Shown piece by piece: positions 1-64,000 of a DNA stretch of 64,000 nt; the stretch's first letter is position 1; each line of letters starts with the position of its first letter. Under the pieces are notes generated by a model, which saw only the letters and a program-made list of their open reading frames with translations, searched no databases and had not been told where the DNA came from. The position numbers and the translations under genes were made by a program. Source of the stretch: Thuidium tamariscinum (lineage: Eukaryota; Streptophyta; Bryopsida; Hypnales; Thuidiaceae); NCBI GenBank assembly GCA_947034885.2, contig OX344754.2, forward strand, positions 6,269,001-6,333,000. The letters are read 5' to 3'.

Positions 1-1810
1 AGTGAAGGGCATTACTATTATGAGAAAAATGTTTCCATCTTCAAAGGATCTACTCTATTACGGACTTTAACAGAGGGGGTGTCAATGCTTATTGCATGTG
101 CTATGGTCATAGAGGAGGTGTCAATGCCTGAAGAAATAGAGGCAATCAAAGAAAGACAAGTACAAGAATTGACACAATCATTAGAATGTGTGTTAAAAAC
201 ACCAAATGTAGAAGTGTAATAAATCAAGTAAGATAGTGGTAGAAGAAACAATAGTATAGAGTCTACGGCAGTGTAAACCTAGTATATATCTTTTGAAAGA
301 GTTTATAGGTATTAGAATGAATTTTCATTATCTTATATGAACTATAAATAAAAACTGAGAAGGCAATGGATATGGCTTCTCATTCATTATCATTCTTTAA
401 ATAAACCTTCCAATAATTACAATGATTGTCTATTGTACATGTAATATAAACATCAAAACAATATGATATTAATTTAATTGCAATTCATGGTGTTTGAAAA
501 TTCAAATAAAAAAATAATAACAATAATGAGCATCAAGAAAGTATATATTTTGAACTTGTTCTACTTAGAACTATTCAAAATTCCATCTTCATACAAAATG
601 TGTTATGTGTATGTTCATTTAATAAGCTTTGGTGTTAAATTAAAATAAAATAAAACAAAATCCAAGGCTAATAGTGAAATTTGTTCCTAGGGAGGCTTGT
701 TAAATAGGACTCTTCTAATTAACTCCTATTCAAAGCATTGCAATTATAGAAAATGAAGTAAATTGTTCCTTAACCCACATGCAATATGTTTTTCCTTACT
801 TTGTAAATCTAATTGCAAACTTTTCCTCTCCACTCTTAATGGCCACAAAGGTTAGAGTATTCTCTCAAATTATTTCTTTAATCTTTTAATCTTTTAAAAA
901 AAATCTTTTTCTTTATTCTTATTTAAATTCTTTATCTTTGATTCAATTTTACGAATGCTGCTTCAGCCTTCAAGTAGTCTTCACATTCCTTAACGGGCTT
1001 TTTCAAATCATCTCTTGAATGAAGTACAATCTAATATGGCTCTTGAATTACCAATTAGGATTAACTCATCTTAACTTGCTCTTTGTCTATACTCAAAGAA
1101 ACCACAATATCTTCCTTCACCAACTTGGATCTCATTAAAATAACACTCAAGTACAATTAACCAAGTAGGATTGGTACAATTTTACATACTCCATTTTTCC
1201 AACTTGGTTCACACATCTTTACATATCATTAAATCAACACTCATCATTAAATTCCAATTACATCACTAATTCTCAAATTGAACATATCCAAAATAACATT
1301 CAATAGTATGCTCACTTTTTACTGACTTCTAATTCGGAATTAAATTAAACACACGAGAACACATCTAAACTTCTTCCAATTTGACATACAAAAATCATAA
1401 TCAAGATACACATGTGATACACAACATACTTCCAATTTGATTTAATACACAAGATTCACAATTCTAGCACAAAACTCAATTTGATTTAAAATATTTCACT
1501 ACATTAATTCAAATTGGTGATAAGATCACCGTTTTACAATTTCACACATTGTTCAACATCTCATGGTTCTAACACATAACAACTAGATTCATCATCTCAA
1601 CTATTTCAACTTGTAATTCAACTATTTCATTCTTCTCCTAAGTGGGATTATACAAAATCAATCACTCAATATTTCTCAATTAGATCCACAAACTACACAA
1701 TTTCAACATAACACCAATTTAACTTTTTTGTTCACTCACAAAATTTTGAACTTCCAAATCGTAGAGTCAGTCAGATGATTTGGATTTGGATCATCCAACT
1801 GCCTCTATGA
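1..1810. other. AT-rich intergenic sequence, no gene seen
   Basis: Strongly AT-rich sequence with many stops in all frames. The longest open stretch is about 77 codons with no recognisable motif. I see no repeat with clear ends and no coding similarity here. Confidence 0.6.
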
Positions 1811-1822
1811 TTTGGAAACTCA

Positions 1823-2125
1823 CATTAGATGAAATCTGAGGGCATTAGGAGACCGTTTCGGGTCTGTTCCCGAAACGGCTCCCAATGCCGCAGATCCTTG
1901 TCAGGCCGATTTTTGTGGGAAAAAAAAAAAAAAAAAAAAAATTTTTTTTTTGGGTCCTGAAATATGAAAATAAGTCCAAAAAAAATTTTTTTTTTGAAAA
2001 AAAAAATATATATATATTACGTGGCAGTGTCCCGACCACGTAGGATTCGGGTTCACAGGGCAGAAACTGCGTTCCCGCAGTCCGGGAACCCGCAGTCTCC
2101 TAATGCCCTCAAATTTCTTCTAATG
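1823..2125. mobile_element. Small TIR transposon (MITE), family 'CATTAGA', copy 1
   Basis: The ends are inverted repeats of about 30 bp with few mismatches, both reading CATTAGA..GAAAT.TGAGGGCATTAGGAGAC inwards. The interior holds a perfect 10-bp-arm hairpin at 1853-1878 and a second GC-rich hairpin near 2071-2090, separated by A/T homopolymer runs. A 9-bp direct repeat, CCTCTATGA, lies at 1802-1810 and 2141-2149. If that is the TSD, the element would span 1811-2140 and fit a Mutator-type (MULE) derivative. A diverged relative lies at 26388-26646. There is no coding capacity, so this is a non-autonomous element. Confidence 0.7.
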
Positions 2126-3524
2126 CATTATTGCCACAAACCTCTATGACAATATTAAAAAAACGACTTCAAATTGATCAAAATACCACTCAAAATTACC
2201 AAATTAAGACACAAATGTACAATTAAGTTGCCAAAACCCCAAAATTAAGTTGCAAAAATCTATACAAAAGGTCAAAATTTAAATTTGACGAGGTCATCTA
2301 TATTTTCCTAAAGCCTAATTTTACTAAGATATGGCAATTTTAGAGTGTTTTTGGTTAAAAGAAAGTCAACAAACTCTAGGGATTAAGAATTATTTTCTCC
2401 CCCATTCTCACTTACCATCTACTCCAATGTCAAATGCTTGTTAGTGGCTCAAAAATTATATAGAAGGTGTTAAATAATCAAGTTTTAGGTACTATAATGC
2501 ACCTTAATCTTGATTATTGAATACCTTGCACTCTAATCAAGTTGTAAGGAAAAACACAAATATCCAAGTAGTCCATTGAGCATCTACTATCAAGAAAAAA
2601 ATTTGGATGGTATTTGAAAGATTAACTTCATAAACATTTTATATGTTAGAAGGTGAAAAAAAAAAGCTCCTTATACAAGTGAGGTAGTAATAGGTAAAAC
2701 AACCCATATGGAATATGTGAATTAAGATCAATAGGAGCTCCACTGCTCTTAGGGTGATTGCAACAAACACTTGTCCTATTTTTTGTCCCCTTGACCTCCA
2801 ACATGTAGTTTTTTCCACATAACTTTTGCATATTTTGTTTGTTTGTCTTGAAATTTGGAATGAAGGCGTATAAAAAAGTTTTAGATGTTGAGTAATTTTT
2901 TCAGAATTCTTAAAATTATTTTACTATTTTTAACCTACCCCCAATTGGGTGTCTACTTTGGCCATTTGGGGGGATTTAGTCCTATATTTGACCCAAAAAT
3001 CCGAATTTGAAGCCACAAATTGGACAAGTTGTAGGTCTACTAACATTACAAGGGGTGATGATGAGTTTTTACGAAATTTGCAACATGTTACATGTCTATT
3101 GCACCCATGGGGTCAAAGTGACCTTCCTAGGTATAAAGGCTATGAAGAGGAAAAAAATTCTTAGAAGGATTTTTTATTGCAATGTGAGATTGTGAGCACA
3201 ATCTTATCTAGAAAAATGAATTTTTTAAATAATTATTTGAATTTTTTTTAATTACTAAAAATGAAAAGATTGATAGACCCCCTTTCTACTATTTTTTGCC
3301 ATCAGTGACCTTTATAGTACTTTGTAGTAGTCTATAGTACTATATAATACTAATAGACAGTCTAGATCTACAGGCACATTGATCCAATATTTAAGATTTG
3401 CAAGTACAATGTTGACATGCAGTTGTAGTAGTATCATACAGTATAGCCAGTCTTGTGGCTAAAAATTGCGTTTTTGAAACAAAAACATGAAGTGTTTCTT
3501 GCAATCATCCCTTATTTAAGTGAA
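2126..3524. other. AT-rich intergenic sequence, no gene seen
   Basis: Short overlapping open frames of 60-71 codons (for example near 2949-3195) show no family signature. Nothing else is supported. Confidence 0.55.
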
Positions 3525-3895
3525 AATGAAAAATTGTGTTAAAAATAAAAGATTCATACCTCATTTAGGCACAATAGAATATCTTTTTAAAAAAACTTTG
3601 AGGAATCAAGTTGAGTTTTATCTTCAAAAATCCATTTGAGGCTTTTCGACTTCGCCTAAAAGTTATGGACAAATTTTAGAGAGTGTTTAAAAATGTCCAA
3701 AAAAATGTTAATTCAACCCCCCTCTACAATTTGTTCATAATTCTTAGGTGGAGTCTCTAAATCTCAAGTGAATTTTTGGAAATGAAATTTACCTAGATTC
3801 TACAACTTTTGTTAATTCAAAGTTTTTTGTGAATTTTTTTTTACTATGCCTAAATGAAGTATAAAATTCTACTTTTTTGCGTTTTTACTTAACTA
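3525..3895. repeat. Foldback (inverted repeat) element with ~170-bp imperfect arms
   Basis: The left arm, about 3525-3700, is the imperfect reverse complement of the right arm, about 3712-3895. Matching landmarks are CCTCATTTAGGCA on the left against TGCCTAAATGAAG on the right, and CGCCTAAAAGTTATGG on the left against CATAATTCTTAGGTGG on the right. The loop is only about 10-15 nt, so a transcript would fold into one long imperfect hairpin. It could be a foldback transposon or the inverted duplication of an older repeat. I see no TSD. Confidence 0.6.
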
Positions 3896-6800
3896 TGAGT
3901 AGTGAAGCTCTTATTAATCCTAATTCACATATCCTACATAGATTGTTTTACTTACCACTCCCTCACTTATACAAAGAGCTTCTCCATTTACCTTCTAGCT
4001 AGTACACAAAATTAAATAATTTTTTTTTTATGTGAATGACACAAGTCAAAGCTACTTAATTGTTTTGATTTGTCAATTAAATATTGTGTACTTTGCTTTG
4101 TTGTACTCTATTATATTAGATGAGATTTAGCTGTACAACAAGGTTGTGAGGTCCTCGATTGTGGCAAATGTGGTAATTGTGTCACAATAGTCAATAGTGA
4201 CACATAAGCAATGTGACATGGCCAAACTTCGACCAAGTCAAATGATAATATCCAATTTTTTAATTTTTTGTGAGATTTTTTCATACTGTTATTAAACTTT
4301 GAATTTAAAAAAATATTAGTATTTATTATTTTGACAGCTAGTCACTTTTTTAGAGGAAGGCAAGTAGGCTTGAAAGTTGAAACAAACCTCTTGCTGCTTG
4401 AAAACCCATCAAATGGCCCTTGTGTTCAGTGATTAATATAGTTTAACATCTTTTGTAAAATTCAGAATGATTGACTATAGAGATTTAATACATTTGATAG
4501 GTTCTTTATTCTTTTATTAATAGTTTCATTAGAGGACATTTGAGGGCACAAAAGGGTTGTTTCAAGGTTGTTTCAAGGTTGTTTCCTTCTTGTTCATGAA
4601 CTATAAGTTAGCAATACTCTTAGAATTTTTGAATTAATATTAATTTATTTTTTCAAAAATATCATAAAGTATTGAAAAACAAAAAATGATCTAAGAAATG
4701 ATCTAAAAATGGATTTTTTCCAAAGTCTATATTCCAAAAAATTAAATTATTATTTAAAAAATTAAATTATTATTATCAAACGTTGCATGGTTTCAACTAC
4801 GTCAAATCATTGATGTGGTACAAATCTTGAGTAGTTCCATGTTTTGCACTATGTGGAATTCATGATCTTGTTGAGGCTTCGAATATCCTCTAATGTATTA
4901 GACCATTTTTCACTTTCTACTAGCCTTCTAGAGGATTGTTTTCTTTTCTAATCCATTTTCTTACTTGGGTTCAAAATCAAAGTATATCATTTCATAGAGA
5001 AATTTCACATCTAAGGCAAGAAATAACAAATTTCCAAAGCACATTGGTGGGAAAAAAGTTTTGTCTATGTGAAACATTGCTCCAATGTCTTTTGAACACT
5101 ATGTGGCACTTGTGGCATTTTAAGATAAACTTTTGAACGGCTCTTTTTAAAAAAAATCGACTTTGAAAGAAGACAAATTCCGTATTTTTTTCTCAAAATC
5201 ACTATCCATAGAAGATGTGATCCAACTATACATTGAGATAAATCCTTAATTGACTTAGGATTGTACAGAAAAAAATTTACTTGTCTATACATTCAAAGAA
5301 GAGACTATCCTACTATAGAGGTTTAGAGAAGCTGTTAAACTGGAGGTCATCATCCTAGAGGGCCTTACGTTGACAACAATGAAACACACTGAACCTTCAT
5401 AGCACCAACAAGTTGTTCATGGAACCAAGCATGCCAACTATAGGTCTTAAAACCTCTAAGAGTTATCTACAACTACTTGACAATTGACATTCTATGCATC
5501 AAACTTGAAGTAATAATAAATTGTGGGATTGTAATGGGGCTTGTTAATGGCAAAATGAATCCCAATGATGACCCTAGGGACATGAGGAATGTGACCACAA
5601 ATCTCTTGGAAATCAATTACCGTAGTTGCAACCTCAGCACATTTGGGCCAACTAATCTCAAACCTCATGATGTCATTGATGGCAAGCACTACTTCTCACA
5701 ACATTATAGACATCATACTCTATTCTATGACAAATATTTTACTACAAATTTGAAGACTCATAGCATGACTTAATTTGAACAAGGTGCATGCAATTTATAT
5801 TGTAACAAAATTTGCCAAATAGTCCTTTGTGTTTTTTTTTCATAGTAGGTGCTAGAAAGCAATTGAGAGAGAACACAATGTAGTTGGTCATACCAAACAT
5901 TTGAATTCATTGCTTGTCATGATTGTACATTTGTACTCTTATAACAAGAAATATAAGAACCAAGTTCTAGATCTTGGTTTCATCTAGAAACCTAAATTTT
6001 CCTCCACAACACTCAATGTATCAAGCATGCAAAAACATTGAAGAGCAACTCGTGTTGTAGCATCCAAATCACCAACCACTATATCCAATGGACGATAATT
6101 GATAGAAATTTTTTCAAGGTTGTCATCTTTAGAAGTGTCTATTATTGAAGAAGACAACTCATGGTGTGTGTTCATAGCAATAGAAGGATTATGAACATGG
6201 ACACAACTTGCTTTGAGGTAGCCAAGAGATCCATCTAATCACAAAACTTTTTGGAACAAAGCTCTCCATAGAGGAAAAATTTAAGTCACTTGTAAAGACC
6301 TATGTAGTAAATAAATAAAATAATGAAAATAATTGCATTGCGATAATGATTCATTCACAACAATTATGAAGATGTCTACTACAAGACCCTTGCTAACAAC
6401 ATGTTCAAGATAAGAGGCAAGAAAGTCTGCATCTAGAAGGTCTATAGTTTTCTAGAGAAGAAACTTTAGAAAGAAAATAGCCCATGTATATCTCTCAAAA
6501 AATTTATACCCAACCCTTGTACAATGTTGTATTCTAGACCCCAAAGATTTTGGAAAGTTACGAGGAATCAATGCTAAGAATCTGTCAATTTAAATGCATC
6601 TTTGCATGCCACCAACACATTAGTGCTTCTACTCAAAGTTCAAGTGCGATAGAGGCTTTGGTGATTGTACTTTGATGACATTCTTGAGCCTCATGCATAC
6701 TTCTCTCGTAACAAGGCAAGCATCCACTTCAACATGCACTCAACCAAGCAAAATGTGTACCAATGAATCCGACTAAAAAGTCCAAGACTATCTCCCCTCT

Positions 6801-7602
6801 AGAAACCCAAATTGCCACTACAACTACAACTCTCTAAAAACTCAAATAGACCCTCATGTAGTGCAAGTGTCCATCGACCCATTATTGACAAGACACCTCT
6901 CCACTTTCCTCAAACCCTAGCGTGTTGACCACACTAGCTCTATATGGCCAATGCACTTCTAATTAAGTTCTCTTCTTTGAATAGGCACCTTGAAGTACGC
7001 TACAATGCTGCCAGTGGCAACGTCACAGCTCTCCATCAATATTGACCTTGACAACATTGTTTCTGGTCCTTATTGTTTGACTAATTTCATACCTTTGCCC
7101 TAATCCTACCTAACAACAAGTGTGATTCAACCTTTAGCAATTTCTTCATCCATAAAGAATTTGCAATATCTTCATTATACTTAATACAATTGAGACACAA
7201 GTGAATTTTCTAATATGACTTTCAATCTATTGTATAGTGTATTGATTTGCATCATATTTTAACCTCTGATGACCAAATTTACTCTATGTTTTTTTATCCC
7301 AAGAATTTTTGTATTGTTTGTTTATGTAAAAAATCAGACCTCATTAACACTTACTATTAAATTTGTAACAAAATAGATAATTTAGATCTAATGATCCATT
7401 TCAAGATTGTAGGTATAAGATTGTTAAGATTTAAACTAAGGATGTAAGGTAGTTGATCCCTTTTTGATCCCTTGCCCCATTCTAGAATCTAGGTTCTTCT
7501 ATTTTCAAAAATCGAGGATGGGAGTAACTACTTCATTATGATGCATTATGAGCCATTGATTTCTTTTGGATTTCCTTACTAGCCAATGGTGAAAACTAGA
7601 CA
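3896..7602. other. AT-rich intergenic sequence, no supported gene
   Basis: The largest open frame (5477-5773, plus strand, 98 codons) and a few shorter ones in 4.9-6.2 kb are unrecognised. Base composition rises slightly between about 5.3 and 7.1 kb, which could mark a decayed transposon or gene remnant, but I cannot identify any domain. Confidence 0.45.
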
Positions 7603-7604
7603 TA

Positions 7605-7890
7605 CATGGCGAATTTCATTAAAACAACGGTATTCCATTAGTTTGACACTTTTGATAGTTTAGACCGCACAGCTTGAAATGTAAAATTGTTATAGATTTT
7701 TGAAATCTATAGGTGTTGTAGATGTCTAAAATCTATACTTATCCAAGATATTTCAGACCGAGCGGTTCGAAATCTAAATTTGTCATAGATTTTGAAAATC
7801 TATACATGTCCTAGATGTTAGTTTCAATTGAGACCGCGTAGTGTAAAAAATTGTAATTGGAATACCGCCATTTTAACAAAATTCGCCATA
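7605..7890. mobile_element. Small TIR transposon (MITE), 286 bp, TA target site
   Basis: Both ends read about 36 bp of similar sequence inwards (ATGGCGAATTT..TTAAAA followed by CGGTATTCCA). The arms are imperfect and continue to a shared GACCGC block. The element is flanked by TA on each side (7603-7604 and 7891-7892), which suits a Tc1/mariner-type or similar MITE. The central part carries internal repeats of TAGATTTT.GAAATCTATA. No coding capacity. Confidence 0.65.
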
Positions 7891-7892
7891 TA

Positions 7893-8911
7893 CCTATATA
7901 TTAGGAAAATGTTTCATAGAATCTTAATAAAAAAATTTACAATATTTTTGTTCGATGACAAAAGAACATTAAGGAAAAATTCAAATCTATCTAAAATCTA
8001 TTTCTTCTCATGCAAATTTTTTTCCCACCAAATCCAATGAGGAGCTATCCTAAATTCTTTAACTTCTAAATGACCAAGGTCTTTTTTTTGCAAAAAAATG
8101 TTCATTTATAACTACAATTTCTATAGCGAAGATTAAAAAAAATTTAATTTTTTTCAAATCTAATTGTAGGATCTTACACCTAATTAGTATAAGAATATGG
8201 TGAAATTTTTAAAAAAATTGACCACAAAAATTTGAAGATATTTACATTTTAAGTGAAAAAACAAGTTTTTCAACACATTGTGGGACTAGATTATTTGACT
8301 TCAAACCTTCTTAATTTAAATTCTTTTTACTATAGAATTTTAAGCTTTAAATATTTGTGATGTAGAATTGAATTGAGAATTTTTTTAAAGTTAAAAAAAG
8401 TTGAATATTTAAAATATATATAATAAAATAGAGGTAGGTACAATATAAAAGAAAAACCTAAATTATTGATATCCTTAAAATGGAATTAAAATGCACTAAA
8501 TCCAACATTGAGATTATTCTAGCAAGCAAAAGAAACCAATTGAATTTTTTTTTTTTGAAAAATTGCAAAAACTACAATCAAAAACGAATTCTACAAATTA
8601 GTTATTTGAGAAAGATGATCAAATTGTCCCAAAAGTAAGATTGTCAATAGCTTTCTAATAACAAAACCAAATGGAAGGAATCAAGACTTTCATTTTAGAC
8701 AAAAATATTTATATAGAGAAAAAAACCTTTCTTTTTTTTTAAACTCAAGGTTTTAAATTTTATATAGATATCCTCTTTTAAGCTTATTTGGACATAATTT
8801 TTTTTCTTATGCACCAATTGGAAAAAAAATTATATTCCCAGTCACGAAGCTAATTGATTTTTACATATTCAAAAAGAGTTGAAGAAAATTAAGATAGAAA
8901 TTGAGACCATA
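7893..8911. other. AT-rich intergenic sequence, no gene seen
   Basis: About 1 kb of A/T-dominated sequence with homopolymer runs. No open frame or repeat boundary can be supported. Confidence 0.55.
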
Positions 8912-8919
8912 GGTACTTG

Positions 8920-9221
8920 CCCGGGGAGGACACTTCTTGTGTATTTGGGGGACCCATGTGCGGCGGTGAGGTATTTTTAGGGGGGCTATCAATTACTTGT
9001 AATCATTACATGGCAACATTTTACCATAAAGCCCCTATTTTACCATAAAGCGGAAAAATCATCCATATTATCATCCCTATTTTATTCTTAAAACACTTTG
9101 CCTTTTTTATGTCCCCTATTTTATATATAAATTTCTTATAAATTTTACCCAAGATTATTTAAATGTACCCTATCTTCCGCCGCACGTAGGTTATTAAAAA
9201 ATGGGAAGTGTCCTCCCCTAG
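8920..9221. mobile_element. hAT-like MITE, copy 1 (302 bp, 8-bp TSD)
   Basis: The left end reads CCCGGGGAGGACACTT and the right end reads AAGTGTCCTCCCCTAG, an inverted pair apart from two positions near the tips. The element is bracketed by the 8-bp direct repeat GGTACTTG at 8912-8919 and 9222-9229. A closely similar copy at 16797-17094 has the same ends and its own 8-bp TSD. The 8-bp duplication points to the hAT superfamily. The interior is non-coding, with a GC-rich segment (GCGGCGG) near the left end and its counterpart CCGCCGCACGT near the right. Confidence 0.85.
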
Positions 9222-9442
9222 GGTACTTGCCAAAAATCTCATTTGTCTCCAAAGGAACAATAGTCTTTCACAAGTTAAGTTGTAAACTTCTACAAAGATT
9301 AAACAACAAACTTTGAATTTCTTATAATAAGTTCCTTGATGCTTCTTTATCTACAAAATTGTATTACAACTTAGTACATGAAGTTTCATCAAACACACTT
9401 AAAATATGTAGTTTCTGAATTTTTCCCATTCAACAAGATAAA

Positions 9443-9446
<4 letters not shown>

Positions 9447-9508
<62 letters not shown>
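9447..9508. repeat. (TA)31 microsatellite
   Basis: An uninterrupted run of TA dinucleotides, about 62 bp. Confidence 0.97.
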
Positions 9509-9509
<1 letters not shown>

Positions 9510-9515
<6 letters not shown>

Positions 9516-11661
9516 TATTTATATATTTGTAACAAACTAACAATAGGACATGATATCAACCCATACCTACAACTTTTTTTTGTCTATAAGATAACAATAC
9601 TTAAATGTGCTTGAATGAACAATTCAACATGGTTCCCATTATTACATTGAACTTTTTTAGGAGGGCTTATCAATAGTCAAAAGGAAATTCCAAATTTTCT
9701 TGGAATAATATGTAGTTTTGGATATTGTATGAATAAACTATAAGTTTTCAAAGTGCTCAAAATAGGTTTATCTATATACAACCCTAAGTTCTTATAAATA
9801 GACGTTGTATATATTAGGCAAGAATGTCTAGGGGTCAATTTTAGAAATGAATTACAATTAGGTGTTTTTCTTTTAATCTTTTTAGCCTTGTAAAGTACCT
9901 TTGTAGAAAACAAATATAATATATATAGAAACATAGATGAAGCTTGTATCTTAACCCATTAAGGACGATGCAAACACTTTTTGGTTTATATGGCATTTTT
10001 TCATTGGTAGCCATTTAGCCAAAGTTTTTGAATGAATTTGGATACAAACAAAAGAGGATAAGTTAGGTGCAAAGAATGGCAAATCAAATGCATTGAGATG
10101 AAAATTACAACAATCTTTGCTAGCACGCAATTTAGAGGTTGGAAAAACTAACAAATTATGGACCAAAAATACAAAAATCTTCCAACATGAGAACTTCAAT
10201 GGCCAAAAAATTTGCTGTAGAGGCTATCCATGCCAATTTCATTATTGTGGTTAAAATCTACAAAATGCATCACGATTTGGTATTTTTTTTCCATGTTCAA
10301 CTTGGGGATAGAAAATATCTTGCCTACCTCCAAAATCAACCACAATCCTTAATGGGGTAATGCCCAAATTCACCAAAGATATATGCAGAAATTGATCCAA
10401 TGGAGTAATAATTCAATTGTGCTAATTTTTTATCTTTCACACACTTTGGAAAATTAGTGTCACACTCTACCGGGTATATGACAAATCAATGTCGTTGCAC
10501 TGCCTTCGGTGTAGTTTTCATTTTTTGGTATAGTACCTCCAAAATTAGGTTGGAGCTACAAGTTCTGGCGAATTTTGCACAATAACTTGTACGACTGTCA
10601 CGGCAAGGACCCCAAACCTAGGTTGTTGATTGTTGATGAAATCCCAACATTTTCTCACATGGCAATTGTTACTTGGCAACTCCAAATGTTACTTGGCAAT
10701 TGTTATTTAGACCATCTGGTGTGCACCTGCAGGCACTCCAATATTCTAAAATCACTGATGACCATGTTTGATATGCATGGCTTGGTACGATAGTTGCTAC
10801 AAAGCAGTTTGCAGAGAAATTTGTTGTTTTACGAGTGGAGAGAACAGATCAAGGAGGCCAACAAACCTGGAGAAGTTCCTGTTACTGTATGCTCAACCAA
10901 GAGGAATTGCTCTTAAGACCTTCCAGTAACCTTTCTGCAAAAACCCCAGTACTCAACCGCAATTACCTACTTTAAATTGTGAATGAACCTCTGCCGCATT
11001 TGTCAGGGGATTGTCTACAGCTCACACCACGAACAGCATAGCTTCATTCCACGTAAGGTACCTTCGATTTGGATACACAAGAATCAACAGTGTCAAGAGG
11101 TCAGCCGTCTTTACCCCTGCCAAGACACAACTCAATGTTCAGAAAAAACAATCCCCCACACAGCGCGACCTTGCTGCTGCAAATCAGCTCAATCAATCGA
11201 GGAAAGTAGGAGTCGCAATTGTGATACCTGCACTTCCACTAAGAAAATGTTTTCGTCCTACTTGATATTCTTACTGGATTTACGCTTTAAAAATCTACCT
11301 GAGTGTCACTCTACCTAAGTCATGTACTTCACTATCAACTCCACATGAAACAAAGTTGATGGAAGCTCACTAAATAATGATCATCGATTCGGCGTGTCGT
11401 TACCGAGAAAAAACTTTTTGCAGCAAGATTCTCTAAGCTTCAGTAATGCGATGCGCAATAACTCTCAAAGTGTACGACAAAAGGGCTCCGTTGCTGGGAA
11501 GTAGGAGTCGTCCTTGATTTCAGTTTGCGCTTCAATTGCTGGGGAACACTTCTGTAAGTGCAATCTTACTGTCAAATGGTTTCAGGCACCAATGCATCTG
11601 ACAGTACTCGTCCTGTACACTTGGCCTTGGTTCATGCTCGACGCATATCTGACCATCAAAT
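9510..11661. other. Intergenic sequence and carboxypeptidase 3' flank
   Basis: No gene is supported. From about 10.5 kb onwards the sequence becomes less AT-rich and is probably the 3' flank or 3' UTR of the minus-strand carboxypeptidase that ends at 11662. Plus-strand open frames at 10983-11318 and 11011-11265 overlap each other and match no family that I recognise. Confidence 0.5.
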
Positions 11662-14153
11662 TCACAGGTGTGAGCTGGGACGGATGTAGGAAAAGACTCT
11701 TCTGCAAAATTTACTACACCGAAGCCAGCTCAGGATAACCAGGAGCACGCAAAAAAAGATGTAAAACTGCAAGGAAGCCAGGAGATCTGGTGTTCTCAAG
11801 CTCTCCAACATCGGGTCCGACCCCTGCCAAACTTTTTCTGGTCCAAACTTTCTCTGGTCCTCGTTCGAATGGAAGTCGAATTGGTTTAAGAGCTTTGGAT
11901 CTTGTATGACAAGATCGGCATCTGTGATTCGCCACCAAGGACCTCCAATTTTTCTCGGCACTCTGAAAAGAGTTGTCGGTAAGTTTGCTAGGAGAGAGAA
12001 GAAGATGGCTGACCACTTTGAAATCACCTCCTCCAGCTGATCGTGGGAAATAGGATTAAACATGCGAAAACAGTCTTCATTCGGAGCATTTTCGTCTCCA
12101 AAAATCTCCAACGTCAGTGCAATTGGTACCTTCAAAGACGATAATCACGATGAGACTATGGATAACACACAATTACCAAATTATCGGATAGAATACGTGA
12201 AAAGACAACATAATTAAACACATAATTGGAAAAATTAAGTACGGAAAGAGAAAACCCTTGAACGACCAAAGATTCGTACTTTGAAATCGCCAATTTGATT
12301 GATCATGTTGAAAAATTTATAATTCGAATTGGACCAGATTTTTTATCCCCAGGGTCAGCAAAGTTGGTCAGTGCATATATAAAGTAGACAAAAGGAAGTC
12401 CGTATATTAACTACTCCAAAATACTGGAAAAAACATGGGGTCCAACGTTTGGCGATTTTGATCACGTTGAAAATTGATCAAAATCGTAGTCCTGCTGATA
12501 AAAACTGAAGTTGAGTTGCCGATAAGAAGCGCCGCCAATGAAAGTATTGCAAGAAAAGTTCAACTTAAGATCAGGTCAAGCCTTAAAGGACCGAGATTTT
12601 ATAATTTACATGCAATGACCAATTTGATTGATCATACTGCGAAATTATGATTCGAATGGGACCAAACAATGTATCTTCATAACCAGTGCAGAACATTGTA
12701 TGCGTTCAACGCAGTGAAAATGTATGCTAGTTCATGCGCCTTAACAAACAAGAAAAACATGCTGAAGCAAAATCGGTTAATCAAACAATGAGATACAGTG
12801 ATCAGAAAGAGCAAAGGAATGCTCACTTTCGCTACGTCGTAAATGTAGTCGGTCGCGGTGCCGTGCGAGAGATACCCAACGGAGGTGCCACCGGAACCAA
12901 CAGCACAGCGCCCTTGGCAATGCTGTTCATTAAGCATTTGCAGCAGCCTCCTCACGGCCAATCCGACACTATCAGTCGGTGTCATCTTCTTATGATCATA
13001 CGGCATGAACAAAGCTTCCATCCCCGAATGTACATTCACCCACACATGCGGATTGAATTCCTTAACAAGCTGCTGCAGAATCTGCGTCTCGGGTTCACTA
13101 AAAGGCGCTGTACCAGGATACTCTTCATTAGGGTCATAATCCTTCTCCTTCTTGCCCCAGTCTACTTCCCAGTTCCGGTTGGTATCCACTCCCCTGCCAT
13201 TCTTCCGCTCACAGAGATCCCCTGCCTCCACTTTCACGCGCCCGTTCACATTCTCCATAGGGATCACCTTCAGGAGTGATTTCACGTGAGTTTTAGCCCG
13301 TCACACATCAAAAAAATCAAAAGAAAAAACAAAAATAATAAACTCGGCAAGTAACCAGAGTTATGAAAAGAAAGAAAGGTAGGGACTCCATGAACGATAC
13401 AATACAGTAGAGACTCTATTGAACACACATGAGAGAATTAATTTGTGCTAATTGTGAAAATACTTATCTATTGACATTCAATTTTTTGCAAATTGATTTT
13501 TAGCTTGACACAGAACAAATGTGCAAAATCTGAGATGGTGCAAATCTCTAGATTTTTGTAAGAAAAGTTGCAAGGTTCAAGTATGTGGTTAATAGAACCT
13601 CTCTTACTGTATGGTAAATGGAGACTATACATTTTACATCAGATGACAAGTAAATTTTAAGAAAAACTAACCATATGAAGCTCTACTGAAGCCCTAAACC
13701 CTAACTCACCTTCAGCACGGTGTGAGGAAGCGTATGCTCAAGCCCTGCCCGATTCGTGATGTTCCGCTCCCCTCCCAGCATGCTCAAAAATCGCAACGCC
13801 AGTTCCGAGGAAACAAGCTCCCGGGCGTGTTCACCGAAATTCATCAAGACGCGCAGCTTGTTGTCCGTGCTGCCGTCCAAACCGCCAGGTGAAACTGTCA
13901 CCACACGCATCGCAGTCGAGTAGCCGTCCACTGCGGCGCAGACAACCTCTCGGCGCATAATCCCCGGATGGCGATCGACCAGTGCGTCAACTTCGTGCAG
14001 GAGATCAGTCATGCGATGGTAGATCCGGTAGTCGGGAAATGTGATGTTCAAAGGGCGAGTGAACAACGGATTGCTCTGTAGATCGCATTTGCATACGCTG
14101 CACGAGAGGGCGAGCACGGCAAGCAGGAACTGAAGAAAAATCCTGCTCGCCAT
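11662..14153 (-). CDS. M14 zinc carboxypeptidase, membrane-anchored (3 exons)
   Basis: Exons are 14153-13710, 13267-12827 and 12129-11662; all junctions are phase 0 with GT-AG introns, giving 450 codons. Residues 1-23 form a hydrophobic signal peptide. The zinc site is complete: H109 and E112 in GEHARE, and H228 in WVNVHSG. VDTNRNW (about 176-181) supplies the substrate-binding Asn/Arg, and E303 in TLEIFGD is the expected catalytic Glu. Residues about 414-431 are a hydrophobic segment followed by a basic tail, so the catalytic domain should sit in the secretory lumen or outside the cell. The closest family I know is the plant group of Arabidopsis At5g42320 (about 460 aa), not the SOL1/CPD type. 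The protein removes C-terminal residues from peptides; its substrate is unknown. I chose the ATG at 14153 because it begins the signal peptide; an upstream in-frame ATG at 14228 would bury it. Confidence 0.92.
12279..12680. repeat. Duplicated segment in carboxypeptidase intron 2
   Basis: Two related blocks, about 12290-12350 and 12605-12668, share AATTTGATTGATCAT followed by AAATT.ATTCGAAT.GGACCA. They lie about 315 bp apart inside the 697-bp second intron and look like an old local duplication. Confidence 0.6.
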
Positions 14154-16788
14154 TCTGATAACAACAATTAGAGATTTCTGCTGCTCATTGCAGTAGAACG
14201 TGGACTGGTCCAAGTGATCATGGCGCAAACGATGAAAACACGAAATGGGACGGGAACAAGCGACATTGCCCTAGAATGTCAATGGGAATGGCTGACGCGA
14301 AATCAAAACAATAGTCACTAAATCAGGCGGATCCATTATTCTTCCAAATTTCAATGTAAAGCCAATCAACCTGAAATATTAGAGAAAATTTTGAAAAAAA
14401 CAAATAAAAACGAAACAGAATCGAAACTCGAATTGCAAAGAGGAGATGCGTTTTAGGTCAAAGAAGATCAGCAAGCACGTCGCACGAGAGACAGAGGACG
14501 GGTGAAGGGCTCGCTTCCTTCGGGTACGGGTACGGGGGCCCATTCCCGGTGGAGGGCCTTATTGCCGCCCTCTTCAAGAAAGAAATTTATAAAGGTATGG
14601 AAGATTCAAGGTAAACCATGCGGTCCAAATTCAAAAATCTTTATGAATCTTTTCCATGTTACCTTAGTGGCATTGTAAATATTCATCAAAGATATTTTCA
14701 TTTTTGAGCATTAGAATCTGTTGTATTTGACTAGAATTAGATTTTTTTTCAATTGAAATATTCATTAGGTCGGACCATATTAAAATGGTGAGGATAAAAG
14801 GACAAAAAGAGGTTTACAACAGTTACGGTTATGATAAGGGGGCCCATATTGACACATTTAAATCAATTTGCTACTTCAACCAATATTTTTCAGTAAACTT
14901 TGAAACTGAAAATTGGAATTTCATTCAAAAATCAATTATAGATTGAATATTTATAATTTTCACAAGAATATTTTTCCTTAAATTCAAAATATTAAGTTGT
15001 AATCATCATGATGCATGTTTTTAGATTTTCATTTGAGTGCTTCTATTATATGAGCCTCTAGAAGCATGAGTCCATGAGCCTAAAGGACTATACATATATG
15101 TTAGTTAGTGATGGATGTCTATATTATAGGAACCTTCCATAATTACAATGAAACTATGTTATAGATACCTATATTATAAACATTTATTTTACAAATACCT
15201 TCAATGGTTGTAGGATATATACTTATATATATACACGCAAGGCTTACATGCTCACATTTCCATACTCGCTCACTTACATTGTTGGAATTGTGCCCCTTAA
15301 ATTGTAGAATATTTGCAAAGAAAAGTTGTGAAAATCTATACCATATAAATATAACAAAACTAATACAAGAATCTACAAACATTTACACAAATGTAAACAT
15401 CAAGATTTTGTGTATTTTTGACATGTTAGCATAATTGCACTCATTCATTCTTTGAAATCTAAACATCTTGTCCATTAAGGGTTTAAGGCTAGACAACCAG
15501 TTTTGGTTGCAAAAGGAATAATTAGGAGTATGATGTGAGTTTGGTAACTTAAAGAATGGAATTGTACATAGGAATTATGCAATCAATAGGCCATTAGTTA
15601 TCATTATTTGAATAAATAACTTAGAAGATAGGAAATTTAATGCAGTTCCAATAGAAAACACATACACCATTATGGTAAAAGATACAATGCCTAGAATATG
15701 AGTATGCCATTTCAAACTTACATATTAAAGACTTTGTAGCGTGTGGATAATTCCATCCCCATGATTGTTTGAAAAAAATGTCAAATGACAACCATCAATG
15801 TGTAGAAAATCAAGGGTATGCAGTGAAGTACAATTTGATATATGTAAGACTTTTTAAATGATTATTTGATCATTTAAGTAAGTGCTTGTTCACCATGTTT
15901 GCAACACCCAAATTCATCCTTGTTTAGCTAATATTCTTCAAAACAATATTATATATGAATGTAAATCCTTCATGCTTTCACCAATTTAGAAGGGCTCTAA
16001 GTTTCAATTCTTGGCCAATGCTTTTGATACCACATTTGTTGAAAGTTACCCCTTCCAATGGTCTTTCAACATACATGCCTCCTACATGAAATATGTTCAA
16101 ATATGTCTTGAGTAGTCAATAATGTAGAGGTATCTTGAGTAATGTAGTGATCTCCTTGCATCTTTATGAATAAATAAGTATTCAATAATCTTCTAATTGT
16201 AATGGTAGATATTCTTCACATTATCTTCAAAGGCAAAAAACAATATTTTAAAAATATTTTGTAAAGTAAGAACGTACTATAAACTTTGCTAGTACCATAA
16301 GTGGTTTCATTGTACCTACTCTTGTCATTTCAAGTCATAAATGACAAGAGTAGGTACATTGAAACCATTTATGCAACTAACAAAATTTATTGTATTTCTA
16401 CCTAATTGTACGATTGAATTCAAAGATAAAAAAATTCTTTCACTTTCTATAAGTCAATAACTTGGTTAGCCAATGTTGTTAAATTTTGTGTAAATTTATT
16501 AGAGTATAGTTTTTCAAGGATTAATAACCACCAAGTACCTAATCCTCTTCATCCAACAACCACACAACATAAAAAAAACATTTAAAGTCAAGCCACATGA
16601 AGGATGTTGGTACGTAATAAACTACATTTTCTCCAAGTACCATGAATAAACTCTTTGATCATTGGTGATTAGTCAAAATATGTAGTGAAGAATAATATGA
16701 GTGAATATGATAATTTTGAATTATTAACAAAAATTAATTCTACCCAAAGTAGTAGAGATTGCTAAATGATGGCTTTTAGATGTACACC
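14154..16788. other. Carboxypeptidase upstream region and AT-rich intergenic sequence
   Basis: The first 450 bp upstream of the carboxypeptidase start has mixed composition, including a GC-rich patch around 14500-14575 that is a plausible promoter/5' UTR. I could not assign a TATA box. Beyond about 14.6 kb the sequence is AT-rich with no supported gene. A short inverted repeat near 16310-16370 (ACTCTTGTCATTT against AAATGACAAGAGT) forms a perfect stem. Confidence 0.5.
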
Positions 16789-16796
16789 CTTAATCC

Positions 16797-17094
16797 CCCG
16801 GGGAGGACACTTCTTGTGTATTTGGGGGACCCACGTGCGGCGGTGGGGTATTTTTAGGGGGGCTATCAATTACTTGTAATCATTACTTGGCAACATTAAA
16901 AGAGCCCCTATTTGACCATAAAGCGGAAAAATCAGCCATATTATCATCCCTATTTTATTTTTAAAACACTTTGCCTTTTTAATGTCTCCTAATTTGTATG
17001 TAAATGTTTTATAAATTTTACCTGAGATTATTTAAATATACCCTATATTCCGCTGCACGTAGGTTATTAAAAAACGGGAAGTGTCCTCCCCTAG
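16797..17094. mobile_element. hAT-like MITE, copy 2 (298 bp, 8-bp TSD)
   Basis: Same family and orientation as the element at 8920-9221, with identical TIRs and about 90 % similarity by eye over its length. The flanking 8-bp duplication is CTTAATCC at 16789-16796 and 17095-17102. Differences are scattered substitutions and a short indel near 16900. Confidence 0.85.
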
Positions 17095-17102
17095 CTTAAT
17101 CC

Positions 17103-19692
17103 ACAATCATTGAATAGAATTTTTGGATTGATGATTTCAAAGGTAATATAAGACTTACATGACTAACCTCCATTTTAAAGCCCTATATCATTAAAGTGAA
17201 ATATTCCAATTTTTTAGCGTTGGTCATACCAGTTACAAGGTCAAACATTTGACTTCCAATTGCTAATAAAAATGGTACAAATATAACCTCCTCAACTTTG
17301 AATATTCTACATGGTCTTGCTTTTAGAATTGATACAAAAACAATCTAAAAGACTTTAAACAACTTCTAAATTCCATCCCTTGTAATCAAATAAGATAATT
17401 TTTCAATTTATGTATGACAATGTGTTTCTATTCTCTACCACACAATTCATATTACAATCAATTATAATATCCTAAATTTATAATTTGAAATTGAGTTATA
17501 AGAATTTATCAAAGCTAGTATTTTGTTCATATTTAAGAGATACTCTAAGAGGCTCAAAAAGGGCCTTGGATATTTAGGGGTTTCAAGGTTTATGGTTTTT
17601 CCTTTCAAGTTTAGAACTTGAACTTCTAATTATGATAATTTTCTAATATTTTTTTATTTCACTTCAATTTTAAAGACAATTTTAATGACCATTGCTTCAA
17701 CTAGTTAGAATAGTTAGTAAGTCTTTGAGGGAACATATACTTGTGCTCTTTGAATTATAGAGTGTTAATATAGAAGAGTATTAGATTGGATTTCTTATAA
17801 ACTTCATAAATCTTCCATAAAATTTGGTTTGGGGATATTTTTTGAAATAATTTTAGGATTCTTTTGTCATTAACCATAAATTCAATACTGTACTTGGCTA
17901 TCAAGTTTGACAAATATTAATTTTCAAATTTTCAGAATAAATACTAGAATCTTGTGGATTTGGAAATAAATTTAAAAATTCAGTATATCAACTTTAATAA
18001 ATTATTTGGCATGAATTGTCAACCTTGATAGCTTAGTATGGCATTGATTAATTATTGGCTTCTATTCAATGCTTATAACCACTTGAAGTACTAGAAATAT
18101 AGTGGTGTTTTTCATTGTTTATTTTAATTTTTTTTAATGTATTGGGAGTTTTGGATGTATAGACCCAATGGACTTGATGCAAGTACATAAGTGTTTTGAC
18201 TTTGGATCAAACTCAACTTAGGAAACATTTCTATTGTTGCAAAAAGGCCCTTGACTTTTTGTTTGGAATCAAATTTATAAGGGTTGGACGAAATAATAAA
18301 TGTTGCAATTTAGAGGAGCCAACTAGATTGTATGCAAGTGTGAATTGCAAACTTTTCAATGAAATTTTGAAACACAAATTACATGTATTCTAATAAATGT
18401 TGGCTAGAATAGGTCAACAAACAAAAAAACACAATAACTTCTTACAAACCTCTACTATTAAGCTAAAGACAATATTGTATTTTTGAATAGATTACTTTAG
18501 AAATTTTACACAAAAAACAACTTTTGTAGGAAAAAATGTTCACCTTTATTTTTGTTACACCAAGATTTTTTGTCTATAAAAGAACACGTGTGAAAATTAC
18601 TATATTTTTCAAGGTATTTGAAACTTAAATGACTAGCAATAGCAACCTTCAAACAACCTTGAAGTAGACCTTGAGGTAGTCCAAATTTCAAAAAAATAAT
18701 AAAGATAGATGACAAGAAATTTTTAGATCATTAATTTAGTAATGGCTTAAGTTTCAAATAATTGTCATCAAAGATTTGCAAATCATTTGTACCCATATTC
18801 TTGGATCTACTATTGCACCATCCAACATTTGTTATTAAATTTTGAAATCAATTATCTTAAATTCCTTCTAAATGACTATTAATGATTTTTTTGGTTAAAA
18901 AATCAATTTAGTTTTTAGAAAATACCTTGATTATAGGTCTAGTCCATTTAGGATTAAACTTAGAGTGATAGAAAAAATGGTAGAAGAATCAAGTTGTCAA
19001 GAGAGTGGAAGACTTTTAGGAGCCCAAAGCATATCAAGGTAGTCACATCTAAAACCACCACTTTTTTTTGGTTCTACTATCTCCTTAGACCAAATTCTAA
19101 TTTATTATTGAAGAGTTTGTTAGTGTGACTTCAATAATATTTTATAAATTTCCAAAATTGAAAACATAGAATATTTACTTTTGCCACTAGACTCACCCTT
19201 ACATGGATACCTTGGAAGTATAACTCCCATTAGTTGCCTCAAAGAACTCTACTCCCCTATTGGTTGCTCTTGAGAGATTGTAATGGTTAAGGTCAATGTA
19301 AACTTTAGTGACTCTCTTCTCACTCTTTAGTGTTCTAAGTAAACCATCTCATAGGTGGATGTAAACAAGAAGTGGCAACTTTGAATGCATCTACCTTATA
19401 CTCAAATAGTAGGTCCAAACTTGCCCATTTAAAAGCTTGAAATTAATTTTGGGAAGTTAAACTTTTTGAAATGTTGTTTAGTAATTTTCCTTCAAAGACA
19501 AATGCAATTGACATCTAACTAGAGACATTCCATATTTTTAAGAGCTTCATAGAATTAGTCATGAATTTTTGAAGATACAACACAATCATCACTAAAACTA
19601 TCCACCTTCTAATATGGACACATTTCAAAATAGTAACTTATTCCATTCTAGGAATTATATCACCATTAACCCCTAATACAAGTTGGAACCTA
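17103..19692. other. AT-rich intergenic sequence with a decayed repeat at 19440-19635
   Basis: No gene is supported. The stretch 19440-19635 is a diverged, end-less copy of the TA-inserting MITE family found intact at 32948-33256 and 36998-37310; it shares the block reading CATCTAAC..CATTCCATATTTTT and GAATTAGTCATGAATTT. Confidence 0.5.
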
Positions 19693-19703
19693 AAGTATGA
19701 AGA

Positions 19704-19922
19704 TCCAGGTGGATTGGCCCCCTCGCTCAGCCTTACCACGTTTTATCAGAGGTGCAATCAAAACAAAAAGCCCCCTCATTTGGGCCGTGACCACCCCCTG
19801 GGTAATTCGGGGTCTCTGATCACAAATATGAATTCAAAATTTGCAAAAAAAATTATGTGAAAAATAAGAAACTTCAGCATTCTACCCAAGTGGCCGAGCA
19901 AGGGGGTCAGTTCTCCCTGCCC
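19704..19922. mobile_element. MITE with exact 11-bp TSD (219 bp, Mutator-like)
   Basis: The direct repeat AAGTATGAAGA lies at 19693-19703 and 19923-19933 and brackets the element exactly. The ends are imperfect inverted repeats (GGATTGGCCCCCTCGCTC on the left; the right end read inwards is GAACTGACCCCCTTGCTC). A 9-11 bp duplication suggests the Mutator superfamily. A second copy in opposite orientation is at 35501-35719. Confidence 0.8.
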
Positions 19923-19933
19923 AAGTATGAAGA

Positions 19934-20560
19934 CCATACAAATAGAATGTAAAAATACAAGTGACATTTAGGGTAGCATAGAGTGTCTCAGAGGGCCAAC
20001 CTTTTTTGTAGCCTTCCAAGATCGATAGGGCAGTGTGTTGTGACATTTGCACAATTTTTGAGAATGCGAAGAATTCTGAAAGATTTTCTTGTATTCAGCC
20101 TTGCAATGAAGGAACACAGATACAATACACAATAGACCACATTGTGGTTTGTACCTGCATTAGGGGTTAATGGCTTTCCTCTATTTGCCAGCTTCCAAAA
20201 TGTTGTACTTGTATGGCAAACTTAAAATGATGTTTCCAGGTGCTCCAGCCGTAACAATATGAAACGTTAAATTCAATGACCACACTGCATCACTAAATTT
20301 TTGGGATAGTGGGATAGCAAAGAGAATGCCACACATGGACAAACCTTTACGTCACCACAAAGTTCAATTTTGATGTAAACAGCAATTATATGACTGGTTG
20401 ACTAGTAGTTGAAATCTGAAACTTCTTCAAATCAATGGGTAAACACTACAAACAGCTCTTAAAAGAACCACAGAACCAATTTGCATTCAAATTGACTTGA
20501 TGCTCCCATCAAGAGAAGAAAATCCTACTTCTACACTACCTCTAATGATTTCTTCCGAAT
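19934..20560. other. 3' flank of the MFS transporter gene
   Basis: No open frame of interest. Likely 3' UTR and downstream sequence of the minus-strand transporter whose stop codon is at 20563-20561. Confidence 0.5.
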
Positions 20561-23500
20561 TTAGACGTTGAGTGGTTCCGTTTCAGAATCGTGCAACTTC
20601 TCCTTCTCCTCCACAGACGCCAAAGCCTCTGAAAAATAGGACGAGAAAAAGAGGTCCAAGCAAAGACCAAAAATCAGTTACGAGTGACTCATTCTCAGAT
20701 GCTACCACGGAGACACTACTGTAAACTTGATTCCGGAAAAGACTGTCAATGCACAGGAAGAAATGAGAACTGTCACTTACTCATCCTGTTGTGCTTCTCC
20801 GAAACAACCGCAAGCCGCCGCTGCAGCACGCCTGCCATTGCTAAAAAGATTGCACACATCCCGAACATCACACTGATAGGGAAAGCACTCACCTGCAAGA
20901 ATCCGAAAAAGGTCACGACAGGCTGACGGGCATACACGTTAAAAGAACAATAAATTCGCTACTGAAAACTCGACTTGAGCTGCCATAGCTACATTAAGGA
21001 GCAGAATGTACAGATAAGGCTGCAGATTGAGTAGCTCACATTGGCCAGGACAATGCAAACGAAGATGTTGAGAGGGATTCGGAAAAAATTCATAATAGTG
21101 CTCCTGGATTCCTCTGGGATGTATTGAGACCTCATCTTCATGATGGATGGCCAGAAAATTCCCACGCACATTTCAAAAAGGCAAAAGCCAAGCAGGTTCA
21201 AGCGCCCGCCAGCAGTAATGGAATCCGACTTCTTATCAGGTAGGAAAAACTGCAATTGCCAGGTTTCCACGAGCATAAGATGACAAGAAATGATGTGCAA
21301 TGTGACGACTCTACAGCAGAAAGAGACTGGTATCTTTCAGAACTTAGGTCTAGTAGTCTCTAGCATCTTGCAAACAGAACTATATACAAAGCAGATACCT
21401 GTAGCAAAAAAACTTTGAAGTTATAAAACAAAGCATTTACTGTCCTAACAGATTTAGGTGGCTTACTTGAATGACGACAGGTAGACACAGGGCGCCTGAA
21501 GAGACGGCGAAGACAACCTGCATGTAGCTCTCAACCCTCAAGTTGGGACGTGACAAAAGGCGAGATGCCAAAGAGCTACCCAACATAGAGGCAAGCATGA
21601 AAGTGGCAAAAATGAAGCCAAATGGAATCGTCTGATTATAAGGGCTCAAGGCTGGTGTCCACAGGAACACAAACGTATACATGGAACCTTCGAACAAGGA
21701 CTGGATGGCACCAAGAAGCGCAATCTTCTCATCTGCATCACACACAATTGCAAATTAAGATCCAAATTCTCACATGTCACAATCTCTAGAACTCGAGAAG
21801 ATAAGAAATAAATGAGGAAAGCATCAGGAGGAACTTCAAGCACGAGAACATACTATTAAATAGCCACAAGAGAAAGACAGCGCTCGGCAGAGCGATTATC
21901 ACAATTCAGTTCTTACCGGAGGCAATTGCTGAAGCAGCTTTAGTAAATTGATCAACGATGCTTTTGCCCTCAGTCTGATCACCATAATTTTCAGGCCAGG
22001 TCGACAAGATTATGCTCATGCCGACTGCCAGCACACATGCTGCGGCATCGAATGGGGAGACCGGACCCAAGCCGAAGGTGCCAGCCAGAGTGTTCGCCAC
22101 AAGTCCAGCAAGAATCGCTATTAAACCATTACCCAAGAAGATAGCCTTGGAAAATGTCAGCGACAACCACTGAGCCTCGAATCCTCTCTGTATCATAGAA
22201 CATCCACAAGAAAATGTTAGAAAATCTAGGACTGAACAGCCACAGAATATTCTTCCAGCAACGAAGATGTCAACCTAATAATGCATTTCACATGCACTCC
22301 TCGCAGAAGTGTCCAACCTTGAAATGCTCAGCCACGAGCCACGACTCAAATGATGAGAAAAGAAGTGAAGTAGCGATGCCTCCCAAAACACGTCCCAACA
22401 TTAAAACCCTGTACGCCGGAGAATGCTTCGTGAAACAGCTCAGTATGTACGTAATGCAGTACAGGACACTCATCCTCTTGCGCCCACTGTCGACAAGCAT
22501 TCAACAGATTTGATAAGGAAAGTTGCTAAGTCCAAGAAACCGAACACAACAGCTGCCATGGTTGTTTCAACAGGTAATACACTCATAAGATGAACTCATC
22601 ACCTTAATGCATTGCAATACTCAAGATGATTGAGGGATTCTAATCAGCAAGAAAGTTTAGGTACCAAGGTTTACATCACAACAAAACGTGCACGCTACAT
22701 CAACCTAGAAGTAAAGACTCCTGCGGAGTGAACGGTTGCAAAGACTCATGGTTTTAATAGCCACAGAGAATATGAGGTTGAGGGGCCAAAACCAACTGTG
22801 TAAGACATGTTGATTAACCTTGATTTCAAAACAGGCAGTCCAAACTTACTATCGATCGGCAAGTGATCCCACGATGGTCCCGAAAAGCATCGAAGATCCA
22901 AATCCAGCGATAAACAGCTTGCCGATATCACCCTGTTTGTAGCCATAGTGAACATAGAGGGCGTACACGTATGGTCCTTGCAGCCAGTCTCCCGCTGCAC
23001 ACAAGGCAAGAGACCACAGAAAAAGCTGAAAATCTTGTCCAACAAATCCGACAGTAGCGTGTGAACACAGGATTTACACGAGAAAATTCACCATATCAAG
23101 AACGACTTTAAACTTCAACCCAGGGCAAAACTCTGAAGCCCGTTCCCGACAAATCAGGTTTGTAACGCAATATTGCAGGAGCATAATTTGCAGAATTTAG
23201 TTTGGCATCATCTTCAGTAGTCCAAATTTCTCGCGTACGAAGGTTCAAAACCGAACCAAATCCGAGGTGATAAGCATTAGTCCACGAAATTTTTAGAATT
23301 GAAAATATTGGAAGACCGAAACACAAATTCGTGATCTCAGATCTCAAGAATCTCGTGAATCCATTACCTCGACGTTTCAGTACTGCCCAAAATGAGACTA
23401 ACCAACCGATTCGCAATTCATAAGACTTACGAAAGATTGAAGTGCCATCGTCACGAAATGACTTCCGAAATATTGTAAAATCAAGAACCAATGGAAGCTA

Positions 23501-24483
23501 AGGATGCCAGTAGTGCACGGAGCTTCCACCAACTAAAACCCATGCAAACTCGGACTCTGTGATGTCCATGATCTATATTTCACCCTAAAACGAATTTAAG
23601 ATGTCAATGATCTGAAAGCACGAAAACACAGCTTCTAAAATATACTGAGAAGAACTTATCACGGTGAGGAAGATCTCCTAATAAGTATCGCAAACATTCC
23701 AGGCATCATCTAATACTTCGATGGCAAATCGCACCAAGGACAAGACTATCCGCCAAGCAATCAGATAGTCCGCATCTCGTAGAAAAAAACATTGTGAATC
23801 TAAAACAATGATCAATCATGACAGAAAAATCACTCGATGAGGTGCGCTCTTCCAAACAGGGTGACATAGCACAAAAGAATTTCACGCATGCATCGCTCGT
23901 CAGATCCAGAACTCAGTAGAAAAATGCTAGAGCTAAACGCTTCGCAACAAACATAAAACATCCTTAACACACAGAGAAAGGCTCCATCGACGACACCTCA
24001 CACCAAGGGCAAAACGCTTCGCCAAGCGTTCAGGTAGCAAACATCTCGAAGAAACCAACAAACAACGTGCATCTAACGAATATAGAAACAACGCCAACTA
24101 CAACTTACATAGAATCTCTCAATAAGGCGAACAACCTGGCATAAAGAAATTCAACTCACGCATCACTCGTCAGATCCAGAACGCAATAGAAAAATCCACG
24201 CGATAAACACTCCTCACCGGACACAGTAAACACCCTTAACCGACAGGAGAGGACCAAACGTAAGACACAGAGGAGATATTCCATTTTTTCTGCACATTGT
24301 GCCAGAGAAGAGAAGCAAGAGCCGTGCGTTACCCATCATCAGCGAGTACACAACCAGGTAGTTGTTCTTGAAGGCATTGAACACCGGCGATGTGACAATC
24401 CGATCCTTACTCGACTTCCCGAACTCCAGGGCGACCAGGACTATCACCTGGATCCCAAACACGGCATAGAAGTAAAACTCCAT
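20561..24483 (-). CDS. MFS transporter, MFSD5/molybdate-anion-transporter-like (8 exons)
   Basis: Exons are 24483-24333, 22994-22850, 22486-22318, 22187-21917, 21732-21467, 21249-21040, 20892-20781 and 20628-20561. All introns are GT-AG and the phases close to 463 codons. The start MEFYFYAVFG and the end TEPLNV match the plant members of the MFSD5/MOT2-like family (for example At4g27720, about 460 aa). The MFS motif A, ADRYGRKR, falls at residues 96-103 and is split by intron 2. Other family landmarks are GGIATSLLFSSFESW, LGAIQSLFEGSMYTFVFLW, GFCLFEMCVG and YIPEESRSTIMNFFRIP. The protein should have about 12 membrane spans. MFSD5-family members are described as molybdate-anion transporters by homology; the substrate is not proven by this sequence. 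Intron 1 is long (about 1.3 kb) and carries a tandem duplication. Confidence 0.93.
23730..24245. repeat. ~265-bp tandem duplication in MFS intron 1
   Basis: Two adjacent diverged copies, about 23730-23990 and 23998-24245. Shared anchors are the block CTCGTCAGATCCAGAAC (23898 and 24168) and ACCAAGG.CAA (23735 and 24002). It is non-coding, and a minus-strand open frame elsewhere in the intron (23108-23491) is not related. Confidence 0.65.
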
Positions 24484-24908
24484 GGCGGAACCCTGACCGC
24501 CACTCCCTTCCTATTTCTCCGCCAAGACCGTTTCCTCTCCTCCGCTGCAAACTGCACTCCACAACCACAATGCCAGCCTCTTCGACTCCAAAATATCACT
24601 CCGCGTCGCTTGTCACCATTTCACGCGGAACAAAACCTCCCGAACTCAGATCTGTGCCAAACCTACACGGAAATGAACGCCGAGAACGCCACAGTGCACC
24701 AAATCCTGCGATTCCACTCTCAAAAGAATGCCAAGAGAAGCACGAAGAGACGAAGCGATAGCGGATCCGGTGCGGACGACGCTGAGGACCAGCCTGCAGC
24801 CGAGAAATGTGAGCTGCGGAGGCGCCAGCACGCACTGGTAGTGGCCTCGACCATTGCTAGACTAGCTTGCCTTCGAGCAAGAACCGGGCTAGAAGGGTGA
24901 CCCGGTAC

Positions 24909-25003
24909 TTCCCCGGGTTCGGTCGACCCGAGAAATGAGCGGGTTTCGCCTTTGACCCGGGGAACGGAGGGCTGGACCAGTGGACCCCGCGTTCAGGGGT
25001 CCA
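24909..25003. promoter_or_regulatory. GC-rich hairpin cluster upstream of the MFS gene
   Basis: Perfect stems TTCCCCGGGT (24909-24918) with ACCCGGGGAA (24955-24964), and TGGACCCC (24981-24988) with GGGGTCCA (24996-25003). This compact GC-rich island lies about 430-520 bp upstream of the transporter ATG in otherwise AT-rich DNA. It may be promoter architecture or the remnant of a small transposon. I make no transcription-factor assignment. Confidence 0.45.
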
Positions 25004-25010
25004 ACGTAGA

Positions 25011-26387
25011 AATGGGAGATTTATCATCCAGTTATATAATATAATATTAACTTTCATCCAATTATAATATAAACTTTCATCCAAAGGCTTGTGATCTGAG
25101 CAGTTCACCGCACGATGGAATCGTGCATTATTTGGAGCTATTTTCCCAGGTGGTTGTGGACTTTTGGTTCCAGCAGTTCAGGTGAAAGGTCGGGGCTTTT
25201 CAGATGAATCTCCGAATGTAGTTAGATGGATGTAAAAATACTCAAAATGGATGAAAAACATGCAAATGTATGCAAACTTTTGGTGGTAATATGGAGTAAT
25301 ATTTATGTACCAAAAATTGAGAATTGTCACATGCACACTCCATTAGTGCTACTATCAAAAACCCTATTCATGTATTTCTTCCAATTATATACAATTAAGC
25401 TTTGTACAAGGCCACAATGGGGCTATTTTCAAAATGGCAAAAAATAGTGAAGTGAACAAAATTGAAAAGATTATCTTATATTTCAATTTTCCTACTCAAA
25501 GATTTCTCTAATTTTAAAATTTTTCCTATTCATAGAATATACATCTTTTAAACTTGCTTTTGAATATTGATGAAATTCTTTAAATGTGCTCATGCCAAAC
25601 TCTAATTTTTTCAGCTAAATAAAATAAGGAGAAAAATTGTCTTATGCTTTAGATTTGTTAACTTTATAAATCTATTGTTTTGTTCTATTATTTATGAATG
25701 CATAATAATCTTCTTCATTCTATCACATTTTCATGTTCTAAATTTAAGATTAACAAAAAAAAATAAAAATAGTGAGAGTTTTCAAATACTTAAATCAATT
25801 AATTATATTTGCCTTATTCAATTGATTGTTGCAAACTTTAGGTGTCATAATACATAGAAGTATTAAAAAATACTCATTAAAAAAGGAACACTAAATTTTT
25901 ATTTTTGTTCATTTCTTAGTTTTTGTTTTTTTAATAAAAATTTAGGATAAATACATTCATTTATTGCAAAACATATGCATGAATTCTAAAAGCAAGCTTC
26001 TCTATTTATCAATGCTGTAGTAATGACAAGCATCATAGCAAGAAAGGCTAATTTTATAACACATATCTTGTGATATTTTATGTATTATATGGGTAACATT
26101 TGGATGATATTTAGGTGATACTAGAGTGAATTACAATATTAATTTTCCATATATCCATTTGGCTATTATTTGCAAATAATAATATCACGTATCACATGTT
26201 GACAATTTACAATTTTTTAAACATAATACCTAGTATTTTTTATGCATGATATTCTACCAATTGGCAATAGCCAAAAGATGCCAGCATTGTTTTTTTGTGA
26301 AGGAAATTTTCATTTTTGCAATCATAATAGTCAAAATGCTATTGTATTTTTAGACTGATATCGACATTTCATCTAGGCATCACCATG
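25011..26387. other. AT-rich intergenic sequence, no gene seen
   Basis: Short open frames at 25226-25447 and 25675-25857 carry no recognisable motif. No repeat boundary is visible. Confidence 0.55.
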
Positions 26388-26646
26388 CATTAGATGTTTT
26401 TTCAGAGATTAGAAGATTATTTCAGGGCCGTTTCCAATGCTGGGAACAGTCAGAATAAAAATTAATAAAATAATAAAATAATTTTTTTTTTTAATTTGAA
26501 AAAAAAATTAATTATTTAATTATTTAATTATTAAAATTTGATGTGGCAATCTCTTGACCACATCAGATCGCACGCGTGGCAGCGTTCCCCAGCGTTCCTA
26601 CAGTCGGGAACTTGCAGTCTTGTTACTAGCAAAAAAACATCTAATG
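26388..26646. mobile_element. Small TIR transposon (MITE), family 'CATTAGA', copy 2
   Basis: The ends are CATTAGATGTTTTTT and its inverted counterpart AAAAAAACATCTAATG. The interior matches the element at 1823-2125: a GTGGCA..GACCAC stem, a CAGCGTTCC block, and CAGTCGGGAACTTGCAGTC near the right end, separated by an A/T-rich middle. The two copies are strongly diverged. I found no clear TSD here. Confidence 0.65.
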
Positions 26647-27184
26647 TTTTGATATAGATATCACTAAGTTTCACTCAAGTATTGCATGAATATTGAAGAA
26701 AAAATTGGCTACTTTTTGAAAATCATTAAAATAAAAATAAATATAATAAAAAGTTTTTGACAAGTTTTGTCATGACCTTTGTCACAACCTTGCATAGATA
26801 AATGAATTGATTGATGAAATCATTCATGACTTTTGTCATGACTTTTGATGGATGAAATAATTCATAATGAAATCTACACTACTAGACAAGTAAAGGTTGG
26901 TTACAAATAGATATCTTTAGATGGTGGATTTGTATACTTGAGTTGTGCAATAGATAGTGTTCATTGGAGTTAGACAACTCTCATATGAAGAAAAGTGTAT
27001 TGGAGCTCGGACTTAAATGATGCAAAGTAGAAGATTAGAATTTTGGATTAGATAGGATTTGGATAAGTGTAACCAAGATTTTTAGTATAATGGATTGTTC
27101 TATATAGAACCATAAATAGAAAGCTAAAGGTACGAAAGAAGTCATACTCTATCTCAGCCTTAGACTACTACTAGCACCATTCTA
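26647..27184. other. AT-rich intergenic sequence, no gene seen
   Basis: No supported coding or repeat feature. A short direct repetition of CATGACTTTTGTCATGAC around 26770-26850 is visible. Confidence 0.5.
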
Positions 27185-27865
27185 TGCCATTTGGATGACA
27201 ACTATCTAAGCTAGATCCTCAATAGAAATGAAAAGTAGTTTTTTCATCCACTTTTGTTTGTTGACCTTTCATATTGAGTTTATGAATAGTATCCAATTGA
27301 GTTTATTTGTCTAACTAGTGTTTGGTTTCATGTAGTTGAGAAGCAAGTAAAAAAAACGGATGGCAAAATTTTCTATTTTTGTGTATTTTAAGAAGTTGTT
27401 GCTCCTTGCCCTAAATCTAAAAAATTTCCCCCAAAATGATATTTTTTGAGTTTGAGCCCAATTAACAAAATGAAGGTTATATAATTTAGTTCTACTCCAA
27501 TTTGAATTCTTGTTCCTACAATTTGAACTTTGGATGTATTTTCAATGTCCATTGTATTTTAATTATTGAATGATACAGAAATTGAGTTTACACTGCACTG
27601 TGATATTTGTTTCTATTATATACACACAGAGTAAAAAAATTCTATTTGATGTGATTTTTCTTCACTTTTTTCTTCAAAAATTCTCATAAAAATCAATTTT
27701 CCTCAAAAGAATCTAAAATTTTTGTGAAGTAAAGAAAATATGTAATTCTATCTTTGAAAAATAAAAATAAAAATTTTCATACATACATAATTCCAAAGCC
27801 ACAACAAACTTAGTAATGAACAACAAGACTCGAATCAATGGTTATAGGTCCATCCTTTTAGTATT
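27185..27865 (+). repeat. Dispersed repeat, copy lacking a MITE insertion
   Basis: About 680 bp similar to 36895-37900. Shared anchors include AACGGATGGCA, GAATTTGAGC / GAGTTTGAGC, AACAAAATGAAGGT and the AAAATAAAAATAAAAATTTTCA block near the end. The copy at 37 kb is interrupted by a 313-bp MITE at 36998-37310 that is absent here (junction near 27295), so this copy records the empty site. Element type unknown; no open frame. Confidence 0.75.
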
Positions 27866-28679
27866 AAGGATTAATAGTCTTATTGGTGGTCTCTTTTAAA
27901 TAAGACAAAACCTCAGAAGGATGAAAATTCTCTTTGAGAGATTGATCCCTCTATCGTTAAGTAATTTGAGCTCCTTTTAAAATAATTTTTGGTAATACAT
28001 ATATTTTGTATTTATAATACAAGTCTATTGTGGGAGGTTTCGGTAATTTGTTCAAAAACTAAAACCAAGTTGGACTGCAAGAACTAGTGTAATACTGATA
28101 ATTGGTATATTTTACCATGAAATTCATTTGAACAAATTGGGCACCTATTGTGAAGTGCCCCGTAGAATTCACCTACTAGATTGTAAATTTCTTCTTAAAA
28201 TCTTCAATATTTTTATATAGTAATGGATATGTATTTTTGCAACCCTAGAATTAGAGTCTAACAAAAAACTTGAACTAAAGGAGGCAACCTATTTTTGACC
28301 ACTTAAGCAATTGAGTATATCTAAAGTGCGGATATGTTGAGGGAAAAAATTTCCCCATATACACAAATAGGTTTGAAAAGGATTCCATATTTTTCACAAT
28401 TTTATTTCTCAAAAAAAATTTACCATTAATTTTTAAAATGAAGATTGAGTTCATTCCACTTTAATCATATAGGTCTTCTTGTTTTTGACTAAGGGTTGGA
28501 TGCAAAATCAACCAAGGGGTGGTTGCAATATTGAGATATTTGTAGCCAATCATGATGCCCCACAACTATATTGGGAACTATGTTCTAATTAATCATTGTT
28601 TATCTTTACTGTATGGAAAGACAACACCTTACAATGACAATGACATATTGGGGGGATGATTTGGAATGGGTGCTTCCCA
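27866..28679. other. AT-rich intergenic sequence, no gene seen
   Basis: No feature can be supported beyond scattered short A/T repeats. Confidence 0.55.
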
Positions 28680-29115
28680 TATACTAAACTTGGCTATAAT
28701 TGAAAAGTTGAAGCCATCCATAATGATCAAATAAACAATTATAAAGATGATCTAATGTAGTATAAGGCAAAACAAATATTTTGTAAGGTGCAATGACAAA
28801 AATGATGGGGATTTCAAGAACTTTGGTAAATTCATCACTTGACTTGAAATTACTATGAATTTTGGAAGGCAAAAAGTGCTCTTGACCCATAGCCAATCTT
28901 TAGACTCTTCCAATTTTGATCAATCAAGAACTATTTTCCCACTCACTCTTTCTTACTTTTTTACTCACAACTTTGAAACATGTATCATGAACTTATTAAC
29001 CCCAACCTTGAAAATAAGAAAAAAATACATTCTAACCTTTGTTGAGAATAGCTTAGTCTACAAGTTGGCTAGGGGGGGCTAAATGAAAATTAATGGGTGG
29101 CTTGACCTTATATTG
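28680..29115 (+). mobile_element. MITE family 'AGGTAGAACC', diverged copy
   Basis: Aligns along its length with the intact element at 40416-40815 and, in reverse, with 41885-42275. The terminal repeats are decayed here. It contains an open frame from 28855 that starts MNFGRQK and is shared in part by the other two copies. Confidence 0.65.
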
Positions 29116-29519
29116 ACTTGTTACATTTTGCTCCAACAACAATATGTTTTTCTATAGTAGGTTGAAATAAGAAAGAAAAAATTATTGTAATCAATGTAAA
29201 AGTGTAGACCACAAACCCTTAAAAAATCTAGTGTCCATTCAATGTATGCAAGAAATCTTCGATAGGATCCTGTGAGGTCAATTTTTGGTTGAATGTTCGC
29301 AAAATTTTGACACAAGGTGTGAACATGTACCTCTTTATTAGAAATATAAATTTTTTTAATTATGTGCCAAGATGCTACCTTGAACTTTTCAAGTAGTCCA
29401 AGCAACTTTAGATAGGATATGCAAAACTCTTCCTTTACTTCTAGAATTTAGCAAGTATGTAACTTGCATGATACAAAATCAAATGCCAAGAAAAGGGTGA
29501 AAATCTCACCCGAGGAGAA

Positions 29520-29714
29520 GTTAGTATCATGAGAAAGATGGGTTAGTCATTTTGGAAATCAACCTTTTGGATATTGTAAGAATCATTTGTTTATAAAAAT
29601 CCAAGAACACTCATTTGTGGTCAAACTATTGTACAAGATCTCCTTTTTTGCACAAAATTCTAAAGATGAATGTCTATATTTTCTATCCTACAAAGAAAGA
29701 TTTTATATCATTTA
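29520..29714. repeat. Dispersed repeat interrupted by a TTAA element
   Basis: Similar to 46740-46930 in the TARBP1 intron (anchors GGAATCATTTGT / GAATCATTTGT, GAAGATCTC / AAGATCTCC, AATTCTATCCTACA / TTTCTATCCTACA and TATCATT). The sequence is broken at 29715 by the element that follows and resumes for a short distance after 30668. Confidence 0.65.
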
Positions 29715-29718
29715 TTAA

Positions 29719-30664
29719 CCCCTAAACCCCTAATAGCGTTTTCACCAAAAAAAACTGCTCCAAAACTGCCATTTCTAATACAAGAGCAATTTTTTTTTAA
29801 AAACACATTTTTGACTCATGTAACCGTAGGATCTTATAGTAAGGTGGTTTGTAAACATGTGGTAAAAATTTCAGAAATTTCCACCATGTAGATTGCAAGA
29901 TATAAGCATTTGAATTGACAAAAACTGTTTTTTTATCCCTGCGAAAATCCGGGCAGCTGCACTTCACAAGGTCACATTTGTGTGAAAAAAAATTCAAAAT
30001 GGTGGTTACTCTTTGAATTCTTACTTCAATGTAAGTTGGCTACATTCTCAAAAAATTTCAAACCATTTGGAATTGTACAACATATAGGAAAAAATAAGTA
30101 AGTAGAAAGAAGTAAACAATGAGCCAAAATACTAAATTGTGAACATTTTATTCATGGAATTGAAAATTTTCAATCCCAATGGTTAAAATGTTGAAATAAA
30201 CAATCTACACCTTTTGTTTTTATTTTTTTTCAAAAATATGAAAAATTGAATTAAATGAAGAATTTCAAACTTTTTTGTGCTGTGCAGATTCTGTAACTGG
30301 CTGCAAACTACCCCAAACTTAAAATCTTCATAACTTTTGACTCATTGATTGGAATGGGTTGATTCAAAGCTTCACATGTCTGTATAAACCTAAAGAACCG
30401 ATTTGAAATTTCACTTTTCAAAAAAAAGTTTTTTTGAAAAAGTTTTTTCAGCTGCCCGGGCTGCCCGCCGAGCAAACAAAGTGACATATCATGCCATAAC
30501 TTTTTATCTACCAAGTCAAAAGTTATGAAAATTGTTGGGCCTTAAAGGTACTCCTTGGACACACATTGTATCAAAATTTCAAAGAAAAAAAATAAAAACT
30601 CCATCCGTAGTGAGCTGCCCAAAAACTCTATAATCTCAAAAAACGTTGTTTAGGGGTTTAGGGG
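29719..30664. mobile_element. TTAA-flanked TIR element, 946 bp (piggyBac-like, non-autonomous)
   Basis: Both ends read CCCCTAAACCCCTAA inwards and then continue with a related GCGTTTT / ACGTTTT block, giving TIRs of about 24 bp. TTAA lies directly outside each end (29715-29718 and 30665-30668). The flanks match a paralogous sequence near 46930 that lacks the insertion. There is no transposase: the interior has only short open frames and a GC-rich patch with CTGCCCGGGCTGCCC. The combination of TTAA duplication and CCC-starting TIR is characteristic of the piggyBac superfamily; the family assignment is inference. Confidence 0.75.
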
Positions 30665-30668
30665 TTAA

Positions 30669-32945
30669 ACACTTAGTGTTGGTAGCATCTTCTTAGGAAT
30701 AAAGTCTATTGGCCTTGTCGGGCAAGGTTGGAAAAAATCCTTTATCTTCAAATTTTTTTTCTATGATTTATCAGAAAATTTTCCTATTGTCTATCTATAC
30801 CTTTAGATGAGGTTGATTAATACTTTTATTTATTACTTTGAAATTTCTAAAACCACACATCCCAAAAATCACGTTCTTGGTATCGTTGAAAATTTCTTTC
30901 CAAAGAGGGGTACACGAACTTTGTTTTATGACATTCTAACCTATAACAACAAAAGATATAGAATTTGAAGTTTCTATAAAATGTAAAAAATTAGAAAATT
31001 ATTATATGGGCTCCAAAACTTGCAAATTGTATAACTATACACAAAGATCTAATGAGACTATAAAGTGCCAAAATTGAACCGTCGACATCAAATTCTTAGG
31101 GGTCCACATCACCTCATACTATTCACAAGAGGCCACATGTGACACTTTCTTTTTACAAAAATGACTTGATTTCTTGGTTGAATTTGACCTTCATATAGAA
31201 TAGCTTATTTTAGACATCAAACATTAGTCATTGTATATGTACAAACACCACACCAGTGGAGGTAGCAATTAAATGCCCAATTTCCTCAAAAAAAACCTGG
31301 CAGCTTCAAGCCTATAGAAGAAAAGAAGGTAAATGTATTAAAAAATGCCAAACTATAATCATGGCCTTGCATACAATTTCTACAATTTTTCTAAAATCTC
31401 ATTTCATCCATTGTGCAAACATAAGCTAATACATACAAAACTTGCATACAAAAACTACATACACAAAATTGCATATTCAAAATTTGCCTCTTTCACTTAA
31501 AGCCCCCCAAATGAAGGAACCAAAAAACTTAAAACCTTCTTGAAAGAAAGGTTACATAACCCTTGGCTTACAACCATTAAAAAGAAAACTACACCACACT
31601 ACCATATCCAAGTGCCTACAATTGGTCAATCCAAACCAACCCAATCTAAAAGCTTACAATCCATTTTCAACTACTTAAGGAATTCAACATAGCTCTAAAC
31701 TGCATTTGGTGGGGGGATGTTTTTTTCCTGTATAGGAAAATATATTATTTTTAGACAAATTTGAAGTTTTTTCATATTCTTTTGCTCCAAAAAAAGATAT
31801 TGTGAATTTCTTTTGTCAAGATTTTCTTAAACCTATTCTTGATATATAGATATGTCTAATTCCAACCATGGGTTGGTTATAAAATCGAGAAGAAATCAAT
31901 GGCTCCTAATACATTAGAATGGATCAATTGCTTCATCATTCCTCCTATGTTGAGAAATAGAACAACTTAGACATTGGAAATTGAATGGGTGATCGAAAAG
32001 GGGTCAAGACATTAGACAATCCAATCCAATCCAACCCAACCTTTGTTAGATGAACTTCATTTTGTCTGCAATCCGTTTCTATCACCCTACATTTGGCCCC
32101 ATTTCCACCCATTCCACCATCCAAATTTGTCCAAAAATGAGCCAAATCTACTAAGAAATCTGACAAAATCAATGTATTAATATCATTTAGAGTAATGTAT
32201 CAATAGGTGATTGCAGAAAACTTAGATGTTAATAGATTATAAGAAGGTGGCTATGGGTTGCTATTAGGGTCCTCGTGACCCTAGTTATGAGTGCCTTAGT
32301 AATTCATGGCTAAATACTTCAAAAATTCACAGAAATTACAATACTAATTGGAAAATTATAATTCCACTTGGGTCCAATTCGTGAAACATGCGCACACCTT
32401 TGAAAGTATGTGCCCCTCTAAGAATTAGCCCCAACATAGTTAGGATGGTAATAGGCTTGTCTACCTTAACCCTTGAACGCCGCCGCAAACGTTTGGCGTC
32501 TTTTGAATGGCAAAGAATCTTTTCTTGTAGGACAAAAGTGCAACTTGTCATCCTCAGTATTACGGGTGAAAAGGGAAGATCTTCTATAGTACTTTGACTT
32601 CCAATGAGTATATTTGGCTCAATGTTTTCTTTTCATTTCTTGTAAAGTGCCATAGTGGCAATACTTCATTTTATTATAGTGCTCCAAATTTCAACATTCA
32701 TCCATATATTGAATAGAAAATATCATATTAGCACATAACATATATCTATCATCCTATTTTCATCCATTATTTGACAATTTCATCCAATAGTTTAAAAAAA
32801 ATTGAAATTTATTGGCAATTTCATCCAAAATTTTACTGTTTATTTTCTATAGGCATGGTGTTAGGTAAAAAAATTTGGTGCAATTTTGCTCCAAATTGCC
32901 ACAAAAATACCCATTGATTTGGCTTATGCAAAGCAAATGATGTCA
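30669..32945. other. AT-rich intergenic sequence, no supported gene
   Basis: Open frames at 31945-32172 (minus), 32336-32551 (minus) and 32388-32597 (plus) overlap or are isolated, and none carries a recognisable domain. A less AT-rich patch at 32400-32580 has no identifiable content. Confidence 0.5.
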
Positions 32946-32947
32946 TA

Positions 32948-33256
32948 AGGGAGGAGGCTCCAAAACCGCTCACCTTTTGAAATGTATATTTTTGATATAT
33001 GATGCTTTTTGATCTTTACAGTAATGTACAAACCGTGAACATTTGAGGGGGTGGGCGGTTTTGGAGCCCTATGCCATATTGACTTTAGAAATTCATAACT
33101 AATTCTAGAGAGCTCCAAAAAATATGAAACGACTTGGGTTAGATGCCTATTCAAGCTGTCTTTCAAGAAAAATTCACTGGAAAATACTTCAAGATGTTTG
33201 ATCTGCCCAAAATTCTGTTCCAGCCCTTAGATGGTCGGTTTATGGACCTCCTCCCT
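32948..33256 (-). mobile_element. TA-inserting MITE, family 'AGGAGGT', copy in reverse (309 bp)
   Basis: TIRs of about 20 bp: the left end is AGGGAGGAGGCTCCAAAACC and the right end read inwards is AGGGAGGAGGTCCATAAACC. TA flanks both sides (32946-32947, 33257-33258). It aligns in reverse complement with 36998-37310 throughout. Non-coding. The TA target suits a Tc1/mariner-related (Stowaway-like) element, though the TIR differs from classical Stowaway. Confidence 0.82.
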
Positions 33257-33258
33257 TA

Positions 33259-33850
33259 CAATATCAAAATGCATGATTTCCATGGCTACCGGTCCATCCT
33301 TCACAGGTTAATTCCATAAAATGCAAAGTAACCTGAAATTCACCTGGCACCACCAACTGATTCCCGGCATCTCGGATCCCTCATCCCTGTGCCGGTTTGT
33401 TTTGCTTGTTGGGGTCAATGGCTTGCAGACAATTATTTTGGCCGTTGCCAGGTATTCATCAATTCCAGCTCTCCTTCATCAGATCCATCAACCACGGCTA
33501 AGTTAAAGGGTATGATACCCGACTCCAAGGCCATGGCAGGCATGGATAAGAATAATGAGAACACGAATAATGTTCTCCTTGCATTATTGGGGGAGTCGGT
33601 GTCCGTCTTGCAGGGATGTAGCGTAAGTTAAATGGGATGAGTTTGGGCCGATGGACTTGGTCTTTGGAGGACATGATGAGAATCGGTGAAAGAAAGAAAC
33701 ACAGTTGTCCCCAGTGATCCCAGAACTGTTTTTGAAATTTAGTGCAATATGCGATCTTTCAAGAGAAACAGGCATCAACTTGGCTATCATGAGAGTGAGT
33801 AGTAGAGTGAGTAGTAGTAGAACAAAATAGAAAAGAAAGGATTTTACAAG
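33259..33850. other. Non-AT-rich island between two MITEs, content unknown
   Basis: Composition is close to that of the exons in this window, and several overlapping frames of 60-80 codons are open (33321-33506 and 33389-33631 plus, 33584-33790 minus). I recognise no protein family and cannot choose a frame. It may be a captured gene fragment or a decayed exon. Confidence 0.4.
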
Positions 33851-33854
33851 TTAA

Positions 33855-34406
33855 CCCTTTAAAGCTTAAGGAGCCCCAAGCAACCTCTTGAATTCTTCTA
33901 GAATCAAATTTGCATATTGAAATTTTATAATTTAATTGAAATTATTATTTTTTTACAAATAAGCATTCATATCTTCTATCTAATGTGATTTTTAATTATT
34001 TTTGGAATAAAAAATGAAATTTATATGATTTTTTTAAATTTTATGTCTTTGAAAAATTATAGTAATTACAAAAAAGCTCACTTTACAATGAAATTTTTAT
34101 TGAAAATAGAGTTCATTATATTGAACATTATGGTGAAGTTGGCATGCTCTCTTTAGTTATACACAAATGAATTCAATAGAGAAACATGGTCCACAGTGCA
34201 TTTTGAAACTCTAAAATTCCCAACTTCAAATTGCCATAGACAAATCATCATTGCTCCAAATTTGATTGCCAATGGCTCATTAGAAGCGGAATACCCATGC
34301 CCTCACATTTTGTCCATACCTCAAGAGCAACTAAGGCCAAGAGAGTGTTCTAATTCCCAAAATTCAATTTTAAAGAACCAAAATTGGCATACTAGGCCCT
34401 AGAGGA
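33855..34406 (+). mobile_element. TTAA-flanked TIR element, copy 1 (552 bp, piggyBac-like)
   Basis: Flanked by TTAA at 33851-33854 and 34407-34410. The left end starts CCCTTTAAAGCTTAAGG; the right end read inwards starts TCCTCTAGGGCCTAG, so the TIR has decayed relative to copy 2 at 40886-41434. The two copies align end to end at roughly 90 % or better by eye. No transposase; the open frame at 34196-34402 is a chance frame. Confidence 0.78.
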
Positions 34407-34452
34407 TTAAGAAGGATAATTGGGAGTATTGTAAGGCAAAACTAACTAAATA

Positions 34453-34828
34453 TACAGTGGAAACATCCAAAAACATCCAAATAAGGAATTCAGAATAGTT
34501 GGAGGCAGCGTTTTCTAAAAATGATATTTTTCTAGTATTAGTGAGTGAAAATTCATGAATATTAAAAAAAAAATAGATTTTTTGGATATAGTATGTAATT
34601 TCTACAAATTTTCAAAGTGTTGGCTCCCTAGACCTGTGGAACTGTCTTGTACGTGCCCCCAAAATTGAACCTTGCGAAAATCAGCACTCAGCCAACCAAA
34701 TTTCCTTCTATGTCCTTTAGTTGTGTCAGCAAATTACAATCATACATGTGGCAAAGTCTACTGACGCATTTGGGTGAATCTACATTCCACTACAAAGAAC
34801 AGGTGTGGGAATGAGTATTTTGTCCTTA
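34453..34828 (-). repeat. Repeat unit R, copy A (reverse)
   Basis: First of several copies of a ~390-bp unit in 34.4-39.5 kb. In the forward sense the unit opens with AAGGGAGAAACACCCATT and closes with TGAATTCCTTATTTGGACG followed by TTTCCACTGTA. This copy is inverted. No coding capacity; the parent element is not identified. Confidence 0.75.
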
Positions 34829-35063
34829 TGCTAATTTTACTGTAGAAGAAGTTGCAAATTGACTATCAAATTTGATTGTTTGTTGTAATTTTGACTAAAA
34901 TGGCTCCATTAAAGGCCCTTTTTTACAATGTAACAGCAACACAAGGATTTTTTGGGCAAAAGCTGAGCGAAATTTAGCCAATTTTGGGAACACTAGTTGT
35001 CTATGGACCTTGGATTTGGCCGGGGTGTTTTAACAGAGTTTCATCTACAATGCTGACGTTGGC

Positions 35064-35454
35064 ATAAGGGAGAAACACCCATTTCCGTCCCTGTACCTAT
35101 TCCAAGTCCCTAGAGTGTCACTGAATCTGTCCATGAGCGTCCATTAAAGTGTCTGACAAGTGTTTAACTTTAATTTGCTGATGCAATTTGAAGACACATG
35201 TATAATTTTCATTCATTGACAACTGATTTCAGCAGAGTTTGGTTTAGGGTACACCTATAGGATGGTTCAAGTGGTCTAGGGAGCCAATTCTTTGAAAATT
35301 TGTAGAAATTACATACTGATTCTGAAAATTTTAATTTTTTTTTGAATATTCATGATTTTCTCTCGCTAATACTAGAAAAATATCAGTTTTAGAAAAAGAT
35401 GCCTCCAACCATGCTGAATTCCTTATTTGGACGGTTTTGGATGTTTCCACTGTA
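35064..35454 (+). repeat. Repeat unit R, copy B
   Basis: Full-length forward copy carrying the opening block (35064), CTAGGGAGCCAAT near 35277 and the closing TGAATTCCTTATTTGGACG near 35415. About 235 bp separates it from the inverted copy A. Confidence 0.78.
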
Positions 35455-35500
35455 AGTAGGTGTAAGTATGCAAGAAGGACGGAAGACAGATGGGAGGACT

Positions 35501-35719
35501 GGGGTGAACTGCCCCCTCGCTCAGCCACTTGGGAAAATGATGAAATTTTTCAATTTTTTTCAATTTTTTTCAATTTCTGATTTCATATTTGCAATTGGAG
35601 GCCCCAAATTAGCTTGGAGTGATGTATTAGGGAAATGAATTGAGCACAATAGAGGGCTTTTATTTCTACTTGCACCCCTAGAATGACTTAGCATGGGTGA
35701 ACAAGGGGGGTAATTCACA
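35501..35719 (-). mobile_element. MITE related to the 19704-19922 element
   Basis: The left end GGTGAACTGCCCCCTCGCTC and the right end GAACAAGGGGGGTAATTCAC form an imperfect TIR and match the 19.7-kb element in reverse orientation. The shared interior includes AATTTCTGATTTCATATTTG and GAGGGCTTTT. I cannot define a TSD for this copy. Confidence 0.7.
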
Positions 35720-35749
35720 TATCCATGGGTCTAGGTTTTTGTCAAATGG

Positions 35750-36571
35750 GACTACTATAGTGTGCTCTCTATTTTTGACATATTCAAAATAAAATAAAAA
35801 GTAATTTTCTGATTTTTTTGAATTCATAAAAAACTTCAAGCTTCAATAACTTTCACAACAATATAGGTTGAACCAACTGTGAAACAAAGCTTGTTCAGCC
35901 TTTTTCATAGAGAGCTTTATGACAGTACTAAAAACGCAACCACAGGATGTATAGTCTAGGAATCTCTTTGTAACAAAATAATAAACAAAATAAACAAAAC
36001 AAGCAACCTAACTTAAAGATATTATGGTCTAATGTGTCTTATGTTGTTGCCACAACCAGAATAAAAGTAAAAGTAATTTTTCAAAATGTTTTTAATTCAT
36101 AAAACCTTCAAAATGCAGTGACTTTCTTCCCATACATCGAAACAGCATAAAACAAAATTTGTGCATCCTTCCTCACAAAGAGCTTTCCAATAGTACAAAG
36201 AATGAGAATAGAGAACCATGGTCCCAGAGATCTCACCATAAGTTAACATACAAACCAACCAACCAACCAAAAGAAAACAAACAACCTAATTTAAAAATAT
36301 AATGGTCTTATGTTGTTGCCACAACCAGAATAAAAGTAAAAGTAATTTTTCAAAATGTTTTTAATTCATAAAACCTTCAAAATGCAGTGACTTTCTTCCC
36401 ATACATCCAAACACCATAAAACAAAATTTGTGCACCCTTCCTCACAAAGACAAAGAGCTTTCCAATGGTACCAAGAATGAGAATGGAGAAGCATGGTCCC
36501 ACAGATCTCACCATAAGTTAACATACAAACCAACCAACCAACCAAAAGAAAACAAACAGCCTAACATAAAG
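35750..36571 (+). repeat. ~278-bp tandem repeat, three units
   Basis: Units are about 35750-36023 (strongly diverged), 36024-36301 and 36302-36571. The last two are nearly identical, including GTTGTTGCCACAACCAGAAT, the GACTTTCTTCCCATACATC block, GAGCTTTCCAAT and a CAACCAACCAACCAAC tract; the third unit has a short ACAAAG duplication. Non-coding. Confidence 0.88.
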
Positions 36572-36804
36572 GTAGGTAGGTATGGATAAAACAGAATTGT
36601 GATTTGGCAGATAGAAAAATGAGTGCGAAGTTTTCAGGTGTGGAAATAGAATCCAGATACTGTTATGGGATGTGGGAGGGTGGATATTCCCTTTAATTTA
36701 TCCTTGTGATTCATTGGGATATGGATGTGGTTGTTGGAAAATGGGAGCCTCTTTACACCTGCTATGGGGCCAACTGAAGGTGAGAAACCAAAAGTTCTGA
36801 ATTT

Positions 36805-36880
36805 AATAAGGGAGAAACACCCATTCCCGTGCATGTACCTTGCAGTGGACTGTAGAGTCACTTCACCCCTAAGCGACGCC
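36805..36880 (+). repeat. Repeat unit R, copy C (5' part only)
   Basis: Carries only the opening of the unit (AAGGGAGAAACACCCATTCC and GACTGTAGAGTCAC), then gives way to a different repeat. It may be the left half of the copy that resumes at 37915. Confidence 0.55.
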
Positions 36881-37914
36881 AGCGCCATTCCGTGGTGTTT
36901 GAATGACTGCAGGGGGCTAGAAGAGGAGCTGAATAGTAGTTTTTCCATCCATATTTTTTTTAATGCCCTTCCATGTTGAGTTACGAAGAGTATCCTAAGG
37001 TAGGAGGTTCATAAACCGCTCATCTAAGAGCTAAAGCTGACTTTTGGGGAGGTAGAACTTCTTAAAATATTTTTCAGTAAATTTTCCTTGAAAGGCAAGA
37101 GAAATTGGCATCTAACCCAAGTTGTTCCATATTTTTTGAAGCTTTGTAGAATTAGTTATGAATTTATGAAGTTGCAGAAAAGTGCATTTTTGTTGGCTCT
37201 AAAACCACCCACCTCCTCAAATGCACACCACTTGTACATTCGAAAGTGCAAAATGTACCTCCAGAGCCTGATTGGTTTTAGAACTTGCTCCATTTTAGGA
37301 CCTCCTACCTTAGTGAGTTTCTAATCTGACTGATGTTTGATTTCATGTGGTTGAGAAGTAATTACAAAAAACGGATGGCAGAATTTGTTGTTTTTAGTGT
37401 ATTTTGAGAAATTGAGTAAATTTGAAATTTCTCCTTGAAAATGACATTTTCTGAATTTGAGCTCAACTAACAAAATGAAGGTCCTCACTTCTAGTTTCTA
37501 CTCCAATTGGAATTTTGGAAAAATTCGTAAAATCGAATGTTTTATTGCAATTTGAATTCTGGCTGCATTTATAAATGTGACTATAGCCTAAAAATAGGTG
37601 TACACGGAAGTTGAGTTTACACCATAATGTTTTTCACTATAATGTACACACATGGTGAAATTTTCAGATTTTTTGAGATTATTTTCTATTTTCTATTATT
37701 TTTTCTTCACTTTTTCTTCAAAAATTGTCATGAAATCAATTTTCCTCAAAAAAATCTGAAATTTTTGTGAAGTACAGAAGAGATGTACTTTCATCTCTGA
37801 AAAATAAAAATAAAAATTTTCAAACATGACTGGTTCAAAAATGGTAACAAATTGAGTGACGGGGGAGGAGTCTTCAAACTAGTGGTCATAGGCTCGTCGT
37901 TTAGGGATTAAATA
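36881..37914 (+). repeat. Dispersed repeat, copy with a nested MITE
   Basis: About 36895-36997 and 37311-37900 align with 27185-27865; the break is the 313-bp element at 36998-37310. No open frame or recognisable transposon ends. The parent element type is unknown. Confidence 0.7.
36998..37310 (+). mobile_element. TA-inserting MITE, family 'AGGAGGT', intact copy (313 bp)
   Basis: The left end is AGGTAGGAGGTTCATAAACC; the right end read inwards is AGGTAGGAGGTCCTAAAATG. TA flanks both sides (36996-36997 and 37311-37312). The host repeat occurs without the insertion at 27.3 kb, which fixes the boundaries. A plus-strand open frame (37088-37324) is incidental. Confidence 0.87.
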
Positions 37915-38241
37915 TGTCCCTAGAGTGCAATTAATGTTTTTGTCACATGTGTGATTGTAATTTGCTGATACAATTGAAGGACACATAAGAAAATCTAGTT
38001 GGCTGAATGTAGATTTTTGCAGGGTTCAGTTTTGGATGCACCTATTGCATACTTTCAGTGGTCTAGGGGGTCATTACTTCAAAAAAACATAGAAATTACA
38101 TACAATGTTCAAAATTTCTATTTCTTTTTTTGAATATTCATGATTTTCACTCGCTAATACTAGAAAATATCAGTTTCAAGAAAATCTCCCTCCAACTATG
38201 TTGAATTCCTTATTTGGACGTTTTTCGGTGCTTCCACCGTA
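37915..38241 (+). repeat. Repeat unit R, copy D (3' part)
   Basis: Begins within the unit (TTTGTCACATGTGTGATTG) and runs to the closing TGAATTCCTTATTTGGACG. It lacks the opening block, which may lie at 36805-36880 across an insertion. Confidence 0.7.
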
Positions 38242-38257
38242 TTTTGTTGGTCTCAGG

Positions 38258-38633
38258 TAAAGGAGAGACATCCATTTAATGCACCTGATCCTTAGGTTGG
38301 ACAATAGACTCATCCAAAACCATCCCTATATTACAAGTAATGTGTTTGCAAAAGGCTTGTCTCTAATTCGTTGATGCATATTAAGGACACATACCAAAAT
38401 CTAATTGGTGCACTATTGATTTTAGCAACGTTCAAATTGGGGGGCATCTATTGAACAATTTAGTGGTCTAGGGAGTTAACACTTTGAAAAATTATAGAAA
38501 TTACATATGACATCCAATTCTTTTTTAATATTCATGATTTTCACTCACTAATATTAGAATAATATATATATTTTTAAATTGCCTCCAATTATGTTGAATT
38601 CCTTACTTGGACGTTTTTGGGTGCTTCCGCCAT
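38258..38633 (+). repeat. Repeat unit R, copy E
   Basis: Nearly adjacent to copy D in direct orientation, more diverged (opening AAAGGAGAGACATCCATTT, closing TGAATTCCTTACTTGGACG). Confidence 0.7.
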
Positions 38634-38900
38634 AAATTAGTTTGCAACCTTGTAAGAGCTAATTGCATTTTAGGGGAAGCTAAACTCCAGTCGAAACAAT
38701 TTTCACTAAATTTTTGTAAGAAGAAAAATGGAATTGGCATCTCACCTAAATTGTTTAGCATATTTTTGAAAACTTTGCAAAATTAGCTACAAATTTTAGA
38801 AGCTAAAATGGAGTGGTGACTAGAAGCAACTACCTCCTGAAATATTCACTATTGATGCGCTGAAGAAAGTAAAATGTACCTTTGTATTGGTGGTCACTTT
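38634..38900 (+). repeat. Decayed copy of the 'AGGAGGT' MITE family
   Basis: The body matches 36998-37310 (GGAATTGGCATCTCACC, AAAATTAGCTACAAATTTT, AAAATGTACCT). The terminal inverted repeats are not recognisable. Confidence 0.55.
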
Positions 38901-39071
38901 TAAAACAAGGACACATTTATTTTATGTGTATATATGTGTATAATTATATATATAAATATATAATATAATTTCAATGTGAGTTTCCGGTTCCTCTGTAGCT
39001 TTTGCAACTGCCCATGGCCCAGCACATAGTAAAGATTGTTTCCAATTCTAAAAATTGAAACCCAATCCATC

Positions 39072-39472
39072 TAAGGGCAAAACATCCATTCCTACACTTG
39101 TTCCTTGGAATGGACCATAGATTCACCCAATTGTATCAATAGACTTTCCTTAATGTGTTCGCCACATGTGTAATTATAATTAGCTGACACAGTTGAAGGA
39201 TACATAGGAGAATCTGGTTGGCTGAGTGCTGATTTCACAGGGTTCAGTTTTGGGGGCACCTACCAGACGGTTTCGCAGGTCTAGGGAGCCAATACTTTGA
39301 AAATTTGTAGAAATTACATACTGTATCGGAAAAATCTTTTATTTTTATTTTTTAATATTCTTGATTTTCACTCACTAATACTAGAAAAATATCATTTTTA
39401 GAAAACACTACCTCCAAGTCTCCAACTATGCTGAATTCCTTATTTGCACGGGTTTGGGTGTTTCCACTGTAA
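39072..39472 (+). repeat. Repeat unit R, copy F
   Basis: Full-length forward copy with the opening CTAAGGGCAAAACATCC, the internal GGTTGGCTGAGTGCTGATTT and the closing TGAATTCCTTATTTGCACG. It contains a small duplication of CTCCAA near 39413. Confidence 0.75.
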
Positions 39473-39884
39473 TGTTTGAAAACACAACCAAAACTGGATT
39501 AGAACCACAGCACCATCAAATCCCACTTCCAATGGGAAAAATAGTAAGCCCAATATCAAATTGCTTCTCACAGGGTTTACAATTCCCTATATTTTGTGAG
39601 CATGTAGATCCCCTGCTTGCAATGACAAACCTTCTTCCACTGAACCCTAAACCCTGAAAGTAAAAAAGCGAATCTATACCCTCAAACCCTAAAAAATCCC
39701 TTGAACCCTAAAAGGAAAATAACTTAAAAGAAAGAAGCAAACAGAAAGTACAGACATCAAAGTGTTCCCCTCCCATGCTTGCTAACTTAATTTTCTTCCA
39801 AGAACCCCAGTCAGCCAGGTGCACTATTATTAAAGTGGTCAGATCTAGGAGTACATTTGTGCTTCATCCTCACTGATCTCTCCA
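39473..39884. other. Intergenic sequence with AACCCTAA-rich patch
   Basis: Between 39640 and 39715 the sequence contains several AACCCTAAA words, similar to plant telo-box motifs, but not in a regular 7-bp telomeric array. No gene is supported. Confidence 0.45.
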
Positions 39885-40151
39885 AGAGGCTCAGAAACCG
39901 CTGATTTAAGAGCTGATCCCCCTTTTTCATGTATTTCCTTAGATGGGAATATTTTTAGCTCACTTTCGAAACAATGAGAAGCAGATGAGGAATCTAACAC
40001 AAGTTGTTTTATATTTTTTGAAGCATTATTGAATTAGTTGTGAATTTTCAAACAAGTTGTGTCATAAGTCCCTATTTATTATGACCCTAAGTAGGTCTTC
40101 CATAAACCATTCACTGTGACCCTACGTAGGTCTTCCATAAATCATTCACTT
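39885..40151 (+). repeat. Decayed 'AGGAGGT' MITE with a 35-bp end duplication
   Basis: The body matches the family (CTAACACAAGTTGTTTTATA, GAATTAGTTGTGAATTTT). Near the right side the segment GTAGGTCTTCCATAAA.CATTCACT is tandemly repeated (40083-40117 and 40118-40151) and resembles the family's inverted terminal sequence. Confidence 0.55.
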
Positions 40152-40415
40152 GCAACTTCTAAGAAAAATGGAGAAAAAGAAAGAGATTGATTGGCTCTTG
40201 CAATTAATAATATTTTTTTCCTTTCATTCATTTGATGATTAGAGATGTTAATTAACCCTAAAGTGCTCCGACATCCATATTTTGGACAATGAACGGAGGG
40301 CTTCAAGGCACTGTTTAGTCTAAGTAACTTCTCATTCATCCAATGTAATACTTGAATCTAGAAAAGACAACCTTCCTTAAAGACCAAATTCATGATATTT
40401 TGGTAACTTGTGGTA

Positions 40416-40815
40416 AGGTAGAACCACCTATAATTGATCATTTAAGGTATTTTAGGCATGATCTAGTATAGTGGAAAGTAAAACAAATATTTTCAAAGGT
40501 ATAAAGATAAAAGTGATGGGGATTGCAAAAACTTTGTTAGTTTTATCACATGAATTGAAATTACTATGAATTTTGGTAGGCATAAAGTGTGCTTGACCAA
40601 ATGCCAATCTATGGAGTCTTCTAATTTTGATCACACAAAAAACTATATTTTTACTCACTCTTTTCTACTTTTTTGCACACTACTTTGGAACATGTGCCAT
40701 GAACTTTTAGTCCCAACTTTAAAAATGAAAAAAAAACTCATTCTAGCCTTGGTTGGAAATACATCCATCATTAGGTTGGCTATGGGGGGCCGATTGGTTA
40801 TAGGTGGTTCTACCT
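40416..40815 (+). mobile_element. MITE family 'AGGTAGAACC', intact copy (400 bp, TA target)
   Basis: Perfect 18-bp TIR: AGGTAGAACCACCTATAA at the left and its reverse complement at the right, with TA on both sides (40414-40415 and 40816-40817). Diverged copies lie at 28680-29115 and, inverted, 41885-42275. An open frame beginning MNFGRHK starts at 40566 and runs past the right end. Confidence 0.85.
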
Positions 40816-40885
40816 TATTCCTATACAAAGCTATAAGCGAAAATGCGCAAAAATTCAAAAAAGGATTGAGGTAGTTATGGGTTAA

Positions 40886-41434
40886 CCCTTTAGGGCCTAA
40901 GGAGCCCCAAGCAACCTCTTCAATTCTTCTAGAATCAAATTTGCATATTAAAATTTTATAATTTAATTTAAATTATATTTTTCTACAAATAAGCATTCAC
41001 ATCTTCTATCTAATGTGATTTTTAATTATTTTTTTGGGAAAAAATGAAATTTATATGATTATTTAAAGTTTATGTCTTTGAAAAATCATAGTAATTACAA
41101 AAAAGCTCACTTTACCATGAAATTTTTATCGAAAATAGAGTTCATTATATTGAACATTAGGGTGAAGTTGGCATGCTCTCTTTAGTTATACACAAATAAA
41201 TTCAATAGAGAAACATGTTCCACAGTGCATTTTTGAACTCTAAAATTCCCAACTTCAAATTGCCATAGACAAATCATCATTGCTTCAAATTTGATGGCCA
41301 ATGGCTCATTGGAAGCAGAATACATGTGCCCTCACATCTTGTTCATACTTCAAGAGCAACTAAAGCCAAGAGAGTGTTCCAATTCCCAAAATTCAATTTA
41401 AAAGAACCAAAATTGGCATGCTAGGCCCTAAAGG
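40886..41434 (+). mobile_element. TTAA-flanked TIR element, copy 2 (549 bp, piggyBac-like)
   Basis: Perfect 14-bp TIR, CCCTTTAGGGCCTA at the left and TAGGCCCTAAAGGG at the right, with TTAA at 40882-40885 and 41435-41438. It aligns end to end with 33855-34406. It ends only 91 bp beyond the stop codon of the TARBP1-like gene (41526) and so probably lies in or next to that gene's 3' UTR. Confidence 0.82.
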
Positions 41435-41525
41435 GTTAAAGAACCATCTCATGTCCATTTCACAGCCATCTAAGTTATAGGACGGTCCTTAAAGCCTGAA
41501 CTGTTTTTGAGCCCTCTCCCATTGC

Positions 41526-44500
41526 TTAGACTGGAGAAGGAGAGGGATGTTGTTGTTGTGTGTACTCCCACAATATGATGGAAGCTCCAACAAACACGTT
41601 CAGAGGGTGTGGTCCATCTGGATTGGCCACTTCAATCACTGCATCCAGCAAGGGAACAATATCTGCGGAGGCTCCACAGGGCTCACCCAGAACAAGTACC
41701 TACACAGAACCCTAGTTCAAAGTTAGCCGGTGGAATTGGCCAAAAAATCTGTTAAAAAAGGATAAAGTATTTGTTTTGAGCAAGAAAATAGAGCAAATAA
41801 CATGACTCCATACTTCAAAAATTAGTTCAATTTAGGAATTGAAGGAATATAACAGAGGTACCAATTACTAACACACCTTATCAACAATAAATAGGATACC
41901 CTATTTCCAACCAAGATTGGAATGAATTTCCATTTTCTCCTTAGAATGTGTGTCTTTGTACTTTTTCAAGGTTTGGACCAATGAGTTCATGACACATATT
42001 AAGCCAACACAAAAGTAGGAAGTAATCAATGGAAAAGTAGTTCTTGAATGATTTGAATTGGATGACTCTAGATGTTGGTCATGGGTCAAGCCTAACTTTT
42101 GCCTTTCAAAATTCATTGTGGTTTCAATTCAAGAGATAAAATTATGGCAAATGTTTTGCAATCACTTTTATTTTTGCCAATGCATTTCTAAAAGTATTTG
42201 CTTTGCCTTGCACTACCTTAGATCATGATTGTCCAAATGTGCTTATTTGATTAGTTATAGGTACCTCTACCATAGTCCAGAAAACTTCAAAAACTTCCCA
42301 AACGTTGATTGTTAATCACTCAATTTGTAAAGTTAATGACCATGTTGGCTCATATCTTCTCTTTGTTAGCAAACTTCTCAAGAAGTGGATTGGATATCCG
42401 GGCATTAGTTAGCCAGTTGGCATGGTTCTATGATTTGTACCGATAGATTTTTGTGTGAAGTCAAATGTATTGTATGACATACATCTTCTGAACTTGACAA
42501 ATTGGACAAAACTGGTTAGTATGAAATTTTGGACTTTGAGATCTCACTTAGACTTGGTAGAGTGGAGGAACTCACAAGAAGCTGTTAGGTTATGCAATCT
42601 TAAGTAATTTGTAAAGTGACATAGTGTTTAGAAACAAAAAAATTCTCTATCCATTAGAGAAAATTTGGACTCTCTAGATGGCCATCAAGGTTTGACAAGC
42701 CACTCTATATGGAGAGCCCTACGGAACTAGGGAAAGGGTAGCATCCCAAACAAAGATGCATTTTAGCTTGTATGAATATCATGAACATCTAACAATTTCT
42801 TTTTTTAATTTATTCTAGATTTGTCAAAGGAGAATCCTTGCAAGAGTAACTGCCCTTCCTCCATTTAACTAATGTTTCTTTGCAATTCAATGCTTTGATG
42901 ATTCCGAAATTGACAATGAGTGACAATAGGGAAAAAAATACTATCAAACGAAAATAAATGTTATCCAAAGGGTCCCTTCCAGCACTTCTTAATGGCCTTC
43001 TAGAGAGTCCAGATTTTCTCTAATACTTTTATCAGAAGATGAGATCATCACAGGAATAGGATGATGTGGTGAGAACACTTACCGATCTGCCGCAGAAGGA
43101 GTAATTGCTGGCAAGAACGCTGCCGACTCCATTTCCCAAACCCAAAAGAGCAAATCCTTCGTTCTTCTTGTGGTTGAGATACTTCTTTAGACTTGTGTCC
43201 AAAACCTCATATGGAAGTGGGTATTTTAGAGCAAGCCTGGACACGCAGGGATGTCTGCATCAGTAGCTCTTCGATTTTGCTTATGAAAAATAAAGACGGA
43301 ATCCAGAAGAGCGTCGCAGGTAGGAAACCAACGTGACTGAAACTCTTACCGGCTTTGGTATAATGCTGGTTTTCTGCTCGTTTTGGTAATGACCAACCTT
43401 GCTTTTTCAAACACCTGCAGGCACAAACTATCAAGTATTTGTCTAGTAGAGAGTAGGAAATTGTTTCATTAAATTACTAAGGTACTGTACAAACATGCAA
43501 AACAAGATTTTAGAGAATCTTAGTAGAAGCCGGTTTAATCAACAGGCAAGTCATGTGTCATTTACTCATATGAACTGAAGGTTTTCGTTTTAAAGGAGAA
43601 AACAGTTGCTGGAGCATGTATATCCATTGGAGGAGGTAGACCATATCTCGGCTTTGGATGTGGATTTCGTCCCTGTTGCCTTACTTTCAATCAATGCGTT
43701 ACCTCTTTTCAAACGTGCTCTAGTACCATGTTTCATGATGACTACGGAAACTTGTTCACGTTTTTAATCGAGTTATGAAAGAGGATCACCAAATACATCA
43801 ATCTGCGCAACGGTAGTGATCGTGTCAAGGGCGTAAAACATACTGACCTCACAAGTGCGAGCAAAACCGGCCAAATCAGAATATTCTGCAGGCGCTGTGG
43901 CGACAACAATCAACTCTGGCTGAGGCTTGCAAACCCGCAAGTTCTCATCACCCTGTTTCTTCAATCTCAATGTCTGCAGAGATGAGTCGTTTTGGTCTTC
44001 ACAAGCTGCGATTACAAGCCAGCTTAAAAATGTCAATGCTGAACCTCTAGCAGAAAGAGAGAGAAATAATGTTAAATGTAGTCAATTACGCCATATGTTA
44101 TATCTAATCATTTTGACTGGGCACCACTCATGATGGACAACCATCATGAGTTCAAAAGACATGGCAACTAGTCCGTATGACCTTTAGTAACAGCAGAACT
44201 GACTCGTGGGGTCAGTTGCATTTACTTTCGAAGGTTTGGGCAGATTAAAGACAGTGACTACATGGACTAAATTTTCAAGCAGAGAGATATGAATGCAGAC
44301 GGGCTCAAAAACGATGCTCATCATCATCATCATCATCATCATCAATTGAATGAGTTCTACGAGAGATATAGCCGACTTCCAGTGCAGTAAGAATTTGATT
44401 AGTGATAAAATATTACAGCGATCGGAGCTGTTGCCGGGCTTTTGGAAAGGGCTCCTCGCTTGAGAATACAGCTTCTGCAAGTGACTGACAGCATCACTAC

Positions 44501-47500
44501 AGCAAGGAGTCGAGTCAACGGACCCAGAGCTGACTGAAATCTCCGAACGAGACAGTGCCTCTGAAGACAACAGAGACTGTAAATTCTTTGAGTCGTCAAG
44601 CTTAGGTAAGGAGCCGCTGGACCTCTCCTTGCCAATGGAGATTGACAAGTTCTGAACTCTCGAAAGGTCATCTGGTGTGATAAGTTTCACTCTGAAACAC
44701 TCCTCTGTTGAAACCTTCCTAGCGATCTGCCAAATAAGAGGTAAGCGATGTCATTAAAAAGCCAAGCGCATGAAATAAGTTGTGCACTAGCTTTTCCTTC
44801 AGAAATTGTGAACAGGATTAAGATTTTTGACTTCCTAACCTCGTGGGTCGAAGAAGTTGCTTACATTTAGAAAGCGAAATATCTTCCGAACTACTGCAAC
44901 TGAAACTTGGTCGATTGGAACATCATTTGCCTGTAAAGGTCGGGGCAAAAAAAATTACCATTCCCTCATGTAGAGCACTCATATCTAATTTTAAAACACA
45001 TTACGCAAGTATCCAGGGATATAATTATCCTCCACGCAGCCGCTGGGTACTAAAAATGAGCCAAACTTCTCGCTAGATTAACTCTGATGTATCAATTGAA
45101 ACTGAAGAAGTTCTAAGGTCCTTCTTTTACCTCAGCTGTGTAATCCCATCCTTGATTACAGTAGACGCCTTGGGGTGTTGTTGCAAACACCGGGTCAAAA
45201 GTTTCCAAATATAGCTCCATTGAAGGTTTCATCCTAGCGAAGAACTCAGCAATAGAATTGGAATTTACAAATGATATCGATTTTTCTTCTTCAAACATTC
45301 GTGAGGTTTGAGAGTATTTTAATGTAAACCGCGGGGAAATAAGTTCAACCTCTGGGAGAATCGATAGTTCCCGTTTTAATCTTAACCGGACACTATAATC
45401 ATATGGATGGAGACTCACCTCATGCAATCGGCGCTCGTCTCCATGTACCTTGCAAGTGATTGCAAGCAAGCCCTGTCTAAGCAGCTATGATCTGTGTTTG
45501 CACAATCAACAGGGCCAGGAGGAACCTGTTCGCTGCCAGTTATCCATCCACGCAGCATGTGGTACACGAGTACCTGACAATGGGGAAACAGGTCCAGTGG
45601 CTTCATCATTAAGGTTTCTATCTTACCTCTGAACCTCAGAATGCAATCGAAACCACAGTGATGCACACAGGCTGGTAAAATTGACATTAATAATCAGGTA
45701 TTGCAAATGAAGTCTAAACCTGCCCTCACATGATTAATTATAGAGCCAAACCTGTGCTTATTCCCATAAGCGGTATCTAAACCGAGTTTGGTTAGCTTTC
45801 CATTGATCAATTTAAACAGTCTATTAAGGACAATGCTAGAGGTAAAGTTGACATTAACCTTTGAAAATCAGGTATAGCAAATCACGTCTAAACCTGCCCT
45901 CACAAGATAAATTCAAGAGCCAAACCTGGGCTCATTCCCATAAGCGGTATCTAAACCGAGTTTGGTTCTAAGCTTCAGTGAGGTGTTCAAAACAGTCTAC
46001 TAAAGACAATGCTAGAGGTAAAGTTGACATTAATCTTTGAAAATCAGGTATTGCAAATCAAGTCTAAACCTGCCCTCACATGATTAATTCAAGAGCCAAA
46101 CCTGGGCTCATTCCCAGGCTAAGCAGTACCTAAGCCAGGTTTGGTTAGCTTTCAGGTGATCAAATTAAACAGTCTATTAAAGACAATGCTAGAAGCCGTT
46201 TCACTATACCGTAAGGCTCCTTTTGACTCTCACTGGAGCAATATGCTTAACTAGTACGCACCTGCGTTGATGCGCTGGTTCTTAGATCATTACTCATCAT
46301 GAAAGGAAAAATTGCAGGCAGCACTTGCTGTAGATGGTCCAGTTGCAAAGCTGCTGAAGTTGTGAACAGCACCACTTTGACGGCTATAGAAAGATAATAT
46401 GAAAGAACCTGAAAACCATTTGCAGGTACCACATGGGAACTCGCAATCAATCTCCCGTGCGTGATGATAATGCACAGTGGTATGGAGTAACAGCCGAGAG
46501 CTATCATATTCTCCACCCTTCCAAGGAAGAAATTCACATGTACAAAAGTTATTACTCCCTCTGTCCCACTAAGAGCTTCTCAAATTCTTCCTGCAAAGAT
46601 TGTAAATCAGCCTAATTAGGAAGCTTTTAGTGGGACACAGGGAGTACATGTGTGTCACTCAACATGACAAAACTGAGTTCATGCATGGTCATACTTGTTT
46701 CAGAGGGCTAATATTGAGAAGTTAACCTTGGAAAGACATAGGGGGTCCTTGTGGAAATCATCCTTTCTAAAACTGTGGGAATCATTTGTATTTAAAAAAA
46801 CCAAAAAACTCATTTGAAGTGGAAGTGATGTAGAAGATCTCTACTTTCAACCACTAATTTTGAGGATGAATAGTTGTAATTCTATCCTACACAGGAGAAT
46901 GCTGTATCATTCATTGGATACTAAATGTCCATAGTGTCCTTTTGGGGTTAAAGTGTTTAGAGATTTGAAGTTTAGGATTTTCAAGTGCCTGGAACTCTAG
47001 AATCGAGGAAGAGTATGGATCTTAGGTTTTAGTTGGACCAATGAAACTACACGAATTGCATTGAAATCCACCATTTTAACGAATATAAGTGGGTGATTGG
47101 AAGAAACACTTCTTGATTTTGTTGTGTTTAACAATACTTATGCTTTTTTTTGGAGTACTTTAAAATTAGAGAAATAATTTTTAAATTAAAAAAAATATGG
47201 AGGATGTATATGCTTACAAAATGAAGGTAACCATTGAAAGAAAATCATAGAAAATTTCTCTAAACAAGAGAACTAGAAAAGTGAAAAATCTCAAGAAAAT
47301 ACATACTTTGATGTTTCAATAAGGAAAAAATAGGGAAAAAAAATTTTAAATAAAAAAAATGGTCATTTGTAACAACTTTATGGAGATGGTCATCTACCAA
47401 AAAAACCCCACCAAACTAGTTTTTTCATGTTTCAAAATGCAAGGAGAAAGAGGCTTACTTTATAGACTTCTACACAACATATAAATAACTATTTCTAAAA

Positions 47501-50500
47501 ATCCTTTGAGCAATAGCTAAAGTATTATACACAACCATTGCTTCCAAATTTCAGCTTCAAATTTTTTTTTTGGATACTACTTCGTTCAAAAAATCAAATT
47601 GACAAGTGTGACTTAAACTTGGGATCTATTTTTGGATAGTAAAACATTTTTTTTAATTCTAAAAAAATTAAACAAGGCATATAATACTTATGACTACCTT
47701 GCCTACAAATTTTGAATCATTTGGAGCCAAAACGCAAAAGTTATGACCAAAAAACTAATCAACACAATAGGTGACACAAAATAGTACATGTGTTTCTTGC
47801 AATCACTCAAGTTCCATCAAGGAAAGTATTTCTTCTGTAAGATGCAAGCTGTTGTGTCTATTGCACAATTTCTCATAATATGATCCAAGTCAAACAATTC
47901 AAATAGGCAAATACCTTGACAGAGAATCTGAAACCAAATAAATTAACTCACTTGTAGAGAACTAGTTTAGGCATGGACAACAATCAACTCATAGAAATGA
48001 ATACCTAATAAAAATAAAGACTCGCCAAGTGCATTCGTGAATACTCATCTTGTCCCTTCATAGTGCTTACCTGGGCTTTCACACTGCGGTCATTGAGGAC
48101 AGGTAGAAGGTTCTTCTCAACCTGAAAGACCAATTGATCACAGTAATAAAGAAAACCGCGATTAAATGCGTGTCTTGTATGTCTGTACAGTACATAATTC
48201 AAAAAGTTGCTGAATTGAGTATTCCGGTATTTTCTCAATTTTAACTTGGCAGCAATTCTCATATTGGAAATGCATCGAAACCTGAATATTCTGCAACTAG
48301 ATCAACTGAAGCTACTTCATGCAAGATTCAGTAAAAATCTTACAAGATCAGGAAATTGAAGGAAGAGTCGAATTGCGAATGTCTCAATATAGTGGCGAGC
48401 AGATGATATGTTGTTGCTCTGAAAAAAGCACATTCAGACAGCAGAACGCCAGTCATTCAACTTCGCCTTTCGTTCTGAGCTGAACTATCATATTAGAATA
48501 TGGAATCTCGCAATGACACAACTACATGGCCATTAGTTGCAGACGAGCGTCGCAGTACATGAGCGTCTGACAGAGCTAACTGTATAGAGTAAAAGAATTT
48601 ATGCAAAAATATCGCACATGTTAGGTTCACTCCACTATTAAAATCATCTCAAGATTGCATATATCGCTATGAGAATGTCATTCTGAGGGCTAAAAATATA
48701 AAGGGAGCTTTCTACATCACGGGTCATTTCATAGCATTCCTAATGTCAATTGAGGAGATGATAGACACAAATGTTCACGACCCATGGTCTGTTCCTAGGG
48801 TTAATGATTTAGAGACACACCTCAATCGCAACCTCTAGTAGCGAAATTACTTGTCCTATCTCTCTTCCGCTTACAAATGGAGACAGTATGCACAGCACTT
48901 GCCAAGCTCGCAACTTTTGGCTTCGCATTTGAGAATCCTGTGTCATGGCAATCAAGTTTTAAGACACAGAGCATCAACACTCGGAAGTTGGTGATGGAGG
49001 ATGTGCAAAATAATGTAATTATTAGTACTGACTGTACTGCAATGCAAGTTTGAACCGTTCAAATATCTTAATTCAATTCCTAACGCTTACTGAGTCTCCA
49101 CGCGGATGAGGATCCTTGGATAGCTTTGAGTCCTCCACCTACAAAAAAGGACCAGAAACACCCTTAAGAAAAAGGACACAGAGTTGGTTATCTAGTTCAT
49201 ATTGAAATTCCAGACGAAAGCAGAGAGCCTATGCCCAACTTTCGATTCCATTGTCTTTCAGACCGCGCAGCAATCTAAGAATTTCCTTAAGAGACAACCA
49301 TCAGCAAATAGCAATTTCAATGGATCCTCAATCACTTACCACATGTGTAAGCAAATCTAGGAGGAGTTTCCTTCCGCATTCAGCTCCTGGCTTCGCAGCT
49401 TCCAGTGTAGTATTATCCTGAAAATTCGAAGCAGCCTCAACTACTTGAGCCACAATGTGGAGCATTGTTGCAATGGTGATTCGTGCGTAGATCTCCGAGT
49501 CTAAATAGATCTGGAAACCCCACAGAAGAAGTGAACTTAGGTTATAAAGATGGTGGATTACGCCTATGTATAGTACAGAGCGGAAAGGCAAGCTCAGTTG
49601 ATGGAATTGAGGAGAGTGGAATGATCGTAGATATTCCGTGACATGCTCAGTTATCGATTGTATGAAGTCAAATTAAATTCAACTCTACTGGTTGGGGAGT
49701 CGTAAACACCTCTGATCTCTCAAGCCCGGAGCCTCGCCAAAGCACTATATCCTGAATATCTTCGTACATGTGCGTACTCGCATCTCCAATCACATTGTCA
49801 ACCGCCTCTGTAATACGATCCATTTCAGCATTTTTGCGGCATCAGCTTACTACAAAAATGGATGAAAAAGTTCTTGTTACTCAATATCAAGAGGGATCTA
49901 AATTTTCCTTGAAAGACAATGGAATCGAAATATTACAAACAAATGGAAGATAGATCTAGATATAAAATAATATATACTGCTACATACCTTCGCCATGCAG
50001 AATGAGAGTCTCTAACTCATCAATGTAGCAGGTCAATGTGGCTGGGAACTGAAGCCAAAGGCCAGTCATGTGGGTTGCCGTTAAACGGATAGCCCTTGGG
50101 GTGCTATCTCCTTTTGTAATTAACCTACATATTAGCTGTAGTCCAGCATGAGCAGGCAAGCAAGGTTTCTCTTCTGCTCGAGTTTTTTCCTTAAGTTTTT
50201 TCATTTCTTTTCTTTTCCTTTAGCAATTGAGAAGATGTAAGCTGATGCTTTCCTGAAAATCATGAACAGGATTTCACGACCATTGACATACCCATTTCAG
50301 AGGTCCATCGTCCTCATGAATTCCGGCTTCATGCATTTCTTTGTCCCCAAAAATAGTTGGGTGGAGTATTGCACTTAGAAAAGCTCTCCAAACAGCTACT
50401 CTCGGTTGATAGCAGTACTTGGCCATGGCCGCCCATCCAGACTGGACGAGTAACCACATTATCTGTTTCCAGCAGCACGGACAAAAAAAAAGCATTCAAG

Positions 50501-53500
50501 AAAAGCAGAATTTCCGAACGATAAGTGAAATCGGCTTAATACAAGACCAAGAAGTACTGCTATCAGGATATGACCGAACATTGAAAGGGCTTACAACCTG
50601 GAAAGATTTATCTTGAGCTTCCTCCGACGAATCGACAGGCAGAAAGACATCCCACTGCATTAGCCAACGGATAGAGTGTAAAAGAGGAACGATCCACTCA
50701 TCACCTGCACTTTCCAAACTTTGCCAACGCACAGAATCGATTCTGATCAGCAATTCGACGTCTATAAACCTCCCCGTTACACTCAGGGCAGCACTTCGCG
50801 TCAGTACCACCACCCGGCCCTATTAGATTTCCATCATCTATTCTGAAGGAAGGAGGAACATAGAAACAACATTTTCCGGACACAACCCCATATAAACTAA
50901 TGCCGTGCTTTCTAGCAGCTCTTAAAAGATTCGAATGAAGTGAACATGAAATACAGTAGCCATTAACCAGATCGACAGATCGTTACCTGCCAATAGCTTC
51001 CTGGAGAGTGTTTTGAAGGACAGACATGCTGATAGAGCTTCCAAATTGGTTGACTGTTTCATTAGCTCCTTTCAGTCTCGCTACAGCAGCTTTTGGAATT
51101 GAGAGTAGATATTCCAAGCTACTCCACTGAGTGCATCGAATGAGATCACTATTTTAGTAGAATACCTAGGAACCACTTATAATTACAAATTCATGGAAGT
51201 GATTGAGCTGTTACTAGTGAATATAATTACGAAATTTGCAATTTATACATAATACGTAAAATGTTATCGCAATCCCATTCATATCAAAACGTCAATATTG
51301 TTATACTGGAACGATTTACAGCATCAAAATTGCACCGCTCAATGGCACAAATTAAAGCTTTAAGAACTAGGATTGGTACACATTTGGGTTTCAAAGCGCC
51401 AAAGTCGCGAATATCCACCAATGTAATGGAATTGGAGTTCACACATAACCATATCAATCCCACCTTTAATAAATTATTCAAATTTTTACAATCCCTCGAA
51501 GTGTCAATACAATACACCCCTTTGACACAAAAGCCGCGACTACATCCTAATATCTCACATACCTTGAAACATATGAGAGCATCGCATTCATTTTTCGATA
51601 GCAATCCTGTGCTTAGCAAGCCGTCCACATTTCTGCGTAACCCAGTCACCAGATTATCTACCACTGTTGCAGATCTCAGTGCGACAAATGGTTCCTTTTC
51701 CAAAACTTGTGCCATGGGCTTCGACACCACAAGTGGAGACACTGTGGCAGCCCATGCACCACAGACAGTGACCAATGCTTCGTACGATCCGAGTTGAACT
51801 TGTGCCCCTGTCTGATTAATATCATGCAAAACAGTTCTCAATTTCATTAGTTACCAGAATTTCTATTCGCTAAGACTTCAGAAGTAAAAAATCCTAAGAC
51901 TTGCATACTATATATTGATATACTGTAATTCAGGTTCACAAAGGTTTCTCTTAAAACAATCCAGATGTTTGCAGTCGTCCAATAGTTTACCACACAATGA
52001 TCTTCAAATTAAGAGTACCTGATTGAAAGATCTAATCTTAAAAATAAAAGGAAAAAAATGCATCGAAGGTAAAAAAAATTCAAAATTCCAGAACTTCATC
52101 AACTTACTGTCCCGATGTTGACAAACTTGGGACCCACTAAGAAATCGTATTTTTACAACTAAAACTTCAACTAGTATTGCACGGTTCCTCAACAACACTG
52201 TAGGACGGTGTGACAGTCATGATTTGAGCGTAAGATTAGCACTGTAATTTTCCCTAATTATAATAGGCGGCTACATGCAAAGCTTCAATGTGGCACAATT
52301 CATTTCAATCTTCATACCACGGTTTTAGCAGCTGGTTGGATAGCCGCATTCCAAGCGAAGTCCCAGAAAAAGTTGATGACACCTTCAGGTATTTCAGCGG
52401 CACTTCTCAAACGGCAGTACCAGATGCAGGTCTCTGCCAGCGTTGTCACAGCAAGTACCTGGGTTGCATTGTTGCAAACATGACACAAGTTTGATATATA
52501 ATTTGAGATTCTGAAACATCTGTAATATGGAGCGAAGACGTTCTCTGAGAGGGTTATTCCACATCGTGGATCACCAGGACCCATCCGGGGACCCATCCTT
52601 TAAAACTTGTATTACACTGATGCAGCTTCCAGCAGCTCACACCACGAAGGTATATATATCATTCGATTTTCATTTTATTAAACCTGACTCAAACCTGTCA
52701 GAATATTCACACCATTGATTAAAATTCAGAATAACTAAGTTCGACTTACTCCTTGCATAACATTAGACGCTATGGCCGGCTGGTCTTCATTGAGTTTCAT
52801 TTCTTGTGATCTTGATTCTGTCGGATGTGGCACTCCAAATACGCTCGATTCATGGTATTCCCAGAAAGATCCAGCTGACTTTTTCGCGATTTGTACTAGT
52901 ACATCCTGCAAGATGAAGAACTTCATCAAGCACGGGAGTTCGGTAAGCAGGGACACGCATTTCTTAATTTCTCAGACCGATTATCTCTTGCGGAGTATTT
53001 CATCTCAAACTTGAGGAGCTGCCTCAGCATCCTTGGGAACTGATCATGTAAAGTAATCTGGCTTGAGCTCATGTCGGCCCTTGCAAAGCCACGTTTCAAT
53101 TTTAAAGAATTTTTAAACCTCCATGTGATAGTTCTCTACAATGGGGAAGGGTGAGTAGTCCTGAATGCTTTCGAGTGTTGTATTCTCTGGACAGTCATTT
53201 ATAAATCGAACAGGAGAGTGACCTAACCAAAGTGTTCAGCAGAGAATCTGCGGCATATTGTGCAAGCCTTGAGCCCCTGAAATAGTCTCGCTCATCATTC
53301 TCTGTGATTGATCTGGGTAAAAATTGAGCTGGATATTCCGGACACGCGCATGTCTCACACTCTTTCAAAAGGCACCGGAACAAAATTAATGTTTTTTCTG
53401 CTACACAAGGCACCATGTACGCACGCTGATATATCTCCGTCAAATGACGCTCCACCAACTGAAAAAAAACACGATCGGCCTTTAATTGTTTTGTTTAAGG

Positions 53501-56500
53501 TTGAGGTCAAAAATTTGCGAGCGTTTGAGATTTCACGAATTTCAGATGTGGCGTGGTTACCAGGACAAGTTGTCGCTGAGTTTCGTTGCTAACCATGTCG
53601 ATTGCTACAAGCCTAGTCCAGCTCTGAGCAGTCTCTTCCCAATCCCTTAAGTCCTCCTTGCAAAGAGATGATTCAGTACTGGGTTTGCCCGATCTCAAAT
53701 ACTCTTCCATCATGATAGTCAAGCCTCTTTTCAGCCACTTCTCAGACTCGGGTCCAGGAGATACGCTGCTATGTTCGTTTCGTGAGGGATGCAGCCACTT
53801 CAGTAGGCTATCACGCAAGCGCCCTGTACAACAGCAGTTTCCTTGGGACTGAACAGATTGTTGTCACTTTTTACGTAAGGAATTCTCACACCAGACAGGA
53901 CACCCCAAGTGTCACCTCAACCGCACATGAATTTCATGCAAAAAAGAAAATGTGCCTCATAAAATCCTATTAGAATACCCTCCAAAAAGTTTCTGTAAGC
54001 ATCTTAGAAGCAGAAAATTCTTCTAAGCTTCCCAGTTTCACCAGTCCGGAAATCAAGTCTTCCAAAGAGAAGTTCGAAGTAACGAGACATTATTTGTCGT
54101 ACATGAGGACAATACTTCACAAAATCCAAGCACCTCAAAAGAGCATTGAACCATGGGCTAAGATTCTGAATACCTCCATGTTGAAGAGTTTCTCGAGGAA
54201 AAGATGATATAAACTTTGCCAACCTACTGACCAGCAAAAACGGCACTTGATTGATAGCAGAAGCTGCTGCGAGAATGTGCTCAAATACTGCAGAAATATA
54301 TTGGCAAACTGACATAAGTTGAGCATCAACAAAAAGACGAGCAATGCTATTGACTGCAGTTAATCGGAAATGTGCCCATCGAAAGATACGCTATTCACAA
54401 AGACTCACCGATATACACAATTATCGACGTAATTCAGGCTAGCATATATACTCAGTCAGATATCTAAGGAAAGCTAACAGTTGCAGGTATATCGTTGCTA
54501 CAGTACCCACCTTTAGCCCTGCAATCTTCATCAAAGAGACCCTTGCTCTTCTCCAAAACTAGCTGGAGGCTTTCGAGTACATCGCCGCCAATTTCATTTG
54601 ATTTTGATGGATTATAATCAAGGTCCAGAAATTGGTCATCCTTTGAAGCTACAGTTGAACTGATAGAGCTTCCTGCTTTACTAGAATTAGAGAATTCTGA
54701 TTCCATCTGGATGAGTCCTACTGTTGCAGCCTCGATGCAGACAGCAAAACACATCAATCCTGCACCGCAAGGAGTTTTTGCAGTGAATGCTTTTGCAAAG
54801 CGCTGTGTAAACAATTCTCGATTCCTGCAGCGATTTGTAAGCTTGCTCAGTATGGCAGATAGCTATCTGAGTTAGCTCTCAGGTAAGCACATCCAATGCT
54901 CAGCCTATCACCCAGGGCACGACTAACAGAAAAAAGGAGTGTTTGGTGCATCTTTTTAGCAATGTATTTAGGTCAGAGGCTATCACAAGAAATTATGAAA
55001 TATAGTTATTAATTCTGACTACCTTTCAGAGAGGGAGGCACTATAGTAACGGATGAATTTAGCTGCCAAAGTCGATGCGTCCGAACGTCCTTGATCTGCG
55101 CAAGAAGAAGATGGATTTATATTCTCATAAAGATTTTTCAACTGCCTTAATGCTTCTCTCTTTATTTTCTCCTTTAGGAGAGCCTACAATCAAACATCGA
55201 GGCACATCCGATGACACTTGCATCAGCTCTGCAGACACACTTCTCCAGTCGTTGTAACACACTTCAAATGACCATCAAGTAGTTAATTGCAATGAATCCA
55301 CCCTTGGCATGATGAATTGCCTAACGTACCAATCTCATGATGGTGCACAGGATCATCCAATGCTGAAAGAAAAGGTCCAAGAATAAATTCCTCCGGGACA
55401 AAGGCTTTGACCTTAGGCGCCCGTTCCCAGTCCAGCTCCAGAAAAGATCGAAATACCATCTGTCTCACTGCAGCATACTCGTTCAATCAGAAACAATAAT
55501 CCAAAATTTTAATAAAATATTCTCCTCGGCAGACTCGTAGATGATTCCCTTAAAAAAACTGATAAATTATTCCTGTGTTAGATTGATTCAGGTCACATCT
55601 GGTTGTTATAACAGAACCATCACACACTCTGTTATTTTCATGGAAGTACAAACTTGTTTCCATAGGGGTTCAGGCTTCAATTCAGGCACCGGATGCGGAA
55701 GAAAGCTACCAGGTTGTACCTTACACCTGGATTCTTGACGAGAGGAATTCCTAGGTTCCATAACATCATCAGGGCTCACGTAGGGTACCTTGAACAATTT
55801 CATGACGGAAACCACGTTGAAAAAGAATGGACATCCACTTGAAGTCCACATCAAAACCTTCAGTATTAATTCGAACTCCTGGATTTGCCCAAGGTCTTTT
55901 CTCGCCACCATTAGATTTTGAGAATGGCAGAAGAAAAGATATCTGCAGCAGTGCAGCCAACAATTTCTATTTTGAACTATTTTAACAATAGACATTTCAA
56001 GAGGTGTCAACTTGTTGGCTCCGCCTCGATTTAAGGTTACTTCAATAACATTAACATATACTACAGACGCGTCACTTATTGGAGATAAAAAACATTTGTG
56101 TCTCAGCCCTAAAACCGTAACCAAACAACTAGACAAATTGTTAAAAGCTACTTGAGTCACTATGTGGACTTAATCTTTTGACCAAGCACGTCATGATTAA
56201 CTTCCCTAATAAATCGACCTAGAGAAATACACAAGTTTTCATCGTCCCTTTCTTTACAGATAGGTAGTATTGAATTTCATGACCGGTCAATGGGCTATAC
56301 TGATGGCACTTTCCCATCTCACAAACGTGAGCTGGAATGTGATTACGACCTTATAAGAATTTCGAAATCATATGGTGACTTCAAAGACGGGATGTTTACC
56401 TTCTGCTTCAATGTGGCCTCGGAAAGGAGGAAACTCTCACACCTGTCAAGTATTTCGTACAGGAACACAAAGGCACTCCACCTTTCAAGTCGAATGTCTT

Positions 56501-59500
56501 TGGTGTTGTAGACTTCTGGAACTTCAGAGGTGTTCGGATCATCTGGCCTCCCTAAACAGGTGGGGTGCGCTTGTTTTAGGACGTAGAGAGATCGTTCCCG
56601 GATGAGGGGGTCGACATGTACCTGCCATTGTCCACAAACAAAAGATTATGAAAACCTCGTGAGTCGGATGGGGAGAAAATTTCTATTTCCATTCGCGTAC
56701 ATGTATCGTCTTCATTTATAATGGTAGAGCGTTTGAATGGTTTGAATGATCTTAAAGAAATCACGCTCGAGTAACACATTTATTACAAATACAGAGGAGG
56801 CACGACAAGGCAAGCATGCCCACTCTGAAAAATTCGAGAATTTGAGAACGAGATCGTTCCCCAGGTCACTAATGCTACGCAGTTGATATGACATACACAC
56901 GTACGAAATGGATCACTTACGAGCCCTGCTTTCAACTCGTTCCAAAAGAAGGGGTCTTCCCGTATATCAACATAATCAACGCCAAATTTCTTGAGATTAC
57001 GTTGAAATAATAACTCGTTCTCTAATTGAACAGGAGGGAAGAGATACTCAGCAAAAACAGTCAGCGCTTCGTAAGCATCGTAACACTCCAAATGCCCCTG
57101 TTTGAAAAGGACCTTGCACGACTCCCAAATCTTTCGAGTTGCTGTGAACCTGACAAGCACAATGAACAGATTCAACTTAAAGATTATCCAGATGCAGTGT
57201 TGCTTTCTTTGTTACAACATTTGCATTGCTCATACGCCAAACGGACAATTCGGAGATGGAGCGCAGAAGAAGCGAATCATGTAGTAGTCATCTCCTTCAG
57301 GAGATGTTAATCGCTCCATTCTACCCAAAAAAGAATTAATTTCAAGCCTCGAAGATGGATATCACCACTTCAAAGTTCAAGAAAGACTTTGCTCACAGAA
57401 AGTAAACTTTTCTTTCAATTACCTGCTGATTTCCGGCATCGCCGAGCTGACCGGGTTCGCTAGTGACACTCCTAACCTGGAGAGCGTTCTCAAGATTGGT
57501 AGAAGAAGGATGGAAATGGCAAGATGGCGCAAAGGGGTCTGAAGTGGCTGCGAGAGCAATGCCAGGGCTGGCTCAGTAAACTTACAGACGACCTCCGTGC
57601 AGAAGTATTCTGCTTCAGTTTCCAAAGAGGCAATATTCTCTTGTGTTCCTTCGATAGCTGACTTCAGCAACGCCGCGACGAGTTGGCAGGAATTTGATAC
57701 AAACCTTGAATCTGCGTCAAAACCGGCTATTTGAAATGGATGATACCATCGCGCTGAACAGCATGTAATGCAGATAGAACACGCTTGACTCTGCTACGTA
57801 AGTTCGACTTATGTTTGCCGACGAAATTGCCGTAGCTATGGTTTTCTCGAGATGGTTCAATTGATGATATTACCTCGATCTCAGCAAAACCTGCTGTGTC
57901 CATAATAGCACCTACAATACAAGCTAGTAGGCATATCTTTTGATTGAAGAATGGTAGGGCAACCTCACCTTTCACGCTGCTCCATACCATCACTTGCATG
58001 CCAGTTTCAGACATGAATATTTGCTGGCAAACTCTCCCTAATGTCATTGCCATGGTTCTCCACAGGCCCCAATCTTTAACTGTTACGACCATCATTTTGA
58101 TGACCTACATCATGTGGATGGAAGCATATCGTCAAATTTAATTTCAAAGAACTACTAAATAGGGTGCTTGAGCTGAAGGACCACGTCAAGCATTTCTTTT
58201 AGAACATAAGCTTCACGATCCGGAGAATTCTAGATAAAGTCAAAGGAGAGCCAACTCAACCCTAACAAAACCACATCCTCTGGCTATCAGTGCTTGAGAA
58301 CCAAACTTCAAGAAAACTGGTATAGCGTTCAAATCAAGTTTTGGACCATAAATGCAGTTCACATTCAGCATCTAATGCAGCTTGCATTTCCAAAATCGGA
58401 GAACTTTTTGAAATAACTTAATACTTGCACTGAAAGAAGCACCTATGACCCTTACCTCAACTTGAAGAGATCCTGCTTTTGAATTTTCAATGCCCAGTAT
58501 CGGTATACAGATAGTCCACATCACCTCGTCCACGACTTCATCATCTTGTGCTGCAGCCAGTGATATACAGTTGATATAAGGTTTTGGACATCTCTAATTT
58601 TTCAAACCATTTCTGAAAAGTATTTGTAAAATCGGGGCTTCACGATGTAGGTAAATCACCTCCCTTTCGCTACTGTTACAAGGACTGGCAATAGAGAATC
58701 AAAACATTGATTATTATTGTGAAGAGAAGTACGAGCCGTCAGCATTACTAATTGGAATTCAAACTTTTGTTTACATGTCTTTCCTAAGCCTAGCCATGCA
58801 CGTTTGAGCTACCGACTTTTCTTAGCACAAGAAGAATCAGTAGAGTAGCGGTACAAACTCATAGCACAATCTCAAGATCGCACAAAGAACTTACCGCCTT
58901 AAACTCTTCTATCAAAAGAAGGTGGATTGTGAAGCCAAGATTTATTTTTCATTTGATTACCTGCAAACTTCAGCAGGTAGAGTAATGCCGCTACATACGT
59001 CATCAGTTTCGGGGTTTCCGCTTCAAATTGCTGTTTCACAAACCGCTCAGTTGAGTCAACTTTCAAAGAAACTTTGAGAAGATACTTCAGAGAAAGAAAG
59101 AATTGCTCGAATTAATGATTCAGTCCAGATTCGCGGCGCTACGACAGCTATAGCTGCATATCTTGAGCATTCTGATCATTTTTCATCGTGCAAGAGCTTC
59201 TGGTGATAGCTCTAGGAAATACAGAAATAAATAAATGAAGATGGCCCTAAATCGATCATTATTTGAATGCGAATTCAAGAAAGATAGCGCATGATGAAAG
59301 GCAGCTCCGCACTCTGAACTTCACAGCAGCTGGCAAGATCGATTAGAAATTTCAGGAACAGATTTTGCAAAACGTCAAACAGAAAAAGAAATCAAAAGCT
59401 AGTCGCTACTTAACCTGCGCCTCTTTAATCTCGGCTGGCCCAGCACGAAGCAAGCCTAAAAGAAGTGTCACGGGATCCACGCCCGTCGCCTGCATCACAA

Positions 59501-59573
59501 TGTCAAGTGTCTCTCGAATAGCGTTCGTCGGAAGCTGTCGCAACCCGGCCATGACCGTTGCAGCTACTGCCAT
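41526..59573 (-). CDS. TARBP1/TRM3-like tRNA (guanosine-2'-O-)methyltransferase, 38 exons
   Basis: Exons (start-end on the minus strand): 59573-59415, 59030-58961, 58550-58456, 58104-57969, 57911-57874, 57790-57423, 57149-56921, 56621-56400, 55942-55789, 55467-55330, 55095-55023, 54824-54511, 54308-54042, 53823-53561, 53458-53228, 53184-53119, 52905-52750, 52458-52318, 51811-51563, 51126-50987, 50742-50595, 50462-50292, 50189-49988, 49807-49710, 49510-49340, 49138-49091, 48937-48821, 48418-48344, 48121-48071, 46408-46262, 45573-45419, 45233-45131, 44930-44865, 44726-44470, 44046-43848, 43414-43350, 43236-43083, 41699-41526. Phases close to 1969 codons. Most of the protein is alpha-solenoid (ARM/HEAT-like) sequence; the C-terminal ~200 residues are a SPOUT/TrmH domain. 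The family makes Gm18 in tRNA. Motif 1 (LAGFARTCE, R1836) is recognisable, but the knot motifs (LVLGEPCGAS, HPLNVFVGAS) depart from the usual LG.E..G and SLNV. Exons 9, 16 and 23 have the least certain acceptors. Plant relatives (At4g17610) are about 1850 aa. Confidence 0.88.
41885..42275 (-). mobile_element. MITE family 'AGGTAGAACC', inverted copy in the last TARBP1 intron
   Basis: Reverse-orientation relative of 40416-40815, located in the 1.4-kb last intron (43082-41700). The right end TTATAGGTACCTCTACCATA corresponds to the family TIR with substitutions; the left end is degraded. It contains a minus-strand open frame, 42116-41901, beginning MNFERQK. Confidence 0.65.
44319..44344. repeat. 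(CAT)n microsatellite in TARBP1 intron 34
   Basis: About eight CAT/ATC trinucleotides in the intron between exons ending at 44470 and starting at 44046. It reads as poly-Met on the minus strand but is not coding. Confidence 0.9.
45673..46193. repeat. Triplicated ~175-bp repeat in TARBP1 intron 30
   Basis: Three direct tandem units: 45673-45840, 45841-46016 and 46017-46193. Shared anchors are AATCAGGTAT.GCAAAT, CTAAACCTGCCCTCACA, GAGCCAAACCTG.GCT and GACAATGCTAGA. Units are about 85-90 % alike by eye. They fill most of the 687-bp intron. Confidence 0.9.
46555..46644. mobile_element. Stowaway MITE, 90 bp
   Basis: TIR CTCCCTCTGTCCCACTAA at the left, with its near-perfect reverse complement at the right, and TA on each side (46553-46554 and 46645-46646). 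The TIR matches the classical Stowaway consensus (CTCCCTCCGT). It lies in TARBP1 intron 29, about 145 bp upstream (in gene sense) of exon 30, and folds into an almost complete hairpin. Confidence 0.92.
46740..46950. repeat. Dispersed repeat, uninterrupted paralogue of 29520-29714
   Basis: Matches the flanks of the 946-bp TTAA element at 29719-30664 but carries no insertion at the equivalent point (about 46917). It lies in TARBP1 intron 29, which at 1.66 kb is the longest in this gene. Confidence 0.65.
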
Positions 59574-60644
59574 GCGTCACTCTGCTTCTTCTTACCCCTC
59601 GATTACGTAAAAATGCAACTACAAGTCTTTTTTAGCTTCCCTGCTTTCGCACATTCACAGAGATCCCGACTATTCTTCACTCAATCGGTAAGGACTACTC
59701 GGAACGCCGTATTCCGTTCTCGAAAGACCTCTAACTCCATCGCTTTCAAAGACAATTTCATGCACCAGCTTGTCCTTCACCTCTGCAATGCACTCAATTC
59801 TTCCTCTCCACTATGCTTTAAGTACAAAATTATTCACATTCCCTGTTGTGCGACCCTCATAACTTCCACGGAGCCTCCGCCGCCGTTTCGACAACTCTTC
59901 TTGATTCCAAGTTCCCAAGCGTTTGTGAATTGGAGAATAGTAAATAACTTACTGAAGACTCATCAGTGCCCAGTTTCTTTGCAGTTGGAACTGTACAAAA
60001 CTTCCCTCAACCATTCCAACACGGAAAACGCGACTGCGTAGGTCACTACGTCCCTGTTTCCGGTCCTCAGCTTCATCGAGCGATTACGATGGTGACACGA
60101 CAATCAACATGCCAAGATGTGGCGGTGTCGTCTTCTTGATACTCTCCAATCTTGCCACAAATGGGATGCCGCATGTGAACAAATTACTCAGAAAGCAGTT
60201 TTCAGCCAAAACCTAACATCGTTCCGCAATCAATCGCGAGAGTGCGATGACAAGGTGGACACTTGTGAATTCAAGTTCGAGGTGCGGAGATTAGTTCCCC
60301 AACCCGAAGTGAGTCAAAGCTCACAAAGAGAGTACATGTCCGAGAGAACCGACGCGCAGTAATCAATACTAGCTACGCACAACTAGATATCGTTAACTTA
60401 CATGAATCTGTATCTACAGTTCTCGCGGTCGCCACCGACTCCATGGCTCGAACATTCTAAAGATGTAATTTCACCAAATAATATAATTTATGCACATACT
60501 CAATGTGCATAACTCTCATGTACAAGTGCGCCTCGCACACAATTGGTGAAATAGTAAAATGAAGTGCCCTGGCTAATTAATCCACGCACTTAGAGAAACA
60601 TTTTTATCTGCGAATCGCTACCAAAGTGCGAGAGCGAGAGATTT
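59574..60644. other. Intergenic region between the TPR gene and the TARBP1-like gene
   Basis: About 1.07 kb between the stop of the TPR gene (60645) and the start of the TARBP1-like gene (59573), both on the minus strand. It should hold the 3' end of the former and the promoter/5' UTR of the latter. Plus-strand frames at 59613-60041 (142 codons) and 60117-60362 are open but unrecognised; 59613-60041 has a low-complexity Ser/Phe/His-rich composition and I do not call it a gene. Confidence 0.5.
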
Positions 60645-63600
60645 TCACACTTGAAGCGTCTTGGACGGCGTCATTTCCTGGAACACCCGGAGCCTACTTT
60701 GTCGCCGCATCTCCATCTCGGAGGCGGTGAGGCTGTTATTCAATCCTTCGTGCTCTTTCGAAGGAGATCCAATTTCGCCGTTATTAGGGCGGCCAAAGGC
60801 GAGCTCGCTGGGGTTGTAAGTGAAGCCCATCAGATCCCATGTACTCGCCGTCGTCGTCGTCTTCTGAATGGGTGTTCGACTGATCTGTCTCCCAGGAGCG
60901 GCATGAAGCGGAGGAAGACCAACTGAATTACCGTGTGGAGATGTGTGGGAGGTGGAGGACTCCGTGACTTGTATTCCACCAAATTCTAATGCCGGCGATC
61001 GACTTGGAGATGTCGTCGAATGGTTCTCATCGGGGTCTCCACTTTTCCGATTATTATCAAAAACTGCAAACAGCCATTGCAAACGTGCGTCACATACATG
61101 TAGCGTTGCACTAAGCACTGGCACTAATCCGTAACAGTAATCCGTCAGTGCTAAAGTGACGACAAGCAGCTGCTTCCACATATAAGACTTGAAAAAGAAT
61201 CACCTAATAAGCTTTAAATACTTCAAGGTAACAAAATGTGCCAATAGACAGAAGATATCATACTCTAAGACAACAAAAACATGTTTTAATATGGTTGCAG
61301 GCTATTACTGTTGGATTTTAAAATAGATTATTTTCTTCCGAAGTAGGACCATTGCAGATTAATCAGGGCTTATTGGTATCAAACCTCATTTACGTCTGAC
61401 AGAGGTGAAAATTAAGTCTTCTCATACTTTAAGAGTAAGGATTAGCGTGCATGGATTATGATTCCTGTAACCTTGATCATTTCTACGTGCCTGCAGTCGG
61501 CTAGAATAGTCAATGCAATTTTTCACAACTTGAGTCAACAATAAATGAGATAGTCCTGAGCGTCAATTGATTGGTTTCAGTATAGAATTATTTTTCACCC
61601 AGAAATAATTACGTACCCAAGGTGATTTGATAACCCCTCCCGATTACAAAACTTTGTTACCAAAATCCTAAGCTTCAGGAGTCCAGTGGTGTTACCTGAA
61701 AGTGTAGTCCTGAAAGGCGTAGTCCACATTCCAGCGGACACAGGAGGCTTCACCGCCCGCCTCGCCTCGTCCATCACCAACACTTGGTGATCACCATATG
61801 TCAGATCGGAAGTAACAGGATTTTCACTTCCATCCCCAAGCGTATTGGTAATAGTTGAGAATTCTTTGACAGTGAAAGGTTGCACTAATTCCAGGCTTTT
61901 AGCTAGGTCTCTCATTGTAGAACCGAATTCTAATTCCGTAGTCCTAGAATCTGCTTCAACTTTTAAGCCACTAGTATCATTTGGAGCTTCTGCAGTATTC
62001 TCCGCCAACAAGCTCTCGACGTGCCATTGCATCTCTTCATCCTCGACGCTGCAGCTTGTGAAGGAGCTAGTTTGGGCAGTTCCATCCGAGCTTTCGTCGG
62101 GTGACGAGTAGTCGAATGAATCGTCGTCATCCAAACCTCCTTGAAGCCACCACTGAGACTGGAACGATTTAGCAGCAGGCTGTGGAATCGTAAAGCAACC
62201 GGCCATGTCCAGTCTAGGGGAGTTTGAATGGTCCGGTGGCAGTGGACCAAAACCCGATGTAGCGTAGAGGGCTCCAGTCATGGTCGGTTCCACCGGAGAA
62301 ATAAGCTGTTGCTCCGATCGTGAAAGGCGGCGAGGTTGCCGCGGTACTGCTGGCTGAGGCTGCCACAAGGAAGGAGAAGAAGGAGAAGGAGAAGGAGAAG
62401 AGTCAGCTTGGATAGGGGTCTCTGTTTCACACCCCGGAATTGAGAATAAGCTCGGTTGTTTGCTGTCATGAAATCCCTTCTCTAGCTCATCCAGCATCTC
62501 TTGGGCCCGCTCAAAGGATTTGAGATGCGACTCGGAGGCCCAACGACTGTCGTGGCACGCCAGAGTCACGCTCTGGAGCATGGCTTTGGCTTCTTCCAGG
62601 CGCCCTTGCTTCATCAGGCAGATGCCCAGATTGCACACTTTGTTGTTGTCTGACTCAATTGACAATGCTTTCCTGGTATCCACAAATCAAAATGTCAGAA
62701 TTAGACCACAGAAATCTATCAAGCAAAGTCATGTTATTGTAGCGCTTGTCGCAAAGGCTCAATGAGTTCTTGACACATACATATTCCTCATCCGCAACAG
62801 AATTATTTAGTGTCAAGCAAAAATCAATTCTACCTGTATACAGCTTCAGCAGCCACAAAGTTTGAATGCTGCATATACGCCCACCCAAGATTGCCCTGCA
62901 AGGTCATTCACGGTCCAAATGAAGTAGTAGTTCAAACGGATAATTTGACCTCGTGTTCACACCACGATGTCAAGAGGCACAACCCCTAACAGACGAAAGG
63001 ATGTTCAACAGAATTGCAGCTGCAGTTCACGAGAACTCCGGTGACTCACCAGAAGGCGAGTCGCTTCCTGTTCGACAGAAACCTGGAATTTCTTGCCTTG
63101 TGAGCGGGCTGTCTTCGTTCGCTTGCCATTGAAAGCCATCCCTTGATGAATCAAATGCAGCTTGCGTTTCAGAAGGTCAATTTGATCATCAATCCTACCG
63201 CATCTCTGCAAAATCCAGAGTACATCGAATGCGTCACTGCTTGAAAATTCGCATGAATTTCGTTTAATAAATTAGCAACTCGTCACTATTTTGATATCAT
63301 TCACTGGTTAACTCATTGTAATAAACATTTATGTATATGGATTGTGCACCTTGAAAAGGTCAAGGAGGACATTGTCGAGGGATTCTTGAGCCTGGTCGGA
63401 GCAGCGGCCACGCAGCGACTTAATGGCCTCAATCGCTTCTTGTGGGCGATTTTGCTGTTTCATCACGATTGCCATGTCCTTCAGCGCACTGTCAACACGA
63501 TCTCCGGAATTAATTGCTGCCCAGAAGAGAGCTATTGCGCGATCGGGGTCTCTGTCCACCAACTGCAATCAATATAATCGGCAAGCTGTCATGATCGTTT

Positions 63601-63964
63601 GCCAAACCGTAAATTATGTTGTAGCCGATTCTCTTCTAATCCTCTAGACTCAGACTTACTTCAATCATTTTCAGATACACCGATCGAGAGAATTCACATA
63701 AACAATACAGCAGCATATGAATGAATTACTGAATGCAGATGCAGGACGGGATTCAGTTTGACGTACCTGAACATGCTTGGCCTTGACATATGGAGAGTCG
63801 CCCACTGGCACCTTGTGCACAACATGAAATGGATCCATTCTAGCTTGTGCTGGCCCATTCGAAACCGGCTTGATGGGAGAGCACGGAGCTGATTTTGACA
63901 CACGCATGTTGCTGCCAGGCATGAATCCGGAAGCTGGACCCGCGAATTGCTCACCCCACATCAT
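60645..63964 (-). CDS. TPR protein of the SDI1 / TDM1 (MS5, POLLENLESS3) family, 6 exons
   Basis: Exons are 63964-63767, 63562-63350, 63205-63050, 62895-62834, 62672-61696 and 61063-60645, with GT-AG introns and phases closing to 674 codons. An in-frame TGA 18 nt upstream of the first ATG supports the start; a second ATG follows immediately. The N-terminal ~270 residues carry the conserved family core: FHVVHKVPVGDSPYVKAKH, RVDSALKDMAIVMKQ, SLDNVLLDLFKRCGR, KTARSQGKKFQVSVEQE, GNLGWAYMQHSNFVAAEAVY and CNLGICLMKQGRLEEAK, which form TPR helices. Arabidopsis members are about 300 (SDI1) to 430 (TDM1) residues, so the ~400-residue Ser/Pro/acidic C-terminal part is unusually long. It ends with RLRVFQEMTPSKTLQV, containing a TP site. 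SDI proteins act in sulfur-starvation control of glucosinolate/sulfur use and TDM1 in meiotic exit; which role applies here cannot be told from sequence. Confidence 0.92.
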
Positions 63965-64000
63965 GTTCCTCTTGTTCCTTAATCATGTATTAAAAATTCT

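Follow-up and report, generated by a model that had tools for sequence, protein, structure and literature searches.

piggyBac is a widely used animal vector that duplicates the tetranucleotide TTAA, as do the Kolobok and Sola3 superfamilies, Kolobok using another transposase. Short non-autonomous relatives have come up in animals: coral MITEs are said to be piggyBac-derived, short and non-autonomous, and mPok of Daphnia is reportedly a piggyBac-derived MITE. Among plant elements, Stowaway MITEs (Tc1/mariner) are characterized by a TA duplication and CTCCCTCC-like tips. Many MITEs are shorter than the 946 bp of the element described below.

According to excerpts of PMC7351741, the piggyBac transposase forms TTAA hairpins on the excised ends, which are opened and then joined to a TTAA target; the specificity for TTAA is linked to unpairing of the target, and seamless excision is a feature of the system. 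Excerpts of a bee study discuss CCC and CAC tips of piggyBac, name CACTA and TACCG motifs for the bee piggyBac TIRs and mention that piggyBac has been identified in plants (PMC10140906). A plant review names PiggyBac as one of the class II superfamilies, with a focus on its use as a tool (PMC10794571), and a C-fern genome table includes a small PiggyBac class. A MITE survey of 207 plant genomes, including four bryophytes, reports in its excerpted text primarily five superfamilies, piggyBac not being among them (PMC12550479). The remark of an earlier note on this DNA that piggyBac elements are little described in land plants agrees with what we found in the open-licence PMC literature: among the matches listed, and as far as their excerpts go, there are passing mentions for plants, whereas an account of piggyBac in mosses, or of a moss carrying this much of it, is absent, a weak negative.

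Here we analyse a piggyBac-type element, C, in a 64,000-nucleotide stretch of moss DNA (hereafter the window, meaning the whole stretch) and in the genome that contains it. Its mechanism and family are already known; what is new is this member, and the surprise lies in the host and the scale. With the piggyBac superfamily, as represented by Trichoplusia ni piggyBac and piggyBat, C has in common the TTAA duplication and short inverted repeats ending in CCC (or CAC), but unlike these elements it carries no transposase. It would join the coral MITEs and mPok as a short non-autonomous element of the piggyBac group, its host, in contrast to theirs, being a land plant. With Kolobok it shares the TTAA duplication, and with the Stowaway MITEs the condition of a small non-autonomous plant element.

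Results

Ends and anatomy of element C

The limits of C, its length and the TTAA on either side are exactly where the earlier note had placed them (Table 1). The inverted repeat given there as 24 bp is present, but it is perfect over 15 bp (19 bp counting the TTAA) and reaches 24 bp only with a gap. When the window was scanned with the 21-base pattern of TTAA plus TIR, allowing up to three mismatches, the two ends of C were the only matches (0.00 expected). Perfect TTAA-flanked pairs of at least 10 bp occur twice in the window, whereas 40 random sequences contain 0.075 on average and never more than 1; at 8 bp there are three, the random sequences averaging 1.05 and reaching 3 at most, and since the observed number equals the random maximum, the 8-bp pairs alone are not beyond chance. 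We also compared all 256 possible 4-bp flanks of CC-tipped pairs spaced by 150–2,500 bp. TTAA accounts for 3 of 3 such pairs at 8 bp, 3 of 6 at 7 bp and 3 of 13 at 6 bp, and for 3 of 10 of the 12-bp pairs with up to three mismatches.

C is non-coding and does not encode a PF13843 transposase (the piggyBac transposase domain); as it lacks a DDD transposase of its own, we file it as a non-autonomous member. The window as a whole also appears free of transposase, in line with the earlier note: tblastn with 43 transposase frames gave no match in it at E ≤ 0.01.

Table 1. Coordinates of element C, its host repeat and the other TTAA-flanked elements, in positions of the window
Feature	Position	Strand	Basis
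TTAA target-site duplication, left copy	29715..29718	.	Sequence; TTAA on both sides in 39/40 genome copies, ATAT on both sides in 1/40
Element C, 946 bp, very probably a non-autonomous piggyBac-type element; longest stop-free frame 80 aa	29719..30664	+	
Left terminal inverted repeat of C, CCCCTAAACCCCTAA	29719..29733	+	
Right terminal inverted repeat of C, perfect match to the left one	30650..30664	-	
TTAA target-site duplication, right copy	30665..30668	.	
Older repeat interrupted by C, left part	29515..29718	+	Flank alignment
Older repeat interrupted by C, right part; 24/37 bases identical to the paralog	30669..30705	+	
Empty-site paralog, repeat uninterrupted, TTGG at the target	46716..46954	+	Alignment, BLAST
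Element A1, TTAA-flanked, CCC/TCC-tipped, 92.7% identical to A2	33855..34406	+	
Element A2, 550 bp, TTAA-flanked, TIR CCCTTTAGGGCCTA	40886..41435	+	
Candidate element B, 497 bp, TTAA-flanked, CCCCTAAT tips (weak)	19670..20166	.	

Empty sites of C

C lies within an older repeat, which we call D. When the two flanks of C are joined around a single TTAA, they align gap-free across the join to the paralog that had been proposed as an empty site, in a single BLAST piece spanning the join with 69% identity. The right side of the join contributes only its short stretch to this alignment and is weak by itself, the right flank alone scoring 30 against the paralog where shuffled sequences score 29 on average. 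A third copy of the repeat, inverted and located near 32430–32720, aligns through the same stretch. Note that a GGGTTAA end is seen in two of the three window copies of D, which is possibly an old TTAA element in its own right.

We then compared the joined flanks of the 29 other fetched C copies with the fetched loci and the window, and obtained a join-spanning match for 7 of the 29; 11 pairings, from six C copies, were aligned as empty sites. Around one intact TTAA, gap-free empty sites were found for L009, for L017 (window 39886–40077) and for L023 (versus L027). The alignment is gap-free near the join with another tetramer for L005 (CTAT), for L015 versus the window (ATTA) and for L017 versus L003 (TTGA). 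Both pairings of L011 display TTGA together with small gaps nearby, and those of L015 with L004, and of L023 with the window and with L064, contain gaps or agree poorly around the site. For L029, the match of the joined flanks covers just 38 bases.

Copies of C in the genome

The window corresponds to positions 6269001–6333000 of contig C6 in a 363-Mb assembly of 19 contigs. A LEAFY gene points to a moss as its source: the LEAFY domain PF01698 has 6 matches over the cut-off, and the DNA-binding part of the best one, L086, matches chain 4bhk (FLORICAULA/LEAFY homolog 1, from Physcomitrella) with 238.5 bits, versus 173 for 9fwy and 172 for 2vy1, the LEAFY of Arabidopsis. At two of the type-defining sites L086 has Asp and Cys, as in type II LEAFY. 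Genes of type II come primarily from mosses, and one from a liverwort (PMC6588583). The search of the assembly with C returned 77 matches in all, out of 6,985 first-look candidates, not all of which were scored and which are not to be taken as copies. The 40 best-scoring matches, including the copy in the window, are 95–100% identical to C over at least 940 of its 946 bases, the remainder being shorter or weaker. The ends of all 40 copies were examined, 30 of them as loci and 10 as end pieces. TTAA is present on both sides of 39 copies and ATAT on both sides of the last one (L022), so that the earlier expectation of TTAA at every flank stands with this one exception, and the duplication is 4 bp long in 40 of these 40 best-scoring copies, with no other length among them. 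The boundary does not extend further: in a profile of 30 copies, the positions directly beyond the four bases carry ~0 bits of information. The outermost 12 bases read exactly CCCCTAAACCCC at 76 of the 80 ends; in L024, the right repeat is shorter by one CCCCTAAA unit and the terminus reads GGGG-TTAA. Pairwise identity among 30 copies averages 97.9% and their divergence from the majority sequence is 1.2%, for a sample of best-scoring copies and therefore biased towards young, query-like ones. The C copies are young and recently amplified.

The 16-mer composed of TTAA and the tip, TTAACCCCTAAACCCC, is found 501 times in the genome (249+252) versus 8 times (7+1) for a reversed control. The first 100 places listed form 35 pairs, 34 of which are 925–959 bp long, and 30 ends are unpaired. 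The C family probably amounts to a few hundred copies. Being non-coding, homogeneous in length, bounded by a TIR and a TSD and present in many copies, C has the attributes by which MITEs are recognized.

The 35th pair, 1,804 bp long, was considered as an autonomous relative and rejected: here a TTAA element of 869 bp with CACTATACCG tips has inserted into an internal TTAA of a C copy, C positions 533–536 being present on both sides of it. The inserted element itself (positions 422–1290 of L088, on contig C1, from 20183321) has CACTATACCGCCC tips, is flanked by TTAA at either end and represents a second, CAC-tipped kind of TTAA element.

piggyBac transposases and autonomous elements

A profile search for PF13843 identified 116 scored places, all over the cut-off, out of 658 candidates, and the domain was found in 0 of 14 control genomes. 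At 11 of these places (L042–L052), a 1,023-codon frame runs without a stop; a 3' TTAA is present in 11 of 11, followed by 11 different flanks. These copies differ at 0–2 of 3,980 bases, with 36 of the 55 pairs identical, a near-identity that would reflect a recent amplification of autonomous elements. The transposase P0001 (991 aa of the L042 frame) matches PF13843 at 4.7e-79, and by sequence it matches piggyBat (9c0f) at 1e-27 and 6x67 ('Transposase'), which we take to be T. ni piggyBac, at 9.3e-23. The alignment to piggyBat extends across both halves of the catalytic domain, including the DE, DN and GVDxxDQ motifs. We also observed that ~500 residues precede PF13843 in P0001, where the domain starts at residue 501, with no other Pfam match there at E ≤ 0.01.

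Frames from other loci are 30–77% identical to P0001, and several of them are broken; the DN and GVDxxDQ motifs and a Cys-rich C-terminus were recognized by eye in many, not all, of the frame pieces. Out of eight extended transposase loci, seven lie between TTAA and CCC tips spaced by 4,888–5,938 bp, a result that is supporting rather than blind since the end-pair search required TTAA and partly preferred CCC tips; at the eighth, L032, none of the possible end pairs in the stretch examined was convincing. With 4.9–5.9 kb and frames of up to ~1,000 codons, the moss autonomous elements are larger than the bee piggyBac elements, for which excerpts of PMC10140906 give 2.23–3.52 kb and ~580 aa.

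Relation of C to the transposase-bearing elements

The ends nearest to C that we found belong to T42 (at L042) and T33 (at L033), both of which encode PF13843 transposases. Their 5' ends read CCCCTAAACGCCGGCAGCG, the terminus of the CGG-type copies of C reads CCCCTAAACCCCCGGACAGCG, and the two align over 21 columns with 18 matches, one mismatch and two 1-base gaps. The sequence TTAACCCCTAAACGCC occurs 94+135 times in the genome and 0 times for the control, and 12 of the 74 ACGCC-type ends on contigs C1 and C2 have a scored transposase place no more than 8 kb away. For C-type ends the corresponding number is 0 of 148 (148 of the 501 ends, one per pair, tested against the 116 places). The C-type ends with unusual inner ends, 9 of the 501 places, are among the 148 without a transposase within 8 kb.

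The earlier note had supposed an autonomous partner elsewhere and suggested looking for a longer relative with a DDD transposase. piggyBac transposase genes are indeed present at 116 places, and piggyBac elements with TTAA and CCC ends do exist in the genome, but none was found with the exact CCCCTAAACCCC end of C among the 148 C-type ends tested. A direct partner therefore stays hypothetical, and mobilization of C by the transposase of a related family would be likeliest. BLAST detected no similarity to C inside the autonomous elements read, a long match at L061 lying outside the element, and thus gives no indication that C arose from one of them by internal deletion.

Other elements and repeats of the window

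A second TTAA/CCC family is represented in the window by its copies A1 and A2. Their BLAST similarity ends one base outside the TTAA on the left and at the TTAA on the right, and a more permissive alignment continues for ~40 bases further left, across gaps in an A-rich stretch. Genome-wide, each of the 40 scored matches to A2 (of 220 candidates, compared over the element itself) spans 548 or more of the 550 bases with 93–100% identity. Candidate B was tried as a third TTAA family and is weak: the 52 other matches listed all fall within its bases 24–268 (19693–19937), and no second full-length copy is among them. This interior part of B is a repeat.

Elements of other kinds are also present. 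A 300-bp element with CCCGGGGAGGAC tips occurs in two copies, 91% identical, at 8920–9221 and 16797–17094, with different 8-bp direct repeats as judged by eye (GGTACTTG and CTTAATCC); the pair looks like a hAT-type MITE. Near the empty-site paralog, at 46555–46644, lies a 90-bp Stowaway-like MITE with CTCCCTCTGTCCC tips and, by eye, TA on both sides. A repeat of 300–400 bp is present in five diverged copies within 5 kb (34444–34828, 35124–35455, 37911–38241, 38268–38642 and 39072–39472), tandem repeats occupy 45692–46193 (176-bp unit, 2.9 copies) and 36030–36564 (269-bp unit, 2 copies), and 16275–16394 is a 120-bp imperfect palindrome, 84% self-complementary.

Discussion

The TTAA (once ATAT) duplication, the sharp ends, the empty sites, the recent amplification and the uninterrupted transposase frames are directly established. 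The piggyBac reading that the earlier note drew from TTAA and CCC tips gains support from the 39 of 40 copies with TTAA on both sides, from the sharpness of the ends and from PF13843 at 116 places. With high confidence we assign C to the piggyBac superfamily, as a non-autonomous DNA transposon (a large MITE) in the nuclear genome of the moss, most likely served by a transposase in trans.

As plant telomeres consist of CCCTAAA repeats, which the tips of C resemble, one could instead imagine an immobile, telomere-like or duplicated stretch with TTAA at its ends by chance; since the copies are dispersed, constant in length, sharply bounded and set in unrelated flanks, and since empty sites exist, this is extremely improbable. 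The same can be said of a Tc1/mariner-type element that duplicates TA and has the tips ACCCC...GGGGT, for which the TTAA would be illusory. TTAA does contain TA, and the inverted repeat continues through it, so that one copy and its empty site cannot separate TA from TTAA. Across the family, however, the outer bases of the TTAA are constant in 39 of 40 copies, and their T and A would have to be coincidental each time; moreover, the ATAT on both sides of L022 assigns the bases adjoining CCCC to the target. There is hardly any room left for this possibility.

A placement of C in another TTAA-targeting superfamily, Kolobok or Sola3, residing alongside piggyBac in the same genome, deserves slightly more weight and is nevertheless improbable. 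It would account for the TTAA, which both superfamilies duplicate, and it is compatible with the finding that none of the 148 C-type ends belongs to an autonomous element with the exact end of C. Against it, the closest ends, those of T42 and T33, are carried by elements encoding PF13843 transposases, and the CCC tip style is shared by 7 of the 8 extended transposase elements.

Judged by its anatomy, C as a piggyBac element fits those steps of the piggyBac mechanism that leave a trace. We infer that C was moved by one of the genome's piggyBac transposases, and likewise the chemistry of the movement. Autonomous elements elsewhere in the genome would supply the transposase in trans, which would most likely recognize the CCC-tipped inverted repeats of C; C would be cut out through TTAA hairpins and joined into a new TTAA, thereby duplicated. 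The ATAT/ATAT copy would represent a rare off-target event.

Taken together, the data make it likely that this moss lineage harbors diverse, still-transposing native piggyBac elements, with transposase frames of ~1,000 codons, recently amplified autonomous elements and several families of TTAA-MITEs, C included. If true, natural piggyBac activity becomes testable in a plant. The 116 transposase places, the 11 near-identical uninterrupted copies and the 501 C-type ends would show the superfamily thriving in a land plant. They would provide a native plant transposase for testing, give TTAA repeats a class of their own when moss genomes are annotated, and make it possible to ask why piggyBac seems so scarce in other land plants.
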